Positions 1-64,000 of a stretch of 64,000 nt of DNA are shown in pieces (the stretch's first letter is position 1; every line of letters starts with the position of its first letter). The translations under genes and the position numbers were made by a program. Origin of the DNA: an alpha proteobacterium L41A (lineage in GTDB: Bacteria > Pseudomonadota > Alphaproteobacteria > Caulobacterales > Caulobacteraceae); assembly GCA_000335735.1 (NCBI GenBank), contig AMYY01000004.1:62001-126000 (forward strand), written 5' to 3'. The notes under the pieces are model-generated. The model saw only the letters and a program-made list of their open reading frames with translations. It did no database searches and was not told where the DNA came from.

Positions 1-679
1 TCTCGATCACCGTCTGACGGGTGATGCCGTCCAGGATGTGCTCGACGTTCGGCGTGTGGATGACGCCGTCCTTGACGAAGAAGACGTTGGCGCCGGTCGC
101 CTCGGCGACATAGCCGCGCCAGTCCAGCATCAGGGCGTCGGCGAAACCGCGACGCTCGGCGGCGTTCTTGGACATGGTGCAGATCATGTACAGACCCGCC
201 GCCTTGGCCGTCGTCGGGGCCGTCGCCGGATCGGGACGACGCCACTTGGACCACTCCAGACGCAGGCCGCGCGCCTTGACCTCGGGGTCGAAATAGCTGG
301 GCCAGTCCCACACGGCGATCGCCAGGTGGACCTTGTTGTTCAGGGCCGAGACGCTGGTCTGTTCCGGGCCGAGGTAGGCGACGGGACGCACGTAGCAGTC
401 CGTCAGACCATTCTTGGCGCAGGTTTCCTTACAGAAGGCGTCGATTTCAGCGACGCTGTAGGGTATCTCGAAATCGAGCAGGTTGGCGGACCGCTTCAGG
501 CGCTCGGAATGTTGCGTCAGCTTGAAGATTTCGCCGCCGTACATACGCTCACCCTCAAAGACCGACGAGCCATAGTGAAGGGCATGGGTCAGAACGTGCG
601 TTTTCGCTTCCCTCCAGGGGACGAAATCGCCATTCACCCAGATGAAGCCGTCACGATCGTCGAAAGGAACGAAGGCCAT
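1..679 (-). CDS. ilvE: Branched-chain amino acid aminotransferase (N-terminal part, runs off left edge)
   Basis: This PLP-dependent enzyme of fold type IV catalyses the last step of valine, leucine and isoleucine synthesis, or the first step of their breakdown. The reading frame starts at an ATG at 679 and stays open for about 226 residues to the left edge, so the C-terminus is missing. It begins MAFVPFDDRDGFIWVNGDF and contains THALHYGSSVFEGERMY, the conserved N-terminal block of IlvE-type aminotransferases. Further on it has TSVSALNNKVHLAIAVWDW and, near the edge, EATGANVFFVKDG. It is divergent from the response regulator at 762, with 82 bp between start codons. The family is clear. The anabolic or catabolic role cannot be decided here. 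Confidence 0.93.
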   Translation of the reverse strand, partial: MAFVPFDDRDGFIWVNGDFVPWREAKTHVLTHALHYGSSVFEGERMYGGEIFKLTQHSERLKRSANLLDFEIPYSVAEIDAFCKETCAKNGLTDCYVRPVAYLGPEQTSVSALNNKVHLAIAVWDWPSYFDPEVKARGLRLEWSKWRRPDPATAPTTAKAAGLYMICTMSKNAAERRGFADALMLDWRGYVAEATGANVFFVKDGVIHTPNVEHILDGITRQTVIE

Positions 680-761
680 TGAAATACGTCTCCCGCGAAA
701 CTGACGGTCTTAGAGCCGCACGAATCGCTCAGGTCAACGCCGCAAGCGGGGGAAACGTCGC

Positions 762-1499
762 ATGAGCATGACGGAATCGCGTTCGCATGGCCGCTCGGGC
801 CCCATCGCCGGCCCTGGCGTCGGCCGCCATCTGCTGATTGTCGACGACGACGATCGCATCCGCGAACTGCTGAAGGAATTCCTGGCGCGCGAAGGCTATC
901 GCGTGACGGGCGCCGCGCACGCGGCCGCCGCCAAGCGAATGATGGAGCTGATCGAGTTCGATCTGGTCGTGCTGGACGTCATGATGCCAGGCGAAAGCGG
1001 CCTGGACCTGACCAGCTGGGTCCGCAACAAGGCCGAACTGTCCAAGACGCCGGTCCTGCTGCTGACCGCGCGCGGCGATGCCGAGGACCGGATCGAGGGT
1101 CTGTCGCGCGGCGCCGACGACTATATGTCCAAACCCTTCGAGCCGCGCGAACTGGTGCTGCGGATCGACGCCATCCTGCGTCGCACCGGCGGCAAGCCGA
1201 TCGGTCCCAAGGAGATCAAGCTGGGCACGGCCGTCTTCGACATGGAGCGGCTGGAGTTGAGCCGTGACGGCGCGCCCCAGCGTCTGACCGAGGCCGAAGC
1301 TCAGTTGCTCAAGACCCTGGCGCTCCACGCCCATGCCCCGGTCGAGCGGATGAGCCTGTCGCCCGACACCGCCGACATCACAGGCCGCGCTGTGGACGTG
1401 CAGGTCACCCGCCTGCGCCGCAAGCTGGAGGTCGACCCCAAGAACCCGCGCTATCTCCAGACGGTGCGCGGCGTCGGCTATATGCTGGCTCCCGACTGA
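762..1499 (+). CDS. OmpR/PhoB-family response regulator
   Basis: This 245-residue DNA-binding response regulator has an N-terminal receiver domain (about residues 24-135) and a C-terminal winged helix (about 150-243). The receiver shows the acidic pair in LLIVDDDDRIRELL, the phospho-acceptor D72 in VVLDVMMPG, the switch Thr in LLLTARG and the Lys in SKPFEPREL. The winged-helix recognition region reads DVQVTRLRRKLE, followed by the typical ending QTVRGVGYMLAPD. The start is preceded by GGGGAAA about 10 nt upstream. The sensor kinase gene begins 4 nt after its stop, so the two are almost certainly a cognate pair. The arrangement is like the PetR-type regulators of alphaproteobacteria, but the target genes cannot be read from sequence. 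Confidence 0.93.
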   Translation: MSMTESRSHGRSGPIAGPGVGRHLLIVDDDDRIRELLKEFLAREGYRVTGAAHAAAAKRMMELIEFDLVVLDVMMPGESGLDLTSWVRNKAELSKTPVLLLTARGDAEDRIEGLSRGADDYMSKPFEPRELVLRIDAILRRTGGKPIGPKEIKLGTAVFDMERLELSRDGAPQRLTEAEAQLLKTLALHAHAPVERMSLSPDTADITGRAVDVQVTRLRRKLEVDPKNPRYLQTVRGVGYMLAPD

Positions 1500-1503
1500 G
1501 CCG

Positions 1504-2871
1504 ATGCGGCTTCTGCCCGCATATCTGTGGCCGCGATTCGTGAAGCGGCGCCTGCCGACCTCGCTGTGGGGCCGGTCGCTGCTGATCATCGTCCTGCCGG
1601 TGCTGGTGATGCAGATGGCGGTGACCTGGGTCTTCTTCGACGCCCACTGGCAGACGGTGACCGCGCGTCTGTCCGAAGGCCTGGCCGGCGACATCGCCTG
1701 GGCCGTCGAAAGCTATGAGGACGAACCCAGCCCGGCGAACCTGGACAAGCTGGCCAATCGCGCCGAGCGGTCCATGTCCCTGTCCATCGTGCTTCAGGAC
1801 GGGCGAACCCTTCCAACAGAAGAACGCCGCGGCGCCATCGGCGTGGTGGACCGGGTGCTGGACAAGGCCTTGGATGCGCGTCTGGACCGCCCCTACTGGT
1901 TCGACACCACCCGCTACCCCGCCTACGTCGACATCCAGGTGCAGGAGCCGCAAGGGGTGCTGCGCATCATCGCCCCACGCGAGCGTGCGGTGGCGACCCA
2001 GGCCCATATCTTCGTCCTGTGGTTGGCGGTGGCGACCGTGCTGTTGATGGGCGTCGCCATCCTGTTCATCCGCAATCAGGTCCGCGCCATCGAACGTCTG
2101 GCCGACGCGGCCGAAGCCTTCGGGCGTGGCGAGACCGTGCCCCGGTTCAAGCCGCACGGCGCGCGCGAGGTCCGCGCCGCCGCCGTGGCCTTCATGGCCA
2201 TGCGCGACCGCATCCAGCGCCACATCGATCAGCGCACCGCCCTGCTCGCCTCGGTCAGCCACGACCTGCGGACGCCCCTGACCCGTCTGCGCCTCGAACT
2301 GGCGCTGGCTCCGCCTTTCAAGCGCCAGTCTGCCATGCGGGGCGACCTGGACGAAATGGAGCATATGATCGACGAATACCTCGACTTCGCCCGTGGCGAA
2401 GCGGGCGAACCGCCCAAGCCGGTGTCGATTTCCGACCTGTTGAAGGCGGCCGGAGAGGATGCGAAACGCGCCGGCGCCGAGGTCGAGGTGGTGGTCGCCG
2501 AGGGCCTGACCGCCTCGGTTCGCCCCCTCGCCTTCAAGCGCGCCCTGGTGAACCTGGCCGGCAACGCCGCCTCGCACGGCGAGCACGTGCGGCTGTCGGC
2601 CCGCGCCCTGGCGTCAGGCGGGCTGGAGATCATCGTCGAGGACGACGGACCCGGCATTCCCGAAGCCATGTACGACGAGGCCTTCCGGCCCTTCTCGCGC
2701 CTGGACGACTCCCGCAACCAGAACCGCAAGGGCGTCGGTCTGGGCCTCGCCATCGCGCGCGATGTGGCGCGCGGCCACGGCGGCGACGTCACGCTGGATC
2801 GCAGCGAACTGGGCGGGTTGAAAGCGACGATCCGCATCCCCGGCGCGGTCACCGTCGCCGAGTTCGCGTGA
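1504..2871 (+). CDS. EnvZ-type membrane sensor histidine kinase
   Basis: This 455-residue inner-membrane sensor kinase is the partner of the upstream response regulator. Residues about 20-40 form the first transmembrane helix, residues 40-165 a periplasmic sensor region, and residues about 170-190 the second helix, followed by a HAMP linker. The dimerisation and phospho-acceptor box is SVSHDLRTPLTRLRLELAL with His253. The ATPase domain has the N box NLAGNAASHG, the G1 box VEDDGPGIP and the G2 box GVGLGLAIARDVARGHGG. Length and order are typical of EnvZ. The stimulus is unknown; the periplasmic region shows no named domain that I recognise. Confidence 0.92.
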   Translation: MRLLPAYLWPRFVKRRLPTSLWGRSLLIIVLPVLVMQMAVTWVFFDAHWQTVTARLSEGLAGDIAWAVESYEDEPSPANLDKLANRAERSMSLSIVLQDGRTLPTEERRGAIGVVDRVLDKALDARLDRPYWFDTTRYPAYVDIQVQEPQGVLRIIAPRERAVATQAHIFVLWLAVATVLLMGVAILFIRNQVRAIERLADAAEAFGRGETVPRFKPHGAREVRAAAVAFMAMRDRIQRHIDQRTALLASVSHDLRTPLTRLRLELALAPPFKRQSAMRGDLDEMEHMIDEYLDFARGEAGEPPKPVSISDLLKAAGEDAKRAGAEVEVVVAEGLTASVRPLAFKRALVNLAGNAASHGEHVRLSARALASGGLEIIVEDDGPGIPEAMYDEAFRPFSRLDDSRNQNRKGVGLGLAIARDVARGHGGDVTLDRSELGGLKATIRIPGAVTVAEFA

Positions 2872-2956
2872 GCCTTGAAAGCTTTCGTCGACAGGGTCTG
2901 GCGGAACGGCGCTGCAAGGGTCATCTTGAGGGCGACAGGGCTTGGAGATGATTTCG

Positions 2957-3433
2957 ATGCGTAAACTCGCCTTCTTTGCACCCTTGGCCGCGACCCTCGC
3001 CGTCGCCGCCATGGCTCAGGCTCAAGCGCCGACGGTGAACGTCACGGTCGGGCCGCAGCTTCAGCGCGAGGTCGAAAAGCTCGGCGATCGCGAGGTCAAC
3101 GAACAGATCGCGGGCCTTCAGGCCGAGGTCGGAAAGGCCTTGGCCCAGCGTTATCCGGGCGCGACCGCCAATCTGGTCCTGGTCGATCTGAAGCCGAACC
3201 GCCCGACCTGGGAGCAGGTCCGCCAAACGCCAGGCCTGGATCCGATCCGCAGCGTGTCGATCGGCGGCGCGGCCATCAAGGGTGAGATCGTGATGGCGGA
3301 CGGGGTGACGCGGCCCGTGGACTATTCCTATTTCACGCCCAGCATCAACGACGTCTGGGGCTACAGCGTCTGGCGCGACGCCGACCGCGCGTTCGAGCGG
3401 TTCGGCGATCAGATCGAGCGCGGACGCTTCTAG
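2957..3433 (+). CDS. Small secreted protein of unknown function
   Basis: This encodes a protein of about 158 residues with a clear Sec signal peptide: MRKLAFF, then a hydrophobic Ala/Leu core ending AAMAQAQA. I chose the ATG at 2957 because GGAG at 2944-2947 sits 9 nt upstream and the signal peptide then has a normal n-region. In-frame TTG (2942) and ATG (2948) codons upstream would give an odd N-terminus. The mature part is soluble, starts TVNVTVGPQLQREVEKLGD and ends FERFGDQIERGRF. It is probably periplasmic. Its 3' end overlaps the convergent proC by 4 bp. I recognise no domain. Confidence 0.8.
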   Translation: MRKLAFFAPLAATLAVAAMAQAQAPTVNVTVGPQLQREVEKLGDREVNEQIAGLQAEVGKALAQRYPGATANLVLVDLKPNRPTWEQVRQTPGLDPIRSVSIGGAAIKGEIVMADGVTRPVDYSYFTPSINDVWGYSVWRDADRAFERFGDQIERGRF

Positions 3434-4236
3434 CCCATCTCGCGGTTGCGTCTGACCGCCGCCGCGACCGTCTCGTCCAGCATCACCGTGAGGCGGCCGT
3501 CCTTCGCCATGGCGTCAAGCCCGGCGCGGGTCGAGCCGCCAGGCGAGGCGATGCGCCCGATCAGGGCCTCCAGCGCATCGTCGCCCATGGAGTCGGCTGC
3601 GGACCTCAGGGTCGCGCGCGCCAGCACATCCGCTGTCGCCCCATCCAGGCCCGCCGCCTCCCCAGCCCGCGCCAGCGCTTCGGTGAAGGCGTAGAAATAG
3701 GCTGCGCCCGATCCGGCCACCGCTGTCGCCGCATCCATCAGCGCCTCGTCCGCCAGCACCACGGTCTCGGCCATCGGCTCAAACAACGCCCGCCCGATGC
3801 CCTCAGCGCGCCGGTCCGCCGACCAGACAGAGGCCACGCCGCGCCCGCGCGACACGCCGGTCGTCGGCATCACCCGTACGATGGGCCAGCCTCCTAGACC
3901 TTCGGCCAAGGTCGGCGCCGTCACGCCCGCCATCACCGACAGAATGACGGCTCGGTCATTCAGGAACGGCGCCAGCGGAGCCATGACCTCGCGCCACAGC
4001 GCCGGTTTGACCGCCAGAACGATGATCGCCGCATCGGTCAAGACATCTAGCGGCGGATTGGTCCGCGCGCCCTTGACCCGCGCCGTCTCGGCCGCCGGCT
4101 TTTCCGAGGGGGTGAAAATGATCAGGTCGGACGCCGCCACCGTCTCGGTCAGCAGCCAGCCTTCCAGAATGGCGGAGCCAAGCCGGCCGCAGCCGACCAG
4201 AACAACGGGACCCGGCACAGATGCCGCGCTTGGCAT
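3430..4236 (-). CDS. proC: Pyrroline-5-carboxylate reductase
   Basis: This 268-residue cytosolic enzyme reduces 1-pyrroline-5-carboxylate to L-proline with NAD(P)H, the last step of proline synthesis. The N-terminal Rossmann motif is VVLVGCGRLGSAILEGWL. The C-terminal dimerisation domain has AVAGSGAAYFYAFTEAL and the family signature region ending SPGGSTRAGLDAMA. Length is normal. Its ATG overlaps the stop of the upstream YbjN-like gene (TGATG), so the two are translationally coupled. Confidence 0.95.
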   Translation of the reverse strand: MPSAASVPGPVVLVGCGRLGSAILEGWLLTETVAASDLIIFTPSEKPAAETARVKGARTNPPLDVLTDAAIIVLAVKPALWREVMAPLAPFLNDRAVILSVMAGVTAPTLAEGLGGWPIVRVMPTTGVSRGRGVASVWSADRRAEGIGRALFEPMAETVVLADEALMDAATAVAGSGAAYFYAFTEALARAGEAAGLDGATADVLARATLRSAADSMGDDALEALIGRIASPGGSTRAGLDAMAKDGRLTVMLDETVAAAVRRNREMG

Positions 4237-4742
4237 CAGGCGGTGCCGACGGTCTCGAACAAGCAGGCGTCGATCGCCTCCTGCGGCTTCTTGTTCCCGC
4301 GCACCATGAAGTCGAAGGCGGGATAGTAGCGATCCGAAGCCTCGATGGCCGCGTCGATCATCGAGGCTGCCTGGGCCAGGGTCGGGCGCTCGCCCATCGG
4401 CAGGGCCAGCGAATGGCGGAAGACGATCTCGCCGTCCTCGGCCCAGACTTCGAAATGACCCATCCAGGTGCGCTGGTTGATCAGGCCGACCAGTTCATAT
4501 GCCGCCGTCTTGCGGCTTTTGGCCACCTTCAAATCCAGCGCGCAGCACAGCTGAAGACAGTCGCCCTCGGGACGCCAGGCGAACCACAGTTCATAGTCTT
4601 TCCAGTCTCCGGCCAGAGCAAAGGCCAGGTCGCCATCGTCGGTGCGGTCGAACGGAAGATTCTCGGCCGTGAGCACATGCTCAACGACCTCAAGCGGGTC
4701 GAAGGGCACGTCCACTTCCTCGGGCCGGGCGATGTCCATCAA
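4236..4742 (-). CDS. YbjN domain-containing protein
   Basis: This 168-residue soluble protein resembles the YbjN family, whose fold is like a type III secretion chaperone. Visible features are the N-terminal DPLEVVEHVLTAENLPFD, the central WKDYELWFAWRPEGDCLQLC and the helix-rich C-terminus AASMIDAAIEASDRYYPAF. No catalytic motif is seen. In alphaproteobacteria this gene commonly precedes proC, as here with a 1-nt overlap. Function is unknown. E. coli YbjN has been linked to stress and motility phenotypes, but that cannot be carried over with confidence. Confidence 0.85.
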   Translation of the reverse strand: MMDIARPEEVDVPFDPLEVVEHVLTAENLPFDRTDDGDLAFALAGDWKDYELWFAWRPEGDCLQLCCALDLKVAKSRKTAAYELVGLINQRTWMGHFEVWAEDGEIVFRHSLALPMGERPTLAQAASMIDAAIEASDRYYPAFDFMVRGNKKPQEAIDACLFETVGTA

Positions 4743-4812
4743 GTGTCTTTCACGCTGCGTCCGCGAGAATCGCGGGCGTTAACAGAACGGTAAGCCTGTT
4801 CGCAGATTCGGC

Positions 4813-5100
4813 TCAACCGGCTGCGTCCCCCGGTTGAGTTCCATCTGTGGACGTTCCTTTCACGGGCTTTGCAGCCGGCTTTTGGGCGGCCTTCAGCTCT
4901 GCGATCTCGGCACGCAGAGCGGCGATCTCGTCCTTCAGAACATCGAACTCGTCGCGACGGACCAGGTCCATTTCGGCGGCGATCCGGTCGGCCTGGGCGC
5001 GCCAGGCGGTCTTGGCCTCTTCGCCTGCGGCTTGGGCCAGGCCCATGGCGCCGGTCGTCAGCTTGGCGAACTCGTCCAGAATGGGATTGCGGGTCTGCAT
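4813..5100 (-). CDS. ubiK: UbiK-like accessory factor (BMFP family)
   Basis: This 95-residue protein starts MQTRNPILDEFAKLTTGAMG, the amphipathic N-terminal region of the membrane fusogenic BMFP family. A heptad coiled coil follows (EFDVLKDEIAALRAEIAELK, about residues 50-70), then a Lys/Pro/Thr-rich tail. UbiK in enterobacteria assists the ubiquinone-biosynthesis complex, and the Brucella homologue is membrane-fusogenic. It lies 70 nt upstream of the YbjN-like gene and is divergent from lgt. Confidence 0.85.
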   Translation of the reverse strand: MQTRNPILDEFAKLTTGAMGLAQAAGEEAKTAWRAQADRIAAEMDLVRRDEFDVLKDEIAALRAEIAELKAAQKPAAKPVKGTSTDGTQPGDAAG

Positions 5101-5131
5101 GGCGGCTCCGACCTCAACGTCGTTAACGAAG

Positions 5132-5151
5132 GTTCACCGACTATGGTGAAC
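5132..5151. promoter_or_regulatory. Inverted repeat in the ubiK-lgt divergent promoter region
   Basis: A perfect 7-bp inverted repeat, GTTCACC-N6-GGTGAAC, sits between the divergent start codons of ubiK (5100) and lgt (5274). It is 32-51 bp upstream of the ubiK start. The size and symmetry suit a dimeric regulator's operator. The regulator is not identified. Confidence 0.35.
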
Positions 5152-5273
5152 GAAACCTTTCTTTCTGCTGCTTCGCGGGCGCCATCAAGGCGTCGTGATG
5201 CGTCTTCACAGGCGACGACGGCGGCGACGCTTGCTAAACCGCTTTCAAAGACAGTCCCGCACAGGAACGCCCC

Positions 5274-6149
5274 TTGCCCTTTCCCGAATTCGATCCGGTC
5301 CTGATTCACATCGGACCGCTTCCGATCCGCTGGTACGCCCTGGCCTATGTCGCCGGCATCGTGCTGGGCTGGTGGTACGCCGCGCGTTTGGCCAAGACTC
5401 AAAGGCTGTGGGCGCCGGGCAAGCCGCCCGTCACCACGACGCAACTGGACGATCTGGTGCTGTGGATCGTGCTGGGCATCATCCTGGGCGGTCGCCTCGG
5501 CTATGCCCTCTTCTACAAGCCGGCCATGTACGGCCAGCTGTTCACCGGTCAGACGCTGGGCGAGCGGTTCGAACTGTTCCAGCTGTGGACCGGCGGCATG
5601 AGCTTCCACGGCGGCTTCCTGGGCGTCTGCCTGGCCATCGTCCTCTATGCCCGGTCGCAGAAGATCGACATGCTGCGCCTCGGCGATCTGGTCGCGCCCG
5701 TCGTGCCGATCGGCCTGATGTTCGGTCGCCTGGCCAACTTCATCAATGGCGAGCTGTGGGGCCGCGAGACGACCGTCCCTTGGGCCGTGCGCTTCTGCAA
5801 CGCTCGCATCGAACAGATGTACGGCTTCTGCCCCGCGGGCGATGCGCCCCGCCACCCCAGCCAGCTCTATGAGGCGGGTCTTGAGGGGATCGTCCTCTTC
5901 TCCGTCCTTTCCATTGCCATCTGGAAGTTCGGCCTGCTGAAGAAGCCCGGCTATATCACCGGCCTGTTCCTGGTCGGTTATGGCGTCTGCCGCGCGGCGC
6001 TGGAGAATGTGCGCGAGCCGGATATCGGCATGCCAGATTTCCCGTTCGGCCTGACCATGGGGATGATGCTGTCGATCCCGATGATCCTGGTCGGCGCCTG
6101 GCTGATCTGGCGCGCATGGAAGCGTTCGCCGGCTGCCGCCGACGCATGA
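5274..6149 (+). CDS. lgt: Prolipoprotein diacylglyceryl transferase
   Basis: This 291-residue polytopic inner-membrane enzyme transfers diacylglyceryl from phosphatidylglycerol to the lipobox Cys of prolipoproteins. Seven or so hydrophobic segments are visible. The family signature is GRLANFINGELWGR (about residues 155-168). The conserved HGG appears in GGMSFHGGFLGV, and the C-terminal GYITGLFLVGYGVCRAALE is also typical. The start is a TTG at 5274, supported by AGGAA at 5263-5267 and by the family N-terminus MPFPEFDPVLIHIGP; no in-frame ATG fits. It forms an operon with the next two genes. Confidence 0.96.
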   Translation: MPFPEFDPVLIHIGPLPIRWYALAYVAGIVLGWWYAARLAKTQRLWAPGKPPVTTTQLDDLVLWIVLGIILGGRLGYALFYKPAMYGQLFTGQTLGERFELFQLWTGGMSFHGGFLGVCLAIVLYARSQKIDMLRLGDLVAPVVPIGLMFGRLANFINGELWGRETTVPWAVRFCNARIEQMYGFCPAGDAPRHPSQLYEAGLEGIVLFSVLSIAIWKFGLLKKPGYITGLFLVGYGVCRAALENVREPDIGMPDFPFGLTMGMMLSIPMILVGAWLIWRAWKRSPAAADA

Positions 6150-7231
6150 GCGAGGCCGAAACCCTCAAAGCCCGTCTGGCGCGCGAGATCGCCCTGACGG
6201 GTCCGATGACGGTCGCTGACTACGTGACCCGCTGCCTGCACGATCCCAAGGGCGGCTACTATGCGTCGCGTCCGGATCTGGGCGCGCGTGGCGACTTCAT
6301 TACCGCCCCTCTGGTCAGCCAGATGTTCGGCGAACTGATCGGCCTGTGGGCTGTCGAAACCTGGAACCGGCTGGGCGCGCCCGAGCGATTTCGCCTGGTC
6401 GAGGTCGGCCCTGGCGACGGCACATTGATGAGCGACGCCTTGCGCGCCGCTCGCGTGGTCCCAGGCTTTCTCGAAGCCTGCGATCTGATTCTGATCGAAC
6501 CCAGCGCCCCCCTGCGCGATCTCCAGGCCAAGGCCCTGGCCGGCGCCGACCTGTCGCCGCGCTGGGTCCGCAGCCTGACGGCGATCGAGACCGACGCCCC
6601 GGTCATCCTGATCGCCAATGAGGTGCTGGACTGCATGCCCGCCCGTCAGTTCGTCCGCACGGACGGCGGCTGGGCCGAGCGCCGCATCGGCGTCACAGAC
6701 GAAGGCGACCTGATGTTCGGCCTGACCGCCATTTCCGGCGGTTTTCAGAAGCCGGACTTCGAGATCGCGCCGGGCGGCATTCTGGAAATTTCGGACCAGC
6801 AGGCGGTCTTCGGCCGCGACCTTGGCCTGCTGATGAAGGCCGCCTCGGGCGCCGCCCTGCTGATCGACTATGGCCGCGCCCGCCCCGAAGCCGGCGACAC
6901 TCTCCAGGCCTTGCGTCGTCACCAGAAGGTGGATCCCCTCGCGACGCCAGGCGAAGCCGACCTGACCCAATGGGCCGACTTTCCCGTGGTGCTGGAAGCG
7001 GCCGTTCGCACGGGCGCCGACGTCACCGGCAGCCTGCACCAAGGCGACTTCCTGCGCCGGCTGGGCATTGAGGCCCGCGCCGAGGCGCTGAAAGCCGGCC
7101 GGCCCGCCGCCGCCGACGTCATTGCGCGCCAGCTGGATCGGCTGACCGGCGACGACCAGATGGGAACCCTGTTCAAGGCCGCCGCCATCTTCGCCCCCCG
7201 ATCCCTGGTCGTGCCCGGCTGGGACGCCTGA
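6146..7231 (+). CDS. MidA/NDUFAF7-family SAM-dependent methyltransferase
   Basis: This cytosolic methyltransferase of about 361 residues is related to NDUFAF7, which in eukaryotes methylates an arginine of a complex I subunit. The N-terminal MTVADYVTRCLHDPKGGYYA and DLGARGDFITAPLVSQMFGE are hallmark blocks of the family. The SAM-binding motif is LVEVGPGDGTLMSD, and ANEVLDCMPARQFV follows. I start it at the ATG at 6146, which overlaps the lgt stop in an ATGA. A start 30 nt upstream is possible but has no merit. The operon order lgt-methyltransferase-pgeF is common in alphaproteobacteria. Confidence 0.92.
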   Translation: MSEAETLKARLAREIALTGPMTVADYVTRCLHDPKGGYYASRPDLGARGDFITAPLVSQMFGELIGLWAVETWNRLGAPERFRLVEVGPGDGTLMSDALRAARVVPGFLEACDLILIEPSAPLRDLQAKALAGADLSPRWVRSLTAIETDAPVILIANEVLDCMPARQFVRTDGGWAERRIGVTDEGDLMFGLTAISGGFQKPDFEIAPGGILEISDQQAVFGRDLGLLMKAASGAALLIDYGRARPEAGDTLQALRRHQKVDPLATPGEADLTQWADFPVVLEAAVRTGADVTGSLHQGDFLRRLGIEARAEALKAGRPAAADVIARQLDRLTGDDQMGTLFKAAAIFAPRSLVVPGWDA

Positions 7232-7244
7232 TATAGGTGGGGGC

Positions 7245-8015
7245 ATGAGCGACCTGGCCCCCATCACCCATCCGCTTCTGACCGCCGCCGGCATCGCCCA
7301 CGGCTTCTTCACCCGTGCGGGCGGCGTCTCGACCGGCATCTATGAAGGGCTGAACGCCGGCGTCGGCTCCAAGGACGACCCGGCCGCCGTCGCCGAAAAC
7401 CGCCGGCGTGTCGCGGGCCGTTTTAACGCCGACCCGGACCATCTGAACGGCTGCTATCAAATCCATTCCGCCGTGGCGCGTGTCGCGGAAGGTCCCTGGC
7501 ACGGCGACCGGCCGGAGGGCGACGCCGTCGTCTCGGCCGAGCCCGGTCTGCTGTGTTCGGTCCTGACTGCCGACTGCGCGCCGATCCTGATGGCCGATCC
7601 CGAGACCCGCATCGTCGCCGCCGTCCACGCCGGCTGGAAGGGCGCGCTGGGCGGCGTCATCCACTCCGCCGTTTCCGCCATGCAGGCCCTGGGCGCCGAG
7701 CCCCGGCGGGTGGTCGCCGTCGTCGGCCCCTGCATCGCGCCCGCCAGCTATGAGGTGGGCGTCGATTTCGAAGACCGCTTCACCCACCATGATCCTGGCA
7801 GCGACCGCTTCTTCCACCCCGGAGAGACCGACGACAAACGCCAGTTCGACCTGCCCGGCTTCGTCCTGTGGCGGCTGCAACAGGCAGGCGTCGGTCAGGC
7901 CGTCTGGACCGGCCACGACACCTGCGCGGACGCAGAGCGGTTCTATTCGAACCGCCGCGCCTTCCAGCACGGCGAGCCGGACTTCGGTCGATTGATTGCG
8001 GTGATCGGGGCTTAG
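7245..8015 (+). CDS. pgeF: YfiH-family purine nucleoside phosphorylase/laccase-domain protein
   Basis: This 256-residue multicopper-polyphenol-oxidase-fold protein belongs to the YfiH/PgeF family. Members bind zinc, cleave purine nucleosides, and in E. coli edit misincorporated L-Ser in peptidoglycan precursors. Motifs are GFFTRAGGVSTGIYEGLN at the N-terminus, CSVLTADCAPILMAD with the metal-binding Cys, AVHAGWKGALGG with the metal-binding His, and VGPCIAPASYEVG. It starts 13 nt after the methyltransferase with a GGGGG Shine-Dalgarno. Its stop overlaps the convergent lpxC by 4 bp. Confidence 0.94.
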   Translation: MSDLAPITHPLLTAAGIAHGFFTRAGGVSTGIYEGLNAGVGSKDDPAAVAENRRRVAGRFNADPDHLNGCYQIHSAVARVAEGPWHGDRPEGDAVVSAEPGLLCSVLTADCAPILMADPETRIVAAVHAGWKGALGGVIHSAVSAMQALGAEPRRVVAVVGPCIAPASYEVGVDFEDRFTHHDPGSDRFFHPGETDDKRQFDLPGFVLWRLQQAGVGQAVWTGHDTCADAERFYSNRRAFQHGEPDFGRLIAVIGA

Positions 8016-8944
8016 CCCGCGCGCGCCAGCTCCGGCACGCGGGTCACTTCACGCCAGGCGTGCGGGGCGGCCAGCAGAGCACGCACCAGCTTGTTGTTGA
8101 GGGCGTGACCAGCCTTGTAGCCCTCGTATCGGCCCAGTAGCGGCGCGCCCAGGACATACAGGTCGCCGATGGCGTCCAGCGCCTTGTGACGCACGAACTC
8201 GCGTTCCATGCGCAGGCCGCCGGGGTTCAGAATCTCATCGCCGTCGATGACCACGGCATTCTCCAGCGAGCCGCCGCGCGCCAGGCCCGCCTTGCGCAAC
8301 GCCTCGACCTCATGCGCGAACCCGAAGGTGCGGCAGGCCATGATCTCCTTGCGGAAGGTCGGTTCGTCCACGACGAAGTCGATCACCTGATTGCCGATCA
8401 CGGCAGAGGGGAAGTCGATCTCGAACCGCATCTCATAGCGGTCGCACGGCATCAGGGCCGCATGCTTGTCGCCCTCGATCACATGGACCGTTTCCAGGAT
8501 CTCGATGTAGCGCTGCGGCGTCGGCTGCGGTCGGAAACCGGCCCGATCCAGCAGCTTCACGAACTCCAGCGCCGAACCGTCCAGGATCGGCAGCTCCGGT
8601 CCGTCGACCTCTACCACGGCGTTCGAAACGCCCAGCGCGGCGAAGGCGGCCATCAGATGCTCGATCGTCGACAGGCGAACGCCCGCGCCGTTCTCGATCA
8701 TGGTGTTCAGGCGGGCGTCAACGACGGCCTCGCCCGACACCGGAATGCGGTTGTCGCGGTCGGCGATGTCGGTGCGCACGAAGACGATGCCCGTGCCAGA
8801 CGGCGCAGGCCGAACCGCCAGCCGCACCCGGCGGCCGGTGTGCACCCCGACGCCGGCGATGATGGCCGGGGCGACGATGGTGCGTTCGTGATGGTCGCGT
8901 CTGACCGACAAACCTGAACTCGCTCTATCCTTTGCGCGCCGCAC
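8012..8944 (-). CDS. lpxC: UDP-3-O-acyl-N-acetylglucosamine deacetylase
   Basis: This 310-residue zinc enzyme performs the committed step of lipid A synthesis. Conserved blocks are RTIVAPAIIAGVGVHTGR near the N-terminus, the first zinc His in STIEHLMAAFAALGV, FVVDEPTFRKEIMACRTFGF, and the C-terminal zinc ligands in VRHKALDAIGDLYVLG with GYKAGHALNN. The longest start is a GTG at 8944. The family N-terminus usually begins nearer HHERTIVAP, so an internal TTG about 12 codons in is possible. It lies downstream of ftsZ, as is common, but a strong terminator separates them. Confidence 0.95.
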   Translation of the reverse strand: MRRAKDRASSGLSVRRDHHERTIVAPAIIAGVGVHTGRRVRLAVRPAPSGTGIVFVRTDIADRDNRIPVSGEAVVDARLNTMIENGAGVRLSTIEHLMAAFAALGVSNAVVEVDGPELPILDGSALEFVKLLDRAGFRPQPTPQRYIEILETVHVIEGDKHAALMPCDRYEMRFEIDFPSAVIGNQVIDFVVDEPTFRKEIMACRTFGFAHEVEALRKAGLARGGSLENAVVIDGDEILNPGGLRMEREFVRHKALDAIGDLYVLGAPLLGRYEGYKAGHALNNKLVRALLAAPHAWREVTRVPELARAG

Positions 8945-9047
8945 GCCGTGCGGATTGCGCCCTGGGTTTCATGTAGCGGCCGTGCCGCAAGCGCGAAATC
9001 AAAGTCCGGTTTCGGATTGTTTCGGTCTGAGACACATCCGAAAACGA

Positions 9048-9080
9048 GAAACGCCCCGGAGGCGGGCTCCGGGGCGTTTC
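9048..9080 (-). terminator. Rho-independent terminator between ftsZ and lpxC
   Basis: A perfect 14-bp G+C-rich stem, GAAACGCCCCGGAG pairing with CTCCGGGGCGTTTC, closes a 5-nt loop. It lies 18 bp past the ftsZ stop codon. On the minus strand it is followed by TCTCGTTTTCGG, a short T tract. It should end most ftsZ transcription, so lpxC probably has its own promoter in the roughly 100 bp left. Confidence 0.85.
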
Positions 9081-9097
9081 GTCGTCATTTGGGATGT

Positions 9098-10675
9098 TTA
9101 GTTGGCCAGACGGCGGAGAAAGGATGGGATTTCCAGGTCGTCATCGGCCTGTCCCGCCTCCAGTTCCGGCTGCTGAACCGGTTGGGCCGAGGAGCGCGTC
9201 GGCTGCGGCGCATAGGAGGTCTCGTGCTGGGGCTGGGTGCGCTTGCCGCGTCCGAACAGGCTCCAGCCGCTGCGGCGGTGGTCACGGTCGTCGTAACCGT
9301 CGTCGGCTTGAGGTTGCTGCGCCGCAGGCGCCGCGCGCTCATAGAGATCGCCTTGCGGCGCGACGCGCGGGGCCGGCGCGCGGGTCTCATATTCCTCGAC
9401 CCAGGGATCGACGATGGGGTCCAAGGCGCGCGGTTGCGGCTCGGCGACGCGGATCACCGGCTCGGGGCGCGGTTCCGGTTCGCGAGCGGCAGGGGCCTGA
9501 AAGGTCGGGACGACCGGCGCCACCTCGATGCGGGACTCGGGCGCGCGAGGCGCTTCAGCGCGGACCGGCTCGCGATAGGTCTCACGGGTCGGTTCCGGGG
9601 CGCGCGAGGCTTGCGTGCCATACAGACCACCCGCCGAGCGGCGCGCGTCATGGCTGGCCAGCGGCGCGCTGGCGGCCGGCGGGGCGATGGGTTCGATGCG
9701 ACGCACCTCGCCCTCGTCCATGCCGGTCGCGACGACCGAGACGCGGATCTTGCCGTCCAGGGCCGGGTCGAAGGCCGCGCCGAAGATGATGTTGGCGTCG
9801 CCGTCCACTTCCGCGCTGATGGCGTTGGCGGCTTCGTCGACTTCCAGCAAGGTCATGTCCAGACCGCCGGTGATGTTCACCAGCACCGCCTTGGCGCCCT
9901 TCAGGCTGGTCTCGTCCAGCAGCGGGTTGGCGATGGCGTTCTGGGCCGCCAGCAGGGCGCGGTCGTCGCCTGTGGCCTCGCCCGTGCCCATCATCGCCTT
10001 GCCCATCTCGGACATGACGGCGCGCACGTCGGCGAAGTCCAGGTTGATCAGACCCGGCAGAATCATCAGGTCGGTGATCGAGCGGACACCCGAATGCAGG
10101 ACCTGATCGGCCATGCCGAAGGCGTCGGCGAAGGTCGTGCGCTCATTGGCGACGCGGAACAGGTTCTGGTTCGGGATGACGATCAGGGTGTCGACATAGC
10201 GTTGCAGCTCGGCGACGCCCGCGTCGGCCAGACGCATCCGATGGCGACCTTCGAAGGTGAAGGGCTTGGTCACGACGCCGACGGTCAGGATGCCGCGATC
10301 ACGCGCGCACTTGGCGATGACCGGCGCCGCGCCGGTGCCGGTGCCGCCGCCCATGCCGCAGGTGATGAACACCATGTGGGCGCCTTCGAGGTGCTGATGG
10401 ATCTCGTCGGCGGACTCCTCGGCGGCGTTCATGCCGACTTCGGGGTGGGCGCCGGCGCCCAGGCCTTGGGTGATCGTCTCGCCCAGTTGTATGCGGCGAT
10501 CGGTCTTGGCGAAGCTGAGGTGCTGCGCGTCGGTGTTGGCCACGACGAACTCGACCCCTTCAAGGCCGGCGTCGATCATATTGTTCACGGCGTTGCCGCC
10601 GGCGCCGCCGACGCCGAACACGACGATGCGGGGCTTCAGTTCAGTGTGTTGCGGCTTGACCAATGAGAGCGACAT
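9098..10675 (-). CDS. ftsZ: Cell division GTPase FtsZ
   Basis: This 525-residue tubulin homologue polymerises into the cytokinetic ring. The GTPase core (about residues 10-320) carries [14 protein letters not shown], the tubulin signature [15 protein letters not shown] and the synergy region [12 protein letters not shown] Pro/Glu/Arg-rich disordered linker of nearly 190 residues follows, as in Caulobacter, then the conserved C-terminal peptide [14 protein letters not shown] that binds FtsA and other partners. Its upstream region has a CtrA-like box and two GANTC sites. It is separated from ftsA by a TonB receptor gene. Confidence 0.98.
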
Positions 10676-10728
10676 ATTCTGTTTCCGACCTGCTGACCCG
10701 CCCCTTCAAACCTAACGACCGCCCCGCC

Positions 10729-10804
10729 GAATCGCTTTGGTTATGAGCGCGTTAAGGATTGCGCCCATGAAGGTTAAGAGAAGGTTACGGCGATAATGTG
10801 AGTC
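10729..10804 (-). promoter_or_regulatory. ftsZ upstream region: CtrA-like box and two GANTC sites
   Basis: TTAA-N7-TTAC at 10774-10788 matches the CtrA consensus TTAA-N7-TTAA at seven of eight bases. It lies about 100 bp upstream of the ftsZ ATG. GAATC at 10729-10733 and GAGTC at 10800-10804 are CcrM methylation sites. In Caulobacter, ftsZ is repressed by CtrA and activated through GANTC methylation with GcrA. Finding both signals here, with ccrM in the same window, suggests the circuit is conserved. No mapped -10/-35 is claimed. Confidence 0.6.
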
Positions 10805-10911
10805 GGACCTAAGAACACCCCAAACCGAAAGCGTTGCCGGAGTTTTATGGCCGACAGCGAAGACCGCTCGGCCCGCGCATCACGATCGATGACGCCATTG
10901 GAAAATGAAAA

Positions 10912-10941
10912 TGGGCGGAAGACGTTTCCGTCTTCCGCCCA
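10912..10941 (-). terminator. Terminator of the TonB receptor gene
   Basis: A 12-bp perfect stem, TGGGCGGAAGAC pairing with GTCTTCCGCCCA, closes a 6-nt loop about 20 bp past the receptor stop codon. On the minus strand it is followed by the T-rich CATTTTCATTTTCC. It insulates ftsZ from read-through of the receptor gene. Confidence 0.85.
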
Positions 10942-10961
10942 CTTCAGGACCCTACGAAAGC

Positions 10962-13900
10962 TTAGAAGCTGACGCGCGCGCCCATCACGAAGCGACGTCC
11001 CAGACCGTCGTAGACAGCCGGTTCGGTCGTCCAGCCGGTCGGTTGGCCATAGCCCTGACCGATGTAGACATACTCGTCAAAGATGTTGTCGACGCCCGCA
11101 AAGACCGTGGCCTTCGGCGTAATGGCGTAACGAACCTGCAGATCCGAGAAGGTCTTCAGACCGATATAGCCGCTGATGTCGTCATCGGCGCAATCATCCA
11201 GATCGAAGTAGCAGCTCTCACCAACGAACTGGGTCTGCCACGACACCGTCAGGGCGTTCCGGCGATACAGCAGATCCAGTTGAGCCTTGTTCTTCGACAG
11301 GCCCGTGGTGCCTGCCGATTCAACCAGTTCTGCACCCGGCAACGGCGAAGTCTTGTACTCGTCAAGATGCTGATAGGTCAGGCTGGCGACAAGCGTACCC
11401 CAGTTGCCGCCGAAGTTGCGGGTGACGGGGAAGTTGTCGAAGTCAAACGTGTAGCTGGCTTGAACGTCGATACCGCTGGTCTTGAACGTTCCCAGGTTCT
11501 GCGTTTGGGAGTTCAGTTCACGCATTGCGCCGACCTGCGCCGTACCAGCTGCGTAACGAATGACCGCCTGACAGAACGGGCTGGACGCGTTGTAGACACC
11601 GCCGCTGTTGACATAGCATTCGTTCAAGCTGGTGCCGCGTGCCAGGTTGGCGATGATGTCATCGATTTCGATGTTGAAGTAATCCACTGAGATCGAGAAC
11701 GGCGACAGCCAATCGTACCAATCCGCATTGAACAGAACGCCGCCGGTGATGCTGGTGCTCTTTTCTTGGCTCAGGTTCGGGTTGCCGCTGTTGAAGCCGC
11801 CCGTGCCTTGTGCCTCGGCTTGGGTTTGAGCAAACACGCCGTCACGAGCGACACGCGCCGCCAGGGTCGGATCGGCCAAGCAGGCCCGGGCCTGATCGCT
11901 TCCGATCGTCGACGCATTGACGCCGCTGGCGGCGACGTTCGACGGATTGGCGATGTCCACACGCGTATTCGTAAACGCCGCTTGGCCGCCCGAGGTCGTC
12001 AAACCGCGGCAGGGATCAAGGTTGGTCGGGAAGGTCTGAGACCGGCCGGAGAACAGCTCGCTGATGTTAGGCGCACGAACCGCGACGGAATACTGCGAAC
12101 GGAACTTGATCCAGTCCGTCGGCATATACTCCAGCGACGCCGCCCAGGCCTCAGTGTTGCCGACGGTCGAATAATCCGACAGGCGGCCCGACAGGTTCAG
12201 GTCGAGTTGATGCGCGAAAGGCATGTCACGAAGCAGCGGAACACGAAGTTCGGCGAAGCCTTCGATGACCTTGAAGTCACCCTTGGTTTCAGGGGCGATG
12301 TTGCCGCTGGCCAAGCCCTGCTGGAGCGTGGAGTCGGGCGTGTTACGCGACTCTTCACGACGGTATTCGGAACCCACGACGAACTGGATCGGGCCAGCCG
12401 GCAGTTCGAACAGGTCGCCGCTCAGGAAGCCGTTCAGGACCTTCTGATCGACGAAGGAGTCGAACGAGTTCTGAACCTTGATGTAGTTGACCACGCCCTG
12501 CGACGCGCCACCTTCTTCGAAGATACGGAACGGCGTACAACCACGAGCACGCTCTGCGATGTTGCGGCAAGCCAGCACGCCACCACCCGTGTCGACCACG
12601 TCGAGCGTATTGATTAGGCGATCCTTGAGAATGCCGCCGTTCGTGAGCTGCTGCTCCGAGCTGCGACCCCAGTTGCCGCTGATTTCATACTTGAGGTTCA
12701 TCGAACCCGGAAGCTCGCCTTCCAGGCCGGCGACGACGCGGAACAGGTCGCGGGTCGCTTCGTTCTGACGGTTGCCGAACTCGGTCATGCGGCGTTGGAA
12801 GCCAACGACGCGCTGAGCGTCGGTCAGACCGGGAGTGCGATCACGAACCGCTTGACGGATGGACTCGGGAACGATCGCGCTGACCAGGGGAATACCATAA
12901 AGGCAGCCGGTGGCCGAGCACTCCGGGGGCAAACCAACATCTCGCGCGTCGCGGAAGATATCCGCGCCTGAAACGGGGCTTGGCTCGATGTCGCTCTTGG
13001 TTTGGCCGCGGTAGTATGAACCTTCAAAGAAGAAGCGGTTGTTGTCGTTGAAATCATAAAGCGCCTGGCCGGAGAACTGCAGCGCCGTATTCGGCACATA
13101 CAACTGACGGCTGCCCTGACGGTTGAAGCCGTCGGTGGCAGCAGCATACGGGCGTTGAGCGCCGGTTGTCGGCTCATACACGCGGTTCGAGTTGTTCAGG
13201 CCGATGCCGGGGACGATCGCGACGCCACGCGGAATGAAGCTTGAGCCGTAGAAGTAGCGCGTTTCGCCGAAGGTGCCGTCCGCGAAGTTCAGACCACCTA
13301 GGCCGTCACGATCCATGCCACGGTCGGCGCGATCACGGGCGTAGACAGCCTTGTTTTCCTGATAGGACAGGGTGCCGACGAAATTGCCGCGATCATCGGC
13401 GAAGTTCGAACCAAACTTGGTGCCAACCTTGTAGTTCTCGCGATCGCCACGATCGGTGATGCCGTACTGACCGAAGAGTTGGAACCCTTCGTAATCCTTG
13501 TCCGTGATGATGTTCACCACGCCGGCCAAGGCGTCAGAACCATAGATCGACGAGGCGCCGCCGGTGACGACGTCAACGCGGTCGATGAACTCGGTCGGCA
13601 GGCTGTTGAAGTCGACAACTTGCGTGCCCGGCAGACCGGCAACGAAGCGACGGCCGTTCACCAGAACGAGGGTGCGGTCTTCGCCGAGGTTGCGAAGGTT
13701 GACCGTCGCAACGCCGTTGCCTTGCGTGAAGAAGTTGGAATTGGTGGGCGTCAGCGAGGAAACGCCTGCGGCGGGCAAGGTGCGGAGGATTTCGCCCAGG
13801 TTCACTTCACCCGTGTTGGCGATGGCCTCGGACGACACGACCTGCACCTGGGTAGGCGCGTCTTGGTTCGGGCGGACGATGCGCGAACCGGTGACGACGA

Positions 13901-14021
13901 TTTCGCCGACTTCGGTTGCGTCTTGGTTGCCGGCAGTCGATTGCGCGAACGAAGGCGCAGCGACGGCCAGAACGCCGGCAAGAATCGTCGTCCCAAACAG
14001 ATATTGTCGTTTCAAATGCAT
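10962..14021 (-). CDS. TonB-dependent outer-membrane receptor
   Basis: This outer-membrane beta-barrel transporter has about 1019 residues. I start it at the ATG at 14021, which gives a proper signal peptide (MHLKRQYLFGTTILAGVLAV, cleaved after SFAQ). A start 99 nt upstream would bury it. Next come a TonB-box-like stretch (VGEIVVTGSRI) and a plug domain with LRNLGEDRTLVLVNGRRFV and ASSIYGSDALAGVVNIIT. The long barrel ends VYDGLGRRFVMGARVSF, with a terminal Phe as usual for BAM substrates. The large family of such receptors in Caulobacterales takes up glycans, iron chelates or vitamins; the substrate is unknown. Its bases are less G+C-rich than its neighbours, and it interrupts the usual ftsA-ftsZ pair. 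Confidence 0.93.
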   Translation of the reverse strand: MHLKRQYLFGTTILAGVLAVAAPSFAQSTAGNQDATEVGEIVVTGSRIVRPNQDAPTQVQVVSSEAIANTGEVNLGEILRTLPAAGVSSLTPTNSNFFTQGNGVATVNLRNLGEDRTLVLVNGRRFVAGLPGTQVVDFNSLPTEFIDRVDVVTGGASSIYGSDALAGVVNIITDKDYEGFQLFGQYGITDRGDRENYKVGTKFGSNFADDRGNFVGTLSYQENKAVYARDRADRGMDRDGLGGLNFADGTFGETRYFYGSSFIPRGVAIVPGIGLNNSNRVYEPTTGAQRPYAAATDGFNRQGSRQLYVPNTALQFSGQALYDFNDNNRFFFEGSYYRGQTKSDIEPSPVSGADIFRDARDVGLPPECSATGCLYGIPLVSAIVPESIRQAVRDRTPGLTDAQRVVGFQRRMTEFGNRQNEATRDLFRVVAGLEGELPGSMNLKYEISGNWGRSSEQQLTNGGILKDRLINTLDVVDTGGGVLACRNIAERARGCTPFRIFEEGGASQGVVNYIKVQNSFDSFVDQKVLNGFLSGDLFELPAGPIQFVVGSEYRREESRNTPDSTLQQGLASGNIAPETKGDFKVIEGFAELRVPLLRDMPFAHQLDLNLSGRLSDYSTVGNTEAWAASLEYMPTDWIKFRSQYSVAVRAPNISELFSGRSQTFPTNLDPCRGLTTSGGQAAFTNTRVDIANPSNVAASGVNASTIGSDQARACLADPTLAARVARDGVFAQTQAEAQGTGGFNSGNPNLSQEKSTSITGGVLFNADWYDWLSPFSISVDYFNIEIDDIIANLARGTSLNECYVNSGGVYNASSPFCQAVIRYAAGTAQVGAMRELNSQTQNLGTFKTSGIDVQASYTFDFDNFPVTRNFGGNWGTLVASLTYQHLDEYKTSPLPGAELVESAGTTGLSKNKAQLDLLYRRNALTVSWQTQFVGESCYFDLDDCADDDISGYIGLKTFSDLQVRYAITPKATVFAGVDNIFDEYVYIGQGYGQPTGWTTEPAVYDGLGRRFVMGARVSF

Positions 14022-14204
14022 TTTGTGCCCCAATGGAATGTAGCGAACAACAGCAATCCACACCCCAATCCCGGATGCGCGCTTGAGCGTCTCGTCTAAT
14101 GCATTCCAACGGAACGGCAAGCTTTGTGACCGAAATCCGGCCAGCTCGCGTCGGGAGTGTTACAGTCGAGCAACAGTTTCATTTCGGGACAAGGAAATCG
14201 GAAT

Positions 14205-14223
14205 GCGTGTGCGAGCCACACGC
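14205..14223 (-). terminator. Weak stem-loop downstream of ftsA
   Basis: A 7-bp stem (GCGTGTG/CACACGC) with a 5-nt loop lies 73 bp past the ftsA stop, in the 274-bp gap before the TonB receptor start. No T run follows, so intrinsic termination is doubtful. The rest of the gap must hold the receptor promoter, but I see no clear -35/-10 pair. Confidence 0.3.
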
Positions 14224-14295
14224 AGCCAGTGTCTGCCGTGATGCCTCACGAGATGATGGGCACCGTTAGGAGACGTGCCTAGCGCCACGTTCGTG

Positions 14296-15630
14296 TCAGA
14301 GATTATCTCTTAGCCAGCCCGCCACGCGTCCCACAACGTTGCCACGGTGGATACGAGGAGCATCCGCAGCCGTGATCTGGCGCGCCATCAGCTTTCTTGC
14401 AGACACTGCCTCGCGCGGGCCGTAAGCGGCGCGGAGGAGGACGCCGGCGGTGGCGCAGAAGGCGGGGCCGGAGGCGGCATCGGCCAAATGTGGCGCCCGT
14501 TGGGGTTTTCCGAGGCGGACGGGACGGTCGAAGACGCGCACCGCGAGTTCGCGCACGCCGTTCAGCTGACTGGCCCCGCCGGTCAGGACGAGACCCGCGC
14601 CTGGCTCCAGGCCGACGCCGGCGTTTTTCAGTCGATCACGGAGCAGTTCGAGGGTTTCCTCGACGCGGGGGGCGATGACGGTCTTCAGCATGGCGCGCGG
14701 GACGATGACGGGTCCGGCCGAGGCGTCCTCGCCGCGCGGCGGGGCCTCCAGCATCTCGCGGTCCTCGTTGGCGCTGGCCATGGCCGAGCCGTGAAGGGTC
14801 TTGAGCCGTTCGGCGCCGGCTTTTGACGTCGACAGGCCGCGCGCGATGTCCGACGTGACGTGATCGCCCCCGACGTTCAGGCTTTCGATATGCAGCAATG
14901 ACCGCCCGCCCCACACGGCGGCGCTGGTCGAGCCGCCGCCCATGTCGATGCAGACGGCCCCCAGGTCCATCTCGTCTTCTTCCAGCGCAGCCAGAGACGA
15001 CACGACGGGCGCGGCGGCGACGCCCTGCAGGTCCAGGTGCGCCAGCTCCAGGCAGTGGCTGAGGGTCGTGAACACGTTTTCGGCCATCGAGACGACCAAC
15101 AGATCAAGACCCAGCGAGCCGCCCCGCATCGAACGCGGATCATGCACGCCGCGCGCGCCGTCGACCGACCAGGCGATGGGCAGGACGTGGATCGGGCGGC
15201 GGTTGGGCAGGCGGATCTGGGCCAGAGCCATGCCGATGGCGCGCGCCAGATCGGCATCGCCGACCGGATTGGCGCCCAGCGACACCCGGGCCTGAACGCG
15301 GTGGCTGGCCATCTGGCCGATAGCCGTCGTGACGACGACGCCGGAAACCGGGCTCTGGGCCGCGCGCTCGGCGCGTTCGACGGCGTGGCCGATGGCCTGG
15401 GCCGCCTCGTCCATATTGATGATCGCCCCGCCCCTGACGCCCTTGGACTGGACGTGGCTGGCGCCCGCGACGCGGATGGTGCGGTCGGCGTGACGGACGC
15501 CGTCCGGCTTCATGATGAAGCACGAGACTTTGGACTGGCCAATATCCAACGCCGCAATCACGGGCGCACGACCGGCGCGAGGGTCCATGCCCCGACCGTG
15601 ATCATTCGCCGCGCCGCGTTGCTTGGTCAT
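14296..15630 (-). CDS. ftsA: Cell division protein FtsA
   Basis: This 444-residue actin-like ATPase tethers FtsZ polymers to the inner membrane and recruits the divisome. It has phosphate 1 in ALDIGQSKVSCFIM, phosphate 2 in VCIDMGGGSTSAAVW, the adenosine region LVLTGGASQLNGV and the C-terminal amphipathic membrane anchor VGRVAGWLRDNL. The ATG at 15630 was chosen because residues upstream of MTKQRGAANDHGRG read into ftsQ sequence. It follows ftsQ by 13 nt. Confidence 0.96.
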   Translation of the reverse strand: MTKQRGAANDHGRGMDPRAGRAPVIAALDIGQSKVSCFIMKPDGVRHADRTIRVAGASHVQSKGVRGGAIINMDEAAQAIGHAVERAERAAQSPVSGVVVTTAIGQMASHRVQARVSLGANPVGDADLARAIGMALAQIRLPNRRPIHVLPIAWSVDGARGVHDPRSMRGGSLGLDLLVVSMAENVFTTLSHCLELAHLDLQGVAAAPVVSSLAALEEDEMDLGAVCIDMGGGSTSAAVWGGRSLLHIESLNVGGDHVTSDIARGLSTSKAGAERLKTLHGSAMASANEDREMLEAPPRGEDASAGPVIVPRAMLKTVIAPRVEETLELLRDRLKNAGVGLEPGAGLVLTGGASQLNGVRELAVRVFDRPVRLGKPQRAPHLADAASGPAFCATAGVLLRAAYGPREAVSARKLMARQITAADAPRIHRGNVVGRVAGWLRDNL

Positions 15631-15643
15631 GTGTCTACGGTCC

Positions 15644-16531
15644 TTAGGCGTCACCGGCGGGTCGCACGGCGACCTCGTCCGGGGTTCTGAGATCGACGCG
15701 GGCGAAGCCCAGGTCGAGCAGGCGTTCGCGCTGGTCCAGCGCATCGAGGCGGATCAGGGCCGCCTCCTGTTCGGTGGCGGGAAGCTGGATCAGGCTGCCG
15801 TCCTTCAAACGCAGGTCCCAGCGGCGCTCGTCCACGCGCACCAGGGCATCCACCATCCCCATCAGTCGCGGGCGCTGGGCCAGCAGAGGCAGAATTTCGC
15901 CCGCAGCCACATCGGCGCCCTTGCCCACGACCAGCGGCAGCGTCGGATAACGACGCGCGTCGGCGCCGTCGATGACCTGGCCTCGGTTGTCGATCACCTT
16001 GATCTGACCGGCCACCTGCCAGACGGCCAGGCGGTCGTGTTCCTTGACCTCGACGATCAGGGTGTCGGGCAACAGGCGCACCACACGCGCCTCCTTGACC
16101 CAACCCACGCCCTGAACCCGCGTGCGGATGGCGTCCAGATCCAGGCTTGTGATCGGCTGACCGGAATACAGGCCCAGCGCGCGCTGGATCGCCGGCTCGG
16201 CCTCGGGCGAGGCGCCAGTGATGTGCACTCGCTTCAGCGTCAGGCCCATGCCGGCCGTCACATTGTCCAGGCCATGCGAAACCGATGCGCCGATCCGCTC
16301 GGCGCGGGCGCCCGTGGCCAGAACCCCGACCAGCAACAGCGCGCCGGCGCCCAGGGCGATCACGGCGGTGCGCGTCGAAATATCGACACGGCCGATGGCG
16401 GCCATTTTGCCGGGAACGGCGGACGCGTTCTGGGCCCCGCCGCGCGACCGTCCTCCGCCCTTGGAAGCCGAACCGCGCTGTGGAGCCTGATTAGAACCCT
16501 GTCGCCGGCCGCCGCGAACTACCGCGGGCAT
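15644..16531 (-). CDS. ftsQ: Cell division protein FtsQ
   Basis: This bitopic inner-membrane divisome protein of about 295 residues links early and late division proteins. A basic, Gly/Arg-rich cytoplasmic tail leads to one transmembrane helix ([20 protein letters not shown]). The periplasmic POTRA domain follows ([18 protein letters not shown]) and then the FtsQ beta domain ([20 protein letters not shown]). The start is taken at ATG 16531, which overlaps ddl by 13 nt. An ATG at 16552 would overlap by 34 nt. Confidence 0.95.
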
Positions 16532-17460
16532 GAGGCGTCCTCCACCATCCACCGAACCAGATCGTCATAGCTCATCCCGGTATGGGCGGCCTGCTCGGGC
16601 GCGAGCGAAGTCGGGGTCATGCCGGGCTGGGTATTGACCTCCAACAGGACCAGATCGTCCTTAACATCATCATAACGGAAGTCGGATCGCGACACGCCGC
16701 GGCACCCCATAGCCGCGTGCGCCGCCTCGGCCTGACGCAGCGCCTTCTCGAATACGTGCGGCGGCAAGACGGCTGGCAGGACGTGCACCGATCCGCCCGG
16801 CGCATATTTGGCCTCATAGTCATAGAAGCCCTTGGTCGGGGTGATGTCCGTGACGGTCAGGGCGCGCGGCCCTGCCGGTTCGCCCAGCACGGTGACGCAC
16901 AGCTCCTTGCCGGCGATATAGGGCTCGACGACGACCTGCTCTCCGTAAGCCCACCCCGGTTCGCCCACTTCGGAAACCGGCCGGTTGGCGCCTTCGCGCA
17001 CCAGGAAGACGCCGACGGACGAGCCCTCGGCATTGGGCTTGACCACATAGGGCGGGTCGATGACGTGGCGGCTGGCGACTTCGTGACGATCGTAAAGACC
17101 GCCGCCCGGCACCTTGATGCCCGCCGCCCGCAGCACGGCCTTGGACTTGTCCTTGTCCATCGCCAGGGCCGAGGCCAGCACGCCGGAATGGGTGTAGGGA
17201 ATCCGCAGAGTCTCCAGCACGCCCTGGACGCAGCCGTCCTCGCCCCAGGCGCCGTGCAAGCAGTTCAGGACCACGTCCGGCTTGATCAGACCGGACAGCA
17301 CATTGGCCAGATCCCGCCCGGCGTCCACGCGACTGACGCGCACGCCCTGCCGCTCCAGCGCCTGCGCGCACTGCTCGCCCGACGAGAGGGACACCTCCCG
17401 CTCTGCGGAAAGGCCGCCCATCAGGACGGCGACGTGTAGATCTTTGAAAGCGCGGGCCAT
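16519..17460 (-). CDS. ddl: D-alanine--D-alanine ligase
   Basis: This 313-residue cytosolic ATP-grasp enzyme makes D-Ala-D-Ala for the pentapeptide of peptidoglycan. It shows [38 protein letters not shown], the ATP-binding [14 protein letters not shown], and the C-terminal Mg/substrate block SRSDFRYDD with [20 protein letters not shown]. It sits between murB and ftsQ as in the alphaproteobacterial dcw order. Confidence 0.97.
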
Positions 17461-17538
17461 GACGCCTTGGATTGGGGCCTACATGTTTAACAGGCCGTCA
17501 ACCATTCGCGTCCGCCGACCATTTTTGCGCGGGATTTT

Positions 17539-18441
17539 CTATCCGGCTCGCCCGATCCGCTTGATCTCCCACTCCAGCTGAACGCCGGTCTTGGCCAGCA
17601 CATCGGCGCGAACCGCCTCGCCCAGGCCTTCGATATCGGCCGCAGTCGCTTCGCCGGGATTGATCATGAAGTTGGAGTGCAGTTCGCTGAACTTTGCCCC
17701 TCCCCCGGTTTCGGCGTGCAGCTTGCCGCGCCATCCGGCCTCATCCACCAGCTTCCACGACGAATGGCCCTCGGGGTTCTTGAACGTCGAGCCGCCCGTT
17801 TTCTCGCGGATCGGCTGGGTCGTCTCGCGACGACTCGTGATCTCGGATATCCGGGCCGCCACCGCCCCGGGTTCGTGGGCCGTGCCGCGATAGGTCGCCT
17901 CGATCCAGATGATGTCGGCCGGCGCCTGGGAATGTCGATAGGTGTAGCCGAAGTCGGCCAGGGCGTAGTCAACCCGCTCGCCCGTACGCGTCAGCCCCCA
18001 GGCCGACACCAGCACGTCCTTGGTCTCAGCTCCATAGCAACCGGCGTTCATGGTCAGGGCGCCGCCGATCGTGCCCGGAATGCCGGCGTAGAATTCCAGT
18101 CCGGCGATCCCCGCCTTGGCGCTGGCCTTGGCGACCATGGAATCCAGCGCGCCCGCGCCGGCCGTGACCGTGTCGCCGTCTGTCGTGATCTGCGCCCAAT
18201 AGCGGCCCGCCAGGCGGATCACCACGCCCTCGACCCCGCCGTCACGGACGATGACGTTCGATCCGACGCCCAGAACCGTCACCGGCACGGCCGGGTCCAG
18301 CGCCTTCAGGAAATCGGCCAGATCCTCGGCGTCCGCCGGAATGAACAGGGCCTCGGCCGCGCCGCCCACCCGGAACCAGGTGTAGGGCGCCAGCGGCTCG
18401 TCCCGCAGCAGCTTGCCGCGCACCTCGGGCAGAGCGATCAC
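17539..18441 (-). CDS. murB: UDP-N-acetylmuramate dehydrogenase
   Basis: This 300-residue FAD enzyme reduces UDP-GlcNAc-enolpyruvate to UDP-MurNAc. Motifs include [53 protein letters not shown], the catalytic-Ser region [12 protein letters not shown] and [18 protein letters not shown]. The start is a GTG at 18441 that overlaps the murC stop in a GTGA. The open frame continues upstream only as the shadow of murC. Confidence 0.96.
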
Positions 18442-19850
18442 GCCAGAGCCTCCAGCTGCGCCGGCAGGCCATAGGCCCAACTGGTGATGTCGCCGGCGCC
18501 CAGCAGCACGACGACGTCGCCGGATTTGGCCTCGTCCTTGATCAGGCGCGGCAGGACAGCAGCGTTCTCCAGGGCCTGGACGTGACGGTGGCCGTAGCGG
18601 CGCACCCCGTCGGCCAGGGCGTGCTTGTCCACCCCTTCGATCGGCTGTTCGCCGGCGGGATAGACGTCGGCGACGATCACGCTGTCGGCGTCCGAGAAGC
18701 AGGTCGAGAACTCGTCCATCAGATCGCGCAGGCGCGTGTAGCGGTGCGGCTGAACCACTGCGATGACCCGACCTTCCGTCACCTGGCGTGCGGCCTTCAG
18801 CACGGCGGCGATCTCTACCGGGTGGTGGCCATAGTCGTCGACGATGCGGACGCCGCCCACGACGCCCGTGGTGGTGAAGCGCCGCTTGACCCCGCCGAAC
18901 CCGGCCAGACCGGTGCGGATCGCGTCGTCCGAGACATCCAGTTCGCGCGCCACGGCGATGGCGGCCAGGGCATTCGACACATTGTGCCAACCGGCCATCG
19001 GAAGGTGCAGACCTTCGATGCGTTGCGTCTCGCCGTTCTGGATCACCACGTCGAAACGCGCGCCGTCCGGTCCCATCTGGCAGTTTTCAGCCCGCACCAT
19101 GGCCTGCGGGTTCGTGCCGTAAGTGACGAGGCGCCGGTTATCGATGGCCGCAACCAGCTTCTGAACCTCCGGATGGTCCAGGCAGACGGCGGCGAACCCG
19201 TAGAAGGGGATGTTCTCGACGAAATCCACGAACGCCTTTCGCACCCCGTCGAAGTCGCCGTAGTGGTCCAGATGTTCGGGATCGATGTTGGTGACGATGG
19301 CCACCGTCGACTTCAGGCGCAGGAAGCTGCCGTCCGACTCGTCCGCCTCCACCACGATCCAGTCGCCGTCGCCGACCTTGGCGTTGGTGCCGTAGGCGTT
19401 GATGATGCCGCCGTTGACCACCGTGGGGTCCAGGCCCGCCGCATCCAGCAGGGCCGCCACCATCGAGGTCGTCGTCGTCTTGCCGTGGGTTCCGCCGACC
19501 GCGATGGAGAATTGCAGCCGCATCAGCTCGGCCAGCATCTCGGCCCGGCGCACCAGCGGGATGCGGCGCTCGCGGGCCGCCTTCATCTCGGGATTGTCGG
19601 CCTTGACCGCCGTCGAATAGACCACCGCCGAGACGCCCTCGCCCACATGGGCGGCGTCGTGGCCGATGAAGATCTTGGCGCCCAGCTGTTCCAGCCGTTC
19701 GGTGTTGGCGCTGGCCTTGGCGTCGGAGCCCTGCACCGAATAGCCGATCTTCAGCATGATCTCGGCGATGCCGCTCATGCCGATGCCGCCGATGCCGACG
19801 AAATGAACGGGACCGAGGTCGAACGGGACGGGGCGAAGGCGTGCGATCAT
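18438..19850 (-). CDS. murC: UDP-N-acetylmuramate--L-alanine ligase
   Basis: This 470-residue cytosolic ATP-dependent ligase adds L-Ala to UDP-MurNAc. The N-terminal Rossmann motif is [18 protein letters not shown], the P loop is [17 protein letters not shown], and further motifs are [30 protein letters not shown] and [14 protein letters not shown]. It starts at ATG 19850. A frame extending 48 nt further upstream lacks support. It is now the first gene of the downstream half of the dcw cluster, facing away from katE, so it must have its own promoter in 19851-20031. Confidence 0.97.
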
Positions 19851-19933
19851 TTTCGCCTCATAAACGCCGCCTCGCCTCCTGCGAAGGGCGCGCCGCATAC
19901 GGAGCGAACTTTTCTAGCGACGATCGGGCGCGG

Positions 19934-19953
19934 CTGTGCGCGAACTCGCACAG
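19934..19953. promoter_or_regulatory. Inverted repeat between murC and katE
   Basis: CTGTGCG-N6-CGCACAG is a perfect 7-bp inverted repeat in the shared divergent promoter region, 79-98 bp upstream of the katE start. It could be an operator for katE or murC. No regulator match is claimed. Confidence 0.35.
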
Positions 19954-20031
19954 AACTATTGCACCTCTACCGAGTTGTTTCGGGAACGCGCGCGGCTCCC
20001 GCTTGCGCCGCTGCTCCAAAGGACTCCCAAG

Positions 20032-22119
20032 ATGGCCAAAAACGCAAAGCCGGCCGGCGCGCCGACAATCGGCAACGCCGGAGAGGTGCACCAGACCGCT
20101 TCGACGCCTGAGACCCGCCTGACCACCAATCACGGGACGCCGATCAGCGACAATCAGAACTCGCTCAAAGCCGGCCCGCGCGGCTCGACCCTGCTGGAAG
20201 ACTTCATCCTTCGCGAGAAGATCCAGCATTTCGACCACGAGCGTATCCCTGAGCGGATCGTACATGCCCGCGGCTCGGCCGCCCACGGCTTCTTCGAACT
20301 GACCGACAGTCTATCGGACTTCACCACCGCGAAGATTCTGACCGAAGTCGGCAAGAAGACCGAGCTGTTTACCCGCTTCTCCACCGTCGCCGGCGGCGCG
20401 GGCTCGGTCGATACGTCGCGCGACGTGCGCGGCTTTGCGGTCAAATTCTACACGACCGAAGGCAACTGGGATCTGGTCGGCAACAACATCCCCGTCTTCT
20501 TCATCCAGGACGCGATCAAGTTCCCGGACCTGATCCATTCGGTGAAGATGGAGGCCGACAAGGGCTATCCCCAGGCGGCCAGCGCTCACGATACCTTCTG
20601 GGTCTTCATCGGCCTGATGCCCGAGAGCATGCACATGGTCATGTGGGCCATGTCGGATCGCGGCATCCCGCGCAGCCTGCGCATGATGGAAGGTTTCGGC
20701 GTCAACACCTTCCGCCTGATCAATGCCGAAGGTGAGGCGACCCTGGTCAAGTTCCACTGGCGGCCCAAGCTGGGCACGCAATCCACCTGCTGGGACGAGG
20801 CGGTCAAGATCGCCGGCGCCGACCCGGACTATCACCGTCGCGACCTGTATGAGGCCATCGATCAGGGCGACTTCCCCGAATGGGAGTTCGGGGTGCAGTT
20901 GTTCACGCAGGAACAGGCCGACGCCCTCCCCTTCGACATTCTGGACGCCACCAAGCTGGTGCCGGAAGAGGATTATCCGATCCGCGTGATCGGCCGCATG
21001 GTCCTGGACCGCAACCCCGACAACTTCTTCGCCGAGACCGAACAGGTCGCCTTCCTGCCGACCAACATCGTGCCGGGCATCGACTTTTCGGAAGATCCGC
21101 TGTTGCAGGGACGGCTGTTCTCTTATCAGGACACCCAGCTGTCGCGCCTGGGCACGGTCAACTTCCACCAGATCCCGATCAATCAGGCCAAGGGCTGCCC
21201 CTTCCAGAACTTCCAGCGCGACGGCCATATGCAGATGGCCGTGCCCAAGGGCCGTGCCAACTACGAACCCAACAGCCTGTTCGAGGCAGGCGAGGACGGC
21301 GGCCCGCGTGAAGATCCCAAGGGCGGCTTCCGCACCGCGCCCATCCCGTTCGAGGGCGAAAAAGTCCGGCTGCGCGCCGAAAGCTTCGCCGATCACTACA
21401 GCCAGGCGCGACTGTTCTTCCGCTCCCAAACCGAGATCGAACAGGCCCACCTGGCCAGCGCCATCGTGTTCGAACTGTCCAAGGTGTCGCTCGCCCACGT
21501 TCGCGAGCGTGTTCTGGCCAATCTGCAGAACGTCGATGAGACCTTGGCCAAGCGTGTCGCAGACGGCCTGAACCTGCCTCTGCCGAAGGCGTCCGACCCC
21601 GGTGTGGCGCCCATCGATCTGGACGCCTCGCCCGCCTTGCGCATCGTCGGCAAATATCCCGACACCCTGAAGGGCCGGAAGGTCGCCATCCTGGTCGCCG
21701 ACGGTTCGGACGGTGCGGTCGTCGACGCCGTGAAGGCGGCGGTTGAAGGCGACGGCGGTTCGGTCTTCATCGTCGCCCCCAAGATCGGCGGCGCAAAGCT
21801 GAAGGGCGGCAAGACCCTGGCCGCCGACGGTCAGCTGGTCGGCAGCCCTTCGGTCTTGTTCGACGCAATCGCCATCGTCCTGTCCGACGACGGTTGCGCC
21901 CAGTTGCTGAAGGAAGGCGCCGCGGTCGATTTCGCCAAGGACGCCTTCGGCCACCTCAAGGCCATCGGCCACACCCCCGAGGCCCAGCCCCTGCTGGACA
22001 AGGCGGGCGTCGAGCCGGACGCAGGCGTGATCGATCTGTCCAAGGCCCCCGAGGCCTTCCTCGCCCCCGCCCGCACCCGCCAGTGGGACCGCGAGCCCAA
22101 GGTGCGAATGCTGGCGTAA
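20032..22119 (+). CDS. katE: Monofunctional large-subunit (HPII-type) catalase
   Basis: This 695-residue haem enzyme decomposes hydrogen peroxide. The catalytic His lies in [15 protein letters not shown] and the Asn region in [19 protein letters not shown]. The haem-ligand Tyr signature is [14 protein letters not shown]. Past residue about 520 is a flavodoxin-like C-terminal domain ([20 protein letters not shown]), which marks the large HPII type. ATG 20032 has AAAGGA about 8 nt upstream; an earlier in-frame ATG has no Shine-Dalgarno. In Caulobacter-type bacteria such catalases respond to stationary-phase or general stress. Confidence 0.96.
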
Positions 22120-22127
22120 GGCGAGGG

Positions 22128-23307
<1,180 letters not shown>

Positions 23308-23313
23308 GGTCGG

Positions 23314-23330
23314 TGCGACGGCGCGTCGCA
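23314..23330 (+). terminator. Small stem-loop after ccrM
   Basis: TGCGACG pairs with CGTCGCA around a 3-nt loop, starting 7 bp past the ccrM stop. No T tract follows. It could be a weak terminator. The remaining 190 bp up to the glycosyltransferase start shows another 6-bp inverted repeat but no clear promoter. Confidence 0.35.
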
Positions 23331-23517
23331 TCAATCACATCAAACACTTAGCTGACGGACACATCAGATAGGTACGATTTCGCACATTATCGTAGGGTCA
23401 GCTTCGCTGTAACCCCACGAAACCTATGTGAAAATTCGCTGCCTGCAATGGAACTTCGCAGTTGCGAGAACATTGATGTCAACGGCCCGCCAAGATGCGG
23501 TGTCGGAGCACATCACC

Positions 23518-24633
23518 ATGAAAATCGCGCAGATCACCCCGCTGTACGAGGCTGTGCCTCCCAAGCTGTACGGCGGCACGGAACGTGTGGTCGCGCATTT
23601 GACCGACGCCCTGGTCGATCTCGGACATGACGTGACGCTCTTCGCCAGCGCCGACGCCCAAACCAAGGCGCGACTGGTGCCTGTGCGGGATCAGGCCATC
23701 CGTCTGGATCCGGCGCCGTTGAAATCCGATCTCGCCGCCCACCTGTCGATGCTGGGCGAAGTTCTGGACCGCGCCGACGAGTTCGACGTGATCCACTTCC
23801 ACACCGACATGGTCCACTTCCCGCTGTTCCAGAAATATGCGGACAAGACTTTGACCACGCTGCACGGCCGTCTGGATATGAAGGACCTGCCTGGCGTCTA
23901 TGCGCGCTGGAGCGAGTTCGGTCTGGTCTCGATCTCCGACGATCAGCGCAAGCCGCTGCATTTCGCCAACTGGAAAGCCACCGTCCATCACGGCATGCCG
24001 GGCGAACAGTACATCTTCTCGCCGAAGTCGGAGGGCTATCTGGCCTTCCTGGGTCGCATCTCGCCCGAGAAGCGCCCCGACCGCGCCATCGAGATCGCCA
24101 CCAAACTGGGCAAGCGGCTGAAGATGGCCGCCAAGGTGGACGCCGCCGACAAACGCTATTGGGAAGAGACGATCCGACCGCTGGTCGAGGGCAATCCGCT
24201 GATCGAGTTCATCGGCGAGATCGGGGACCATCAGAAGTCCGCCTTCCTCGGCGGCGCCGAAGCCCTGCTCTTCCCTATCGATTGGCCGGAACCGTTCGGC
24301 CTGGTGATGATCGAGGCCATGGCCTGCGGCACGCCGGTCGTCGCCTTCCGCTGCGGTTCGACCCCCGAAGTCATCGAGGACGGCGCCACCGGCTTCCTGG
24401 TCGACACGATGGAACAGGCCATCGCCGCGGCCGGGCGCGTCCATCTGCTGGACCGCGAGGCTGTACGCACGCGCTTTGACCTTCGCTTCTCCTCCACCGC
24501 CATGGCGCGCCGCTACCTGGACGTCTACGGCGACCTACTGGCGCGCCGTCCATTCGCGGAAGCCGCGCTGGACAATGTCGTCACCCCGCTGCGTCCGCTC
24601 GAAGAAGACCGCAGCTTCGCCGCCATCGCATAA
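23518..24633 (+). CDS. Family 4 glycosyltransferase
   Basis: This GT-B fold retaining glycosyltransferase has about 371 residues. The N-terminal MKIAQITPLYEAVPPKLYGG with GTERVVAHLTDALVDLGHDV is the acceptor-side nucleotide-fold start of GT4 enzymes. YLAFLGRISPEKRPDRAIEI and FPIDWPEPFGLVMIEAMACG, with the E-X7-E motif, form the donor-binding half. ATG 23518 has GGAG about 10 nt upstream and fits the family N-terminus; a frame 90 nt longer does not. It precedes a debranching-type enzyme, which hints at an alpha-glucan or sugar-phosphate product. Donor and acceptor are unknown. Confidence 0.9.
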   Translation: MKIAQITPLYEAVPPKLYGGTERVVAHLTDALVDLGHDVTLFASADAQTKARLVPVRDQAIRLDPAPLKSDLAAHLSMLGEVLDRADEFDVIHFHTDMVHFPLFQKYADKTLTTLHGRLDMKDLPGVYARWSEFGLVSISDDQRKPLHFANWKATVHHGMPGEQYIFSPKSEGYLAFLGRISPEKRPDRAIEIATKLGKRLKMAAKVDAADKRYWEETIRPLVEGNPLIEFIGEIGDHQKSAFLGGAEALLFPIDWPEPFGLVMIEAMACGTPVVAFRCGSTPEVIEDGATGFLVDTMEQAIAAAGRVHLLDREAVRTRFDLRFSSTAMARRYLDVYGDLLARRPFAEAALDNVVTPLRPLEEDRSFAAIA

Positions 24634-24660
24634 GCGTCGCAGCGTACGATTATCCAAGAA

Positions 24661-24697
24661 AAACAGGTGGCGGGGGTGAACCCTCTGCCGCCTGTTT
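24661..24697 (+). terminator. Terminator after the GT4 gene
   Basis: A long stem runs from AAACAGG at 24661-24667 to CCTGTTT at 24691-24697, with two or three G-U or mismatched pairs inside and a GTGAA loop. It is followed by CATTTCATCT. It separates the GT4 gene from the debranching-enzyme gene, which must have its own promoter in 24698-24783. Confidence 0.7.
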
Positions 24698-24783
24698 CAT
24701 TTCATCTCTCAAGCGGCCCCTGAGCGCCGCATTCGGGTGCGACACGTTCGGCCAAGGCCTCATAACGACGGGGAAGAGACCGC

Positions 24784-26931
24784 ATGGACGACGCCTATTC
24801 CACTCAACTGACCGCCGGTGAATCGGTCGAGGCCACGGGTCTCGAACAGCTGATGGCGCTGAAGGAAGGCGATACCTTCCTGGTCGCCGACGGATGGGGC
24901 GACATGAAGGGCGGCGCCGACGGCCTGTTCGCGGGCGACACCCGCGTCCTGTCGCGCTGGGCCATGACCGTCGGCCTGCTGAAGCCGTCGCGTCTGTCGT
25001 CCGGTGTCAGCCAGGACAACGTCTTCTTCTCCTGCCACACCACCAATCGTCCCCTGCCCCCGATGGGCGGTCGATCGGCCCCGGCCGGCGTCCTGCATAT
25101 CGAGCGCCGGCGTTTCCTTTGGAACCGGCGGATGTTCGAGCGTATCCGCATGGTCAACCATGGGGTGGAGGACATCCTGCTGCCGCTGGCCTTCGATTTC
25201 GGCGCGGACTTCTTCGATATCTTCCAGGTGCGCGGCACGCCTCGCGCCAAGCGTGGGACGATCCATACGCCAACCACCGACGGTCGCCGCGTCACCTTCC
25301 GCTACACCGGGCTGGACGACGTGGATCGATCCAGCTGCATCGCCTTTTCCGAACCGCCCGCGCGCCTGACGCATCAGCGCGCCGAGTTCATGTTCAGCCT
25401 GCCCAAGGGCCGCTCGCTGGACCTGTTCATCGAGTGCGGCGTGGACGCCTGCGAAACGCCGGACGCCGATCGCTGGCGCCAGAACGCCATCCAGGCCCGC
25501 CTGGCCATGCGCGCCAAACGCCGGCGCGGCGCCTCGGTGCGCGGCCCGCGCAGCCCCCGCTTCAACGACTGGCTGGATCAGTCGCGCGCCGACATGGCGC
25601 TGTTGACGACCGACCTGCCGACCGGCCCCTATCCCTATGCGGGCACGCCGTGGTTCTCGACCCCGTTCGGCCGAGACGGCATCATTTCGGCCTGGCAAAT
25701 GCTGTGGCTGGACCCGTCGTTGGCCAAGGGCGTGCTGACCTATCTGGCATCGCGTCAGGCGACCGAGACCTCGCTCTATCGGGACAGCCAGCCCGGTAAG
25801 ATCATGCACGAAACCCGCGGCGGCGAGATGAGCGCCCTGCATGAGGTGCCGTTCGGTCTCTACTATGGCGGGGTCGACACCACCTGTCTGTTCGTGGCCC
25901 TGGCCGGCGCCTATGCCAACCGCACCGGCGATCTGGATCTGATCCGCACGCTCTGGCCCAATCTGATCGCGGCCTCCGACTGGATGCGCGACTATGGCGA
26001 CAGCAACAACGACGGCCTGATCGACTATCAGCGCGGCGCGGACACCGGCCTGTCCAATCAGGGATGGAAGGACTCCGAGGATTCCATCTTCCACGCCGAC
26101 GGTCGCTTCCCCAAGGGTCCGATCGCGCTGCTGGAGGTTCAGGGCTACGCCTTCGCCGCCTGGAAAGCGCTGGGTGATCTTGGCGAGCGTCTGCACGAGG
26201 ACCGCACGACCGAATGGCGGATGCGCGCCGAACAGGTCCGCTCCCTGGTCGAGGAAAAGTTCTGGATGGAGGACGAGGGCTTCTACGCCGTGGCCCTCGA
26301 CGGCGACGGCCAGCAATGTCGCGCCATCGCCTCCAACGCCGGGCACCTGCTGTTTACCGGCCTGCCGTCGCTGGAACGTGCGCGGCGCGTCACCAAACGC
26401 CTGCTGACCGCCGAGTTCCGCACCGGCTGGGGCATCCGCACCCTGGAGGTGGGACAGGCCCGCTTCAATCCGATGAGCTATCACAACGGCTCGGTCTGGC
26501 CCCACGACACCGCCATGGCCGCCGCCGGCATGGCGGCTTACGGCGAGCGCGATGCGGTCGCGGAAATCCTGGCCGAGATCTACGCTGCGGCCGCCCACTT
26601 CCACCTGCGGCTGCCCGAACTGTTCTGCGGCTTCCCGCGTGAGCCGGGCGAGCCGCCGATCGCCTATCCGGTCGCCTGTCTGCCTCAGGCCTGGGCGGCG
26701 GGATCGGTCTTCCTGATGCTTCAGGCGACGCTGGGCCTGTCGATCGACGCCTGGACCGAGACGGTCGATCTGGCTGACCCTGTCCTGCCCGCCGGTCTGG
26801 ATCGTCTGAAGATCACCGGTCTGGAAGTCGGTGGCGCCGTCGTGGATCTGAACATCCAGCACGCCGACGGTCGCGCGGTGGTCATCCCGCATCACAAGCG
26901 GGGCAAGGTTTCGATCCGCACGTTACGATAG
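24784..26931 (+). CDS. Amylo-alpha-1,6-glucosidase / glycogen-debranching-type enzyme
   Basis: This 715-residue cytosolic protein has an N-terminal glycogen-debranching 'bis' domain, with DGLFAGDTRVLSRWAMTVG and the following beta-sandwich. The (alpha/alpha)6 barrel then carries WFSTPFGRDGIISAWQMLWL, ETRGGEMSALHEVPFGLYYG, NQGWKDSEDSIFHADG and SYHNGSVWPHDTAMAAAGM. The acidic residues in FGRDG and KDSEDS are candidate catalytic positions. The fold class is known from proteins annotated as amylo-alpha-1,6-glucosidase, but many members have unproven substrates. Its stop is 3 bp from the convergent mutY stop. Confidence 0.9.
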   Translation: MDDAYSTQLTAGESVEATGLEQLMALKEGDTFLVADGWGDMKGGADGLFAGDTRVLSRWAMTVGLLKPSRLSSGVSQDNVFFSCHTTNRPLPPMGGRSAPAGVLHIERRRFLWNRRMFERIRMVNHGVEDILLPLAFDFGADFFDIFQVRGTPRAKRGTIHTPTTDGRRVTFRYTGLDDVDRSSCIAFSEPPARLTHQRAEFMFSLPKGRSLDLFIECGVDACETPDADRWRQNAIQARLAMRAKRRRGASVRGPRSPRFNDWLDQSRADMALLTTDLPTGPYPYAGTPWFSTPFGRDGIISAWQMLWLDPSLAKGVLTYLASRQATETSLYRDSQPGKIMHETRGGEMSALHEVPFGLYYGGVDTTCLFVALAGAYANRTGDLDLIRTLWPNLIAASDWMRDYGDSNNDGLIDYQRGADTGLSNQGWKDSEDSIFHADGRFPKGPIALLEVQGYAFAAWKALGDLGERLHEDRTTEWRMRAEQVRSLVEEKFWMEDEGFYAVALDGDGQQCRAIASNAGHLLFTGLPSLERARRVTKRLLTAEFRTGWGIRTLEVGQARFNPMSYHNGSVWPHDTAMAAAGMAAYGERDAVAEILAEIYAAAAHFHLRLPELFCGFPREPGEPPIAYPVACLPQAWAAGSVFLMLQATLGLSIDAWTETVDLADPVLPAGLDRLKITGLEVGGAVVDLNIQHADGRAVVIPHHKRGKVSIRTLR

Positions 26932-26934
26932 GCT

Positions 26935-27984
26935 TCAGCCGAACAGATCAGGCGCGCTCGCCCGGTCCAGCGCCTTGGCGAACACCGTCGGCAGGGCGGC
27001 CCGCGCCGCCTCGATCGGCATCCAGCGATAGGGACCGCCCGCATCGACGCGCGCGGTTATAACCGTCAGCGTCAGGCTGAAGTGGGTGAAGACGTGCTCC
27101 ACCGCCCCCGCCTCGCGCCAGTCGGCCTCGACCGGCGGTACGGTATCAGGTTCTCCTGTCGTCCACTCGCTGGTCGGCAGGCCCAGCATTCCGCCCAGCA
27201 GCCCCTTTCCGGGCCGCGTCTCAACTGCGACCCGCCCCTGGTCGTCAACCAGCACATAGGCGATGCCCCGCCGATGCGGCCGCTCCGCCTTCTTCGTCTT
27301 CATCGGGAACCGGGCCGGGTCGCCCGTGGCCAGACCCCGGCATTCGCTGGCTACCGGACAGGTCCCGCACGATGGCGACTTGGGCCGGCAAACCGTCGCG
27401 CCCAAATCCATCAGCGCCTGCGCCCAGTCTCCGGGCCGCTCGTCGGTGACGAACAGGCCGGCCAGCCGCCTCAGCTCGGGCCGGGCGGCGGGGACCGGCG
27501 TCTCGACCGCGAACAGACGCGCCATCACCCGCTCGACATTGCCGTCCACGACATTGGCCGCTTGGTCAAAAGCGATGGAGGCGACGGCTGCGGCCGTATA
27601 GGCGCCCACGCCCGGCAGGGCGAGCAACGCCGCCTCGGTGTCCGGGAACACGCCGCAGTGCTCGGCCGCCACCGCCCGCGCACAGGCCAGCAGATTGCGG
27701 GCGCGCGCATAGTAGCCCAGCCCCGCCCAAGCCCCCATCACCTCTGCATCCTCGGCCGCCGCCAGGTCCGAGACCGTCGGCCAGCGCGTGGTGAAGGCGT
27801 GGAAATACGGCGTCGCGTGGGGCACGGTCGTCTGCTGCAACATGACCTCCGACAGCCAGACGCGGTAAGGCTCCGTCCGCGGCGCGCCGACGGCCGCGCG
27901 CCACGGCAGGCTGCGCGCATGGGCGTCGTACCAGGCCAGCAGCCAGGAGCGGATCAGGTCTATGTCGGGAGAGACGTCAGGCAT
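26935..27984 (-). CDS. mutY: A/G-specific adenine DNA glycosylase
   Basis: This 349-residue base-excision enzyme removes adenine mispaired with 8-oxoguanine. The helix-hairpin-helix is LLALPGVGAYTAAAVASIAF with the catalytic Asp in VVDGNVERVMARLF. The [4Fe-4S] cluster loop is CRPKSPSCGTCPVASEC. A C-terminal NUDIX-like domain (residues about 235-345) recognises 8-oxoG. The start codon faces the DciA-like gene across only 20 bp. Confidence 0.96.
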   Translation of the reverse strand: MPDVSPDIDLIRSWLLAWYDAHARSLPWRAAVGAPRTEPYRVWLSEVMLQQTTVPHATPYFHAFTTRWPTVSDLAAAEDAEVMGAWAGLGYYARARNLLACARAVAAEHCGVFPDTEAALLALPGVGAYTAAAVASIAFDQAANVVDGNVERVMARLFAVETPVPAARPELRRLAGLFVTDERPGDWAQALMDLGATVCRPKSPSCGTCPVASECRGLATGDPARFPMKTKKAERPHRRGIAYVLVDDQGRVAVETRPGKGLLGGMLGLPTSEWTTGEPDTVPPVEADWREAGAVEHVFTHFSLTLTVITARVDAGGPYRWMPIEAARAALPTVFAKALDRASAPDLFG

Positions 27985-28004
27985 CGGTCGCGCTATATAG
28001 ACCC
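27985..28004. promoter_or_regulatory. 20-bp divergent interval between mutY and the DciA-like gene
   Basis: The two start codons are separated by 20 bp containing GCTATATAG, which resembles a -10 element. Such a short interval means that at least one promoter lies within the opposite coding sequence, or that one mRNA is nearly leaderless. Confidence 0.4.
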
Positions 28005-28559
28005 ATGCGCCGCACGCTGCCCACAGACGCCGAGGTCCGCGAGATCCTGTCTCGCCGCCGCACCCGTCCGGTCCCCCGACCGGCGCCGCGTGCGGGCAAG
28101 GCGCTGACGCCCCTAATCAAAAAGCTGGACGAGCAGTTCGGGCGCGGCGCCGGCGCGCTGGAGCCCCGCTGGCGCGAGATCGTCGGCGACCGCCTGGCCC
28201 GCGTCACACGCCCCCAGAAGCTGACCAAGGGCAAGGGCGGCCAGCCCGGCGTGCTGGAGCTGCGCGTCGCCGGCGCCGCCGCCCTGCTGATCCAGCACCA
28301 GTCCGAGGACATCCTGGCCCGCGTCAACCTGTTCCTGGGCGCCGGGACGGTGGATCGGCTTCGCATCGCCCAGGGTCCGGTCGCCCCTTTGAAAGAGGCC
28401 GCCGCCCGCCCCAAACGCAACGCCAAGCCGCCGCCCCTGCCCGCGCAGGCCGAGGCTGATCTGACCGCCTCCATCGCCGCCTCCCCCGACGATCTGCGCG
28501 CCGCCCTGGCGCGCCTCGGCCGCGTCGCCCTGTCGCGCTCCGACATCGGCGGCGACTGA
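28005..28559 (+). CDS. DUF721/DciA-family protein
   Basis: This 184-residue protein has an N-terminal DUF721 domain of about 100 residues: LTPLIKKLDEQFGRGAGALE, PRWREIVGDRLARVTRPQKL, then GVLELRVAGAAALLIQHQSE with DILARVNLFLG. DciA is the ancestral loader of the replicative helicase DnaB in bacteria lacking DnaC. The domain here is followed by a disordered, Pro/Lys/Ala-rich tail. Its place beside mutY, dsbA-like genes and smc resembles Caulobacter gene order. The helicase-loader role is inferred from the family. Confidence 0.85.
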   Translation: MRRTLPTDAEVREILSRRRTRPVPRPAPRAGKALTPLIKKLDEQFGRGAGALEPRWREIVGDRLARVTRPQKLTKGKGGQPGVLELRVAGAAALLIQHQSEDILARVNLFLGAGTVDRLRIAQGPVAPLKEAAARPKRNAKPPPLPAQAEADLTASIAASPDDLRAALARLGRVALSRSDIGGD

Positions 28560-28667
28560 TCCCCGCGTCTCGGTTGGCAGGCCTTATCGCCTGCTGTAGG
28601 TAGGGACGGTAAAGATGAGAACTCCGCACGGCATGTCCCGGTCGCGCGCCTGGATCCCCGAGCCTCG

Positions 28668-29762
28668 ATGAAGCAACAAGACGATTGGCGACTGACCGAG
28701 CTCGTGGAGCACGAGATGGGTCGAGGCGACCCGTTTGCGGCGGCCGTTCGCGGCACCCGCATGCCGATGGTCATCACCAACCCGCGCCTGCCCGATAACC
28801 CGATCGTCTTCGTCAACAAGGCCTTCCAGGACCTGACGGGTTACGAACGCGACGAAATCATCGGGCAGAACTGCCGGTTCCTCCAAGGCCCCAAGTCGGA
28901 CAAAGCCTCCGTAGCCAGCATCCGCGAAGCGATCGAGGCCGGCGAAGACATCCACATCGATCTGCTGAACTATCGCAAGGACGGCAGCACCTTCTGGAAC
29001 GCCCTGTTCATCAGCGCCGTGCGTAACGCCGAGGGCGAGATCGAGTATTTCTTCGCCTCGCAGCTGAACGTCACCGAACGCGTCGAGGCCCAGGTTCTGG
29101 TCGAAAAGCAGAAGGCCGTCGTCGAGCGCGAGGTCGCCGCCCGCACCGCCGACCTGCAGGAAGCCCTGACCGCCAAGACCCTGCTGCTTCATGAGGTCGA
29201 TCACCGGGTCAAGAACAACCTGACCATGATCGGTTCGCTGCTGCGGCTGCAATCGCGCTCCCTGTCCGATCCGGCCCTGACCGCAACCCTAGACTCCATG
29301 CTGGAGCGGGTGGACGCCCTGGCGACCGTTCATCGCAAACTCTATCAGTCCGAGGACGTCACCCAGTTCGACGTCGGCGCCTTCACCAACACCCTGGTCG
29401 CCGATGTGATCGGATCGACCGGACGCAGCGACATCGAGGTCTCCGTCGATGTCGAGCCGATGTTCATCCCTTCGACCCACGCCTCGTCGATCGGCCTGAT
29501 CATCAACGAACTGCTGACCAATGCGATCAAGCACGCCTTCGCCGACGATCGGGGCGGCCGATTGATCGTCTCGGCCAGGAAGACGGAACAAGGCGGCCAG
29601 GTTGTTGTTCAGGACGACGGCCCCGGAATACCCGGCGCTGCGCATCAGGGATTGGGCAAGACTTTGATCGGTCGTCTTTCAAAGCAGATCGGCGGCAAGA
29701 CGCTGTGGCTCCCGGCCGACCCCGGAACGCGCGCGGTCGTCGATTTCCCTGTGAGCGGCTAG
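28668..29762 (+). CDS. lovK: LOV-domain blue-light sensor histidine kinase (LovK-like)
   Basis: This soluble kinase of 364 residues matches Caulobacter LovK in length and architecture. The N-terminal LOV/PAS domain (about 35-150) has the flavin-adduct motif GQNCRFLQG with reactive Cys69. A coiled helix follows, then a HisKA_2-type dimerisation domain with His179 in LLHEVDHRVKNNLTMIGSLL and an ATPase domain with NELLTNAIKHAF and VVQDDGPGIPG. The receiver gene begins directly after its stop. In Caulobacter the LovK/LovR pair tunes cell attachment and the general stress response. Confidence 0.93.
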   Translation: MKQQDDWRLTELVEHEMGRGDPFAAAVRGTRMPMVITNPRLPDNPIVFVNKAFQDLTGYERDEIIGQNCRFLQGPKSDKASVASIREAIEAGEDIHIDLLNYRKDGSTFWNALFISAVRNAEGEIEYFFASQLNVTERVEAQVLVEKQKAVVEREVAARTADLQEALTAKTLLLHEVDHRVKNNLTMIGSLLRLQSRSLSDPALTATLDSMLERVDALATVHRKLYQSEDVTQFDVGAFTNTLVADVIGSTGRSDIEVSVDVEPMFIPSTHASSIGLIINELLTNAIKHAFADDRGGRLIVSARKTEQGGQVVVQDDGPGIPGAAHQGLGKTLIGRLSKQIGGKTLWLPADPGTRAVVDFPVSG

Positions 29763-30218
29763 GTGCGCGCGGCCGGGCCCCACTTCGACATCCTGGTCGT
29801 CGAGGACGAGGCCCTGCTTGTGATGGACCTCGAGGCGATGCTTGAGGACGAAGGCCACCGGCTGGTCGGCGAGGCCATGTCCCTGAGCGAGGTCGAGTCG
29901 CTGTCGCTCGACGCGCCGCCCGACATCGCCTTCGTCGATATCCAGTTGGCCGACGATTCCAGCGGTCTGGACGTGTGTCGCCTGATCAAGGACCGCTGGC
30001 CGTCCACCGCCGTGGTGTTCCTGACCGCCAACCCCAAGATGATCCCCGAGGACTTCCTGGGCGCGCATGGCGTGATCCCCAAGCCCTTCTCGCGTTCCGG
30101 CCTTCTGTCGGCGATGCGCTTCATTCAGCAGGGCCTAAGCGATCCGCCACCCCGCCAGGACAGGCCGCAAAGTTTCATCCCCGCGCCGGCGATCGATCAG
30201 GCCTGGGCGCGCCGATAA
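29763..30218 (+). CDS. lovR: Single-domain response regulator (LovR-like)
   Basis: This 151-residue lone receiver has no output domain. It shows the acidic pair in ILVVEDEALLVMDLEAMLE, phospho-acceptor Asp59 in AFVDIQLADDSSG, the switch Thr in VVFLTANPKM and the Lys in VIPKPFSRSGL. The start is a GTG immediately after the lovK stop (TAGGTG), so translation is coupled. By analogy with Caulobacter LovR, it probably drains phosphoryl groups from the LovK branch of the general stress pathway. Confidence 0.88.
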   Translation: MRAAGPHFDILVVEDEALLVMDLEAMLEDEGHRLVGEAMSLSEVESLSLDAPPDIAFVDIQLADDSSGLDVCRLIKDRWPSTAVVFLTANPKMIPEDFLGAHGVIPKPFSRSGLLSAMRFIQQGLSDPPPRQDRPQSFIPAPAIDQAWARR

Positions 30219-30325
30219 GGTGCTGTTGACAAAACTTCGCCGCACCTGTTCCAGACTAGTTCAGGGTTGCGCCATTCCCGGGGAATCGCGCGACCATCGC
30301 CAACGATCCGATCCGAGGAACCTTC

Positions 30326-30970
30326 ATGGCCGACACTGAATCCCGCTTCGCCCGCATGAGCCGTCGTGCGGCCATCACCGGCGCCGCACTGGCGACCATG
30401 GCTCTGGCGGCCTGCGGCGGCGGCGCCAAGGGTGCGGCCGAGGGCGACATGGGTCTGGGCGCGCCCGAAGGCGCCAAGGTCACCGTGGTTGAATACGCCT
30501 CGGTCACCTGCCCCCACTGCGCCCTGTGGCAGAAGAACACCTGGCCGGCGTTCAAGGCCAAATACGTCGACACCAACAAGGTCCGCTACGTCTTCCGCGA
30601 ACTGCCGACGCCGCCTGTCGACGCCGCCACCGCCGGCTTCCTGGTCGCGCGCTGCGCCGGTCCGGACAAGTATTTCGACGTCGTTCACCAGCTGATGGCG
30701 ACGCAGCAGGAGATGCTGACGTCCTCGCCGCGCGACTGGCTGCTGCGCACCGCCCAGGCCGCCGGCCTGTCCGAGCAGCAGTTCAACGACTGCGTCACCG
30801 ACAAGAACGCCGTCGCCGCCATGGAGAAGCGCGTTCAGGCCGCCCGCGCCCAGGGCGTGACCGGCACCCCGGCCTTCTACGTCAACGAGACCCAGGTCAT
30901 CTCGCCCGGCGGCGAAGGCGCCAGCCTGGCCGACCTGTCCACCGCCATCGACGCGGCCCTGGCCAAGTAA
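30326..30970 (+). CDS. DsbA-family thioredoxin-like lipoprotein
   Basis: This 214-residue thiol-disulfide oxidoreductase has a basic n-region with RR, a hydrophobic core and the lipobox LAAC with Cys30, so it is predicted to be a lipoprotein made by the Lgt pathway. The thioredoxin fold has the redox motif C-P-H-C (Cys62 and Cys65) in EYASVTCPHCALWQ, an alpha-helical insertion, and the cis-Pro region GVTGTPAFYVNETQVISPGG. It is followed 15 nt later by a second DsbA-like gene. An in-frame ATG 30 nt downstream (residue 11) is an alternative start. Confidence 0.9.
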   Translation: MADTESRFARMSRRAAITGAALATMALAACGGGAKGAAEGDMGLGAPEGAKVTVVEYASVTCPHCALWQKNTWPAFKAKYVDTNKVRYVFRELPTPPVDAATAGFLVARCAGPDKYFDVVHQLMATQQEMLTSSPRDWLLRTAQAAGLSEQQFNDCVTDKNAVAAMEKRVQAARAQGVTGTPAFYVNETQVISPGGEGASLADLSTAIDAALAK

Positions 30971-30985
30971 CCGAGGCCAAGCGAG

Positions 30986-31597
30986 ATGATGCGACGCGCC
31001 TTCATCGCCGCCGGTTTCGCCCTCGCCGCCCTGACCAGCGGTTTGGCGACGCCGGCGCTAGCCGCCGATGCGCCTCCGCCCGTCACGGCCCAGGACCATG
31101 TTCTGGGTCGGGCGAATGCGCCGGTCACGGTGATCGAATACGCGTCCTTCACCTGCTCGCACTGTGCGGACTTCCACAACACCGTGCTGCCGGCCTTCAA
31201 GGCCAAATATATCGACACAGGCAAGGTCCGGCTGGTTCACCGCAACCTGCCGACCCCGCCCGCCAATCTGGCCGCCGCCGCCGCCGTTGTGGCGATGTGC
31301 GCGGCTCCCGAGCGCTACTTCGATGTGGCGGCCGTCTTCATGCGTGATCAGGCGGGCCTGCGCATCACCGGCGTCCAGCCCTGGTTCGCGGCCGGCATCG
31401 CCGCCAGCGGCAAGACCCGTGACCAGATCCAGACCTGCATGGAGACAACCGCCGTCCGCACCGCCCTTGATCAGCAGATCGAGGGCGCACGCGCCGCCGG
31501 CGTCACCGGCACGCCCACCTTCTTCGTCAACGGGACGATGGTGTTGGATCATTCGCTGGAGGCCCTGTCGGCCGCCGTCGATCCGCTGCTACGGTAG
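30986..31597 (+). CDS. DsbA-family thioredoxin-like periplasmic protein
   Basis: This 203-residue protein has a Sec signal peptide (MMRRAFIAAGFALAALTSG, ending ATPALA). The redox motif is C-S-H-C (Cys57 and Cys60) in EYASFTCSHCADFH, and the cis-Pro loop is GVTGTPTFFVNGTMV. It is clearly a paralogue of the gene upstream, sharing the VIEYAS and TPP patterns, but it lacks a lipobox. The stop is 12 nt before smc, so dsbA-like-dsbA-like-smc probably form one transcript. Confidence 0.9.
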   Translation: MMRRAFIAAGFALAALTSGLATPALAADAPPPVTAQDHVLGRANAPVTVIEYASFTCSHCADFHNTVLPAFKAKYIDTGKVRLVHRNLPTPPANLAAAAAVVAMCAAPERYFDVAAVFMRDQAGLRITGVQPWFAAGIAASGKTRDQIQTCMETTAVRTALDQQIEGARAAGVTGTPTFFVNGTMVLDHSLEALSAAVDPLLR

Positions 31598-31609
31598 CCC
31601 GTCGGGACG

Positions 31610-34600
31610 ATGCAGTTCCAGCGCCTCCGGCTCGTCGGCTTCAAGTCGTTCGTCGATCCGGCGGAGGTGCACATCGAATCCGGCCTGACCGGCGTCGTCG
31701 GCCCCAACGGCTGCGGCAAGTCCAACGTCCTTGAAAGCCTGCGCTGGGTCATGGGGGCCAACTCGGCCAAGGCCATGCGCGGTCAGGGCATGGACGATGT
31801 GATCTTCGCCGGGGCGGCCGGGCGTCCTCCGCGCAGCCACGCCGAAGTCAGCCTGACCATCGACAACGCGCAACGCCGCGCGCCCCAGCCCTTCACCGAC
31901 AGCCCCGTGCTGGAGGTGTCGCGCCGCATCGACCGGGGCCAGGGCTCGACCTACCGCATCAACGGCAAGGAGGTGCGCGCCCGCGATGTCCAGCTGCTGT
32001 TCGCCGACGCCTCGACCGGCGCCAACTCGCCCGCCCTGGTGCGTCAGGGCCAGATCTCGGAACTGATCGCCGCCAAGCCGCAGAACCGCCGCCGCATCCT
32101 GGAAGAGGCGGGCGGCGTCGCCGGTCTGCACACCCGTCGGCACGAGGCCGAGCTGCGCCTCAAGGCCGCCGAGACCAATCTGGACCGGCTGGACGACATC
32201 GGCCGTGAGCTTGAGACAGCGCTGAACCGGCTGAAGCGCGAAGCCCGCCAGGCCGAGAAGTACAAGAAGATCTCGGCAGAGATCCGCGCCCTTCAGGCCG
32301 CCCTGCTCTATGTGCGCTGGAACGACGCGCGTCTGGCCGCAGAGGCCGCCGCCGCCGAACTGCGCGCGGCCGACGCCGCCGTCGCCGAAACCACGACCGC
32401 CGCCGCCGCCGCCCAGACGGCCGCCCTGTCCGCTCAGGACGCTCTGAAGCCCGCGCGGGAGGAGGACGCAGTCGCCTCCGCGCTGCTGCACCGCGCCAGC
32501 CTGGAGCGCGATCGGCTGGACATGGCTGAACAGGCGGCCCGCGCGGAAGTGGATCGCCTCAAGGCCGAGGCCGCCCGCATCGCCGCCGACGCCGCGCGCG
32601 AAGACGGCATGGCCGCCGACGCCCAGCGCGAACTGGACCGGCTGGAGCACGAACTGGCCCGGTTGAAGGCCGAGATCGCCGCCGCCCCCGAACGCGGCCC
32701 CGAACTGGACAGGGCCCTTGTGGCCGCCGAGGACGCCCGCAAGGCCGCCGACGGCGAGGTCGAACGGCTGGCGGGGATGCTGGCCGCCGTCGAGGCCCGC
32801 GCCAACGCTGAAACGGTCCGCAAGCGCGACGCCGAGGCCCGACTGGCCCGCGTCGCCGCCCAGCACGATCAGGCCCGGCGCGAACGCGAGGCTCTGGGGT
32901 CGCTGGAAACGCCCGAGCTGGAAACCGCCCGCCAGGCGCTGGAAGCGGCGCAGGCCGACCTTGCCGCAGCGCGCGACGCGGTCGAGGCGGCCGAGGCGAC
33001 ACGCGGCGACCTGGCCCGCGCCGAACAGGAGGCCCGCGCCGCCGCCCGCGCCGCAGAGGACCGGCTGGGCCGGCTCCAGACAGAGGCGCGCGGCCTGGCC
33101 CAACTGCTGGTCACCGGCAAGCGCGACCATCCTCCCGCCCTGGACCAGGTGCGGGCCGACAAGGGGTTCGAAGCCGCCTTGGCCGCCGCCCTGGGCGACG
33201 ATCTGGACGCGGCCCTGGACGCCAAAGCCGCCGCCTATTGGGGAGGGGCAAACGCGCCCTCCCCGTCCTGGCCCGCCGGGATCACGCCTTTGGCGGAGCA
33301 TGTTCAGGCGCCGGAACAGCTGACCGCGCGCCTCGCCCTGTGCGGCGTGGCGCCGACGGCCGACGCGGCCCGGCTGGCTCAGGCCCTGCCGCCCGGCGCG
33401 CGCCTGGTGACGGTCGAGGGCGACCTCTATCGCTGGGACGGGTTCGTAAGCCGCGCCGAGGCGCCGCGCCCGGCCGCCGTGCGGCTGGCCCAGCGCACGC
33501 GCCTGGCCGAGCTGGAGGGCGAGATCGACAAGGGCAGACCGGTGCTGGATCAGGCCCAGGCGGCCCAGAAGTCGACGACGGAAGCCTTCCGCGCCGCTGA
33601 AGACGCGGTCAAGGCCGCGCGCCTGAAGCCCTTCGCCGCCGACAAGGCCGTGACCGCCGCCCGCGACCGCGTCGAGACCCTGGCCCGCGAGCAGGCCCGC
33701 CGCGAGGCCCGTGCCCAGGCGCTGGACGACACCGTGAGCCGGCTGGCGGCCGACGCAGCCGAGGCGCAAGCCGCCCTGGACGCCGCCCAGACCACCGACG
33801 CCCCGTCCGAGACGATCGCCAGCCTGCGCGGCGAACTGACCGCCGCCCGCGCGACGGCCGACGCCGCCCGCACCGCCGCCCAGACCGCCCGCTCGGACCG
33901 CGACGCCGAGGCCCGCGATCGTCAGGGCCGCGAGCAGCGTCTGGGCAGCCTGACCCGCGCGCGCGAGGGCTGGGTCACGCGGTCCAGGGACAGCGCCGGC
34001 CGCGTCGCCGACCTGGCCAAGGACGCCGACCGGACGGCCGCCCTGCTGAAACAGGCCGAGGTCGCGCCCCAGGGCTTCGCCGAGCAGCGCGGCAAGCTGC
34101 TGGACACCCTGGTCGCCGCCGAACAGAGGAAACAGGCGGCGTCGGACGCCATGGCCGTCGCCGAGACCGAGGCGACCGAGGCCGACCGCGCGTCGCGCGC
34201 CGCCGAGACCGCCGCGTCGCAGGCCCGCGAGGCGCGCGCCGGCCTGTCCGCCCGCGCCGAAGCCGCCGCCGAAAAGCTGGGCGAGGCCGAGACCACCCTG
34301 CGCGAGACGGCGCAGATGTCGCCGCAGGAGCTGGGTCAGAAGCTGACGGACGACGCCATCGCCCGCCCGCCAGACGCCGCCGGGGCCGAGAGCCTGCTCC
34401 ATGGGCTGGAGCGCGAACGCGAGGCCCTGGGAGCCGTCAACCTGCGCGCCGAGGACGAGGCGGTCGAATACGGCGAGCGGCTGAACAGCATGAAGTCGGA
34501 ACGGATCGACCTGACCCAGGCGATCGCCAAGCTGCGCGACGGCATCGACGAGCTGAACGCCGAGGGCCGTGAGCGGCTGGTGGCGGCGTTCGACGTGATC

Positions 34601-35047
34601 AACGCCAACTTCAAGACCCTGTTCGAAGCTTTGTTCGGCGGGGGGCAGGCGGAGCTGAAGCTGGTCGAAAGCGACGACCCGCTGGAGGCGGGGCTGGAGA
34701 TCTACGCCTGCCCGCCCGGCAAGCGGTTGTCGGTCATGAGCCTGATGAGCGGCGGCGAACAGGCGCTGACGGCGGCGGCACTGATCTTCGGCGTGTTCTT
34801 GGCCAACCCCGCGCCGGTCTGCGTGCTGGACGAGGTGGACGCGCCGCTGGATGACGCCAACGTGGACCGCTTCTGCCGGATGCTGCACGAGATGCGCAGC
34901 CGCACCGACACCCGCTTCATCGTCATCACTCACAACCCCGTCACCATGAGCCGGATGGACCGGCTGTATGGCGTCACCATGCCCGAACGCGGCATGAGCC
35001 AACTGGTCAGCGTGGACCTGAAACAGGCGGAGACCCTGGTCGCATGA
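31610..35047 (+). CDS. smc: Chromosome segregation ATPase SMC
   Basis: This 1145-residue SMC condensin organises and segregates the chromosome with ScpA/ScpB. The N-terminal head has Walker [20 protein letters not shown] and [19 protein letters not shown]. Two long Ala/Arg/Glu-rich coiled coils flank a hinge near residues 500-600. The C-terminal head has the signature [16 protein letters not shown] and Walker [19 protein letters not shown]. The length is typical. The last codons overlap the next ORF in an ATGA. Confidence 0.97.
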
Positions 35048-35457
35048 TCGCCCTGCTGCTCGCGCTCGCCGAACCTCAGCTGGTCCCGACCGGCGTGGGA
35101 CGGTTCGCCATCTATGCCGACGCGGCCTCGATCGAACGCGAGGGCGACGTGGCGCGGATGCGGGAGCTGCAGGTGACCGAGGCCGGGTTCAAGGTCGGTG
35201 ACGTGACCTATGTCGGGGGCTGGTCGCGGTGGGCGTTCGACTGTCGGGCGAGGACGGCGGACCGGTTGGACTTCTCCTCCTTGAAGGCGGACGGGACGGA
35301 AGGGCCGGCGACCCCGGACCCCGCCCCCGCCTATGACGCCGCGCCGGGCGGGGATGTAGCCGAGCTGCTGGCCATCGCCTGCGGGGCCGAACGGCCGGCC
35401 GAGGCGCTGACGCTGGAGCAGGCCATCAGCCAGGGACAAAGGGCGCTGGCGGACTGA
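35044..35457 (+). CDS. Small exported protein of unknown function downstream of smc
   Basis: This ORF of 137 residues is coupled to smc by an ATGA overlap. It begins with a short hydrophobic stretch ([15 protein letters not shown]) that could be a minimal signal peptide. It continues as a beta-rich domain ([37 protein letters not shown]) that faintly recalls surface-adhesin-E-like domains. I do not assign a function. Its last 32 bp overlap the convergent mscS-type gene. Confidence 0.7.
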
Positions 35458-36571
35458 CCGCTCCCTCAGCGGGCTTGTCCCACCCTTGCGGCCACTCGAT
35501 ACGGTCGCGCGGCAGGGCCTCGCGGCATTCGTCGCGCATGAAGGCCATCAGCTTCTCGCGGATCTCGCAGCGCAGGTCGAAGGCGACCGGGGCCGAGCGG
35601 GCGCTGGCCAAGCAGCGGACCTGAAGCACGCGTTCGGTGATGTCGGTGACCTGCATCACCTGCACGTCGCCATCCCAGTGCTTGGACGCCTTGACGATGC
35701 CCTCGAAGGCGGTGCGCAGCCGGTCGATGGGCGCTTCGTAATCGACGTAGAAGAAGGCGACGCCGATCAGGCGGGCGTTCTCGCGCGTCCAGTTCTGGAA
35801 GGGCTTGGTGATGAAATAGGACAGGGGCAGCACCATCCGGCGCCAGTCCCAGAGCTTGACCACCACATAGGTCGAGGTGATCTCCTCGACATTGCCCCAC
35901 TCGTTCTCGACGATGACGGCGTCGTCCAGGCGGATTGGCTGGGTCAGGGCGATCTGGATGCCGGCGACCATGTTCGTCAGGATCGGCTGAAGCGCCAGAC
36001 CGGCGATTATGCCGACGACGCCGGCCGAGGCCAGCAGGCTGACGCCCCACTGACGGAAGCCGGCGATGGTCATCAAGGCCAGGCCCACGGTGACGATGAA
36101 CAGCACGACCTTGGCCACCCGCTGGAGGATGCGGGTCTGGGTCAGGTGCTTCCTGGCCAGCAGATTGTCCTCGACCGCGATATTGTACCGCTTGAGGTGC
36201 ATCACCGACCACATGTCGAGCACGCCCGACGCCATCCAGCCGAGGGTCAGGATGAACAGGAACAGCAGGGCGCTGCGGATATCCTCGGACGGGCCGGGAT
36301 CCATCGGCGAGACGGTCACGCCGATGCCGATGCCGATGATGATGATCAGGACGCGCAGCTTGACCCGCGCGCGCTCGACCACGCCGCGCCAGAAGAGATC
36401 CTTGTTGCGAACAACGCGACGCAGGATGGCGAAGGCGATCTTGTGCGTCAGCCAGCCGCCGCCGACGAAGACCAGCAGCACCAGGCCGATGACCGCCCAT
36501 TCGGGCAGCCAGTCGAACCGATGCCACAGGGCGCGTATCTGGCGGGTGACGGCGATGATCTCGGGAGGCAT
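35426..36571 (-). CDS. MscS-family mechanosensitive ion channel
   Basis: This 381-residue inner-membrane protein has about four hydrophobic segments: WAVIGLVLLVFVGGGWLTHK, VLIIIIGIGIGVTVS, LLFLFILTLGWMASGVL and VVLFIVTVGLALMTIAGF. The MscS pore and beta domain then read SLLASAGVVGIIAGLALQPI, LTNMVAGIQIALTQPIRLDD and NEWGNVEEITSTYVVVKLW. It lies 15 nt downstream of murG and is probably the last gene of that transcript. The family releases solutes on osmotic downshock or acts in signalling. Confidence 0.93.
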   Translation of the reverse strand: MPPEIIAVTRQIRALWHRFDWLPEWAVIGLVLLVFVGGGWLTHKIAFAILRRVVRNKDLFWRGVVERARVKLRVLIIIIGIGIGVTVSPMDPGPSEDIRSALLFLFILTLGWMASGVLDMWSVMHLKRYNIAVEDNLLARKHLTQTRILQRVAKVVLFIVTVGLALMTIAGFRQWGVSLLASAGVVGIIAGLALQPILTNMVAGIQIALTQPIRLDDAVIVENEWGNVEEITSTYVVVKLWDWRRMVLPLSYFITKPFQNWTRENARLIGVAFFYVDYEAPIDRLRTAFEGIVKASKHWDGDVQVMQVTDITERVLQVRCLASARSAPVAFDLRCEIREKLMAFMRDECREALPRDRIEWPQGWDKPAEGAVSPPAPFVPG

Positions 36572-36586
36572 GGCTTCCTTAACGCG

Positions 36587-37684
36587 TCAGGGCCTTTGCG
36601 GTTGAGCCGTCGCCTCGACGAGGTCGGCCAGGCGTTGGGCGGCGTCGGGGATGGCGACGCTGCGGGCGGCGGCGGACATGGCCGACAGGCGCGACGGGTC
36701 GGACAGGACGCCGGTCAGGGTCGAGGCCAGGCGATCGACGGTCAGGTCGTCTTCCAGAATGACCTCGGCCGCGCCCGCGTCGGTCAGGGCCTTGGCGTTC
36801 AGGCGCTGGTGGTCGTCGGTGGCGATCTTCAGCGGGATCAGGACGGACGGAAGGGCCGCGACAGCCAGTTCGGCGCAGGTCGATGCGCCAGAGCGGCCGA
36901 CGACCAGATGGGCCCTGGACAGCCGATCCGCCATGTCGCGGAAGAAAGGAGCGACCTCGGCCTCGATCCCGGCCTCCAGATAGATCTGACGCGCGGCCTC
37001 CAGCGTCTCGGGGCGGGACTGCTGCTGCACCTTCAGGCGGCGACGCAAGGCTTCCGGCAGGGCGGCCAGCGCGCGGGGCGTGGTCTCGGACAGGATGCGG
37101 GCGCCCTGGCTGCCGCCGGTGACCAGCACATGGATCGGGCCGTCGGCGGCGGGAGCCACATAGGGGCGGTCGAACAGGGCGCGGATCTCGGACCGCACCG
37201 GCGAGCCGACGACGTGGGAGCGGCCTTGGACCTTGGCCGGCGCGCGTTCCAGCGTCGGGAAGGACGAGGCGACCTGACCGACATAGGGGGCCAAGATGCG
37301 GTTGGTGCGGCCAAGGACCGCGTTTTGTTCGTGGATCACGGTCGGTCGCTGGGACGTGACGGCGGCGACCAGGGCCGGGGCGGACGGATAGCCGCCGAAG
37401 CCGACCACGATGTCGGCGCCCAGCCGGTCGAAAGCCGTTCGCGCCTGAACCACGCCCTTGAAGATGGCGACGCCGGCCTTGACCAGGCCCAGCGGGCCCG
37501 AGCCGGTGGCGGCGTCAAGCGCCAGCCGTTCCTCGGCCGGAAAGGCGTGGGCGTATTGTTCGCCCCGATGATCGGTCGCCAGGACCACGCGCCAGCCGCG
37601 CGCCGCCATCTCGCGCGCCAGGGCCTCGGCCGGGAACATATGGCCGCCGGTGCCGCCGGCGGCGACGACGCAGAGCTTGGTCAT
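36587..37684 (-). CDS. murG: Lipid II synthase MurG
   Basis: This 365-residue peripheral membrane GT28 glycosyltransferase adds GlcNAc to lipid I. Motifs are LCVVAAGGTGGHMFPAEALA, DIVVGFGGYPSAPALVAA, PTVIHEQNAVLGRTNRIL, HVLVTGGSQGARILSETTP, and LVVGRSGASTCAELAVAALP with PSVLIPL. The ATG at 37684 gives the family N-terminus; the frame upstream runs into repeat sequence. It is separated from ftsW by 391 bp, unlike the tight overlaps elsewhere in this cluster. Confidence 0.97.
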   Translation of the reverse strand: MTKLCVVAAGGTGGHMFPAEALAREMAARGWRVVLATDHRGEQYAHAFPAEERLALDAATGSGPLGLVKAGVAIFKGVVQARTAFDRLGADIVVGFGGYPSAPALVAAVTSQRPTVIHEQNAVLGRTNRILAPYVGQVASSFPTLERAPAKVQGRSHVVGSPVRSEIRALFDRPYVAPAADGPIHVLVTGGSQGARILSETTPRALAALPEALRRRLKVQQQSRPETLEAARQIYLEAGIEAEVAPFFRDMADRLSRAHLVVGRSGASTCAELAVAALPSVLIPLKIATDDHQRLNAKALTDAGAAEVILEDDLTVDRLASTLTGVLSDPSRLSAMSAAARSVAIPDAAQRLADLVEATAQPQRP

Positions 37685-37715
37685 GGGCGAGGCTCCGAAA
37701 AAGAGGGTCTGAATA

Positions 37716-37777
37716 GTCTGAAGTTCAGACGGTGGGCAGGCAAAAACACCGTCTAATTCGTCTAATCTGTCTAATGT
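37716..37777 (-). repeat. Palindrome and three tandem 9-bp repeats upstream of murG
   Basis: GTCTGAA-G-TTCAGAC is a palindrome at 37716-37730. Three consecutive 9-mers beginning GTCTAAT follow at 37751, 37760 and 37769, each ending in a different dinucleotide. All lie 32-93 bp upstream of the murG start. The 7-mers share GTCT with the palindrome arms. This could be an operator array or the edge of the repeat element next to it. Confidence 0.6.
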
Positions 37778-37919
37778 CGGGGGAGAAAGGGGCGGCGAGG
37801 AATGGGGTGGCGACAGGATCGCACGGTTTTGGGGTGTGGGCGGGAAACGGTCGCTGCTGATTCTTAAGTCGTTGGGATCGTGCGGGTTTTTTGCGGAAGA
37901 ATGCGGGATGTCGCCTACT

Positions 37920-38073
37920 TTCGTCATCCTCCGGCGAGCGTAGCGAGATCGGGGGACCCAGTGGCGCCGGAGGCGATGCGTCCGCCGCATAGATCTTGAA
38001 CATCCACTCCGCGACAGGTTCGCGCTCGCGCGCCACTGGGTCCCCCGGTCGCTTCGCGCCGGAGGATGACGAA
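37920..38073. repeat. Large inverted repeat (REP-like palindromic element pair) in the ftsW-murG gap
   Basis: Outer arms of 17 bp (37920-37936 and 38057-38073, TTCGTCATCCTCCGGCG and its complement) pair perfectly. After an asymmetric 14/10-nt bulge, inner arms of 17 bp (37951-37967 and 38030-38046) also pair perfectly around a 62-nt loop. Each half contains GGTCCCCCG and GCCGGAGGATGACGA blocks, also found in a copy inside murD. The outer arm begins 3 bp from the ftsW stop codon. It can fold in both DNA strands and in the ftsW-murG mRNA. Confidence 0.85.
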
Positions 38074-38075
38074 GA

Positions 38076-39251
38076 TCAAATGAGCCGCCGGCCCATGGTC
38101 AGGCTGGCGCCGGGTTCGTAGGCGCCGGGGCGGCGTCGCGTCAGGGCTAGCGCAAAGCCCATGGTCAGGCCCATAGCCAGCATGGAGGAGCCGCCGTAGC
38201 TGATGAAGGGCAGGGTCATGCCCTTGGTCGGGATCAGGTTCAGGTTCACCGCAACGTTGATGCAGGCCTGAAGCCCGATCAGCATGAACAGGCCCGCCGC
38301 CGCCGTCTGCTCGAACGGATCGGTCAGCTTCATGGCCCGGCGCATGCCGCGAATGACGATGAAGGCGTAGAGGCTGATCATGATCAGGCTGAGGATCAGG
38401 CCGAACTCCTCGGCGCCGACGGAATAGATGAAGTCGGTGTGCAGGTCGGGCACGCGGCGCTTCATCACGCCCTCGCCGATGCCCCGGCCCAGCAGGCCGC
38501 CGGCGCGGATGGCCTCGGACGCGCTGTCGATCTGGTGGGTGTCGGTGGTCTCGGGCGAGAAGAAGCGGCTGAGGCGGTCGCGCATATGGCCGAAGACGAA
38601 ATACAGCGACACCAGCCCCGCCATGCCCAGGCTGGCCAGAACCGCCATCCATTTGAACGGCACGCCCGCCATGAAGAAGACGGCCATGAAGGTGGTGGTG
38701 ATCAGAAGCGTCTGGCCGATGTCGGGCTGGATCAGCAGCAGGGAGACGGTCAGGGCGTAGAAACCAAACGCTATGGTGACGCCGGGCACCCCTTGGCCCT
38801 TTTGCGCCTCGGCGAACATCCAGGCGGCGAAGACGATCAGTCCGGGCTTGGCGAACTCGGACGGTTGCAGGCTGAAGGGGCCGAAGTTCACCCAGCGGGC
38901 GGCCCCTTTCACCGTGTCGCCGATGAAGGGCAAGGCCATCATCACGACGATGGCGCCGAACAGGGCCAGGACGGCGATGCGTCGCACGCCGCGCGGCGAC
39001 ATCAGCGAGGTCGTCAGCATGATGCTGAGCCCCACGCCCGAGAAGACCATCATCCGCCAGGAATAGTGGAAGGGGTCGGTGATCGATTCATCGGCCAGGA
39101 TGGCGGCGGGGCTGGAGGCGAAGCTGAGCGCCACGCCCAGGGCCATCAGCGCGAGCGCCGCGCCCAGCAGGCCGCGATCCACAGTCCAGAACCACTGGGC
39201 CACATGGCTCTGGTCGTTGCGGGAAAAGGCGGGGGTGTAGGGAGCGCTCAT
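38076..39251 (-). CDS. ftsW: Divisome peptidoglycan polymerase FtsW
   Basis: This 391-residue SEDS-family inner-membrane glycosyltransferase works with FtsI at the septum. About ten hydrophobic segments are visible, with conserved VNFGPFSLQPSEFAKPGLIV, LLLIQPDIGQTLLITTTFMA, EFGLILSLIMISLYAFIVIR and the C-terminal PTKGMTLPFISYGGSSMLAM. Its ATG overlaps the murD stop by 4 bp. Confidence 0.96.
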   Translation of the reverse strand: MSAPYTPAFSRNDQSHVAQWFWTVDRGLLGAALALMALGVALSFASSPAAILADESITDPFHYSWRMMVFSGVGLSIMLTTSLMSPRGVRRIAVLALFGAIVVMMALPFIGDTVKGAARWVNFGPFSLQPSEFAKPGLIVFAAWMFAEAQKGQGVPGVTIAFGFYALTVSLLLIQPDIGQTLLITTTFMAVFFMAGVPFKWMAVLASLGMAGLVSLYFVFGHMRDRLSRFFSPETTDTHQIDSASEAIRAGGLLGRGIGEGVMKRRVPDLHTDFIYSVGAEEFGLILSLIMISLYAFIVIRGMRRAMKLTDPFEQTAAAGLFMLIGLQACINVAVNLNLIPTKGMTLPFISYGGSSMLAMGLTMGFALALTRRRPGAYEPGASLTMGRRLI

Positions 39252-40702
39252 GACGCGGATTCCGGGACGGCGCCGAGGGCCAGGACGGCGGCGCGGAAGG
39301 CCTCGCCGCGCACCTCGAAGTCCTTGAACTGATCGAAGCTGGCGCAGGCGGGGGACAGAAGGACGATCTGGTCGCCGCCGGCCGAGGCCGCATCGGCGGC
39401 GGCGGCGGCCACGGCGGCGTCGAGGGTGCGGGCGATGACGTGGGGCGTGTCAGCCAGTGTGGCGGCGAAGGCCGGGGCCGCGTCGCCGATCAGATAGGCC
39501 TTGGCGATGCGGGGGAAGAGGTCGGCGAGGTCCTCAATGCCGCCGGCCTTGGGCACGCCGCCGGCGATCCAAAACACCGACGGATAGGAGGCCAGGGCCT
39601 GACGCGCGGCGTCGGCGTTGGTGGCCTTGGAATCGTTGATGAAGCGCACGGAGCCGAGGCGGCCGACCGCCTCCATACGGTGGGCTAGGCCGGGGAAGGA
39701 CAGCAGGCCGGCGACGGCGGCGTCGTGCGAGACGCCGAGCCTGACGGCCGTACCATAAGCAAAGGCAGCGTTCTGAGCATTGTGACGGCCGGGTAACGAA
39801 CGGGCGGCGGCGAGATCGGTTATGATCACAGTATCCCTGCCTTCTTGCGAAAGAACGCCATCTACTGCTCGGAAACCGAAGCCGCTGATGAATCCGTTTA
39901 GCGGCTGTCGAGAAAAGTCCAGCGCTGCTCGATTGCTGACGCAAGCGAGCGACCAGTCATCGCAAATCTGATCCGCGATCCAGTGGCTCCACTCGTCATC
40001 GATGCTAACCATCGCGGCGCTGGCGCGTGATGGGCCTGGATTTGCGAAAATCCGGCGCTTGGCCGCGACATAGCCGTCCATGCCGCCGTGGCGGTCCAGG
40101 TGGTCGGGGCTGATGTTGGTCAGGATGGCGACATCGGGGGCGAAAGTGGTGGTCAGGTCCAGCTGATAGCTGGAGACCTCAATCACATAGACGGCGTCGG
40201 GCGTCGGTTCGGGCAAGGCCAGGACGCCGACGCCGATATTGCCGCCGACGTGGACCGTCAGGCCCGCCGACTTCAGCACCCAGCCGATCAGGGCGGTGGT
40301 GGTGGACTTGCCGTTCGTGCCGGTGATGGCGACGACGCGCGGTCCCCCGGTCAAGCCGGAGGATGACGACGAATACGAGGCCAGGGCGCGGGCGAACAGT
40401 TCGATGTCGCCGACGACGGGCACGCCGGCCGCGCGGGCCAGGTCCACGGTCCAGTGGGGCCTGGGATGGGTCAGGGGCGCGCCGGGCGACAGGACCAGGG
40501 CGGCGAAGTCGGACCAGTCGGCGGCGGTCAGGTCCTCGACCGTGAAGCCCTCGCCTTTCGCCTGCGCCCGGCCGGCCTCGCCGTCGTCCCACAGGATCGG
40601 GATCGCGCCCCCGGCCTGGAGAGCGCGCGCAGCCGTAATCCCCGACCGTCCCAGGCCGAAGACCGCGACCCGCCTGCCTTCAAAGCCGGGAACGGGGATC
40701 AT
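39248..40702 (-). CDS. murD: UDP-N-acetylmuramoylalanine--D-glutamate ligase (with in-frame repeat insertion)
   Basis: This 484-residue cytosolic Mur ligase adds D-Glu. The N-terminal Rossmann motif is RVAVFGLGRSGITAARAL, the P loop is VVAITGTNGKSTTTALIGWV, and further motifs are TNISPDHLDRHGGMDGYV, FINDSKATNADAARQAL and LLSPACASFDQFKDFEVRGE. Between domain 1 and the P loop is a low-complexity linker SYSSSSSGLTGGPR, encoded by a copy of the palindromic repeat (40341-40370). The frame is kept and all catalytic motifs are intact, so the enzyme is probably active. Confidence 0.95.
   Translation of the reverse strand: MIPVPGFEGRRVAVFGLGRSGITAARALQAGGAIPILWDDGEAGRAQAKGEGFTVEDLTAADWSDFAALVLSPGAPLTHPRPHWTVDLARAAGVPVVGDIELFARALASYSSSSSGLTGGPRVVAITGTNGKSTTTALIGWVLKSAGLTVHVGGNIGVGVLALPEPTPDAVYVIEVSSYQLDLTTTFAPDVAILTNISPDHLDRHGGMDGYVAAKRRIFANPGPSRASAAMVSIDDEWSHWIADQICDDWSLACVSNRAALDFSRQPLNGFISGFGFRAVDGVLSQEGRDTVIITDLAAARSLPGRHNAQNAAFAYGTAVRLGVSHDAAVAGLLSFPGLAHRMEAVGRLGSVRFINDSKATNADAARQALASYPSVFWIAGGVPKAGGIEDLADLFPRIAKAYLIGDAAPAFAATLADTPHVIARTLDAAVAAAAADAASAGGDQIVLLSPACASFDQFKDFEVRGEAFRAAVLALGAVPESAS
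40341..40370. repeat. REP-like palindromic repeat copy inside murD
   Basis: The 30 bp comprise GGTCCCCCGGTC, a short centre, and GCCGGAGGATGACGAC. These are the same two conserved arms as in both halves of the inverted repeat at 37920-38073, with a shorter centre. On the murD strand it encodes the Ser-rich linker ahead of the P loop. CCCCCGG(T)C and G(C)CGGAGG allow a small hairpin. Confidence 0.8.
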
Positions 40703-40706
40703 CGGA

Positions 40707-41816
40707 TCAGCGCAGCTTCAGCGTCGACAGGCCCAGCAGGGCCAGGGCGCCGGCGATGATCCAGAAACGGATGACGACGGTGGATTCCGGCCAGCCCATC
40801 TTCTCGAAATGGTGGTGGACCGGCGCCATCAGGAAGATGCGCTTCTTGGTCAGCTTGTAATAGCCGACCTGGATCATGACCGAGGCGGCCTCCATGACGA
40901 ACAGGCCGCCGACGATGCCCAGGACCAGTTCGTGCTTGGTGGTGACGGCGATGGCGCCCAGAGCGCCGCCCAGAGCCAGCGAACCGGTGTCGCCCATGAA
41001 GATCTTGGCCGGGGGGGCGTTGTACCAGAGGAAGCCCGCGCCGCCGCCGATCATGGCCGCGCAGAAGATGGCCAGTTCGCCCGCGCCGGGGACGTGGTGG
41101 ACCTGAAGATACTGGGCGAAGACGAAGTTGCCGGCGAGGTAGCTGATCACGCCGAACGCGCCCGCCGCCATCATCACCGGCACGGTCGCCAGTCCGTCCA
41201 GACCATCGGTTAGGTTCACCGCATTGGAGAAGCCGACGATGGTGAAGGCCGCGAACGCCACATAGAACCAGCCGATGTTCAGCAGCACGGCCTTGAAGAA
41301 GGGGAAGGCGATCGAGGTCTCGAGCCCCGGCGAGGTCGGCGAGACGGTCATCCACAGCACGGTCAGGACGCCGGCGACGACGGCGACGACGGTCTGGGCC
41401 AGGAGCTTCTGCTTGGAGGTCAGGCCGGCCGAGGTCTGTTTGGTCACCTTGGCGTAGTCGTCGATGAAGCCCAGCACGCCGAAGGCGGCTGTCACGAAGC
41501 TGACGATCCAGATGTAGGGATTGGTCAGGTCGCCCCAGAGCAGCACCGCCACGCCGATGCCGGCCAGGATCATCAGACCGCCCATGGTCGGGGTGCCGAC
41601 CTTGGACAGGTGGGACACCGGGCCGTCGTCGCGGATCGGCTGGCCCCGGCCCTGTTTGGCGCGGATCCAGTTGATGAAACGGCTGCCCATGGCGACGGCG
41701 ACGATCATGGCGGTAGCCATGGCGAGGGCCACGCGCACCGTCTGGTATTGGACCAGGTTCAGCAGCGGATACTGGTGCGCCACGTCGGCGTAGTACAGAT
41801 AGAGTAGGTAAAACAT
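40707..41816 (-). CDS. mraY: Phospho-N-acetylmuramoyl-pentapeptide transferase
   Basis: This 369-residue inner-membrane enzyme makes lipid I from UDP-MurNAc-pentapeptide and undecaprenyl phosphate. It has ten transmembrane segments. Motifs are [40 protein letters not shown] with the catalytic Asp pair, [38 protein letters not shown] and the C-terminal [19 protein letters not shown]. It lies 9 bp after murF. Confidence 0.97.
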
Positions 41817-41825
41817 GTTTCTTCC

Positions 41826-43265
41826 CTACCGCGACGCCCGCGGGGCGTCACTGCTTGAGGGGACGCCTTCGGCGCGACTGAGGTTCGCCAAGGCTTGGGC
41901 CACCAGCGAGGCCTTGGAGCCGTTCGAGCCCTTGACCATGACGATGTCGCCGGGCGCGACCAGCAGGGCCGCCTCGGCCGCCAGTTCCGCCGCCGTCGCG
42001 CGCCAGACGCCGCGTCGCGAGACCGGAAGCGCGTCGTACAGCCAGCGCATCTCGGGGCCCGCGGCGTGGACAAGGTCCAGGCCGGCGGCGTCGATGGGGC
42101 CGGCGAGGCCTTCATGCAGGTCGCGGCTCTGCTCGCCCAGCTCCAGCATGTCGGTCAGCACCACCACGCGGCGGCCCGAGGTCGAGCGCGCGCCCAAGGT
42201 CTTGAACCCGGCGGCCATGGACAGCGGATTGGCGTTGTAGCTCTCGTCAATCAGGGTGAAGGCGCCGTCCGGCGTCGTGACCGTGCGGGTCTGGCCGCGT
42301 CCGGCCAGAGGCTGGAACCCCGCGAGGGCTTCAAGACTCGTCTCCAGCGTCACGTCCAGGGCGTCGAGCATCAAGAGGACGCATAGGCTGTTCAGGCCCC
42401 AGTGGGCGCCGGACTGGGCCAGGCGATAGTCGATGCGCCGCCCGAACAGTTCGGCGGCGACCGCCGCGCCCTCGGCGTCCGGCCGGAAGTCCAGCAGGCG
42501 TGCGTCATGGCCGGCGTCGGATCCGAACGTCAGCAGACGCGCGCCGACCGTCTTGGCCGCGTCGCACAGGACAGACGAGAAGGCGACGTCGCCGTTCGCC
42601 ACCGCCGCGCCGCCCGGGACCAGACCCTGGAAGATAGTCGCCTTTTCACGCGCGACGCCCGCCTCGCCGTCCGCGAAGGCCTCGATATGGACCGGACCGA
42701 CCGTAGTAACACAGGCCGCGTGGGGAGCGACGAAGCGCGACAGGGGCGCGATCTCGCCGGGCGCATTCATGCCGATCTCGAAGACGGCGCGCTGGGTCTC
42801 GACCGGCATCCGGGCCAGGGTCAGGGGCACACCGATGTGGTTGTTGTAGCTCTTGATCGAGCCGTGAGCGGGACCGGCGAGGTCGAGGCCCGCCTTGATG
42901 GCCTGGGTGACGCTGGTCTTGCCGACGCTGCCGGTGACGGCGCCACGCTTCACATGGGGCGCGCGCTCGCGGGCGGCGACGCCCAGGGCTTCGAGGCCGC
43001 GCAAGGTGTCGGGCACGACGACACACGGGCCGCCCTCGACCGGGTGTTCGACCAGGGCGGCCGCGGCGCCCGATGCGAAGGCGCCGCTGGCGAACTGATG
43101 CCCGTCGCGTTCGCCCTTCAGCGCCAGAAACAGATCGCCGGGGACGATCTCGCGGCTGTTGTAGGTCAGGCCCGTGATGGGGCGATCGTCGCCCTGCAGC
43201 AGGCCGCCCGTGGCGGCGGCGACTTCGACGGCCGACCAGAGCGGGCGGGCGGAGTGTTCAGGCAT
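41826..43265 (-). CDS. murF: UDP-MurNAc-tripeptide--D-Ala-D-Ala ligase
   Basis: This 479-residue cytosolic Mur ligase adds the dipeptide made by Ddl. The N-terminal domain has LTYNSREIVPGDLFLALKGE, the P loop is GAVTGSVGKTSVTQAIKAGL, followed by SYNNHIGVPLTLARMP, VFEIGMNAPGEIAPLS and LIDESYNANPLSMAAGFKTL. The family is unambiguous. It overlaps murE by 8 bp. Confidence 0.97.
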   Translation of the reverse strand: MPEHSARPLWSAVEVAAATGGLLQGDDRPITGLTYNSREIVPGDLFLALKGERDGHQFASGAFASGAAAALVEHPVEGGPCVVVPDTLRGLEALGVAARERAPHVKRGAVTGSVGKTSVTQAIKAGLDLAGPAHGSIKSYNNHIGVPLTLARMPVETQRAVFEIGMNAPGEIAPLSRFVAPHAACVTTVGPVHIEAFADGEAGVAREKATIFQGLVPGGAAVANGDVAFSSVLCDAAKTVGARLLTFGSDAGHDARLLDFRPDAEGAAVAAELFGRRIDYRLAQSGAHWGLNSLCVLLMLDALDVTLETSLEALAGFQPLAGRGQTRTVTTPDGAFTLIDESYNANPLSMAAGFKTLGARSTSGRRVVVLTDMLELGEQSRDLHEGLAGPIDAAGLDLVHAAGPEMRWLYDALPVSRRGVWRATAAELAAEAALLVAPGDIVMVKGSNGSKASLVAQALANLSRAEGVPSSSDAPRASR

Positions 43266-44718
43266 AGAGAGACAGGGCCTCGGACGCGACAGTGGCGTCG
43301 TCGAAGGGGTGGGTCACGCCCGCGACGATCTGACCCTGTTCATGCCCTTTTCCGGCGATGACCACCACATCCCCGTCACGCATCATTTCGACGGCGGCCT
43401 CGATGGCGGCGCGGCGGTCGCCGATCTCGATCCCGTCCGGGCAGCCGGCGCGGACCTGGGCGCGGATGGCGGCGGCGTCTTCGGATCGCGGATTGTCGTC
43501 GGTGACGATGGCGATGTCGGCCAGACGTCCGGCGATCTCGCCCATCAGGGGGCGCTTGCCGCGATCGCGATCGCCGCCTGCGCCGAAGACGACGATCAGT
43601 CGACCGGTCGCGTGGGGACGCAGCGCGTTCAGAACCGTCTCAAGCCCGTCGGGCGTGTGCGCGTAGTCGACATAGACCTCCCCCCGGCTGTCCTGGCCGC
43701 CGTCGATGCGTTGCAGGCGGCCTCGCGCCCCGGTCAGGCCTTCCAGCGCGCCGATGACGGCGTCGGCGGGATCGCCGGCGGCGATGCACAGACCGGCCGC
43801 CACCAGGGCGTTGGACGCCTGAAACGCGCCGGCCAAGGGCAGCAGGATTTCGCGGATGTCGCCGCGCACGTCGATCGTCAGACGCTGGCCCTCAGGCGTC
43901 GCGCGACGGCCGATCAGGGTCAGGTCGCGACCGCGCTCGCCCACGCCCATGACGCCCAGACCCGCCATGATCGAGGCGGAGGCGAAGACCGAATAGGCGT
44001 CGGAATCGGCGTTCAGCACGGCGGTGCGGCCGCGCGGCAGCAGGGTCTCGAACAGGCGCATCTTGGCGGAACGGTAGTCCGCCATGGTGCCGTGATAGTC
44101 GAGGTGATCCTGGGTCAGGTTGGTGAAGGCGGCGGCCTTCAAGGCGACCCCGTCCAGGCGGCGCTGATCGATGCCGTGGGACGAGGCCTCCAGCGCGACG
44201 TGGGTCACGTCCTTGGCGGCCAGTTCGGCCATCAGGCGCGCGGCCTCGGCGGCGTCGGGGCTGGTCAGGCCGGGGCCGGTCAGGGCGTAGGTCCTGACGC
44301 CCTTCTGGCCGATGACGCCCAGCGTGCCCATGCTGGCGGACTTGTGGCCGATCCCGGCCCAGATCTGGCGGCAGAAGGTGGCGACAGAGGTCTTGCCGTT
44401 GGTACCGGTCACGGCGACGCAGGTCTTGGGCTGGGCGCCGTAGAAGCCGCGCGCGGCGATGGCGTAGGCCCGGCGCACGTCGCCCGAGGTGACCAGAACG
44501 GGCGCCGCGCCATCCGGCGTATCGGTCGGGGCCAGAACCGCAGCGGCCCCTTGCGCCAAGGCCTGGGGGATGAAGGCGCGGCCGTCGGCGGCCGTGCCCG
44601 GCAGGGCGACGAACAGGGCGCCGGGCGAGACCTTGCGGCTGTCGGCGGTGACGCCGGTGATCACGGGGTCCGAGGACACGTCGCGGCGCAGCAGGTCGGA
44701 CAGGTGAAGCGCGCTCAA
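43258..44718 (-). CDS. murE: UDP-MurNAc-L-Ala-D-Glu--meso-diaminopimelate ligase
   Basis: This 486-residue cytosolic Mur ligase adds meso-DAP. It has GVTADSRKVSPGALFVALPG, P loop VAVTGTNGKTSVATFCRQIW, EASSHGIDQRRLDGV and YVDYAHTPDGLETVLNAL. The amino-acid specificity motif DNPR occurs in VTDDNPRSEDAAAIRAQV, which indicates DAP rather than lysine. It overlaps ftsI in an ATGA. Confidence 0.97.
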   Translation of the reverse strand: MSALHLSDLLRRDVSSDPVITGVTADSRKVSPGALFVALPGTAADGRAFIPQALAQGAAAVLAPTDTPDGAAPVLVTSGDVRRAYAIAARGFYGAQPKTCVAVTGTNGKTSVATFCRQIWAGIGHKSASMGTLGVIGQKGVRTYALTGPGLTSPDAAEAARLMAELAAKDVTHVALEASSHGIDQRRLDGVALKAAAFTNLTQDHLDYHGTMADYRSAKMRLFETLLPRGRTAVLNADSDAYSVFASASIMAGLGVMGVGERGRDLTLIGRRATPEGQRLTIDVRGDIREILLPLAGAFQASNALVAAGLCIAAGDPADAVIGALEGLTGARGRLQRIDGGQDSRGEVYVDYAHTPDGLETVLNALRPHATGRLIVVFGAGGDRDRGKRPLMGEIAGRLADIAIVTDDNPRSEDAAAIRAQVRAGCPDGIEIGDRRAAIEAAVEMMRDGDVVVIAGKGHEQGQIVAGVTHPFDDATVASEALSLYA

Positions 44719-46499
44719 AGCCCGTCCCCCGCCACGTCCTGATATTGCGGGATCTTCTCGCCCGAGGCCGTGCGCCAGCGGTCGTCGCGGCGTTCGACGC
44801 CCAGGAAGCCGGCGATGCGGTCGGCGATATTGTGCACGGCGGGCGCGGCGACATAGGCGCCGGTCTTGGGATAGGTCCCCGGCTCGTCCATCACGATCAG
44901 GATGGCGTAGCGCTTGCCGTTCAGCGGGCCATCGACGGGGAAGACCGCCGCGAAGGAGCCCAGGGCGTGGCTGGGGTCATAGCGACCGCCGACCAGTTTG
45001 TTGGCCGAGCCGGTCTTACCGCCGACCCGCAGGCCCGGCGCGTCGGCGAAACCGCCCGAACCCTTGACGACATTGCGACGCAGCAGGTCGAGAATGGCGC
45101 GCGAGGTCTCTTCGGTGACGACCTGTTGCGGCTGGACGTTGCGGGCGCCGCCCTTGCGCAGCGACAGCGGGATCATCCGACCGCCGTTGGTCAGGGCGCC
45201 CATGGCCTGAACCATCTGGGCCGGGGTGATCATGATGCCATAGCCGAAGGACAGCGACGCCAGGGTCGAGTTGTCCCAGCGACGCGGCACGACGGGCTTG
45301 GCCGATTCCTTCAGCTCGATCTTGGCGGCGTCCAGCAGGCCAAGGCGGCGGAAATAGTCGCGCATGGTGTTGGGGCCCATCTGCACCGCCAGTTGCGACG
45401 TGCCGATGTTGGAGGAGTGCAGGTAGACCTCTTCCAGCGTCATCACCCGGTTCTGGGCGTGGAAGTCCTTGATCTTGCGGTCGCCGATCTGGAAGGCCTG
45501 GGAGGCGTCGAACAGGGTGTTCATGTCGGCCCGGCCGGTGTCGAGGCCGGCGGCGACGGTGAAGGTCTTGAAGACCGAGCCCATTTCGTAGTGGCCCGAA
45601 ACCGCGCGGTTCAGGGTGGCGCCGTCGGGTGCCGCGCCGCGATCGGCCGAGTTGAAGGTCGGCCAGGACGCCATGCCCAGCACCTCGCCGGTCTGGACGT
45701 CGGTGACGATGCCGACGGCGCCCTTAGCCTGGTTCTTGATCGCGGCGGCGGCGAGTTCGTTTTCCAGCACGCCCTGGACGCGCAAGTCGATGGACAGGGG
45801 GAAGGCCTCGCCGCGCTGACCCGCCGCGCGGATCTCGTCGTTGAAGGCCAGTTCAGCGCCCGAGACGCCCTGCCCGCCCGTGTCGGCGTCGCCGATCAGG
45901 TGGACGGCCGAAGTTCCCAGCGGATAGGCGCGGCGATCCTCGGGCTCGAAGGTGACGCCGCCCAGCGCCAGATCGTGGACGGCGGCCTTTTCCTGAGGCG
46001 TCAGGCCGGTCAGGGCGATCAGACGACGGTCGCCGCCCAGCACCTTCTTCAGTCGCTCGGCGGAGATGCGCGGCAGGGCGCGGCGAATCTGGCGATAGGC
46101 CAGGTCGCGATCCCAGATCTCGGCCGGGTCGATGTAGAGGCCGTAGTGGACGATGTTGGTGGCCAGCAGCTCGCCATTGCGGTCCGTCAGGTCGCCGCGC
46201 ACCAGGGCGTTCGGATTGACGCCGCGCCCCAGGCCGTTGGCCGGGGCGAACAGGGCCTTGTACGACGCGCCGATGGCCAGGCCGCCGAAGACGCAGGAAA
46301 AGACGATCAGGATCAGGAAGATGCGGACGCGCGTGTCCTCTTCCGGGCGGGCGTCGGCGCGGGCGCGCTCGAAGCCGTGCTCCAGCCGCCAGACCAATTC
46401 CGTCAGCCAGCGCCAGAAGGGCGACAGGCGGCCTTGCAGCCGTTCCTGGAAATCGGCGCCCGGCGCGGGGCGATGATAGCGATGATCCTGAACGCTCAT
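44715..46499 (-). CDS. ftsI: Septal peptidoglycan transpeptidase FtsI (PBP3)
   Basis: This 594-residue class B penicillin-binding protein has a cytoplasmic tail, one transmembrane helix (IFLILIVFSCVFGGLAIGAS), the non-catalytic pedestal domain and the transpeptidase. Catalytic motifs are SVFK in YEMGSVFKTFTVAAGL, SSN in YLHSSNIGTSQLAV, and KTG in LRVGGKTGSANKLVGG. It forms the septal cross-linking pair with FtsW. Its start overlaps the ftsL stop. Confidence 0.96.
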   Translation of the reverse strand: MSVQDHRYHRPAPGADFQERLQGRLSPFWRWLTELVWRLEHGFERARADARPEEDTRVRIFLILIVFSCVFGGLAIGASYKALFAPANGLGRGVNPNALVRGDLTDRNGELLATNIVHYGLYIDPAEIWDRDLAYRQIRRALPRISAERLKKVLGGDRRLIALTGLTPQEKAAVHDLALGGVTFEPEDRRAYPLGTSAVHLIGDADTGGQGVSGAELAFNDEIRAAGQRGEAFPLSIDLRVQGVLENELAAAAIKNQAKGAVGIVTDVQTGEVLGMASWPTFNSADRGAAPDGATLNRAVSGHYEMGSVFKTFTVAAGLDTGRADMNTLFDASQAFQIGDRKIKDFHAQNRVMTLEEVYLHSSNIGTSQLAVQMGPNTMRDYFRRLGLLDAAKIELKESAKPVVPRRWDNSTLASLSFGYGIMITPAQMVQAMGALTNGGRMIPLSLRKGGARNVQPQQVVTEETSRAILDLLRRNVVKGSGGFADAPGLRVGGKTGSANKLVGGRYDPSHALGSFAAVFPVDGPLNGKRYAILIVMDEPGTYPKTGAYVAAPAVHNIADRIAGFLGVERRDDRWRTASGEKIPQYQDVAGDGL

Positions 46500-46945
46500 T
46501 GCGCCGGCTCCGGCGATGGCGTGGGAACGGGCGCGTCATCGGCGACGGCGGCGGGCGCCGGCGCGGCTGCAGGCGCGGACGCGGCGGGTTGAGCGGGGAC
46601 GGGTTTCAGGGCGGTCAGCTGACCTTCCTTGGCCTGACGGGCGACCGCGACGGGGGCCATGCCGATCTGGCGCGACAGGCTTTCCAGACGGGCGGGCTGC
46701 TCCAGCCGGGCGACCTCGGCGCGCAGCAGGCGGACGCGCTGTCCGTTCTCGCGGATGTCCTGTTCGATCTGGGCGATGCGGCTGCTTTCACGCGCGGCGG
46801 CGGCCTTGGCGGCATAGACCGACACGATCATGATCGCGACCAGGGCCACGCCGATGATCTCGACCCAGCGCACGCCGCGCACCTTCCAGTCGAACAGACG
46901 CTGAAGCGCGGTGCGAGAATAGGTGAAGAAGGGCGCCGTGGTCAT
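46496..46945 (-). CDS. ftsL: Cell division protein FtsL
   Basis: This 149-residue bitopic membrane protein has a short cytoplasmic N-terminus, a transmembrane helix ([20 protein letters not shown]) and a periplasmic coiled coil ([20 protein letters not shown]). The tail is Pro/Ala-rich, which is poorly conserved in the family. It is assigned by position between rsmH and ftsI plus this architecture. It overlaps both neighbours by 4 bp. Confidence 0.9.
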
Positions 46946-47910
46946 GCCGCCGCTCTCCCATCGATCCGACCCCAGGCCGGGGCGTCGGTGCGCACGGCCG
47001 CGCGCAGCTTGGCCGAGCGGGCGCGGGGGTTGGTGGAACGCTCTTCGTCGCCCGCCTCGCGCGCGCCCTTGAACTGCAGCGTGAAGCTGGGCTTGCGCGG
47101 ATCGACGGCCATCGGCGCATGACGCGAACCGGCGGGGCTGTTGCCCGTGCGCTCGGTCAGGAAGGCCTTGACGATGCGGTCTTCCAGCGAATGGAAGGTG
47201 ACGACGGCGAGACGTGCACCGGGGGCGAGCGTCGCCTCGGCGGCCTCCAGACCGCGTTCCAGCTCGCCCAGCTCGTCATTGACCGCGATGCGCAGGGCCT
47301 GGAAGACCCGCGTCGCCGGATGGATGGGCGCGCCGCGACGGCCGCCCAGGGCCTTTTCGACCACCTCAGCCAGATCCAGGGTGCGGGTGAACGGCTGTTC
47401 GGCGCGGCGACGCAGGATGGCGGTGGCGACGCGGCCCGACTGGCGCTCTTCGCCATACAGTTTGAAGATGTGAGCCAGGGGACCGTGGTCCCAGGTATTG
47501 ACGATGTCGGCGGCGGTCGCACCCTCATCGGACATGCGCATGTCCAGCGGACCGTCGCGCATGAAGGAGAAGCCGCGCTCGGCCTGATCCAGTTGCATCG
47601 ACGAGACGCCGATGTCGAAGACGGCGCCGTCCAGCTTCGCCTTGCCGCTGTCGGCGAACGCCTGGGCCAGACCCGAGAAGGGGGTGCGGATCAGCTGGAA
47701 CTGGCCGGGGAAGTCGCTGGCGACGGCGTCGGCGTGCGGCTGGACCGTCGGGTCGCGATCCAGGGCGACGACCTGGGCGCCCGTTTTCAGGATGGCGCGG
47801 GTATAGCCGCCAGCGCCGAAGGTGGCGTCGATCACGACATCGCCGGGCGCGGGCGCCAGGGCCTCGATCACCTCGGCCAGCAGGACGGGGGCGTGGGGGG
47901 CTTCGGTCAC
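46942..47910 (-). CDS. rsmH: 16S rRNA (cytosine-1402-N4)-methyltransferase RsmH
   Basis: This 322-residue SAM-dependent enzyme methylates C1402 of 16S rRNA. Motifs are [19 protein letters not shown], the SAM site [54 protein letters not shown], and the C-terminal [18 protein letters not shown]. The start is a GTG at 47910 overlapping the mraZ stop (GTGA); the frame upstream is a shadow of mraZ. Confidence 0.97.
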
Positions 47911-48383
47911 GATCCGCCTCCCGCCAGCTTCATCTGGGCCGCCAGTTTCAGGGCGCCGATCTGGGCCATACCGGCCTTGGCCAGGGCGCGCTGTTCGGCG
48001 CGGCGCGCCGCCCATTTCTCGCGCGACCAGATCTGGAAACGGTCGTTCAGGCCGACGATGACGACGGTGTCGCCCAGACCGGCTTCGGCGCACAGCGCCT
48101 CGGGCAAGGTGATCCGACCGCCGGAATCGTAGGCCAGGCGCACCTGCTCGCCCATCACCTGCCACTCCAGCGCCGAACGCTCCTCGGAGCCGAACGGCAG
48201 GGCTTCGATCATCTCGGCATAGACGGCGAACAGGCGGTCGCCGCCCGCTTCCAGACAGTCGGCCTCGATCGAAGGGAAGATGAAGACCCCGCCGGCGGCG
48301 CCGTTTTCGGTCGTGCGGAAATCGTTGGGGATGAGGAGACGGCGCTTGCCGTCCAGCTGCTTCTCATAGGTCGAGAGAAACAC
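47907..48383 (-). CDS. mraZ: Transcriptional regulator MraZ
   Basis: This 158-residue protein has two SpoVT/AbrB-like halves: [20 protein letters not shown] in the first and [20 protein letters not shown] in the second, with [15 protein letters not shown] near the C-terminus. MraZ forms ring-shaped oligomers and binds TGGG repeats upstream of its own operon to repress it. Four such repeats lie 88-122 bp upstream. It is the first gene of the dcw operon. Confidence 0.96.
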
Positions 48384-48470
48384 GCCCTGTCCAATCGAGC
48401 CCTTCGGCCCGTCCCTAGATGCCCTGACGAACGCCCGCCGCGCCCGCCTTTCAGCCCCAAATCATGATGC

Positions 48471-48505
48471 TGGGATAGCATGGGATGAAATGGGCCTCAA
48501 TGGGA
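48471..48505 (-). promoter_or_regulatory. Four MraZ-type TGGG boxes at 10-bp spacing
   Basis: TGGG occurs on the plus strand at exactly 48471, 48481, 48491 and 48501, giving one box per helical turn. The fifth bases are A, A, C and A. E. coli MraZ binds TGGGN direct repeats separated by 5 bp upstream of mraZ, and this spacing is identical. The boxes read on the strand opposite to mraZ transcription. Autoregulation of the dcw operon is the likely role. Confidence 0.8.
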
Positions 48506-48518
48506 TCGAAGCCAAGAT

Positions 48519-48533
48519 TTAACCATGTTTTGA
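48519..48533 (-). promoter_or_regulatory. CtrA-like box upstream of mraZ
   Basis: TTAA-N7-TTGA at 48519-48533 matches seven of the eight fixed bases of the CtrA consensus. It lies 14 bp beyond the last MraZ box and 136 bp upstream of the mraZ ATG. The rest of the interval up to the RNase P gene shows no gene; stray TTAA motifs occur at 48545 and 48637. Confidence 0.45.
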
Positions 48534-48754
48534 CGTGTGACGACTTAAGCACGCCTGAACAGCTGGAACATACACGGAACAAACAAAGTATTCACAGGCT
48601 GTGAGGCGTTCTAACCTTCCATTGCCAGACAATAGGTTAACGCCCGCCAACACGCGGGACCGCCGCCAGAACGCTGAAATGCGGGGATAATCCGAACGCG
48701 GACCAAAACATCACGCGAGCCATCACCGGCTGGGCGGGCGGGAAGCGCGCTAAC

Positions 48755-48786
48755 GGGCCTCAAGTAGGCCGAAGGCCGATAGGCCC
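48755..48786 (-). terminator. Hairpin downstream of rnpB
   Basis: GGGCCT pairs with AGGCCC as the outer stem, and GGCC/GGCC around a 3-nt loop forms an inner stem. The minus-strand sequence between the RNase P RNA end and this hairpin contains a run of six T. The T run precedes the hairpin rather than following it, so the exact terminator structure is uncertain. Confidence 0.4.
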
Positions 48787-48796
48787 AGTAAAAAAG

Positions 48797-49188
48797 TATG
48801 CCAGACGGCCTGTAAGCCGGGTTTTGTTCCGCTCCGAAGCCGAGGCCCGGATCGGCGACGATCATTCCTCTGGACCGACCATTGCTGATCGGTTCTCGCG
48901 ACCTACCCGGACATCTGAGGCGGTGAGCCCCGCGAGCGAGCCCGCGCGATGTCCCTATTTGGTCTTGCTCCAGGCGGGGCTTGCCATGCCGTCCCTGTTG
49001 CCAGGTCCGCGGTGGGCTCTTACCCCACCCTTTCACCCTTACCGGCCTCGCAAAGCCGGAGGTTTGCTTTCTGTGGCGCTATCCCTCGGGTCACCCCGGG
49101 CGGAAGTTATCCGCCGCCTTTTCACCGTGGAGCCCGGACTTTCCTCGACGGACGCGAAGTCCGCCGCGACCGCCCAGCCGTCTGGCGC
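48797..49188 (-). ncRNA. rnpB: RNase P catalytic RNA
   Basis: This bacterial type A RNase P RNA matures the 5' ends of tRNAs. The minus strand begins with the P1 arm (CCAGACGGCTGGGCGG), then GAGGAAAGTCCGGGCTCC, the universal 5' conserved core. It continues through the GATAACTTCC and GGGTGAGC-like elements. The 3' part reads AACCCGGCTTACAGGCCG, and the final bases CGTCTGG re-pair with the 5' end. About 390 nt is a normal length. Ends are estimated from the P1 pairing. Confidence 0.93.
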
Positions 49189-49217
49189 GCGCTAGATGCG
49201 CGTTAGCGGCGCGAACG

Positions 49218-49979
49218 TCAATTCAATACGCCCGTGACGCTCTCGGCGCTGGCCAGCTGGAGCAGGCCGACCAGGCGGGCGCGGGTTTCGCCGTCGGCGA
49301 CGCCGTCAACGCGGGCCGGGCGCCAGTGACGCTGGAAGGCGCGCACGGCGGTTTCCACGGCGGCGTCGTAGTCGCCGCCGGCTTTCAGGCCGTAGCCCAG
49401 CCGATGCAGGCCGGCGCGGAGCACCATGGGGCCGATGCCCTGATCGCCCTTTTGCAACAGGCCGCCCAAGGCCTGCACCCGTTCGGTCGCCGGTTCGAAC
49501 CACAGGCCGTGCCCGGCCTCGGCCAGACGCTTCCAGGGGAAGAGCTCGCCCGGGTCTTCCTTGCGATCCGGCGCCAGGTCGGAGTGGGCGATGATGCGGT
49601 TGTCGGCGATGGTCCAGCGGCTGCGAATGTCGGAGATCAGGGCGATGACGGCCGCGATCTGGGCTTCGGGGAAGGCGCGGTAGCCGAACTCATGGCCGGG
49701 ATTGACGATCTCGATGCCGATGGAGGCGGCGTTGCAGTCGTCCTCGCCCTGCCAGACGCCGCGGCCGGCGTGCCAGGCGCGGCGCTCCTCGGGCACCAGC
49801 TGAAAGACGCGGCCGTCTTCCTCGACCAGATAATGGGCCGAGACCTTGGCCTCGGGATCGCGCAGGCGGGCCAGAGCGGCCTCGCCGGTCTGCATGCCGG
49901 TGTAGTGCAACACCAGCATGTCCGGCGGCGCACGGCGCGCGTCGAAGTTGGGCGAAGGCGCGTCGATGTAGGACGTCAT
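49218..49979 (-). CDS. AmpD-like N-acetylmuramoyl-L-alanine amidase with peptidoglycan-binding domain
   Basis: This amidase_2-fold zinc enzyme has about 253 residues. Zinc ligands are the His in MLVLHYTGMQTG and the His in IIAHSDLAPDRKEDPGELF; the core has AASIGIEIVNPGHEFGY. A C-terminal peptidoglycan-binding domain (residues about 175-245, YDAAVETAVRAFQRHWRP) follows. No signal peptide is visible, so it may act on anhydromuropeptides in the cytoplasm like AmpD. ATG 49979 fits the N-terminus; a start 39 nt upstream would overlap the next gene. Confidence 0.9.
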   Translation of the reverse strand: MTSYIDAPSPNFDARRAPPDMLVLHYTGMQTGEAALARLRDPEAKVSAHYLVEEDGRVFQLVPEERRAWHAGRGVWQGEDDCNAASIGIEIVNPGHEFGYRAFPEAQIAAVIALISDIRSRWTIADNRIIAHSDLAPDRKEDPGELFPWKRLAEAGHGLWFEPATERVQALGGLLQKGDQGIGPMVLRAGLHRLGYGLKAGGDYDAAVETAVRAFQRHWRPARVDGVADGETRARLVGLLQLASAESVTGVLN

Positions 49980-49992
49980 GGGCGGAGTCGGC

Positions 49993-50316
49993 TCAGCGGC
50001 CGTTGCGCTCCCAGCCATAGGCGACCCAGGCGCCGTCCACCTTGTGGGCCTCGATCAGGTCGGGATCGCTGTTGCGGCGACGCGGCGCGATATTGCGGCG
50101 GGTGCGCATGACCAGACCGACCAGAAAGACCAGAACGCCGGCGAACAGGGCGATCACCGCCACGGCCGCAGCGGTGAAGACGGCGAGGACGGCGCCGACC
50201 GCCATGGCGCAGACGGCGGCGATCATGCCGGCGACCCACATGACGGACGCCACCAGGCCGTTGGGACGGCGGCGGGCGGCATGGCCGATGGCGGCGAGAC
50301 GTTCAGGCTGGAACAT
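49993..50316 (-). CDS. Small membrane protein of unknown function
   Basis: This 107-residue protein has one long or two short hydrophobic helices (VMWVAGMIAAVCAMAVGAVL and VAVIALFAGVLVFLVGLVM), a basic cytoplasmic segment RTRRNIAPRRR and a hydrophilic tail ending WVAYGWERNGR. No domain is recognised. It lies 13 bp upstream of the amidase gene and probably shares its transcript. Confidence 0.75.
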   Translation of the reverse strand: MFQPERLAAIGHAARRRPNGLVASVMWVAGMIAAVCAMAVGAVLAVFTAAAVAVIALFAGVLVFLVGLVMRTRRNIAPRRRNSDPDLIEAHKVDGAWVAYGWERNGR

Positions 50317-50327
50317 GGATCATCCTT

Positions 50328-50392
50328 TCAGGCGATCCGGGGAACGCCTGACACGCAATGTCGGTCCATCGGAGCCTGCGGTCAATGGACCG
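50328..50392 (-). terminator. Two stem-loops downstream of sppA
   Basis: TCAGGCG/CGCCTGA (50328-50334 and 50345-50351) and CGGTCCAT/ATGGACCG (50362-50369 and 50385-50392) form two consecutive small hairpins in the 105 bp between sppA and the small membrane-protein gene. Neither has a clear T run. Together they may attenuate read-through or hide the downstream ribosome-binding region. Confidence 0.4.
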
Positions 50393-50421
50393 CGACGCAC
50401 GGTCGCGTGGGCCGCGCTCCG

Positions 50422-52200
50422 TCAAAAGATCGGCTGATCGGCCAGAACCACCGCGCCCTGGCTGCGCATCCGGTCGCTGTCGATCCGGCGCATCACGGCC
50501 TGGGCCTGGGGATCGGCCATGACGCCGCCCAGCATGACCAGCGCCTTGGCGGCCTCGGTCTGGACGCCGAACATTTCCGACAGGGCCTCGAACGGCGACT
50601 GCTGCTTGGGGAAATGCTTGAAGCGGACGGGCTCGTTGTCGGGAATCTTGGCCAGCTGGCGAGCCTTGTTCACCGCCTCGGTCACGCCGCCCAGCTGGTC
50701 GACGAGGCCCAGCGGCAGGGCTTGGGCGCCGGTCCAGACGCGGCCCTTGGCGATTTCGCGCACCCGGTCCGGCGACAGTTTGCGGCCCGTCGCCACACGG
50801 GTGATGAAGTCGTCGTAGATCCGGTCCATCGAACCGGCGAAGGCCGCGCGCTGCTGGGGGGTGAATTCCTGCGTCGGCGAGAAGGCGTCGGCGTACTCCC
50901 CGCCCACCGTCAGCTCACGCATGTCGACGCCGAAGCGGCCCAGCGCATCGGCCAGCACGAACTTGCCGCCGAACACGCCGATCGAGCCGGTCAGGGTCGT
51001 GGGCTGGGCCACGATCCAGTCGGCTTCGGAACTGATCCAGTAGCCGCCCGAGGCCGCATAGGCGCCCATGGACACCACCACCGGCTTGCCCGCCGCCCGG
51101 GCCGCGCGCACGGCGGCCAGGATCTGCTCGGACGCCTCGGGCGAACCGCCGGGCGAAGAGACGCGGAAGACGATCGCCTTGACGCTCTTGTCCTCGATCG
51201 CGTCGTAGATGGCCTCGGCCGTGTCGTCGGAATGGATGGACGAGCCGCCGCCGAAGCTGGCGCCGCTGCCGCGCCCGGTGACGATGGCCCCCTCCCCGCC
51301 CACGATGGCGATGGCGTTCTTGCCCGACCCCGTGCGCTCGCCCTTCTGGCTGGCGTATTTGCCGAACTCGACGATCTCGGCGCCCTTGCCGGCGCGAGTC
51401 TTGATGGCGATCTCGGCCTCTTCGACCTGGCCCACCTTGTCGATCAGCCGGTTGCTGAGCGCCTGCTCCGCCGAATAGGGGCCGGCCTCGATCACCGTCT
51501 TCAGCGCCGGGGCCGTCGTCTTGCGGTCCTTGGCCGCGTTGGCCAGGGCGGTGTCGTAGATCGACGTCATCCAGGCGGTCATCGCCTCGCGGTGCGGGCC
51601 GGTATAGTCGCTCTGGGTGTATTCGTTGACGGCGTTCTTGTACTCGTAGCGCTGTTCGAACTCGGGTTTGACGCCGTATTTCTGGAAGGCGCGACCAAGG
51701 AACAGGCTGTCGGCCGAGAAGCCCGTGGCCTGGAAGCCGGCGGTGTTCTGCATCCACAGCTCCGACGCCGAGGCCCCGACCATATAGGTAGACATCACCG
51801 CGCCCGACGGGGCGAAGCCCTGACTGTGGGCGATGACCGGCTTGCCTGCGTTGCGGAAACGATGGATCGCCTGGCGCAGTTCGTCGGCGGTGGCGGGCGT
51901 CATGCCGCTTTCCGGCAGGCGGATCAGCAGAGCCTTGACGCTGCTGTCGGTCTGGGCCTGATGCAGGCCGTCGACCACGTCCGTCAGGGCCAGGCCGGAA
52001 CTGCCGAAGGCCGCGAACGGATTGGACGACGGCTGGTCGCTGACTCCGCCGCGCAGGTCCAGCTCAAGCACGGTGGTCGCCGGCGTCGTCGGCTTGGACG
52101 ACGAGGCGACGGCGACCGTCAGCAGCACCACGGGAATGACGACGACGAACAGGATCAGCCCGGTGAAGACACCAAGGACCGTCAGGAAGAATTGCTTCAT
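50422..52200 (-). CDS. sppA: Signal peptide peptidase SppA (67-kDa type)
   Basis: This 592-residue inner-membrane serine protease degrades cleaved signal peptides. An N-terminal transmembrane helix (VLGVFTGLILFVVVIPVVLL) anchors a tandem S49 domain pair. The first half has FRNAGKPVIAHSQGFAPSGA with the candidate Lys region. The second half has the nucleophile Ser in PVVVSMGAYAASGGYWISSE and FRVSSPGGSPEASEQILAAV. The architecture matches E. coli SppA rather than the short archaeal/Bacillus form. Confidence 0.95.
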   Translation of the reverse strand: MKQFFLTVLGVFTGLILFVVVIPVVLLTVAVASSSKPTTPATTVLELDLRGGVSDQPSSNPFAAFGSSGLALTDVVDGLHQAQTDSSVKALLIRLPESGMTPATADELRQAIHRFRNAGKPVIAHSQGFAPSGAVMSTYMVGASASELWMQNTAGFQATGFSADSLFLGRAFQKYGVKPEFEQRYEYKNAVNEYTQSDYTGPHREAMTAWMTSIYDTALANAAKDRKTTAPALKTVIEAGPYSAEQALSNRLIDKVGQVEEAEIAIKTRAGKGAEIVEFGKYASQKGERTGSGKNAIAIVGGEGAIVTGRGSGASFGGGSSIHSDDTAEAIYDAIEDKSVKAIVFRVSSPGGSPEASEQILAAVRAARAAGKPVVVSMGAYAASGGYWISSEADWIVAQPTTLTGSIGVFGGKFVLADALGRFGVDMRELTVGGEYADAFSPTQEFTPQQRAAFAGSMDRIYDDFITRVATGRKLSPDRVREIAKGRVWTGAQALPLGLVDQLGGVTEAVNKARQLAKIPDNEPVRFKHFPKQQSPFEALSEMFGVQTEAAKALVMLGGVMADPQAQAVMRRIDSDRMRSQGAVVLADQPIF

Positions 52201-52427
52201 CGGAAGGAAAACGCGCGCTCGCAGGCCGGAAATGGCGTCGCCAGCATAGGGGGACGCGGGCCGTCGTCAAATGACGTGCGTGCAATCCGTAGGTTCACCT
52301 GGCGTTCGCAGCCGCACCCGATTGCTGCGGCGCAGCGTGCGGATTGATGCGGGGGCCGGAAATCCCTATATGAGCCGCCTGTGAGCGAGGGCCTGCGCCC
52401 CGCGTTTTTCTTGCTGGAGACCGCACG

Positions 52428-52784
52428 ATGCTGGTCACCCTGATGAAGTCCAAGCTGCACCGCGCCACGGTGACCCAGGCCGATCTCGATTACGAGGGAT
52501 CGATCGCCATCGACATGGACCTGCTGGACGCCGCCGGCATCTATCCGCACGAGCAGGTCGATGTGCTGAACATCACCAACGGCGCGCGCTTCACCACCTA
52601 TGCGATCGAGGCGCCGCGCGGCTCCAAGGTGATCGGCGTCAACGGCGCCGCCGCCCGCCTGGTGCAGAAGAACGACAAGGTGATCGTTGTGACCTATGGC
52701 CAGCTGCCGCAGGAAGAAGCCCGCCAGTGGAACCCGAACGTGGTCCTGCTGGACGACGCCAACGCGATCAAGAATGCCGGCTGA
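52428..52784 (+). CDS. panD: Aspartate 1-decarboxylase
   Basis: This 118-residue pyruvoyl enzyme makes beta-alanine for pantothenate and CoA. The proenzyme self-cleaves between Gly and Ser in [14 protein letters not shown] (about residues 24-25) to form the pyruvoyl group. [20 protein letters not shown] and [20 protein letters not shown] are conserved. GGAG lies 10 nt upstream of the ATG. It is monocistronic, with a strong terminator after it. Confidence 0.97.
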
Positions 52785-52807
52785 GGCGTCTCGGCCCTAA
52801 GAAGGCA

Positions 52808-52837
52808 AAAAGGCCCGCCGGCGACGGCGGGCCTTTT
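52808..52837. terminator. Bidirectional terminator between panD and the SIMPL gene
   Basis: A perfect 13-bp stem (AAAGGCCCGCCG-type arms with a GCGA loop) is followed on the plus strand by TTTTCTTT. It is preceded by an A run, so it works in both directions for these convergent genes. Confidence 0.92.
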
Positions 52838-52856
52838 CTTTATCCGGTCGATGCGA

Positions 52857-53654
52857 TCAGCGGGCGATGTCGTAGACGCCCGTGATGTCGATCCGCACCA
52901 TCAGTTCGCCGGCGGAAACCGGGGTGCTCTCGGCCCGATCCATCGACACGGCGCGGGCGGTGAACATTGGCGGCATCGGCGGCGGGGGCGCATAGCCGCC
53001 GCCCTCGGTCAGATTGCGAATGCCCGACAGTTGGACGTTCAGCGACTGGGCGTACAGCTGGGCCTTGGCCTGCAGGTTGCGCACGGCCAGCTGGCGCGCC
53101 TGGTTTTCGGCGGCGGTCGGATCCTTCAGGCCGAAGCTGATGCCGTCGATCTGGTTGACGCCGGCGGCGACCACGGCGTCAGCCGTCGTGCCGACCTTGC
53201 TCAGGTCGTTGATGACCACCGTCACGCGGTTGACCGCCTGATAGCCGCGCAGCTTGGGCGGCTCGTTCTGGACGTAGTCGTATTGCGCCGACAGGTTCAG
53301 GCCCGAGGTCTGGATGTCGCGTTCGGCGACGCCCGCGCGGCGCAGGGCGGCGACGACGCGCGTCATCTGCGCAGCATTGTCGCGCATGGCGGCTTGGGCG
53401 GTCGGCGCCTCGGTCTGGACGCCGAAGGTGATGGTGGCCATGTCCGGCGCGGCCTTGACCTCGCCATAGGCCGACAGGTTCAGCGACGGCGCGGGCTGCA
53501 TCATGTGCATGGCTCCCATTGAGGGTTCTGACGCCTGGGCCATGGCGCGCGGCGTGGCGGCGGCCAGGAAGGCGGCGGCGGCGACAGCGCCGCCGAAAGC
53601 GACGGTCTTCAGCGAAACGGTCTTCAGGGGAGCGGCGGCCAGTGTGCGGGTCAT
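52857..53654 (-). CDS. SIMPL (DUF541) domain periplasmic protein
   Basis: This protein of about 265 residues has a signal peptide (hydrophobic core FGGAVAAAAFLAAAT, cleavage near PRAMAQA). One SIMPL domain follows: LSAYGEVKAAPDMATITFGV, RRAGVAERDIQTSGLNLSAQ, NRVTVVINDLSKVGTTADAV, LAVRNLQAKAQLYAQSLNVQ. The family is widespread in cell envelopes with no firm function. ATG 53654 has GGAG 8 nt upstream; an earlier in-frame start has no signal peptide. Confidence 0.9.
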   Translation of the reverse strand: MTRTLAAAPLKTVSLKTVAFGGAVAAAAFLAAATPRAMAQASEPSMGAMHMMQPAPSLNLSAYGEVKAAPDMATITFGVQTEAPTAQAAMRDNAAQMTRVVAALRRAGVAERDIQTSGLNLSAQYDYVQNEPPKLRGYQAVNRVTVVINDLSKVGTTADAVVAAGVNQIDGISFGLKDPTAAENQARQLAVRNLQAKAQLYAQSLNVQLSGIRNLTEGGGYAPPPPMPPMFTARAVSMDRAESTPVSAGELMVRIDITGVYDIAR

Positions 53655-53866
53655 GCAGTCTTCTCCGTAAGCGATCCGGGACCAGCGCGTTCGCCGATCC
53701 GTTGCAACGACCTTGGCCGTTCTCGCCTGAACCAACGCCCGTGCGCCGTGGCAGTTTCCGTTCATCTTCGTGAAATCGCCGAAAGATCGCCTTCTTGCCC
53801 GCCCCCGCTTGGCAAGGCGCGCCCGCGCCTGCTAGGCGAAACCCCTACCGCCGAGGCGCGCCTTGG

Positions 53867-53942
53867 GGGCCTGTAGCTCAATGGTTAGAGCCGACCGCTC
53901 ATAACGGTCTGGTTGGGGGTTCGAGTCCCTCCGGGCCTACCA
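53867..53942 (+). tRNA. tRNA with CAT anticodon (elongator Met or lysidine-modified Ile2)
   Basis: The 76-nt cloverleaf folds completely: acceptor GGGCCTG/CGGGCCT, D stem GCTC/GAGC, anticodon stem GACCG/CGGTC with loop CTCATAA, a 5-nt variable loop and T loop TTCGAGT. CCA is encoded. The first pair is G1-U72 and there are no initiator features (no C1-A72 mismatch, no GGG/CCC anticodon stem), so this is not tRNA-fMet. The variable loop and anticodon-arm pattern resemble tRNA-Ile2(CAU), but elongator Met is not excluded. Confidence 0.93.
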
Positions 53943-54020
53943 CCTAGGTGTCGGCGCTAATACAGCTTTACGGCTGCCTAGCTTGACGGCTGACGGGCCA
54001 GGCGATGTTTGACCCGACAG

Positions 54021-54063
54021 TGGTCTTACGACCCAACCACGGCTCAATCGGGTCGTAGGACCA
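54021..54063. repeat. Long inverted repeat between the tRNA and GT2 genes
   Basis: TGGTCTTACGACCC (54021-54034) pairs with GGGTCGTAGGACCA (54050-54063), 14 bp with one G-U pair, around a 15-nt loop. It lies 51 bp downstream of the GT2 stop codon. No T tract follows on either strand, so it may be a weak terminator or a protein-binding site. Confidence 0.55.
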
Positions 54064-54114
54064 AGCCCTGAAGTTAATCGATGCGCGGGCTCCACCTGGC
54101 CGCACAAATGCTCC

Positions 54115-55530
54115 TCATGCCGGCAGGCGCTTGAAGCCTTTCCGGGTCATCGCACCCCAGGACTGGGTCTTGCGCAGGAACTGCCAGGTGCCGTGCAGAC
54201 GCCACAGGTTGTTGATCTGGCGGTAGCCGAAGTTCTCCACCACGGCCATGAGCGCCAGGATCACGAGGTGGCGCGTCTTCGGGAAGCGCCGCAGTTCGCT
54301 TTCTTCCAGGGCCAGGGCCCCGACCGATATGACGACGCCGAAGGTGAAGCTGACAGCCAGGAAGGCCAGCAGGTATTCCACCGACAACAGCCCCAGCATC
54401 CACAGCACGGGGATCAGGATATAGCCGATCATCTCGATGACCGGTCCGATGACATCGACAAAGAGGATATGTCCGAACCCGGCGATCCCGACCCGTCCGA
54501 AGCCCCGTCGCCACATCATGTCGCCGTGGCGCTGGAAGGTCTCCAGGGCGCCGCGGTGCCAGCGGGCCCGCTGGCGGCCCAGAACGCTGAAACTTTCCGG
54601 GGCCTCGGTCCAGCAGACGGGCTCGGGAATGAAGGCGACGCGATAGGGGCGCTTCTGCGATCGCATCAGCCGGTGAAGCTTGACGACCAGCTCCATATCT
54701 TCACCCACCGTGCCGTGGGTATAGCCGCCAACCTCGAGAACCGCAGACCGGCGAAACAGGCCGAACGCGCCCGAGATGATCGTCAGGGCGCCGATCCGGC
54801 TCCAGGCCAGGCGGGCCATCAGGAACGCCCGCAGATATTCGACGGTCTGCAACAGCGCCAAGGGGTTGGTCGGCAGGCCGATCTCGACGACGCGCCCATG
54901 ATCGATGCGGCAGCCGTTGGCGATGCGCACAGTCCCTCCGACGGCTACGGTCCGCACCGGATCGTCGACGAACGGTCGCACCGCACGCAGCAGGGCGTCA
55001 GGCTCGAGAAGGGAGTCGGCGTCCATCGAGCAGACGATCGGGGCCCGCGCCACATTGATGCCGGCGTTCAAGGCGTCGGCCTTGCCGCCGTTCTGCTTGT
55101 CCACGACGACGAGCCGCGGCTGGCTCGGCGTCCCCCATATGCCGCGGATCGGTTGGTGGCCGATCTTCAGATCGTGGGCCCGCTCGATCGGCGCGAGCTC
55201 GAAGGCGTCGATCAGAACTGCCAAGGTCTCGTCCGCAGAGCCGTCGTTGATGACGACGATCTCGAAGTTCGGATATTGCAGCGCCAGAAGCGACCGCACG
55301 CTTTCGACGATGGTCAGGGCTTCATTATAGGCCGGCGCCAAGAGGGCGATGGGCGGCGAGGCCTCGGCGTAACGGCGCCAAAGCACGCCGACGGCCGGCG
55401 TCGAAGGCGTCTCGATCAGCGACGCCGCAGCGAGGACGAGCTGGAGCATGTAGATCACGTTCTGGAACAGGCCCGCCGCGATCACGAACAGCGCCACGAA
55501 CGCGGCAATGGCTTCGATCGACGCGGTCAT
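54115..55530 (-). CDS. Processive family 2 glycosyltransferase (membrane-embedded)
   Basis: This 471-residue inner-membrane polysaccharide synthase-like protein has one or two N-terminal transmembrane helices (AIAAFVALFVIAAGLFQNVI). The GT-A domain has PPIALLAPAYNEALTIVESV, NDGSADETLAVLIDAF, the DXD in IVCSMDADSLLEPDALLRAV, and the TED-like and QXXRW motifs in VCWTEAPES and LGRQRARWHRGALETF. About four C-terminal helices follow. This is the layout of PgaC, cellulose and hyaluronan synthases. No PilZ domain is present. It ends a four-gene operon with overlaps. Confidence 0.93.
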   Translation of the reverse strand: MTASIEAIAAFVALFVIAAGLFQNVIYMLQLVLAAASLIETPSTPAVGVLWRRYAEASPPIALLAPAYNEALTIVESVRSLLALQYPNFEIVVINDGSADETLAVLIDAFELAPIERAHDLKIGHQPIRGIWGTPSQPRLVVVDKQNGGKADALNAGINVARAPIVCSMDADSLLEPDALLRAVRPFVDDPVRTVAVGGTVRIANGCRIDHGRVVEIGLPTNPLALLQTVEYLRAFLMARLAWSRIGALTIISGAFGLFRRSAVLEVGGYTHGTVGEDMELVVKLHRLMRSQKRPYRVAFIPEPVCWTEAPESFSVLGRQRARWHRGALETFQRHGDMMWRRGFGRVGIAGFGHILFVDVIGPVIEMIGYILIPVLWMLGLLSVEYLLAFLAVSFTFGVVISVGALALEESELRRFPKTRHLVILALMAVVENFGYRQINNLWRLHGTWQFLRKTQSWGAMTRKGFKRLPA

Positions 55531-56594
55531 GACGAGGCGACGACTTGAACGGGCTCTGGGGCGGGTCTCAATGGCGTCAGGTCGAGGGGAACCGGCCCGA
55601 TGGAGTGTTCAGGTTTGGGAAGCGGCAGGCCCAGAGTCTGCAGCGCCTCGGTCGCGCGAAACCGCACCCACCATTCGGCGTCGTTCAGGCAAGCCGTCAG
55701 CGACGGCGCCAACTGGCGGGCGCCCAGTTTGGCGGCGGTGGCGCAGGCTTCGGCGCGCACGTCCCAGGCGGCATCATGCAAAGCGGCCTCGACGGCCGCC
55801 GATGCGGCGGGATGCGCCAGCTGGCCGATCCCCCTGACGGCGGCGAGCCGGAGCGCGACATTGGGATCGCTCGTGGCGTCGATCAGGGCGGGCAGACAGC
55901 TATAGGCGCCGCTTCCGGCCAGCGCCTCGGCCAGGACGGCGCGCAAGGTCGGCGACCGGTCCGGGCTGTTGAAGACGGCGAGGGCCGCATCAGGATCGGC
56001 GCTGGCCAGCCGGCGCAGGACGGGGAGGTGTTGCAAGGATTCGGTCTCCCCGCGCTTCTCCAGGTCCACGACCACCGCCTCAATGGACGGCGCGGCGTCG
56101 ATCTCGATCAGACTGCGAATGGCGGCGATCCGCACTTCCCCATCCCGGGAGGCCATATACAGCGATGATAGGGCTGCGGTGGTGGCTTGCGATGGAAATG
56201 CGGCCAGCGCTTCGGCCGCCGCCAGCCTTCCGGTGCGGCTGCCCCGGTTCAGTCGATCACGCAGCGTCGCATCGACCTCAAGACGTGTGAGCGCCGCCAC
56301 GAGGCGTTCACGTTCCGCGCCCCGAACGAGGCCCATCACCTCCAGCAGGGACTCCGCAAGCAGTCGCGCCTGGTGCTGATAGGCTTGCAGACGGGCTTCC
56401 CCCTCGGCATCGCCGCCCATGATCTGCAGATAGGCGCGCGAAACCGACTTGCGATGCTCGGCGCGGTTGGCCTGGGAGCGTTCGCGAAACAGTCGGCTCA
56501 GGATCAGCCAGCTCATCCATGCCAGCGCCGCCGCCATCAGCAGAAGCGACGTCATCCAGAGCTGGTTGAGCAGGGCCGTCATCAGAACCGCCAC
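55527..56594 (-). CDS. Membrane-anchored HEAT-repeat protein
   Basis: This 355-residue protein has an N-terminal transmembrane helix (WMTSLLLMAAALAWMSWLIL), a charged linker, and then at least six helical repeats of HEAT/PBS-lyase type. Examples are DEGEVRIAA-like units such as MASRDGEVRIAAIRSLIEID, SDPNVALRLAAVRGIGQL, HDAAWDVRAEACATAAKLG and NDAEWWVRFRATEALQTLG. Such repeats are protein-binding scaffolds. It overlaps the GT2 start by 4 bp and the barrel gene by 13 bp, so it is probably a stoichiometric partner of the synthase. Confidence 0.85.
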   Translation of the reverse strand: MAVLMTALLNQLWMTSLLLMAAALAWMSWLILSRLFRERSQANRAEHRKSVSRAYLQIMGGDAEGEARLQAYQHQARLLAESLLEVMGLVRGAERERLVAALTRLEVDATLRDRLNRGSRTGRLAAAEALAAFPSQATTAALSSLYMASRDGEVRIAAIRSLIEIDAAPSIEAVVVDLEKRGETESLQHLPVLRRLASADPDAALAVFNSPDRSPTLRAVLAEALAGSGAYSCLPALIDATSDPNVALRLAAVRGIGQLAHPAASAAVEAALHDAAWDVRAEACATAAKLGARQLAPSLTACLNDAEWWVRFRATEALQTLGLPLPKPEHSIGPVPLDLTPLRPAPEPVQVVASS

Positions 56595-57676
56595 CCCACG
56601 CCCAGGTCGATGGCGTCGCGGTCATAGGCGGCGCGATCCTCGTGCGTGCCGAATAGGCGCAGAGTCAGGCGTGGACCGATATCGACCTCGGCGCCGACGG
56701 TTCGCGCCTTCACATCGACTGTGGCGCCGTCTGACGATTCCGGCGCATCCGCGAACCCCGCGCTTAGACGCACCGCCGGTCCAAGGGCCCAAAGGCCGCG
56801 AACGGCGTATCCGTCGCGATGCTTTCCGCGCTCATCCCAGACGTTGATCCAACGTCCCTGAACGGAAAGGCGGCGGTCGAACGCGGAGACTTCAAGCCCC
56901 GGCTGCACGGTCGAGACGGTTCCGACCTTGTATCGCGCCACGCCGGCGTCCGCGATCATCTGCACATTATGGCTCAGGGGTTTCGCCCCTCCGATCTTCA
57001 GCGCGGCCTGCGGACGGTGATCGGCATCGATGGCCCCGCCGACGGCGATATAGGCCGATCCGTCGCCCAAAGGCGCGGAGTGCCTCGCCTCGAGATAGAC
57101 GTCAGCGTCGCCGAAACGCTCGCTGCGCTCGGCGAGCAGCTCAAACGTCCGGCCGTCCTGAAAGCGCCGGGCGACCGAGATGCCCTGCTCGCGCCAGGGC
57201 GGGAGCGAGCCGGAAAGCTCGCTGTGGGAGACACGCACGTCCATCCGCCAGGCGCCATCCGGCGTCTGAGTTTCTTCGGAACGGACCGCAGCGATCTCCG
57301 CCGCCCTGCCGGGATCGGTGCGCGCGGCGTCAGCGAGGGCCGCATCGACGGCCGCCCGATCGCCCTTTGCCTGAGCGACGCGCGCGCGTCCGATATAGGC
57401 GTCAGTATAGTCTGGAGCGGCCGCAATCACCTGATCGAAGGCTTGTTGGGCCTCGTCCAGACGACCGAGCGCCAGCAGGGACAGCCCCCTGTTCAGTCGC
57501 GCATCGACATTGTCCGGCTGTTCGGACAGCACGCGCTCAAACAGGCCCGCCGCATCCAGATGGCGGCCGGCGAGACGCGCAGCGACCCCTCGATCATAGA
57601 GATTTTCCGCCTGAGCGAAGACCGGCTCAGCCGACGCCAGAAGCAGGGCGGCTGTCGCCGCCATCACCATTCGCAT
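56582..57676 (-). CDS. TPR protein with YaiO-type outer-membrane beta-barrel
   Basis: This 364-residue exported protein has a signal peptide ending near VFAQ and about three TPR units (residues 25-130: AARLAGRHLDAAGLFERVLS, ARLNRGLSLLALGRLDEAQQ, DAYIGRARVAQAKGDRAAVD). A C-terminal 12-strand-like barrel follows, ending DRDAIDLGVGWRF with terminal Phe. This is the order of PgaA-like exporters in miniature, and the barrel resembles YaiO, which in E. coli lies next to the putative glycosyltransferase gene yaiP. It overlaps the upstream receiver gene by 50 bp. Confidence 0.85.
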   Translation of the reverse strand: MRMVMAATAALLLASAEPVFAQAENLYDRGVAARLAGRHLDAAGLFERVLSEQPDNVDARLNRGLSLLALGRLDEAQQAFDQVIAAAPDYTDAYIGRARVAQAKGDRAAVDAALADAARTDPGRAAEIAAVRSEETQTPDGAWRMDVRVSHSELSGSLPPWREQGISVARRFQDGRTFELLAERSERFGDADVYLEARHSAPLGDGSAYIAVGGAIDADHRPQAALKIGGAKPLSHNVQMIADAGVARYKVGTVSTVQPGLEVSAFDRRLSVQGRWINVWDERGKHRDGYAVRGLWALGPAVRLSAGFADAPESSDGATVDVKARTVGAEVDIGPRLTLRLFGTHEDRAAYDRDAIDLGVGWRF

Positions 57677-58055
57677 GAGACCTGTCCGCGGGAAGAAGAC
57701 GGCTGATGCGCGCGATCAGCTCATCGGGGATAAACGGCTTGACCAGATAGTCGGCCGCGCCAAGTTTCAACGCTCCCACGATATCCTCCTCGCGTCGCAA
57801 GGACGTCAGCATGATAACGGGCACATCGGACGTTGCGGGATCGGCCCGCAGACGCCTCAACACCTCGAAGCCGTCGACCACCGGCATCATGCCGTCAAGA
57901 ATGGCGAGGTCGGGACGGAGCTCGCGAACCTGGGACAAGGCCGCAGCGCCGTCCTCGGCCGGGAAGACCATGTAACCCGACGCCGACAACTTGTGGACGA
58001 GCAGCTCACGCAGGAAGGCGTCGTCGTCTGCAATCAGGATTCTGTAGGCAGCCAT
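57627..58055 (-). CDS. Single-domain response regulator, first gene of the glycan locus
   Basis: This 142-residue lone receiver has an acidic pair in RILIADDDAFLRELLVHKL, phospho-acceptor Asp54 in LAILDGMMPVVDGFEVLRR, the switch Thr in VIMLTSLRREED and the Lys in LVKPFIPDELIARI. A 15-20 residue polar tail follows and there is no output domain. An adjacent GTG at 58058 is an alternative start. It is divergent from the hybrid kinase and heads the operon for the barrel, HEAT and GT2 proteins. Confidence 0.9.
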   Translation of the reverse strand: MAAYRILIADDDAFLRELLVHKLSASGYMVFPAEDGAAALSQVRELRPDLAILDGMMPVVDGFEVLRRLRADPATSDVPVIMLTSLRREEDIVGALKLGAADYLVKPFIPDELIARISRLLPADRSHANGDGGDSRPASGVG

Positions 58056-58238
58056 CACTGGTCGACTCTCTCGATGATGTCAGAGGGTTGTATCCCAACT
58101 TCCTGAATCAGCCGTTCACGAATTCGCACGGACACGTCCAAAGCGAAATGAGACGGCCAATGCGGGCGGCGCCGCGAGAATTGACCCCAGATTAATCGCA
58201 TGGCGCGAATGTGGCGGTCTAATCGTCGCGAGGGGTCT

Positions 58239-61200
58239 ATGATTCAGGCGTCAACTGCCCGCGTGCCTTCGAAAGATCGCGCAAAGTCGCTGTTCACCCT
58301 CGCCGGCCTCGCTGTGCTCGCGAGCTTGCTGACGATCTTTTCGATCGTTCACGGCCGCGCGGGCGGCCCGGTCTCGGCGATCTGGGCGCTCAATGCCCTG
58401 TTCTTCGTGGTGGCGTCGAAATCGCGACGCACAAGGTGGCCCAGCCTGGTCGGGGCCATGTTCCTCGGCAACCTGTCCGCGTATCTGATCGCCGGCGATC
58501 CGGCCCTACGCGCCTTGATGTTTGCGATCGCCAATGTCGTCGAAGTCGTCTTGATGATCGTCGCCCTTAATCGGCGATCAAAGGTACGGCTGTTCCGGCG
58601 ATCAACCATCCTGCGCTTTATCGGCTGGACATTCGTGGCCGTGCTTCTGTCGACCGCTGTCGTATTTGCAGCCTTGATCGTCTTCGGAGAGCCGGCGAAA
58701 GCGCATTGGACCGCAGTATGGCTGGCCGCCCATACGCTGGGCTTGCTGTTCTTCACGCCCATGATCTGGGCCCTGTCAAACCGTCAGGCCAGATTGGATC
58801 TGCGCCGGAATGTCGGCTCCATGCTGCCGGACCTGGTTCTGGTCGGCGCGGTAACAGCCGCCGTCTTCGTCCAGTCGCGTTATCCGCTGCTGTTTCTCGT
58901 TCCGCCCACCCTTGTTTTCGTCGCCTATCGACGCGGTCTGGCCGGCGCGGCCATCGGCCTGTTCATCGTCGGCGCCCTCGGGCTTGCCTTCACTCTGGGC
59001 GGGACCGGTCCGACGCGTCTGGTCGACAGTCACGTCTCGGAACAGCTTCTGGTCCTGCAGGGGTTCCTGGTGGTCAATGCGCTGGCCGCTCTGACGGTCG
59101 GATCGGCGGCGTCGGAAAAGCGCCGCCTCATCGAGCGCCTCCAGCGTCACCGCGCGTCGCTCGCCAGACGCGCGCACAAGGAGCGTCTGCTGATCCAGCA
59201 AGCGCGGCTCGCCGAGCGCATGAGCCAGGTCGGCTATTGGACCCTCAATCCGTCGACGGGAGACGTTTACTGGTCGCCTGAAGTCTATCGCATCCACGGC
59301 GTAACGCCCGAGGAGTTCAACCCTCGTCTGGGCGATGCGCTTCAGTTCTACCCGGAAGGCGATCGCCAGCGAGTGTCGGAAATTCTGCGGGTCGGCATCG
59401 AGACCAAGGCGGCCTGGTCATTCGAAGCCGATCTGCAAAAGGCCGACGGTTCGCTGATCCGCGTGCGGTCCATGGCCGAAATGCAGATGAACGACGCCAA
59501 TGAGGTCGAGACGATCTTCGGCGTGTTCAAGGATGTGACACGCGATCACGAGATGCTGGAAAAAGTGCGTGAGCAGGAAACGCTGTACCGGCTGCTCGCG
59601 GACAACTCATCCGACGTCATCGCTCGGTTCGGCACCGACAGCGTGTTCACCTATCTGTCGCCCTCCATCAAACCCCTCCTCGGCTATGACCCGGACGACC
59701 TGATCGGCAAGTCGACGTCGCTGGTCGTTCATCCGGATGATTTCGAGCGCGTCCTGTCGGACTGGCGCCGAGGCCTGGCGTCGGGGCGGCCATTCTCCGT
59801 CGAGTACCGGGGCGTGCACCGCGACGGCACGATCAAATGGCTGGAGGCGCGGCCCTCCATCACCCGTGACGAAGACGGCCAGATTCTGGAGTTCATCGAC
59901 AGCGTCCGCGACGTAACGGACCGGCATGCCCGTGAGGTCGAACTGGCGAAAGCGACCGAGGCGGCGAATGAGGCGACGCGGGCCAAGGGCGCCTTCCTTT
60001 CCAACATGAGCCATGAAATCCGGACGCCGCTGAACGGAATCATCGGCTTCGCAGATCTGCTGTCGGACGCGCAGACGGCGGAGGAACGCGCCCACTACAT
60101 CGCCCGCATCCAGGGCGCAGGCCAGGCGCTGCTGCACGTGGTGAACGACATCCTCGACTTCTCCAAGATCGAGGCGGGCAAGATGACGGTCGAACGCGTG
60201 CCGTACGGCCCGGCCGCGCTCAGCGCGGAAGTCGTCGAACTGGTCAGGGCGGCGAACGCCAGCTCGGACCTCGTCTTCACCCACGCCGTCGACCCTGACG
60301 TCGCAGCGGCCTATGTCGGCGATCCGGCCCGTATCCGTCAGGTCCTGCTCAACCTCGTCGGTAACGCGGCCAAGTTCACGCGCCAGGGTGCGGTGGACGT
60401 GCGGGTCGCGCGCGTCGATGGGCGGCTAGGCTTCATCATCAAGGATGACGGCCCCGGAATCGCTCCTGACAAACTGTCCCGCGTGTTCGAAGGGTTCTCT
60501 CAAGCCGACGAGTCGGTCGCCCGGACGTTCGGCGGCACAGGCCTGGGTCTGTCCATCAGTCGGTCGCTGGCGCGGCTGATGGACGGCGACATAAGCCTGA
60601 CCAGCGTCTTGGGCGAGGGCACGATCGCAACCCTGCTCGTGCCCTGGGTCGAAAGCGATCAGAAGCCTGTGACTGCCGCGCAAAGCGCCGCCTCTCTCAA
60701 CAATGCCTCACTGCGTGTCATGGTCGTCGACGACGTCGAGATCAATCGGGAGTTCGTCGAAATCGGCCTTGGCCGCGCAGGTCACAATGTCGAAAGCCAT
60801 GCTTCCGCCGAATCTGCCCTGGCGGCCCTGAGCGCGGGCGCAAGCGTGGACGTGATCCTCATGGACGTCCAGATGCCGGGCACCGACGGGCTGACGGCGA
60901 CGCGCGCGATCCGCAAAATGGCTGGGGCGGCGTCGAAGTTGCCCATCATCGGGCTGACGGCCAACGTCCTGCCTGAACAGGCGGCCGCCTGTCTGGCCGC
61001 CGGCATGGATGATCATTTCGGCAAGCCCATAGACATGGCGCGTCTTGTGGAACGCCTGGCGAAAGTCTCAAGCCGAAGAGACGCAACCGCTGTTTCGGCG
61101 CCCCAAGCGGCGTCCGCAGACCCCGCCATGGACGCCCTCGCGCGCCGCTATACCGCCCATCTGCACACCGTCGCGGAGCAATTGCGGCAGTTAATCGCGG

Positions 61201-61415
61201 ATGGGGACCATCCCAAACTGGCCGCCCTGGCTCACTCGATCGCCGGGACTGCCGGAAGCCTGGGCTTCGGCGCCGTCTCCGACGCAGCCTTCGAACTGGA
61301 GGCGGCTTGCCGCCGGGTCGCCGACAGCAGTGGCGAAGCGACGTCAGTTGCTGGCGACGTCGAGAATTTGATAAGCGCCATATCGAGGTTGCCTGTCGGC
61401 GATGCGAGCCGATGA
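58239..61415 (+). CDS. MASE1 hybrid sensor histidine kinase with receiver and Hpt domains
   Basis: This large inner-membrane phosphorelay kinase has about 1058 residues. An N-terminal MASE1 module of about eight transmembrane helices (e.g. GPVSAIWALNALFFVVASKS) is followed by two PAS domains (VGYWTLNPSTGDVYWSPEVY and VIARFGTDSVFTYLSPSIKP). HisKA has His592 in NMSHEIRTPLNGIIGFADLL, then HATPase with GNAAKFTRQG and GTGLGLSISRSLARLMDG. The receiver has Asp876 in VILMDVQMPGTDGL, and a C-terminal Hpt has His999 in LAHSIAGTAGSLGFGAVSDA. ATG 58239 has AGGGG just upstream; ATG 58200 is an alternative start 13 codons longer. Confidence 0.92.
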   Translation: MIQASTARVPSKDRAKSLFTLAGLAVLASLLTIFSIVHGRAGGPVSAIWALNALFFVVASKSRRTRWPSLVGAMFLGNLSAYLIAGDPALRALMFAIANVVEVVLMIVALNRRSKVRLFRRSTILRFIGWTFVAVLLSTAVVFAALIVFGEPAKAHWTAVWLAAHTLGLLFFTPMIWALSNRQARLDLRRNVGSMLPDLVLVGAVTAAVFVQSRYPLLFLVPPTLVFVAYRRGLAGAAIGLFIVGALGLAFTLGGTGPTRLVDSHVSEQLLVLQGFLVVNALAALTVGSAASEKRRLIERLQRHRASLARRAHKERLLIQQARLAERMSQVGYWTLNPSTGDVYWSPEVYRIHGVTPEEFNPRLGDALQFYPEGDRQRVSEILRVGIETKAAWSFEADLQKADGSLIRVRSMAEMQMNDANEVETIFGVFKDVTRDHEMLEKVREQETLYRLLADNSSDVIARFGTDSVFTYLSPSIKPLLGYDPDDLIGKSTSLVVHPDDFERVLSDWRRGLASGRPFSVEYRGVHRDGTIKWLEARPSITRDEDGQILEFIDSVRDVTDRHAREVELAKATEAANEATRAKGAFLSNMSHEIRTPLNGIIGFADLLSDAQTAEERAHYIARIQGAGQALLHVVNDILDFSKIEAGKMTVERVPYGPAALSAEVVELVRAANASSDLVFTHAVDPDVAAAYVGDPARIRQVLLNLVGNAAKFTRQGAVDVRVARVDGRLGFIIKDDGPGIAPDKLSRVFEGFSQADESVARTFGGTGLGLSISRSLARLMDGDISLTSVLGEGTIATLLVPWVESDQKPVTAAQSAASLNNASLRVMVVDDVEINREFVEIGLGRAGHNVESHASAESALAALSAGASVDVILMDVQMPGTDGLTATRAIRKMAGAASKLPIIGLTANVLPEQAAACLAAGMDDHFGKPIDMARLVERLAKVSSRRDATAVSAPQAASADPAMDALARRYTAHLHTVAEQLRQLIADGDHPKLAALAHSIAGTAGSLGFGAVSDAAFELEAACRRVADSSGEATSVAGDVENLISAISRLPVGDASR

Positions 61416-61818
61416 GAAGAGCAGAAGCGCGTGCGTGCAAGTCCCGGTGATCGTGCTGGAGGACGATCCGTTCTGGATGAACGAGATCAAACTTATGTTG
61501 GACGCGCAGGGCGAGACCGTCCTGCAATCAACCTCCGTGGACGCCGCATTGAAGCTGCAGGCAGAGCACCCGGACGCCATGTTCATCGTCGACATCATCC
61601 TGCCCGAGCGAGATGGGATCGACTTCATCAAGACCGCGCGCGGCTTGAATCCGAAAGCCAAGATCCTGGCCATCAGCGGCGGCGGTCGGGTCGGGTCCGA
61701 GTTCTATCTTAAGCTCGCGGACGCCTTCGGCGCCGTGTGCACCCTGCAAAAGCCGTTCGACGACGCTCAACTGTCGAAAGCCCTAGCCCGGCTAAGGGCG
61801 TCGGGCGCGGAATCGTGA
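61402..61818 (+). CDS. Single-domain response regulator downstream of the hybrid kinase
   Basis: This 138-residue lone receiver has VIVLEDDPFWMNEIKLMLDA, phospho-acceptor Asp64 in FIVDIILPERDGIDFIK, the region ILAISGGGRVGSEF where the switch residue is Ser, and the Lys in LQKPFDDAQLSKAL. It overlaps the hybrid-kinase stop by 14 bp and is probably the Hpt output. No DNA-binding or enzymatic domain is present. Confidence 0.87.
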   Translation: MRADEKSRSACVQVPVIVLEDDPFWMNEIKLMLDAQGETVLQSTSVDAALKLQAEHPDAMFIVDIILPERDGIDFIKTARGLNPKAKILAISGGGRVGSEFYLKLADAFGAVCTLQKPFDDAQLSKALARLRASGAES

Positions 61819-62167
61819 GGGCGGGTTGGCACCGTCACTTGGTCGACTGACTTACCAGCGCGAATGGGGTGCGGGAAGACGGAGGGTAATGTCGTAGATT
61901 GCCTCCGCGGGGTCTGCCGACACCAGTATTAATCCCTAGTCAGCGTCCGGTTTGCGATTGTCACCGAATGTCCGCTAGTGGCGCTAATGCGCCCTATCCT
62001 CGTGCAGCTGTGCAGTAGACGACTGAGGCGCCGTTAGGTGGTCAGCTATGTGGTGGATGGAAAAATCACACGCTTTTTCAGGCAGCGTATGAGCCAGTCT
62101 TAAGTGGTCCCGACAACCCCTATCATGCGCGTCTTGACAGATCGGTCGGGTGTGCCCGTGATGGCCT
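61819..62167 (+). other. 349-bp intergenic region without a recognisable gene
   Basis: No ORF of credible length or codon pattern was found between the receiver and the next secreted-protein gene. A TTGACA hexamer lies at about 62133, but no -10 of good match follows at the right spacing. Base composition is lower in G+C than the flanking genes around 61900-62100. A small RNA cannot be excluded. Confidence 0.5.
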
Positions 62168-62854
62168 ATGGCGATCTCTCGAAGGTCTGTGGCGCTTGTG
62201 ACGATGATTGCGCTGGGTCAGGCGTCAGGCGCTGTGGCTCAGTCCGTGCGGGCTGATCGGCACAGCATCGATCAGGCCTATGCGATCGTGGATTTCCAGA
62301 CGTCGCGCAGCGGTCGTGACATCGCGCAAGCCCTGCGGCGCCATCTCGATCGTCTGCCGATGCAAGTGACCTATCGTCAGCTGAGCGTGGTCGATGCGCC
62401 GCGCTCGCCCGGCCGCTTCACCCTGGTCGATCCGACAGCGCAAAGCGCGTTTGGTCTGCAAGGGCCGGCGACCCGCGCGCCGGCCGGGTGGCTGAGCGCG
62501 CCGCGGACGGTAGCGTGCACGGGCGCGAGTTGGCGCGCCGAGGCGGTTCAGCGTCTGCAGGCGCGGATCGAGCAGCACTACACCCTGTGCCTGTTTCCGT
62601 ATCGCGATGGACGGCGCCGGGGACATCAGTTGAACGTCTATGCCTCGACCCTGCTGGAGGGCGATCCGGCGATACCCGTTCGACGCTCCAATGAAGCGGA
62701 AAGCCCGGCCGTCTTCATTCGCAGCGCGGTGGAGGCGGTGGAGGCGGTCGAGCGGGCGACGGGGCGCAGGGGCGTCTGGATCGAAAACCGCACGGCCGAG
62801 CGGGATCGACCGTTCACCCAGGACAACGACGCCCTGTCCGCCCAGACCAACTAG
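62168..62854 (+). CDS. Secreted protein of unknown function
   Basis: This 228-residue protein has a signal peptide (MAISRRSVALVTMIALGQAS, cleavage near GAVAQS). The mature part has two Cys (in TVACTGASW and HYTLCLFPY) that could form a disulfide, a helical start DRHSIDQAYAIVDFQTSRSG, and a Glu/Arg-rich C-terminus. No family is recognised. It seems monocistronic, convergent with the autotransporter gene, and shares a terminator with it. Confidence 0.75.
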   Translation: MAISRRSVALVTMIALGQASGAVAQSVRADRHSIDQAYAIVDFQTSRSGRDIAQALRRHLDRLPMQVTYRQLSVVDAPRSPGRFTLVDPTAQSAFGLQGPATRAPAGWLSAPRTVACTGASWRAEAVQRLQARIEQHYTLCLFPYRDGRRRGHQLNVYASTLLEGDPAIPVRRSNEAESPAVFIRSAVEAVEAVERATGRRGVWIENRTAERDRPFTQDNDALSAQTN

Positions 62855-62867
62855 GCGCAAACAACAA

Positions 62868-62892
62868 CGGCCCCGATCGAAGATCGGGGCCG
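62868..62892. terminator. Bidirectional terminator between the orphan secreted protein and autotransporter
   Basis: A perfect 11-bp stem, CGGCCCCGATC/GATCGGGGCCG, closes a GAA loop. On the minus strand it is followed by TTGTTGTTTG, which suits the autotransporter transcript. The plus-strand side is less T-rich. Confidence 0.75.
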
Positions 62893-62916
62893 CCGCCGTC
62901 TTATCCTGACTTCAGA

Positions 62917-64000
62917 TCAGAACTTGACGCTGAACCGACCATAGATGCGGTTGTCGCGATACTCGTCCTTGTAGAGCCCGGTGTAGCCCAGCTCGATCGC
63001 GGTGCGTTCGGTCGCCTGGATGTTGAAGCCCAGGCCGCCCGAGATCACGTCGTCGCCAGGATTGGCTCCGTCGATCAGGAAGCGCGGACCGTCGGCGAAG
63101 GCAGCGTCGAAGACCGGGCCGTCGCCGTTCAGGTCGTGGGTATAGGCCAGGTGGGTCACGGCCGACAGACGCGCACGCCCCTCGCCGCCCGCCAGCACGG
63201 TGCGGGTGCGGAAGCCGGCGGTCAGCAGATCGGCCTTTTGCTTCACATTGCCCGACAGAGCGGCGTCGCCGCCCGTCTCAACGACATCGGCGTCGTATTC
63301 GACGTGGCTGTAGCCGGCGAAGGGCTCGAACATCGTGCCGCCGACGGCCCGGCTCCACGCCACCTCGCCATAGGCCTGCCAGACGTCGCCGTCGTAGTCG
63401 CCGACCAGGGCGTTGGTGAAGGCGTTCAGCTGGGCCGTGCGATCCGTGCGGACATCGGCGTTGGCCCACGATCCGCCGACGCGGATCTGGAAGTCGCCGA
63501 CGCCGGCGCCGCCATAGACGCCGATCTGTTCACTGGTGACCCGGCCGGTCGAGCGCAGACGCGGCGAGCGCAGTTCCGAGCGAGTTTCGCCCAGCGCCAC
63601 GCCGACATGGACGTCGTTCGCGAGCGCCTTTTCGGCCCCGACCAGATAGCCGGAGGCTTCGTTGCGGAAGCCCGCGAGGCCGTCATGCGCCGAGCCCCGG
63701 CCGTTGCCGAAGACGCCGCTGCCCCAAACCGACACGCCGTTGCCGACGTAGGTGGCCGCGCCGCCCTGACTGCGTCCGCGCTCGGACATGGCGTCGCGGA
63801 TGACGCGAGAGTCCGAAACGGCCAGGCCGCCCAGAGTGGCGTGGACCTCGCCCGTCAGGCCGCTGAGTGCGCCCTGAACCGCCGGCACGCTGGCGTCCAG
63901 CAGGGCGTTTTCCAGCGACAGATCGCGGTTGGTCCCGGTCGCGGTGTTGTTGATCATGACGTCCAGCGCGCCGCCGACCGACTGTTGATTGTCCGTCCGA
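62917..64000 (-). CDS. Autotransporter, C-terminal beta-barrel part (runs off right edge)
   Basis: The frame is open from the right edge to the stop at 62917 (about 361 residues), so the passenger domain and signal peptide are outside the window. The first residues, DNQQSVGGALDVMINN, form the linker pattern seen before type V autotransporter barrels. The barrel (about 280 residues) has GVSVWGSGVFGNGRG, YLVGAEKALANDVHVGVALG, AYGEVAWSRAVGGTMFEPFA, and ends NRIYGRFSVKF with the terminal Phe. An internal ATG at 63957 is not the real start. Confidence 0.9.
   Translation of the reverse strand, partial: RTDNQQSVGGALDVMINNTATGTNRDLSLENALLDASVPAVQGALSGLTGEVHATLGGLAVSDSRVIRDAMSERGRSQGGAATYVGNGVSVWGSGVFGNGRGSAHDGLAGFRNEASGYLVGAEKALANDVHVGVALGETRSELRSPRLRSTGRVTSEQIGVYGGAGVGDFQIRVGGSWANADVRTDRTAQLNAFTNALVGDYDGDVWQAYGEVAWSRAVGGTMFEPFAGYSHVEYDADVVETGGDAALSGNVKQKADLLTAGFRTRTVLAGGEGRARLSAVTHLAYTHDLNGDGPVFDAAFADGPRFLIDGANPGDDVISGGLGFNIQATERTAIELGYTGLYKDEYRDNRIYGRFSVKF

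Follow-up and report, generated by a model that had tools for sequence, protein, structure and literature searches.

The murD gene of the Brevundimonas genome studied here (G000; 3.11 Mb, 67 contigs) contains a CGTC-tagged REP that is translated in frame, as SSSSGLTGG, immediately N-terminal of the P-loop. The best and simplest reading is of a selfish or inert repeat that the protein tolerates because it landed in frame at a permissive hinge, and we consider it likely that the REP entered murD once, replaced the linker there, and has since either spread through recombination or survived as an old polymorphism. An earlier note on this DNA had gone further, proposing domestication of the element as an adapted linker; the evidence reaches tolerance only, and adaptive domestication is unproven.

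The repeat in murD

The window is the whole 64,000-nt stretch of DNA that was analyzed (G000:C4:62001-126000). The features relevant here are:

37920..37958, + strand: REP in the intergenic space between murG and ftsW; first half of an inverted pair
38039..38074, - strand: REP, also intergenic, immediately 3' of ftsW; second half of that pair
39248..40702, - strand: murD (UDP-N-acetylmuramoyl-L-alanine--D-glutamate ligase), 484 aa, intact, from the ORF list
40341..40368, - strand: CGTC-tagged REP palindrome in murD, 28 nt, with 8-bp stem and 5-nt loop
40343..40378, - strand: 36-nt block SYSSSSSGLTGG, in place of 21 nt, from nucleotide comparison of carriers with empty alleles

The product matches PDB MurD entries at E about 1e-49, and its AF2 model also matches MurD structures. 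The gene is open across its 484 aa, encoding the stretch ...LASYSSSSSGLTGGPRVVAITGTNGKST, in which the linker SYSSSSSGLTGGP directly precedes the P-loop GTNGKST; the P-loop and the remaining invariant MurD positions are preserved, as the earlier note had stated. Its central observation, a palindromic repeat lying in frame inside murD, is borne out by the 29-mer GGTCCCCCGGTCAAGCCGGAGGATGACGA at 40341-40369, for which 0 occurrences are expected in shuffles. In both DNA and RNA folds the CGTC is followed by the 8-bp stem and 5-nt loop, and the final two bases of the palindrome coincide with host CC.

The murD repeat was also said to have its arms in common with an intergenic inverted repeat, and this holds: both arms are present in the murG/ftsW pair (about 37920-38073; the 17-nt arms are 100% complementary and the 26-nt inner arms 88%), and the arm CCGGAGGATGACG occurs in the window at 37922, 38059, and 40356 only. 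Across the whole genome, the one-arm motif GTCATCCTCSGG gives 26 matches and its reversed control none, as suits a dispersed, REP-like element with further copies; for two-arm forms there are 18 listed matches (two places appearing twice), again versus 0 in the control. Arm-only matches near ORF starts at two loci (L065 and L069) lie ahead of the likely start and were excluded as intragenic units, as was a third (L076), at which the second palindrome arm was not seen.

The closest relative (L025, 95-96% identical) has 21 nt, encoding GRPKDQR, opposite the 36 nt of the window, a net difference of +15 nt. The earlier description as an in-frame insertion is therefore right as to the frame and wrong as to the event being clean: on this nucleotide comparison the murD repeat is a replacement, of 7 codons by 12. 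The 10 nt that precede the CGTC tag in murD, TCGTATTCGT, were found at no other copy seen; the source of this prefix is unexplained, which counts against our best explanation.

The AF2 model (55 sequences) has the MurD fold and a mean pLDDT of 92.1. Residues 111-120, with a mean pLDDT of 64, form a loop that links helix 99-112 to strand 122-127 at the junction of domains 1 and 2 (the Pfam middle domain begins at 126), and the insert is accordingly modeled in a predicted flexible inter-domain loop, a position at which the E. coli MurD is shorter. A second weak loop, at 265-273 (pLDDT under 50), lies within the region of a second MurD insertion site described below.

The repeat family and its other in-frame copies

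The motif GTCATCCTCSGGCTTGACCSGRGGA occurs in 97 of 131 genus genomes, in up to 53 copies, with 0 for the reversed control, and copies often form inverted pairs, both in G000 and in the genus genomes. CGTC stands before the stem in the murD copy; the other copies were gathered by CGTC or GTC plus arm, and their tag is thus partly by construction. The intergenic pair of the window has a loop longer than the 5 nt of the murD copy and shares with many intergenic copies a GGACCCA tail, in place of which the murD copy has CC and then host sequence.

CGTC-tagged REPs are described by Di Nocera and colleagues in 2013 (PMC3733652) as mostly alphaproteobacterial and intergenic, without a dedicated transposase, some units being intragenic, including one in uvrB of R. 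conorii. Our element resembles these in its alphaproteobacterial host, its CGTC end, a stem of 8 bp with a 5-nt loop, the occurrence of inverted pairs, a mainly intergenic location, and intragenic units; it differs in the CCA tail, of which the murD copy is missing the A. It belongs to this known but little-studied kind, CGTC REPs with intragenic units. Neither murD nor Brevundimonas appears in the main text of that paper, to which the comparison extends; the passages of PMC12306157 consulted mention none of murD, Brevundimonas, or Caulobacter. The murD/Brevundimonas instance is new as far as literature searches show.

The likeness to Rickettsia palindromic elements drawn in the earlier note is well placed, given that RPE-6 and RPE-4 are classed as CGTC-1 and CGTC-4 REPs in the same source (PMC3733652). 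As with RPE-1, RPE-4, and RPE-6, a palindrome is translated in frame inside an otherwise normal protein; unlike them, it is a short single unit (12 codons changed) in a free-living host, and it lies in the inter-domain hinge of an essential enzyme. The analogy is sound at class level. The RAYT-type transposase to which the earlier note had looked was not found: G000 has no Y1_Tnp gene, CGTC REPs are reported without one (PMC3733652), and we reject RAYT mobilization on this ground. Small dispersed palindromes and inverted pairs are features shared with RAYT-mobilized GTAG REPs, whereas the tag (CGTC) and the lack of a Y1_Tnp gene in G000 set the present element apart. Y1_Tnp genes are present in 1 of 25 genus genomes searched (G000 included) and in 3 of 41 genomes overall; the sole genus example is L080 in G018.

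One stem type was found at 51 places in 27 of 121 genomes. All 51 were inspected, and 10 lie in frame inside genes: three in murD, five in the N-terminal part of uvrB, spread over 4-5 genomes, one in a DUF2461 gene, and one in an acyl-CoA dehydrogenase gene. Genes were called by a codon-composition heuristic plus Pfam, with no gene finder. Four places within an ORF by this heuristic (L174, L192, L195, and L196) were excluded because they sit close to the ORF start or ahead of the Pfam domain; L196 was judged through its likeness to L192 and not itself scanned. Of 30 loci sampled with a wider pattern, the heuristic placed 5 within an ORF; 2 of these were internal, in the DUF2461 gene again and in a gene for a DsbA-like protein. 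Empty homologues are available for comparison: 27 of 30 UvrB loci lack the unit (3 have it), as do all 8 other DUF2461 homologues. The uvrB loci are L190, L191, L244, L245, and L384; the repeat is a tandem double in G104 and occupies two positions in G117, one of them a clean insertion of 24 nt when compared with L384.

Linker variation and history in Brevundimonas

MurD is present in all 121 genomes of the genus sample. We read 120 MurD loci, some of them partial, dropping one genome (G100) in which the MurD match was weak and partial, and scored the linker in 119, one row (L139) being without this site. The linker has 7 residues (RPKDQR type) in 116 of the 119 and 12 residues in 3. The earlier note had raised the case of orthologues with a Ser-rich linker and no repeat; there are none among these 116 (no linker has two or more serines).

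This distribution bears on co-option, in which the longer, flexible Ser/Gly hinge would improve MurD domain motion or stability and be selected. The repeat keeps the frame in three species and its SSSSGLTGG frame recurs in murD, uvrB, and DUF2461, both of which would suit such a role; the recurrence hints at a frame bias but does not prove one. Yet nearly all relatives keep the 7-residue linker, other frames occur too (in the DsbA-like protein and the acyl-CoA dehydrogenase, L368 and L186), and, with a stop in two of the six frames, avoidance of harm suffices to favor small flexible residues. We judge co-option improbable.

The repeat carriers are G000, G061 (Brevundimonas vesicularis S00192), and G108 (L103). 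Their 36-nt blocks differ by one base, the junctions are identical, and all three have the same 21-nt loss and the same 10-nt extra prefix. The MurDs of G000 and G061 are 87% identical, and the insert is kept with one amino-acid change among carriers; its retention despite this divergence could also reflect a benefit. Copies of the murD stem type are rare in these genomes, with two in G000 and one each in G061 and G108, where the single copy is the murD copy itself. In a quickly built tree with 117 MurD rows (three short rows omitted; forks among carriers open), the carriers fall inside one 9-row clade with non-carriers interleaved, requiring 3 changes.

Because exact restoration of RPKDQR after loss of the repeat is implausible, we infer a single event, after which the allele either recombined or was maintained as an old polymorphism; the tree being quick and its forks among carriers open, it is the identical junctions that point to one origin. 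Three independent insertions at a preferred target, one per carrier lineage, would account for the lack of any flanking SNP private to carriers (across the 330 nt preceding and the roughly 450 nt following the insert, outside the block itself), and a 3' junction just before CCGCGC is common to murD and one uvrB case. The shared 21-nt loss and the shared prefix, seen nowhere else, speak against recurrence, which we regard as a slim prospect.

The murD middle segment (window about 39800-40060) is near-identical to that of G067, and the other close relatives compared are just 33-73% identical in the same windows; MurD alleles therefore look mosaic.

In the single-entry reading that we prefer, a CGTC-tagged REP would have entered murD in the ancestry of a B. 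vesicularis-like group, so that 12 residues took the place of the 7-residue linker joining the UDP-binding domain to the ATP-binding one. The frame would have been kept, and MurD would stay functional because the hinge loop would tolerate a flexible sequence such as SSSSGLTGG; MurD with the 12-residue linker probably works. The allele would then have moved by recombination from one closely related species to another, or else been retained as an old polymorphism. Both the neutrality of the repeat and recombination of the allele seem probable to us, and movement of the repeat by microhomology-assisted template switching of the hairpin is a guess.

The hairpin might instead act at the RNA or DNA level, tuning expression of the cell-wall/division operon, with the peptide as a by-product. 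The 28-nt repeat folds as RNA at -13.8 kcal/mol (z about -2.1), and much stronger folds are formed by the palindromes that other species have at the second MurD site; the empty allele, however, folds over the same stretch as well (-15.5 for 36 nt versus -18.8 for 45 nt), and such action appears very unlikely on these modeled folds. Chance likeness of the Ser-rich linker to the repeat, to which one might turn because the weaker arm GGTCCCCCGG by itself is not above chance within the window, is ruled out to near certainty by the shuffles, the genome-wide arm matches, and the empty alleles.

A second insertion site in MurD

Between SPDHLDRH and LPGRHN, other palindromic elements lie in frame in 34 of 118 MurDs (two rows being too short there), of three families: HPRxGDP..WVPAFAGM (17), SPLxGEGG..SPPRGEG (15), and VIPGPDA..PPRND (2). 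A further 12 MurDs have only a half motif at this site, their class being assigned by short pattern. The window MurD has no element of these families. Across genomes, the HPRxGDP family is found in 48 of 61, the SPLxGEGG family in 36 of 41, and the VIPGPDA family in 4 of 61. Examples, near-perfect palindromes, are at L103, L039, L131, L104, and L107; the five inserts sampled, 114-147 nt long, form near-complete RNA hairpins at -76 to -117 kcal/mol. Among the 117 tree rows the second site shows 27 state changes, which may include recombination.

A bolder proposition is that Brevundimonas MurD is a recurrent repeat acceptor, having taken in four families at two loops in frame, and that these loops are evolvable surfaces diversified by repeats and not random scars; we hold this to be doubtful. 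Gains, losses, or swaps across species would be many on that proposition, and we are as hesitant about them. That the second loop carries long palindromes in about three in ten sampled species does suggest a hotspot worth explaining. Alleles with and without the linker repeat provide clean before-and-after pairs of a selfish palindrome turned protein sequence, in an enzyme that is essential and whose structure is well known, and, since the genus is free-living and cultivable, it can be tested directly if insertions of this sort are neutral or useful.
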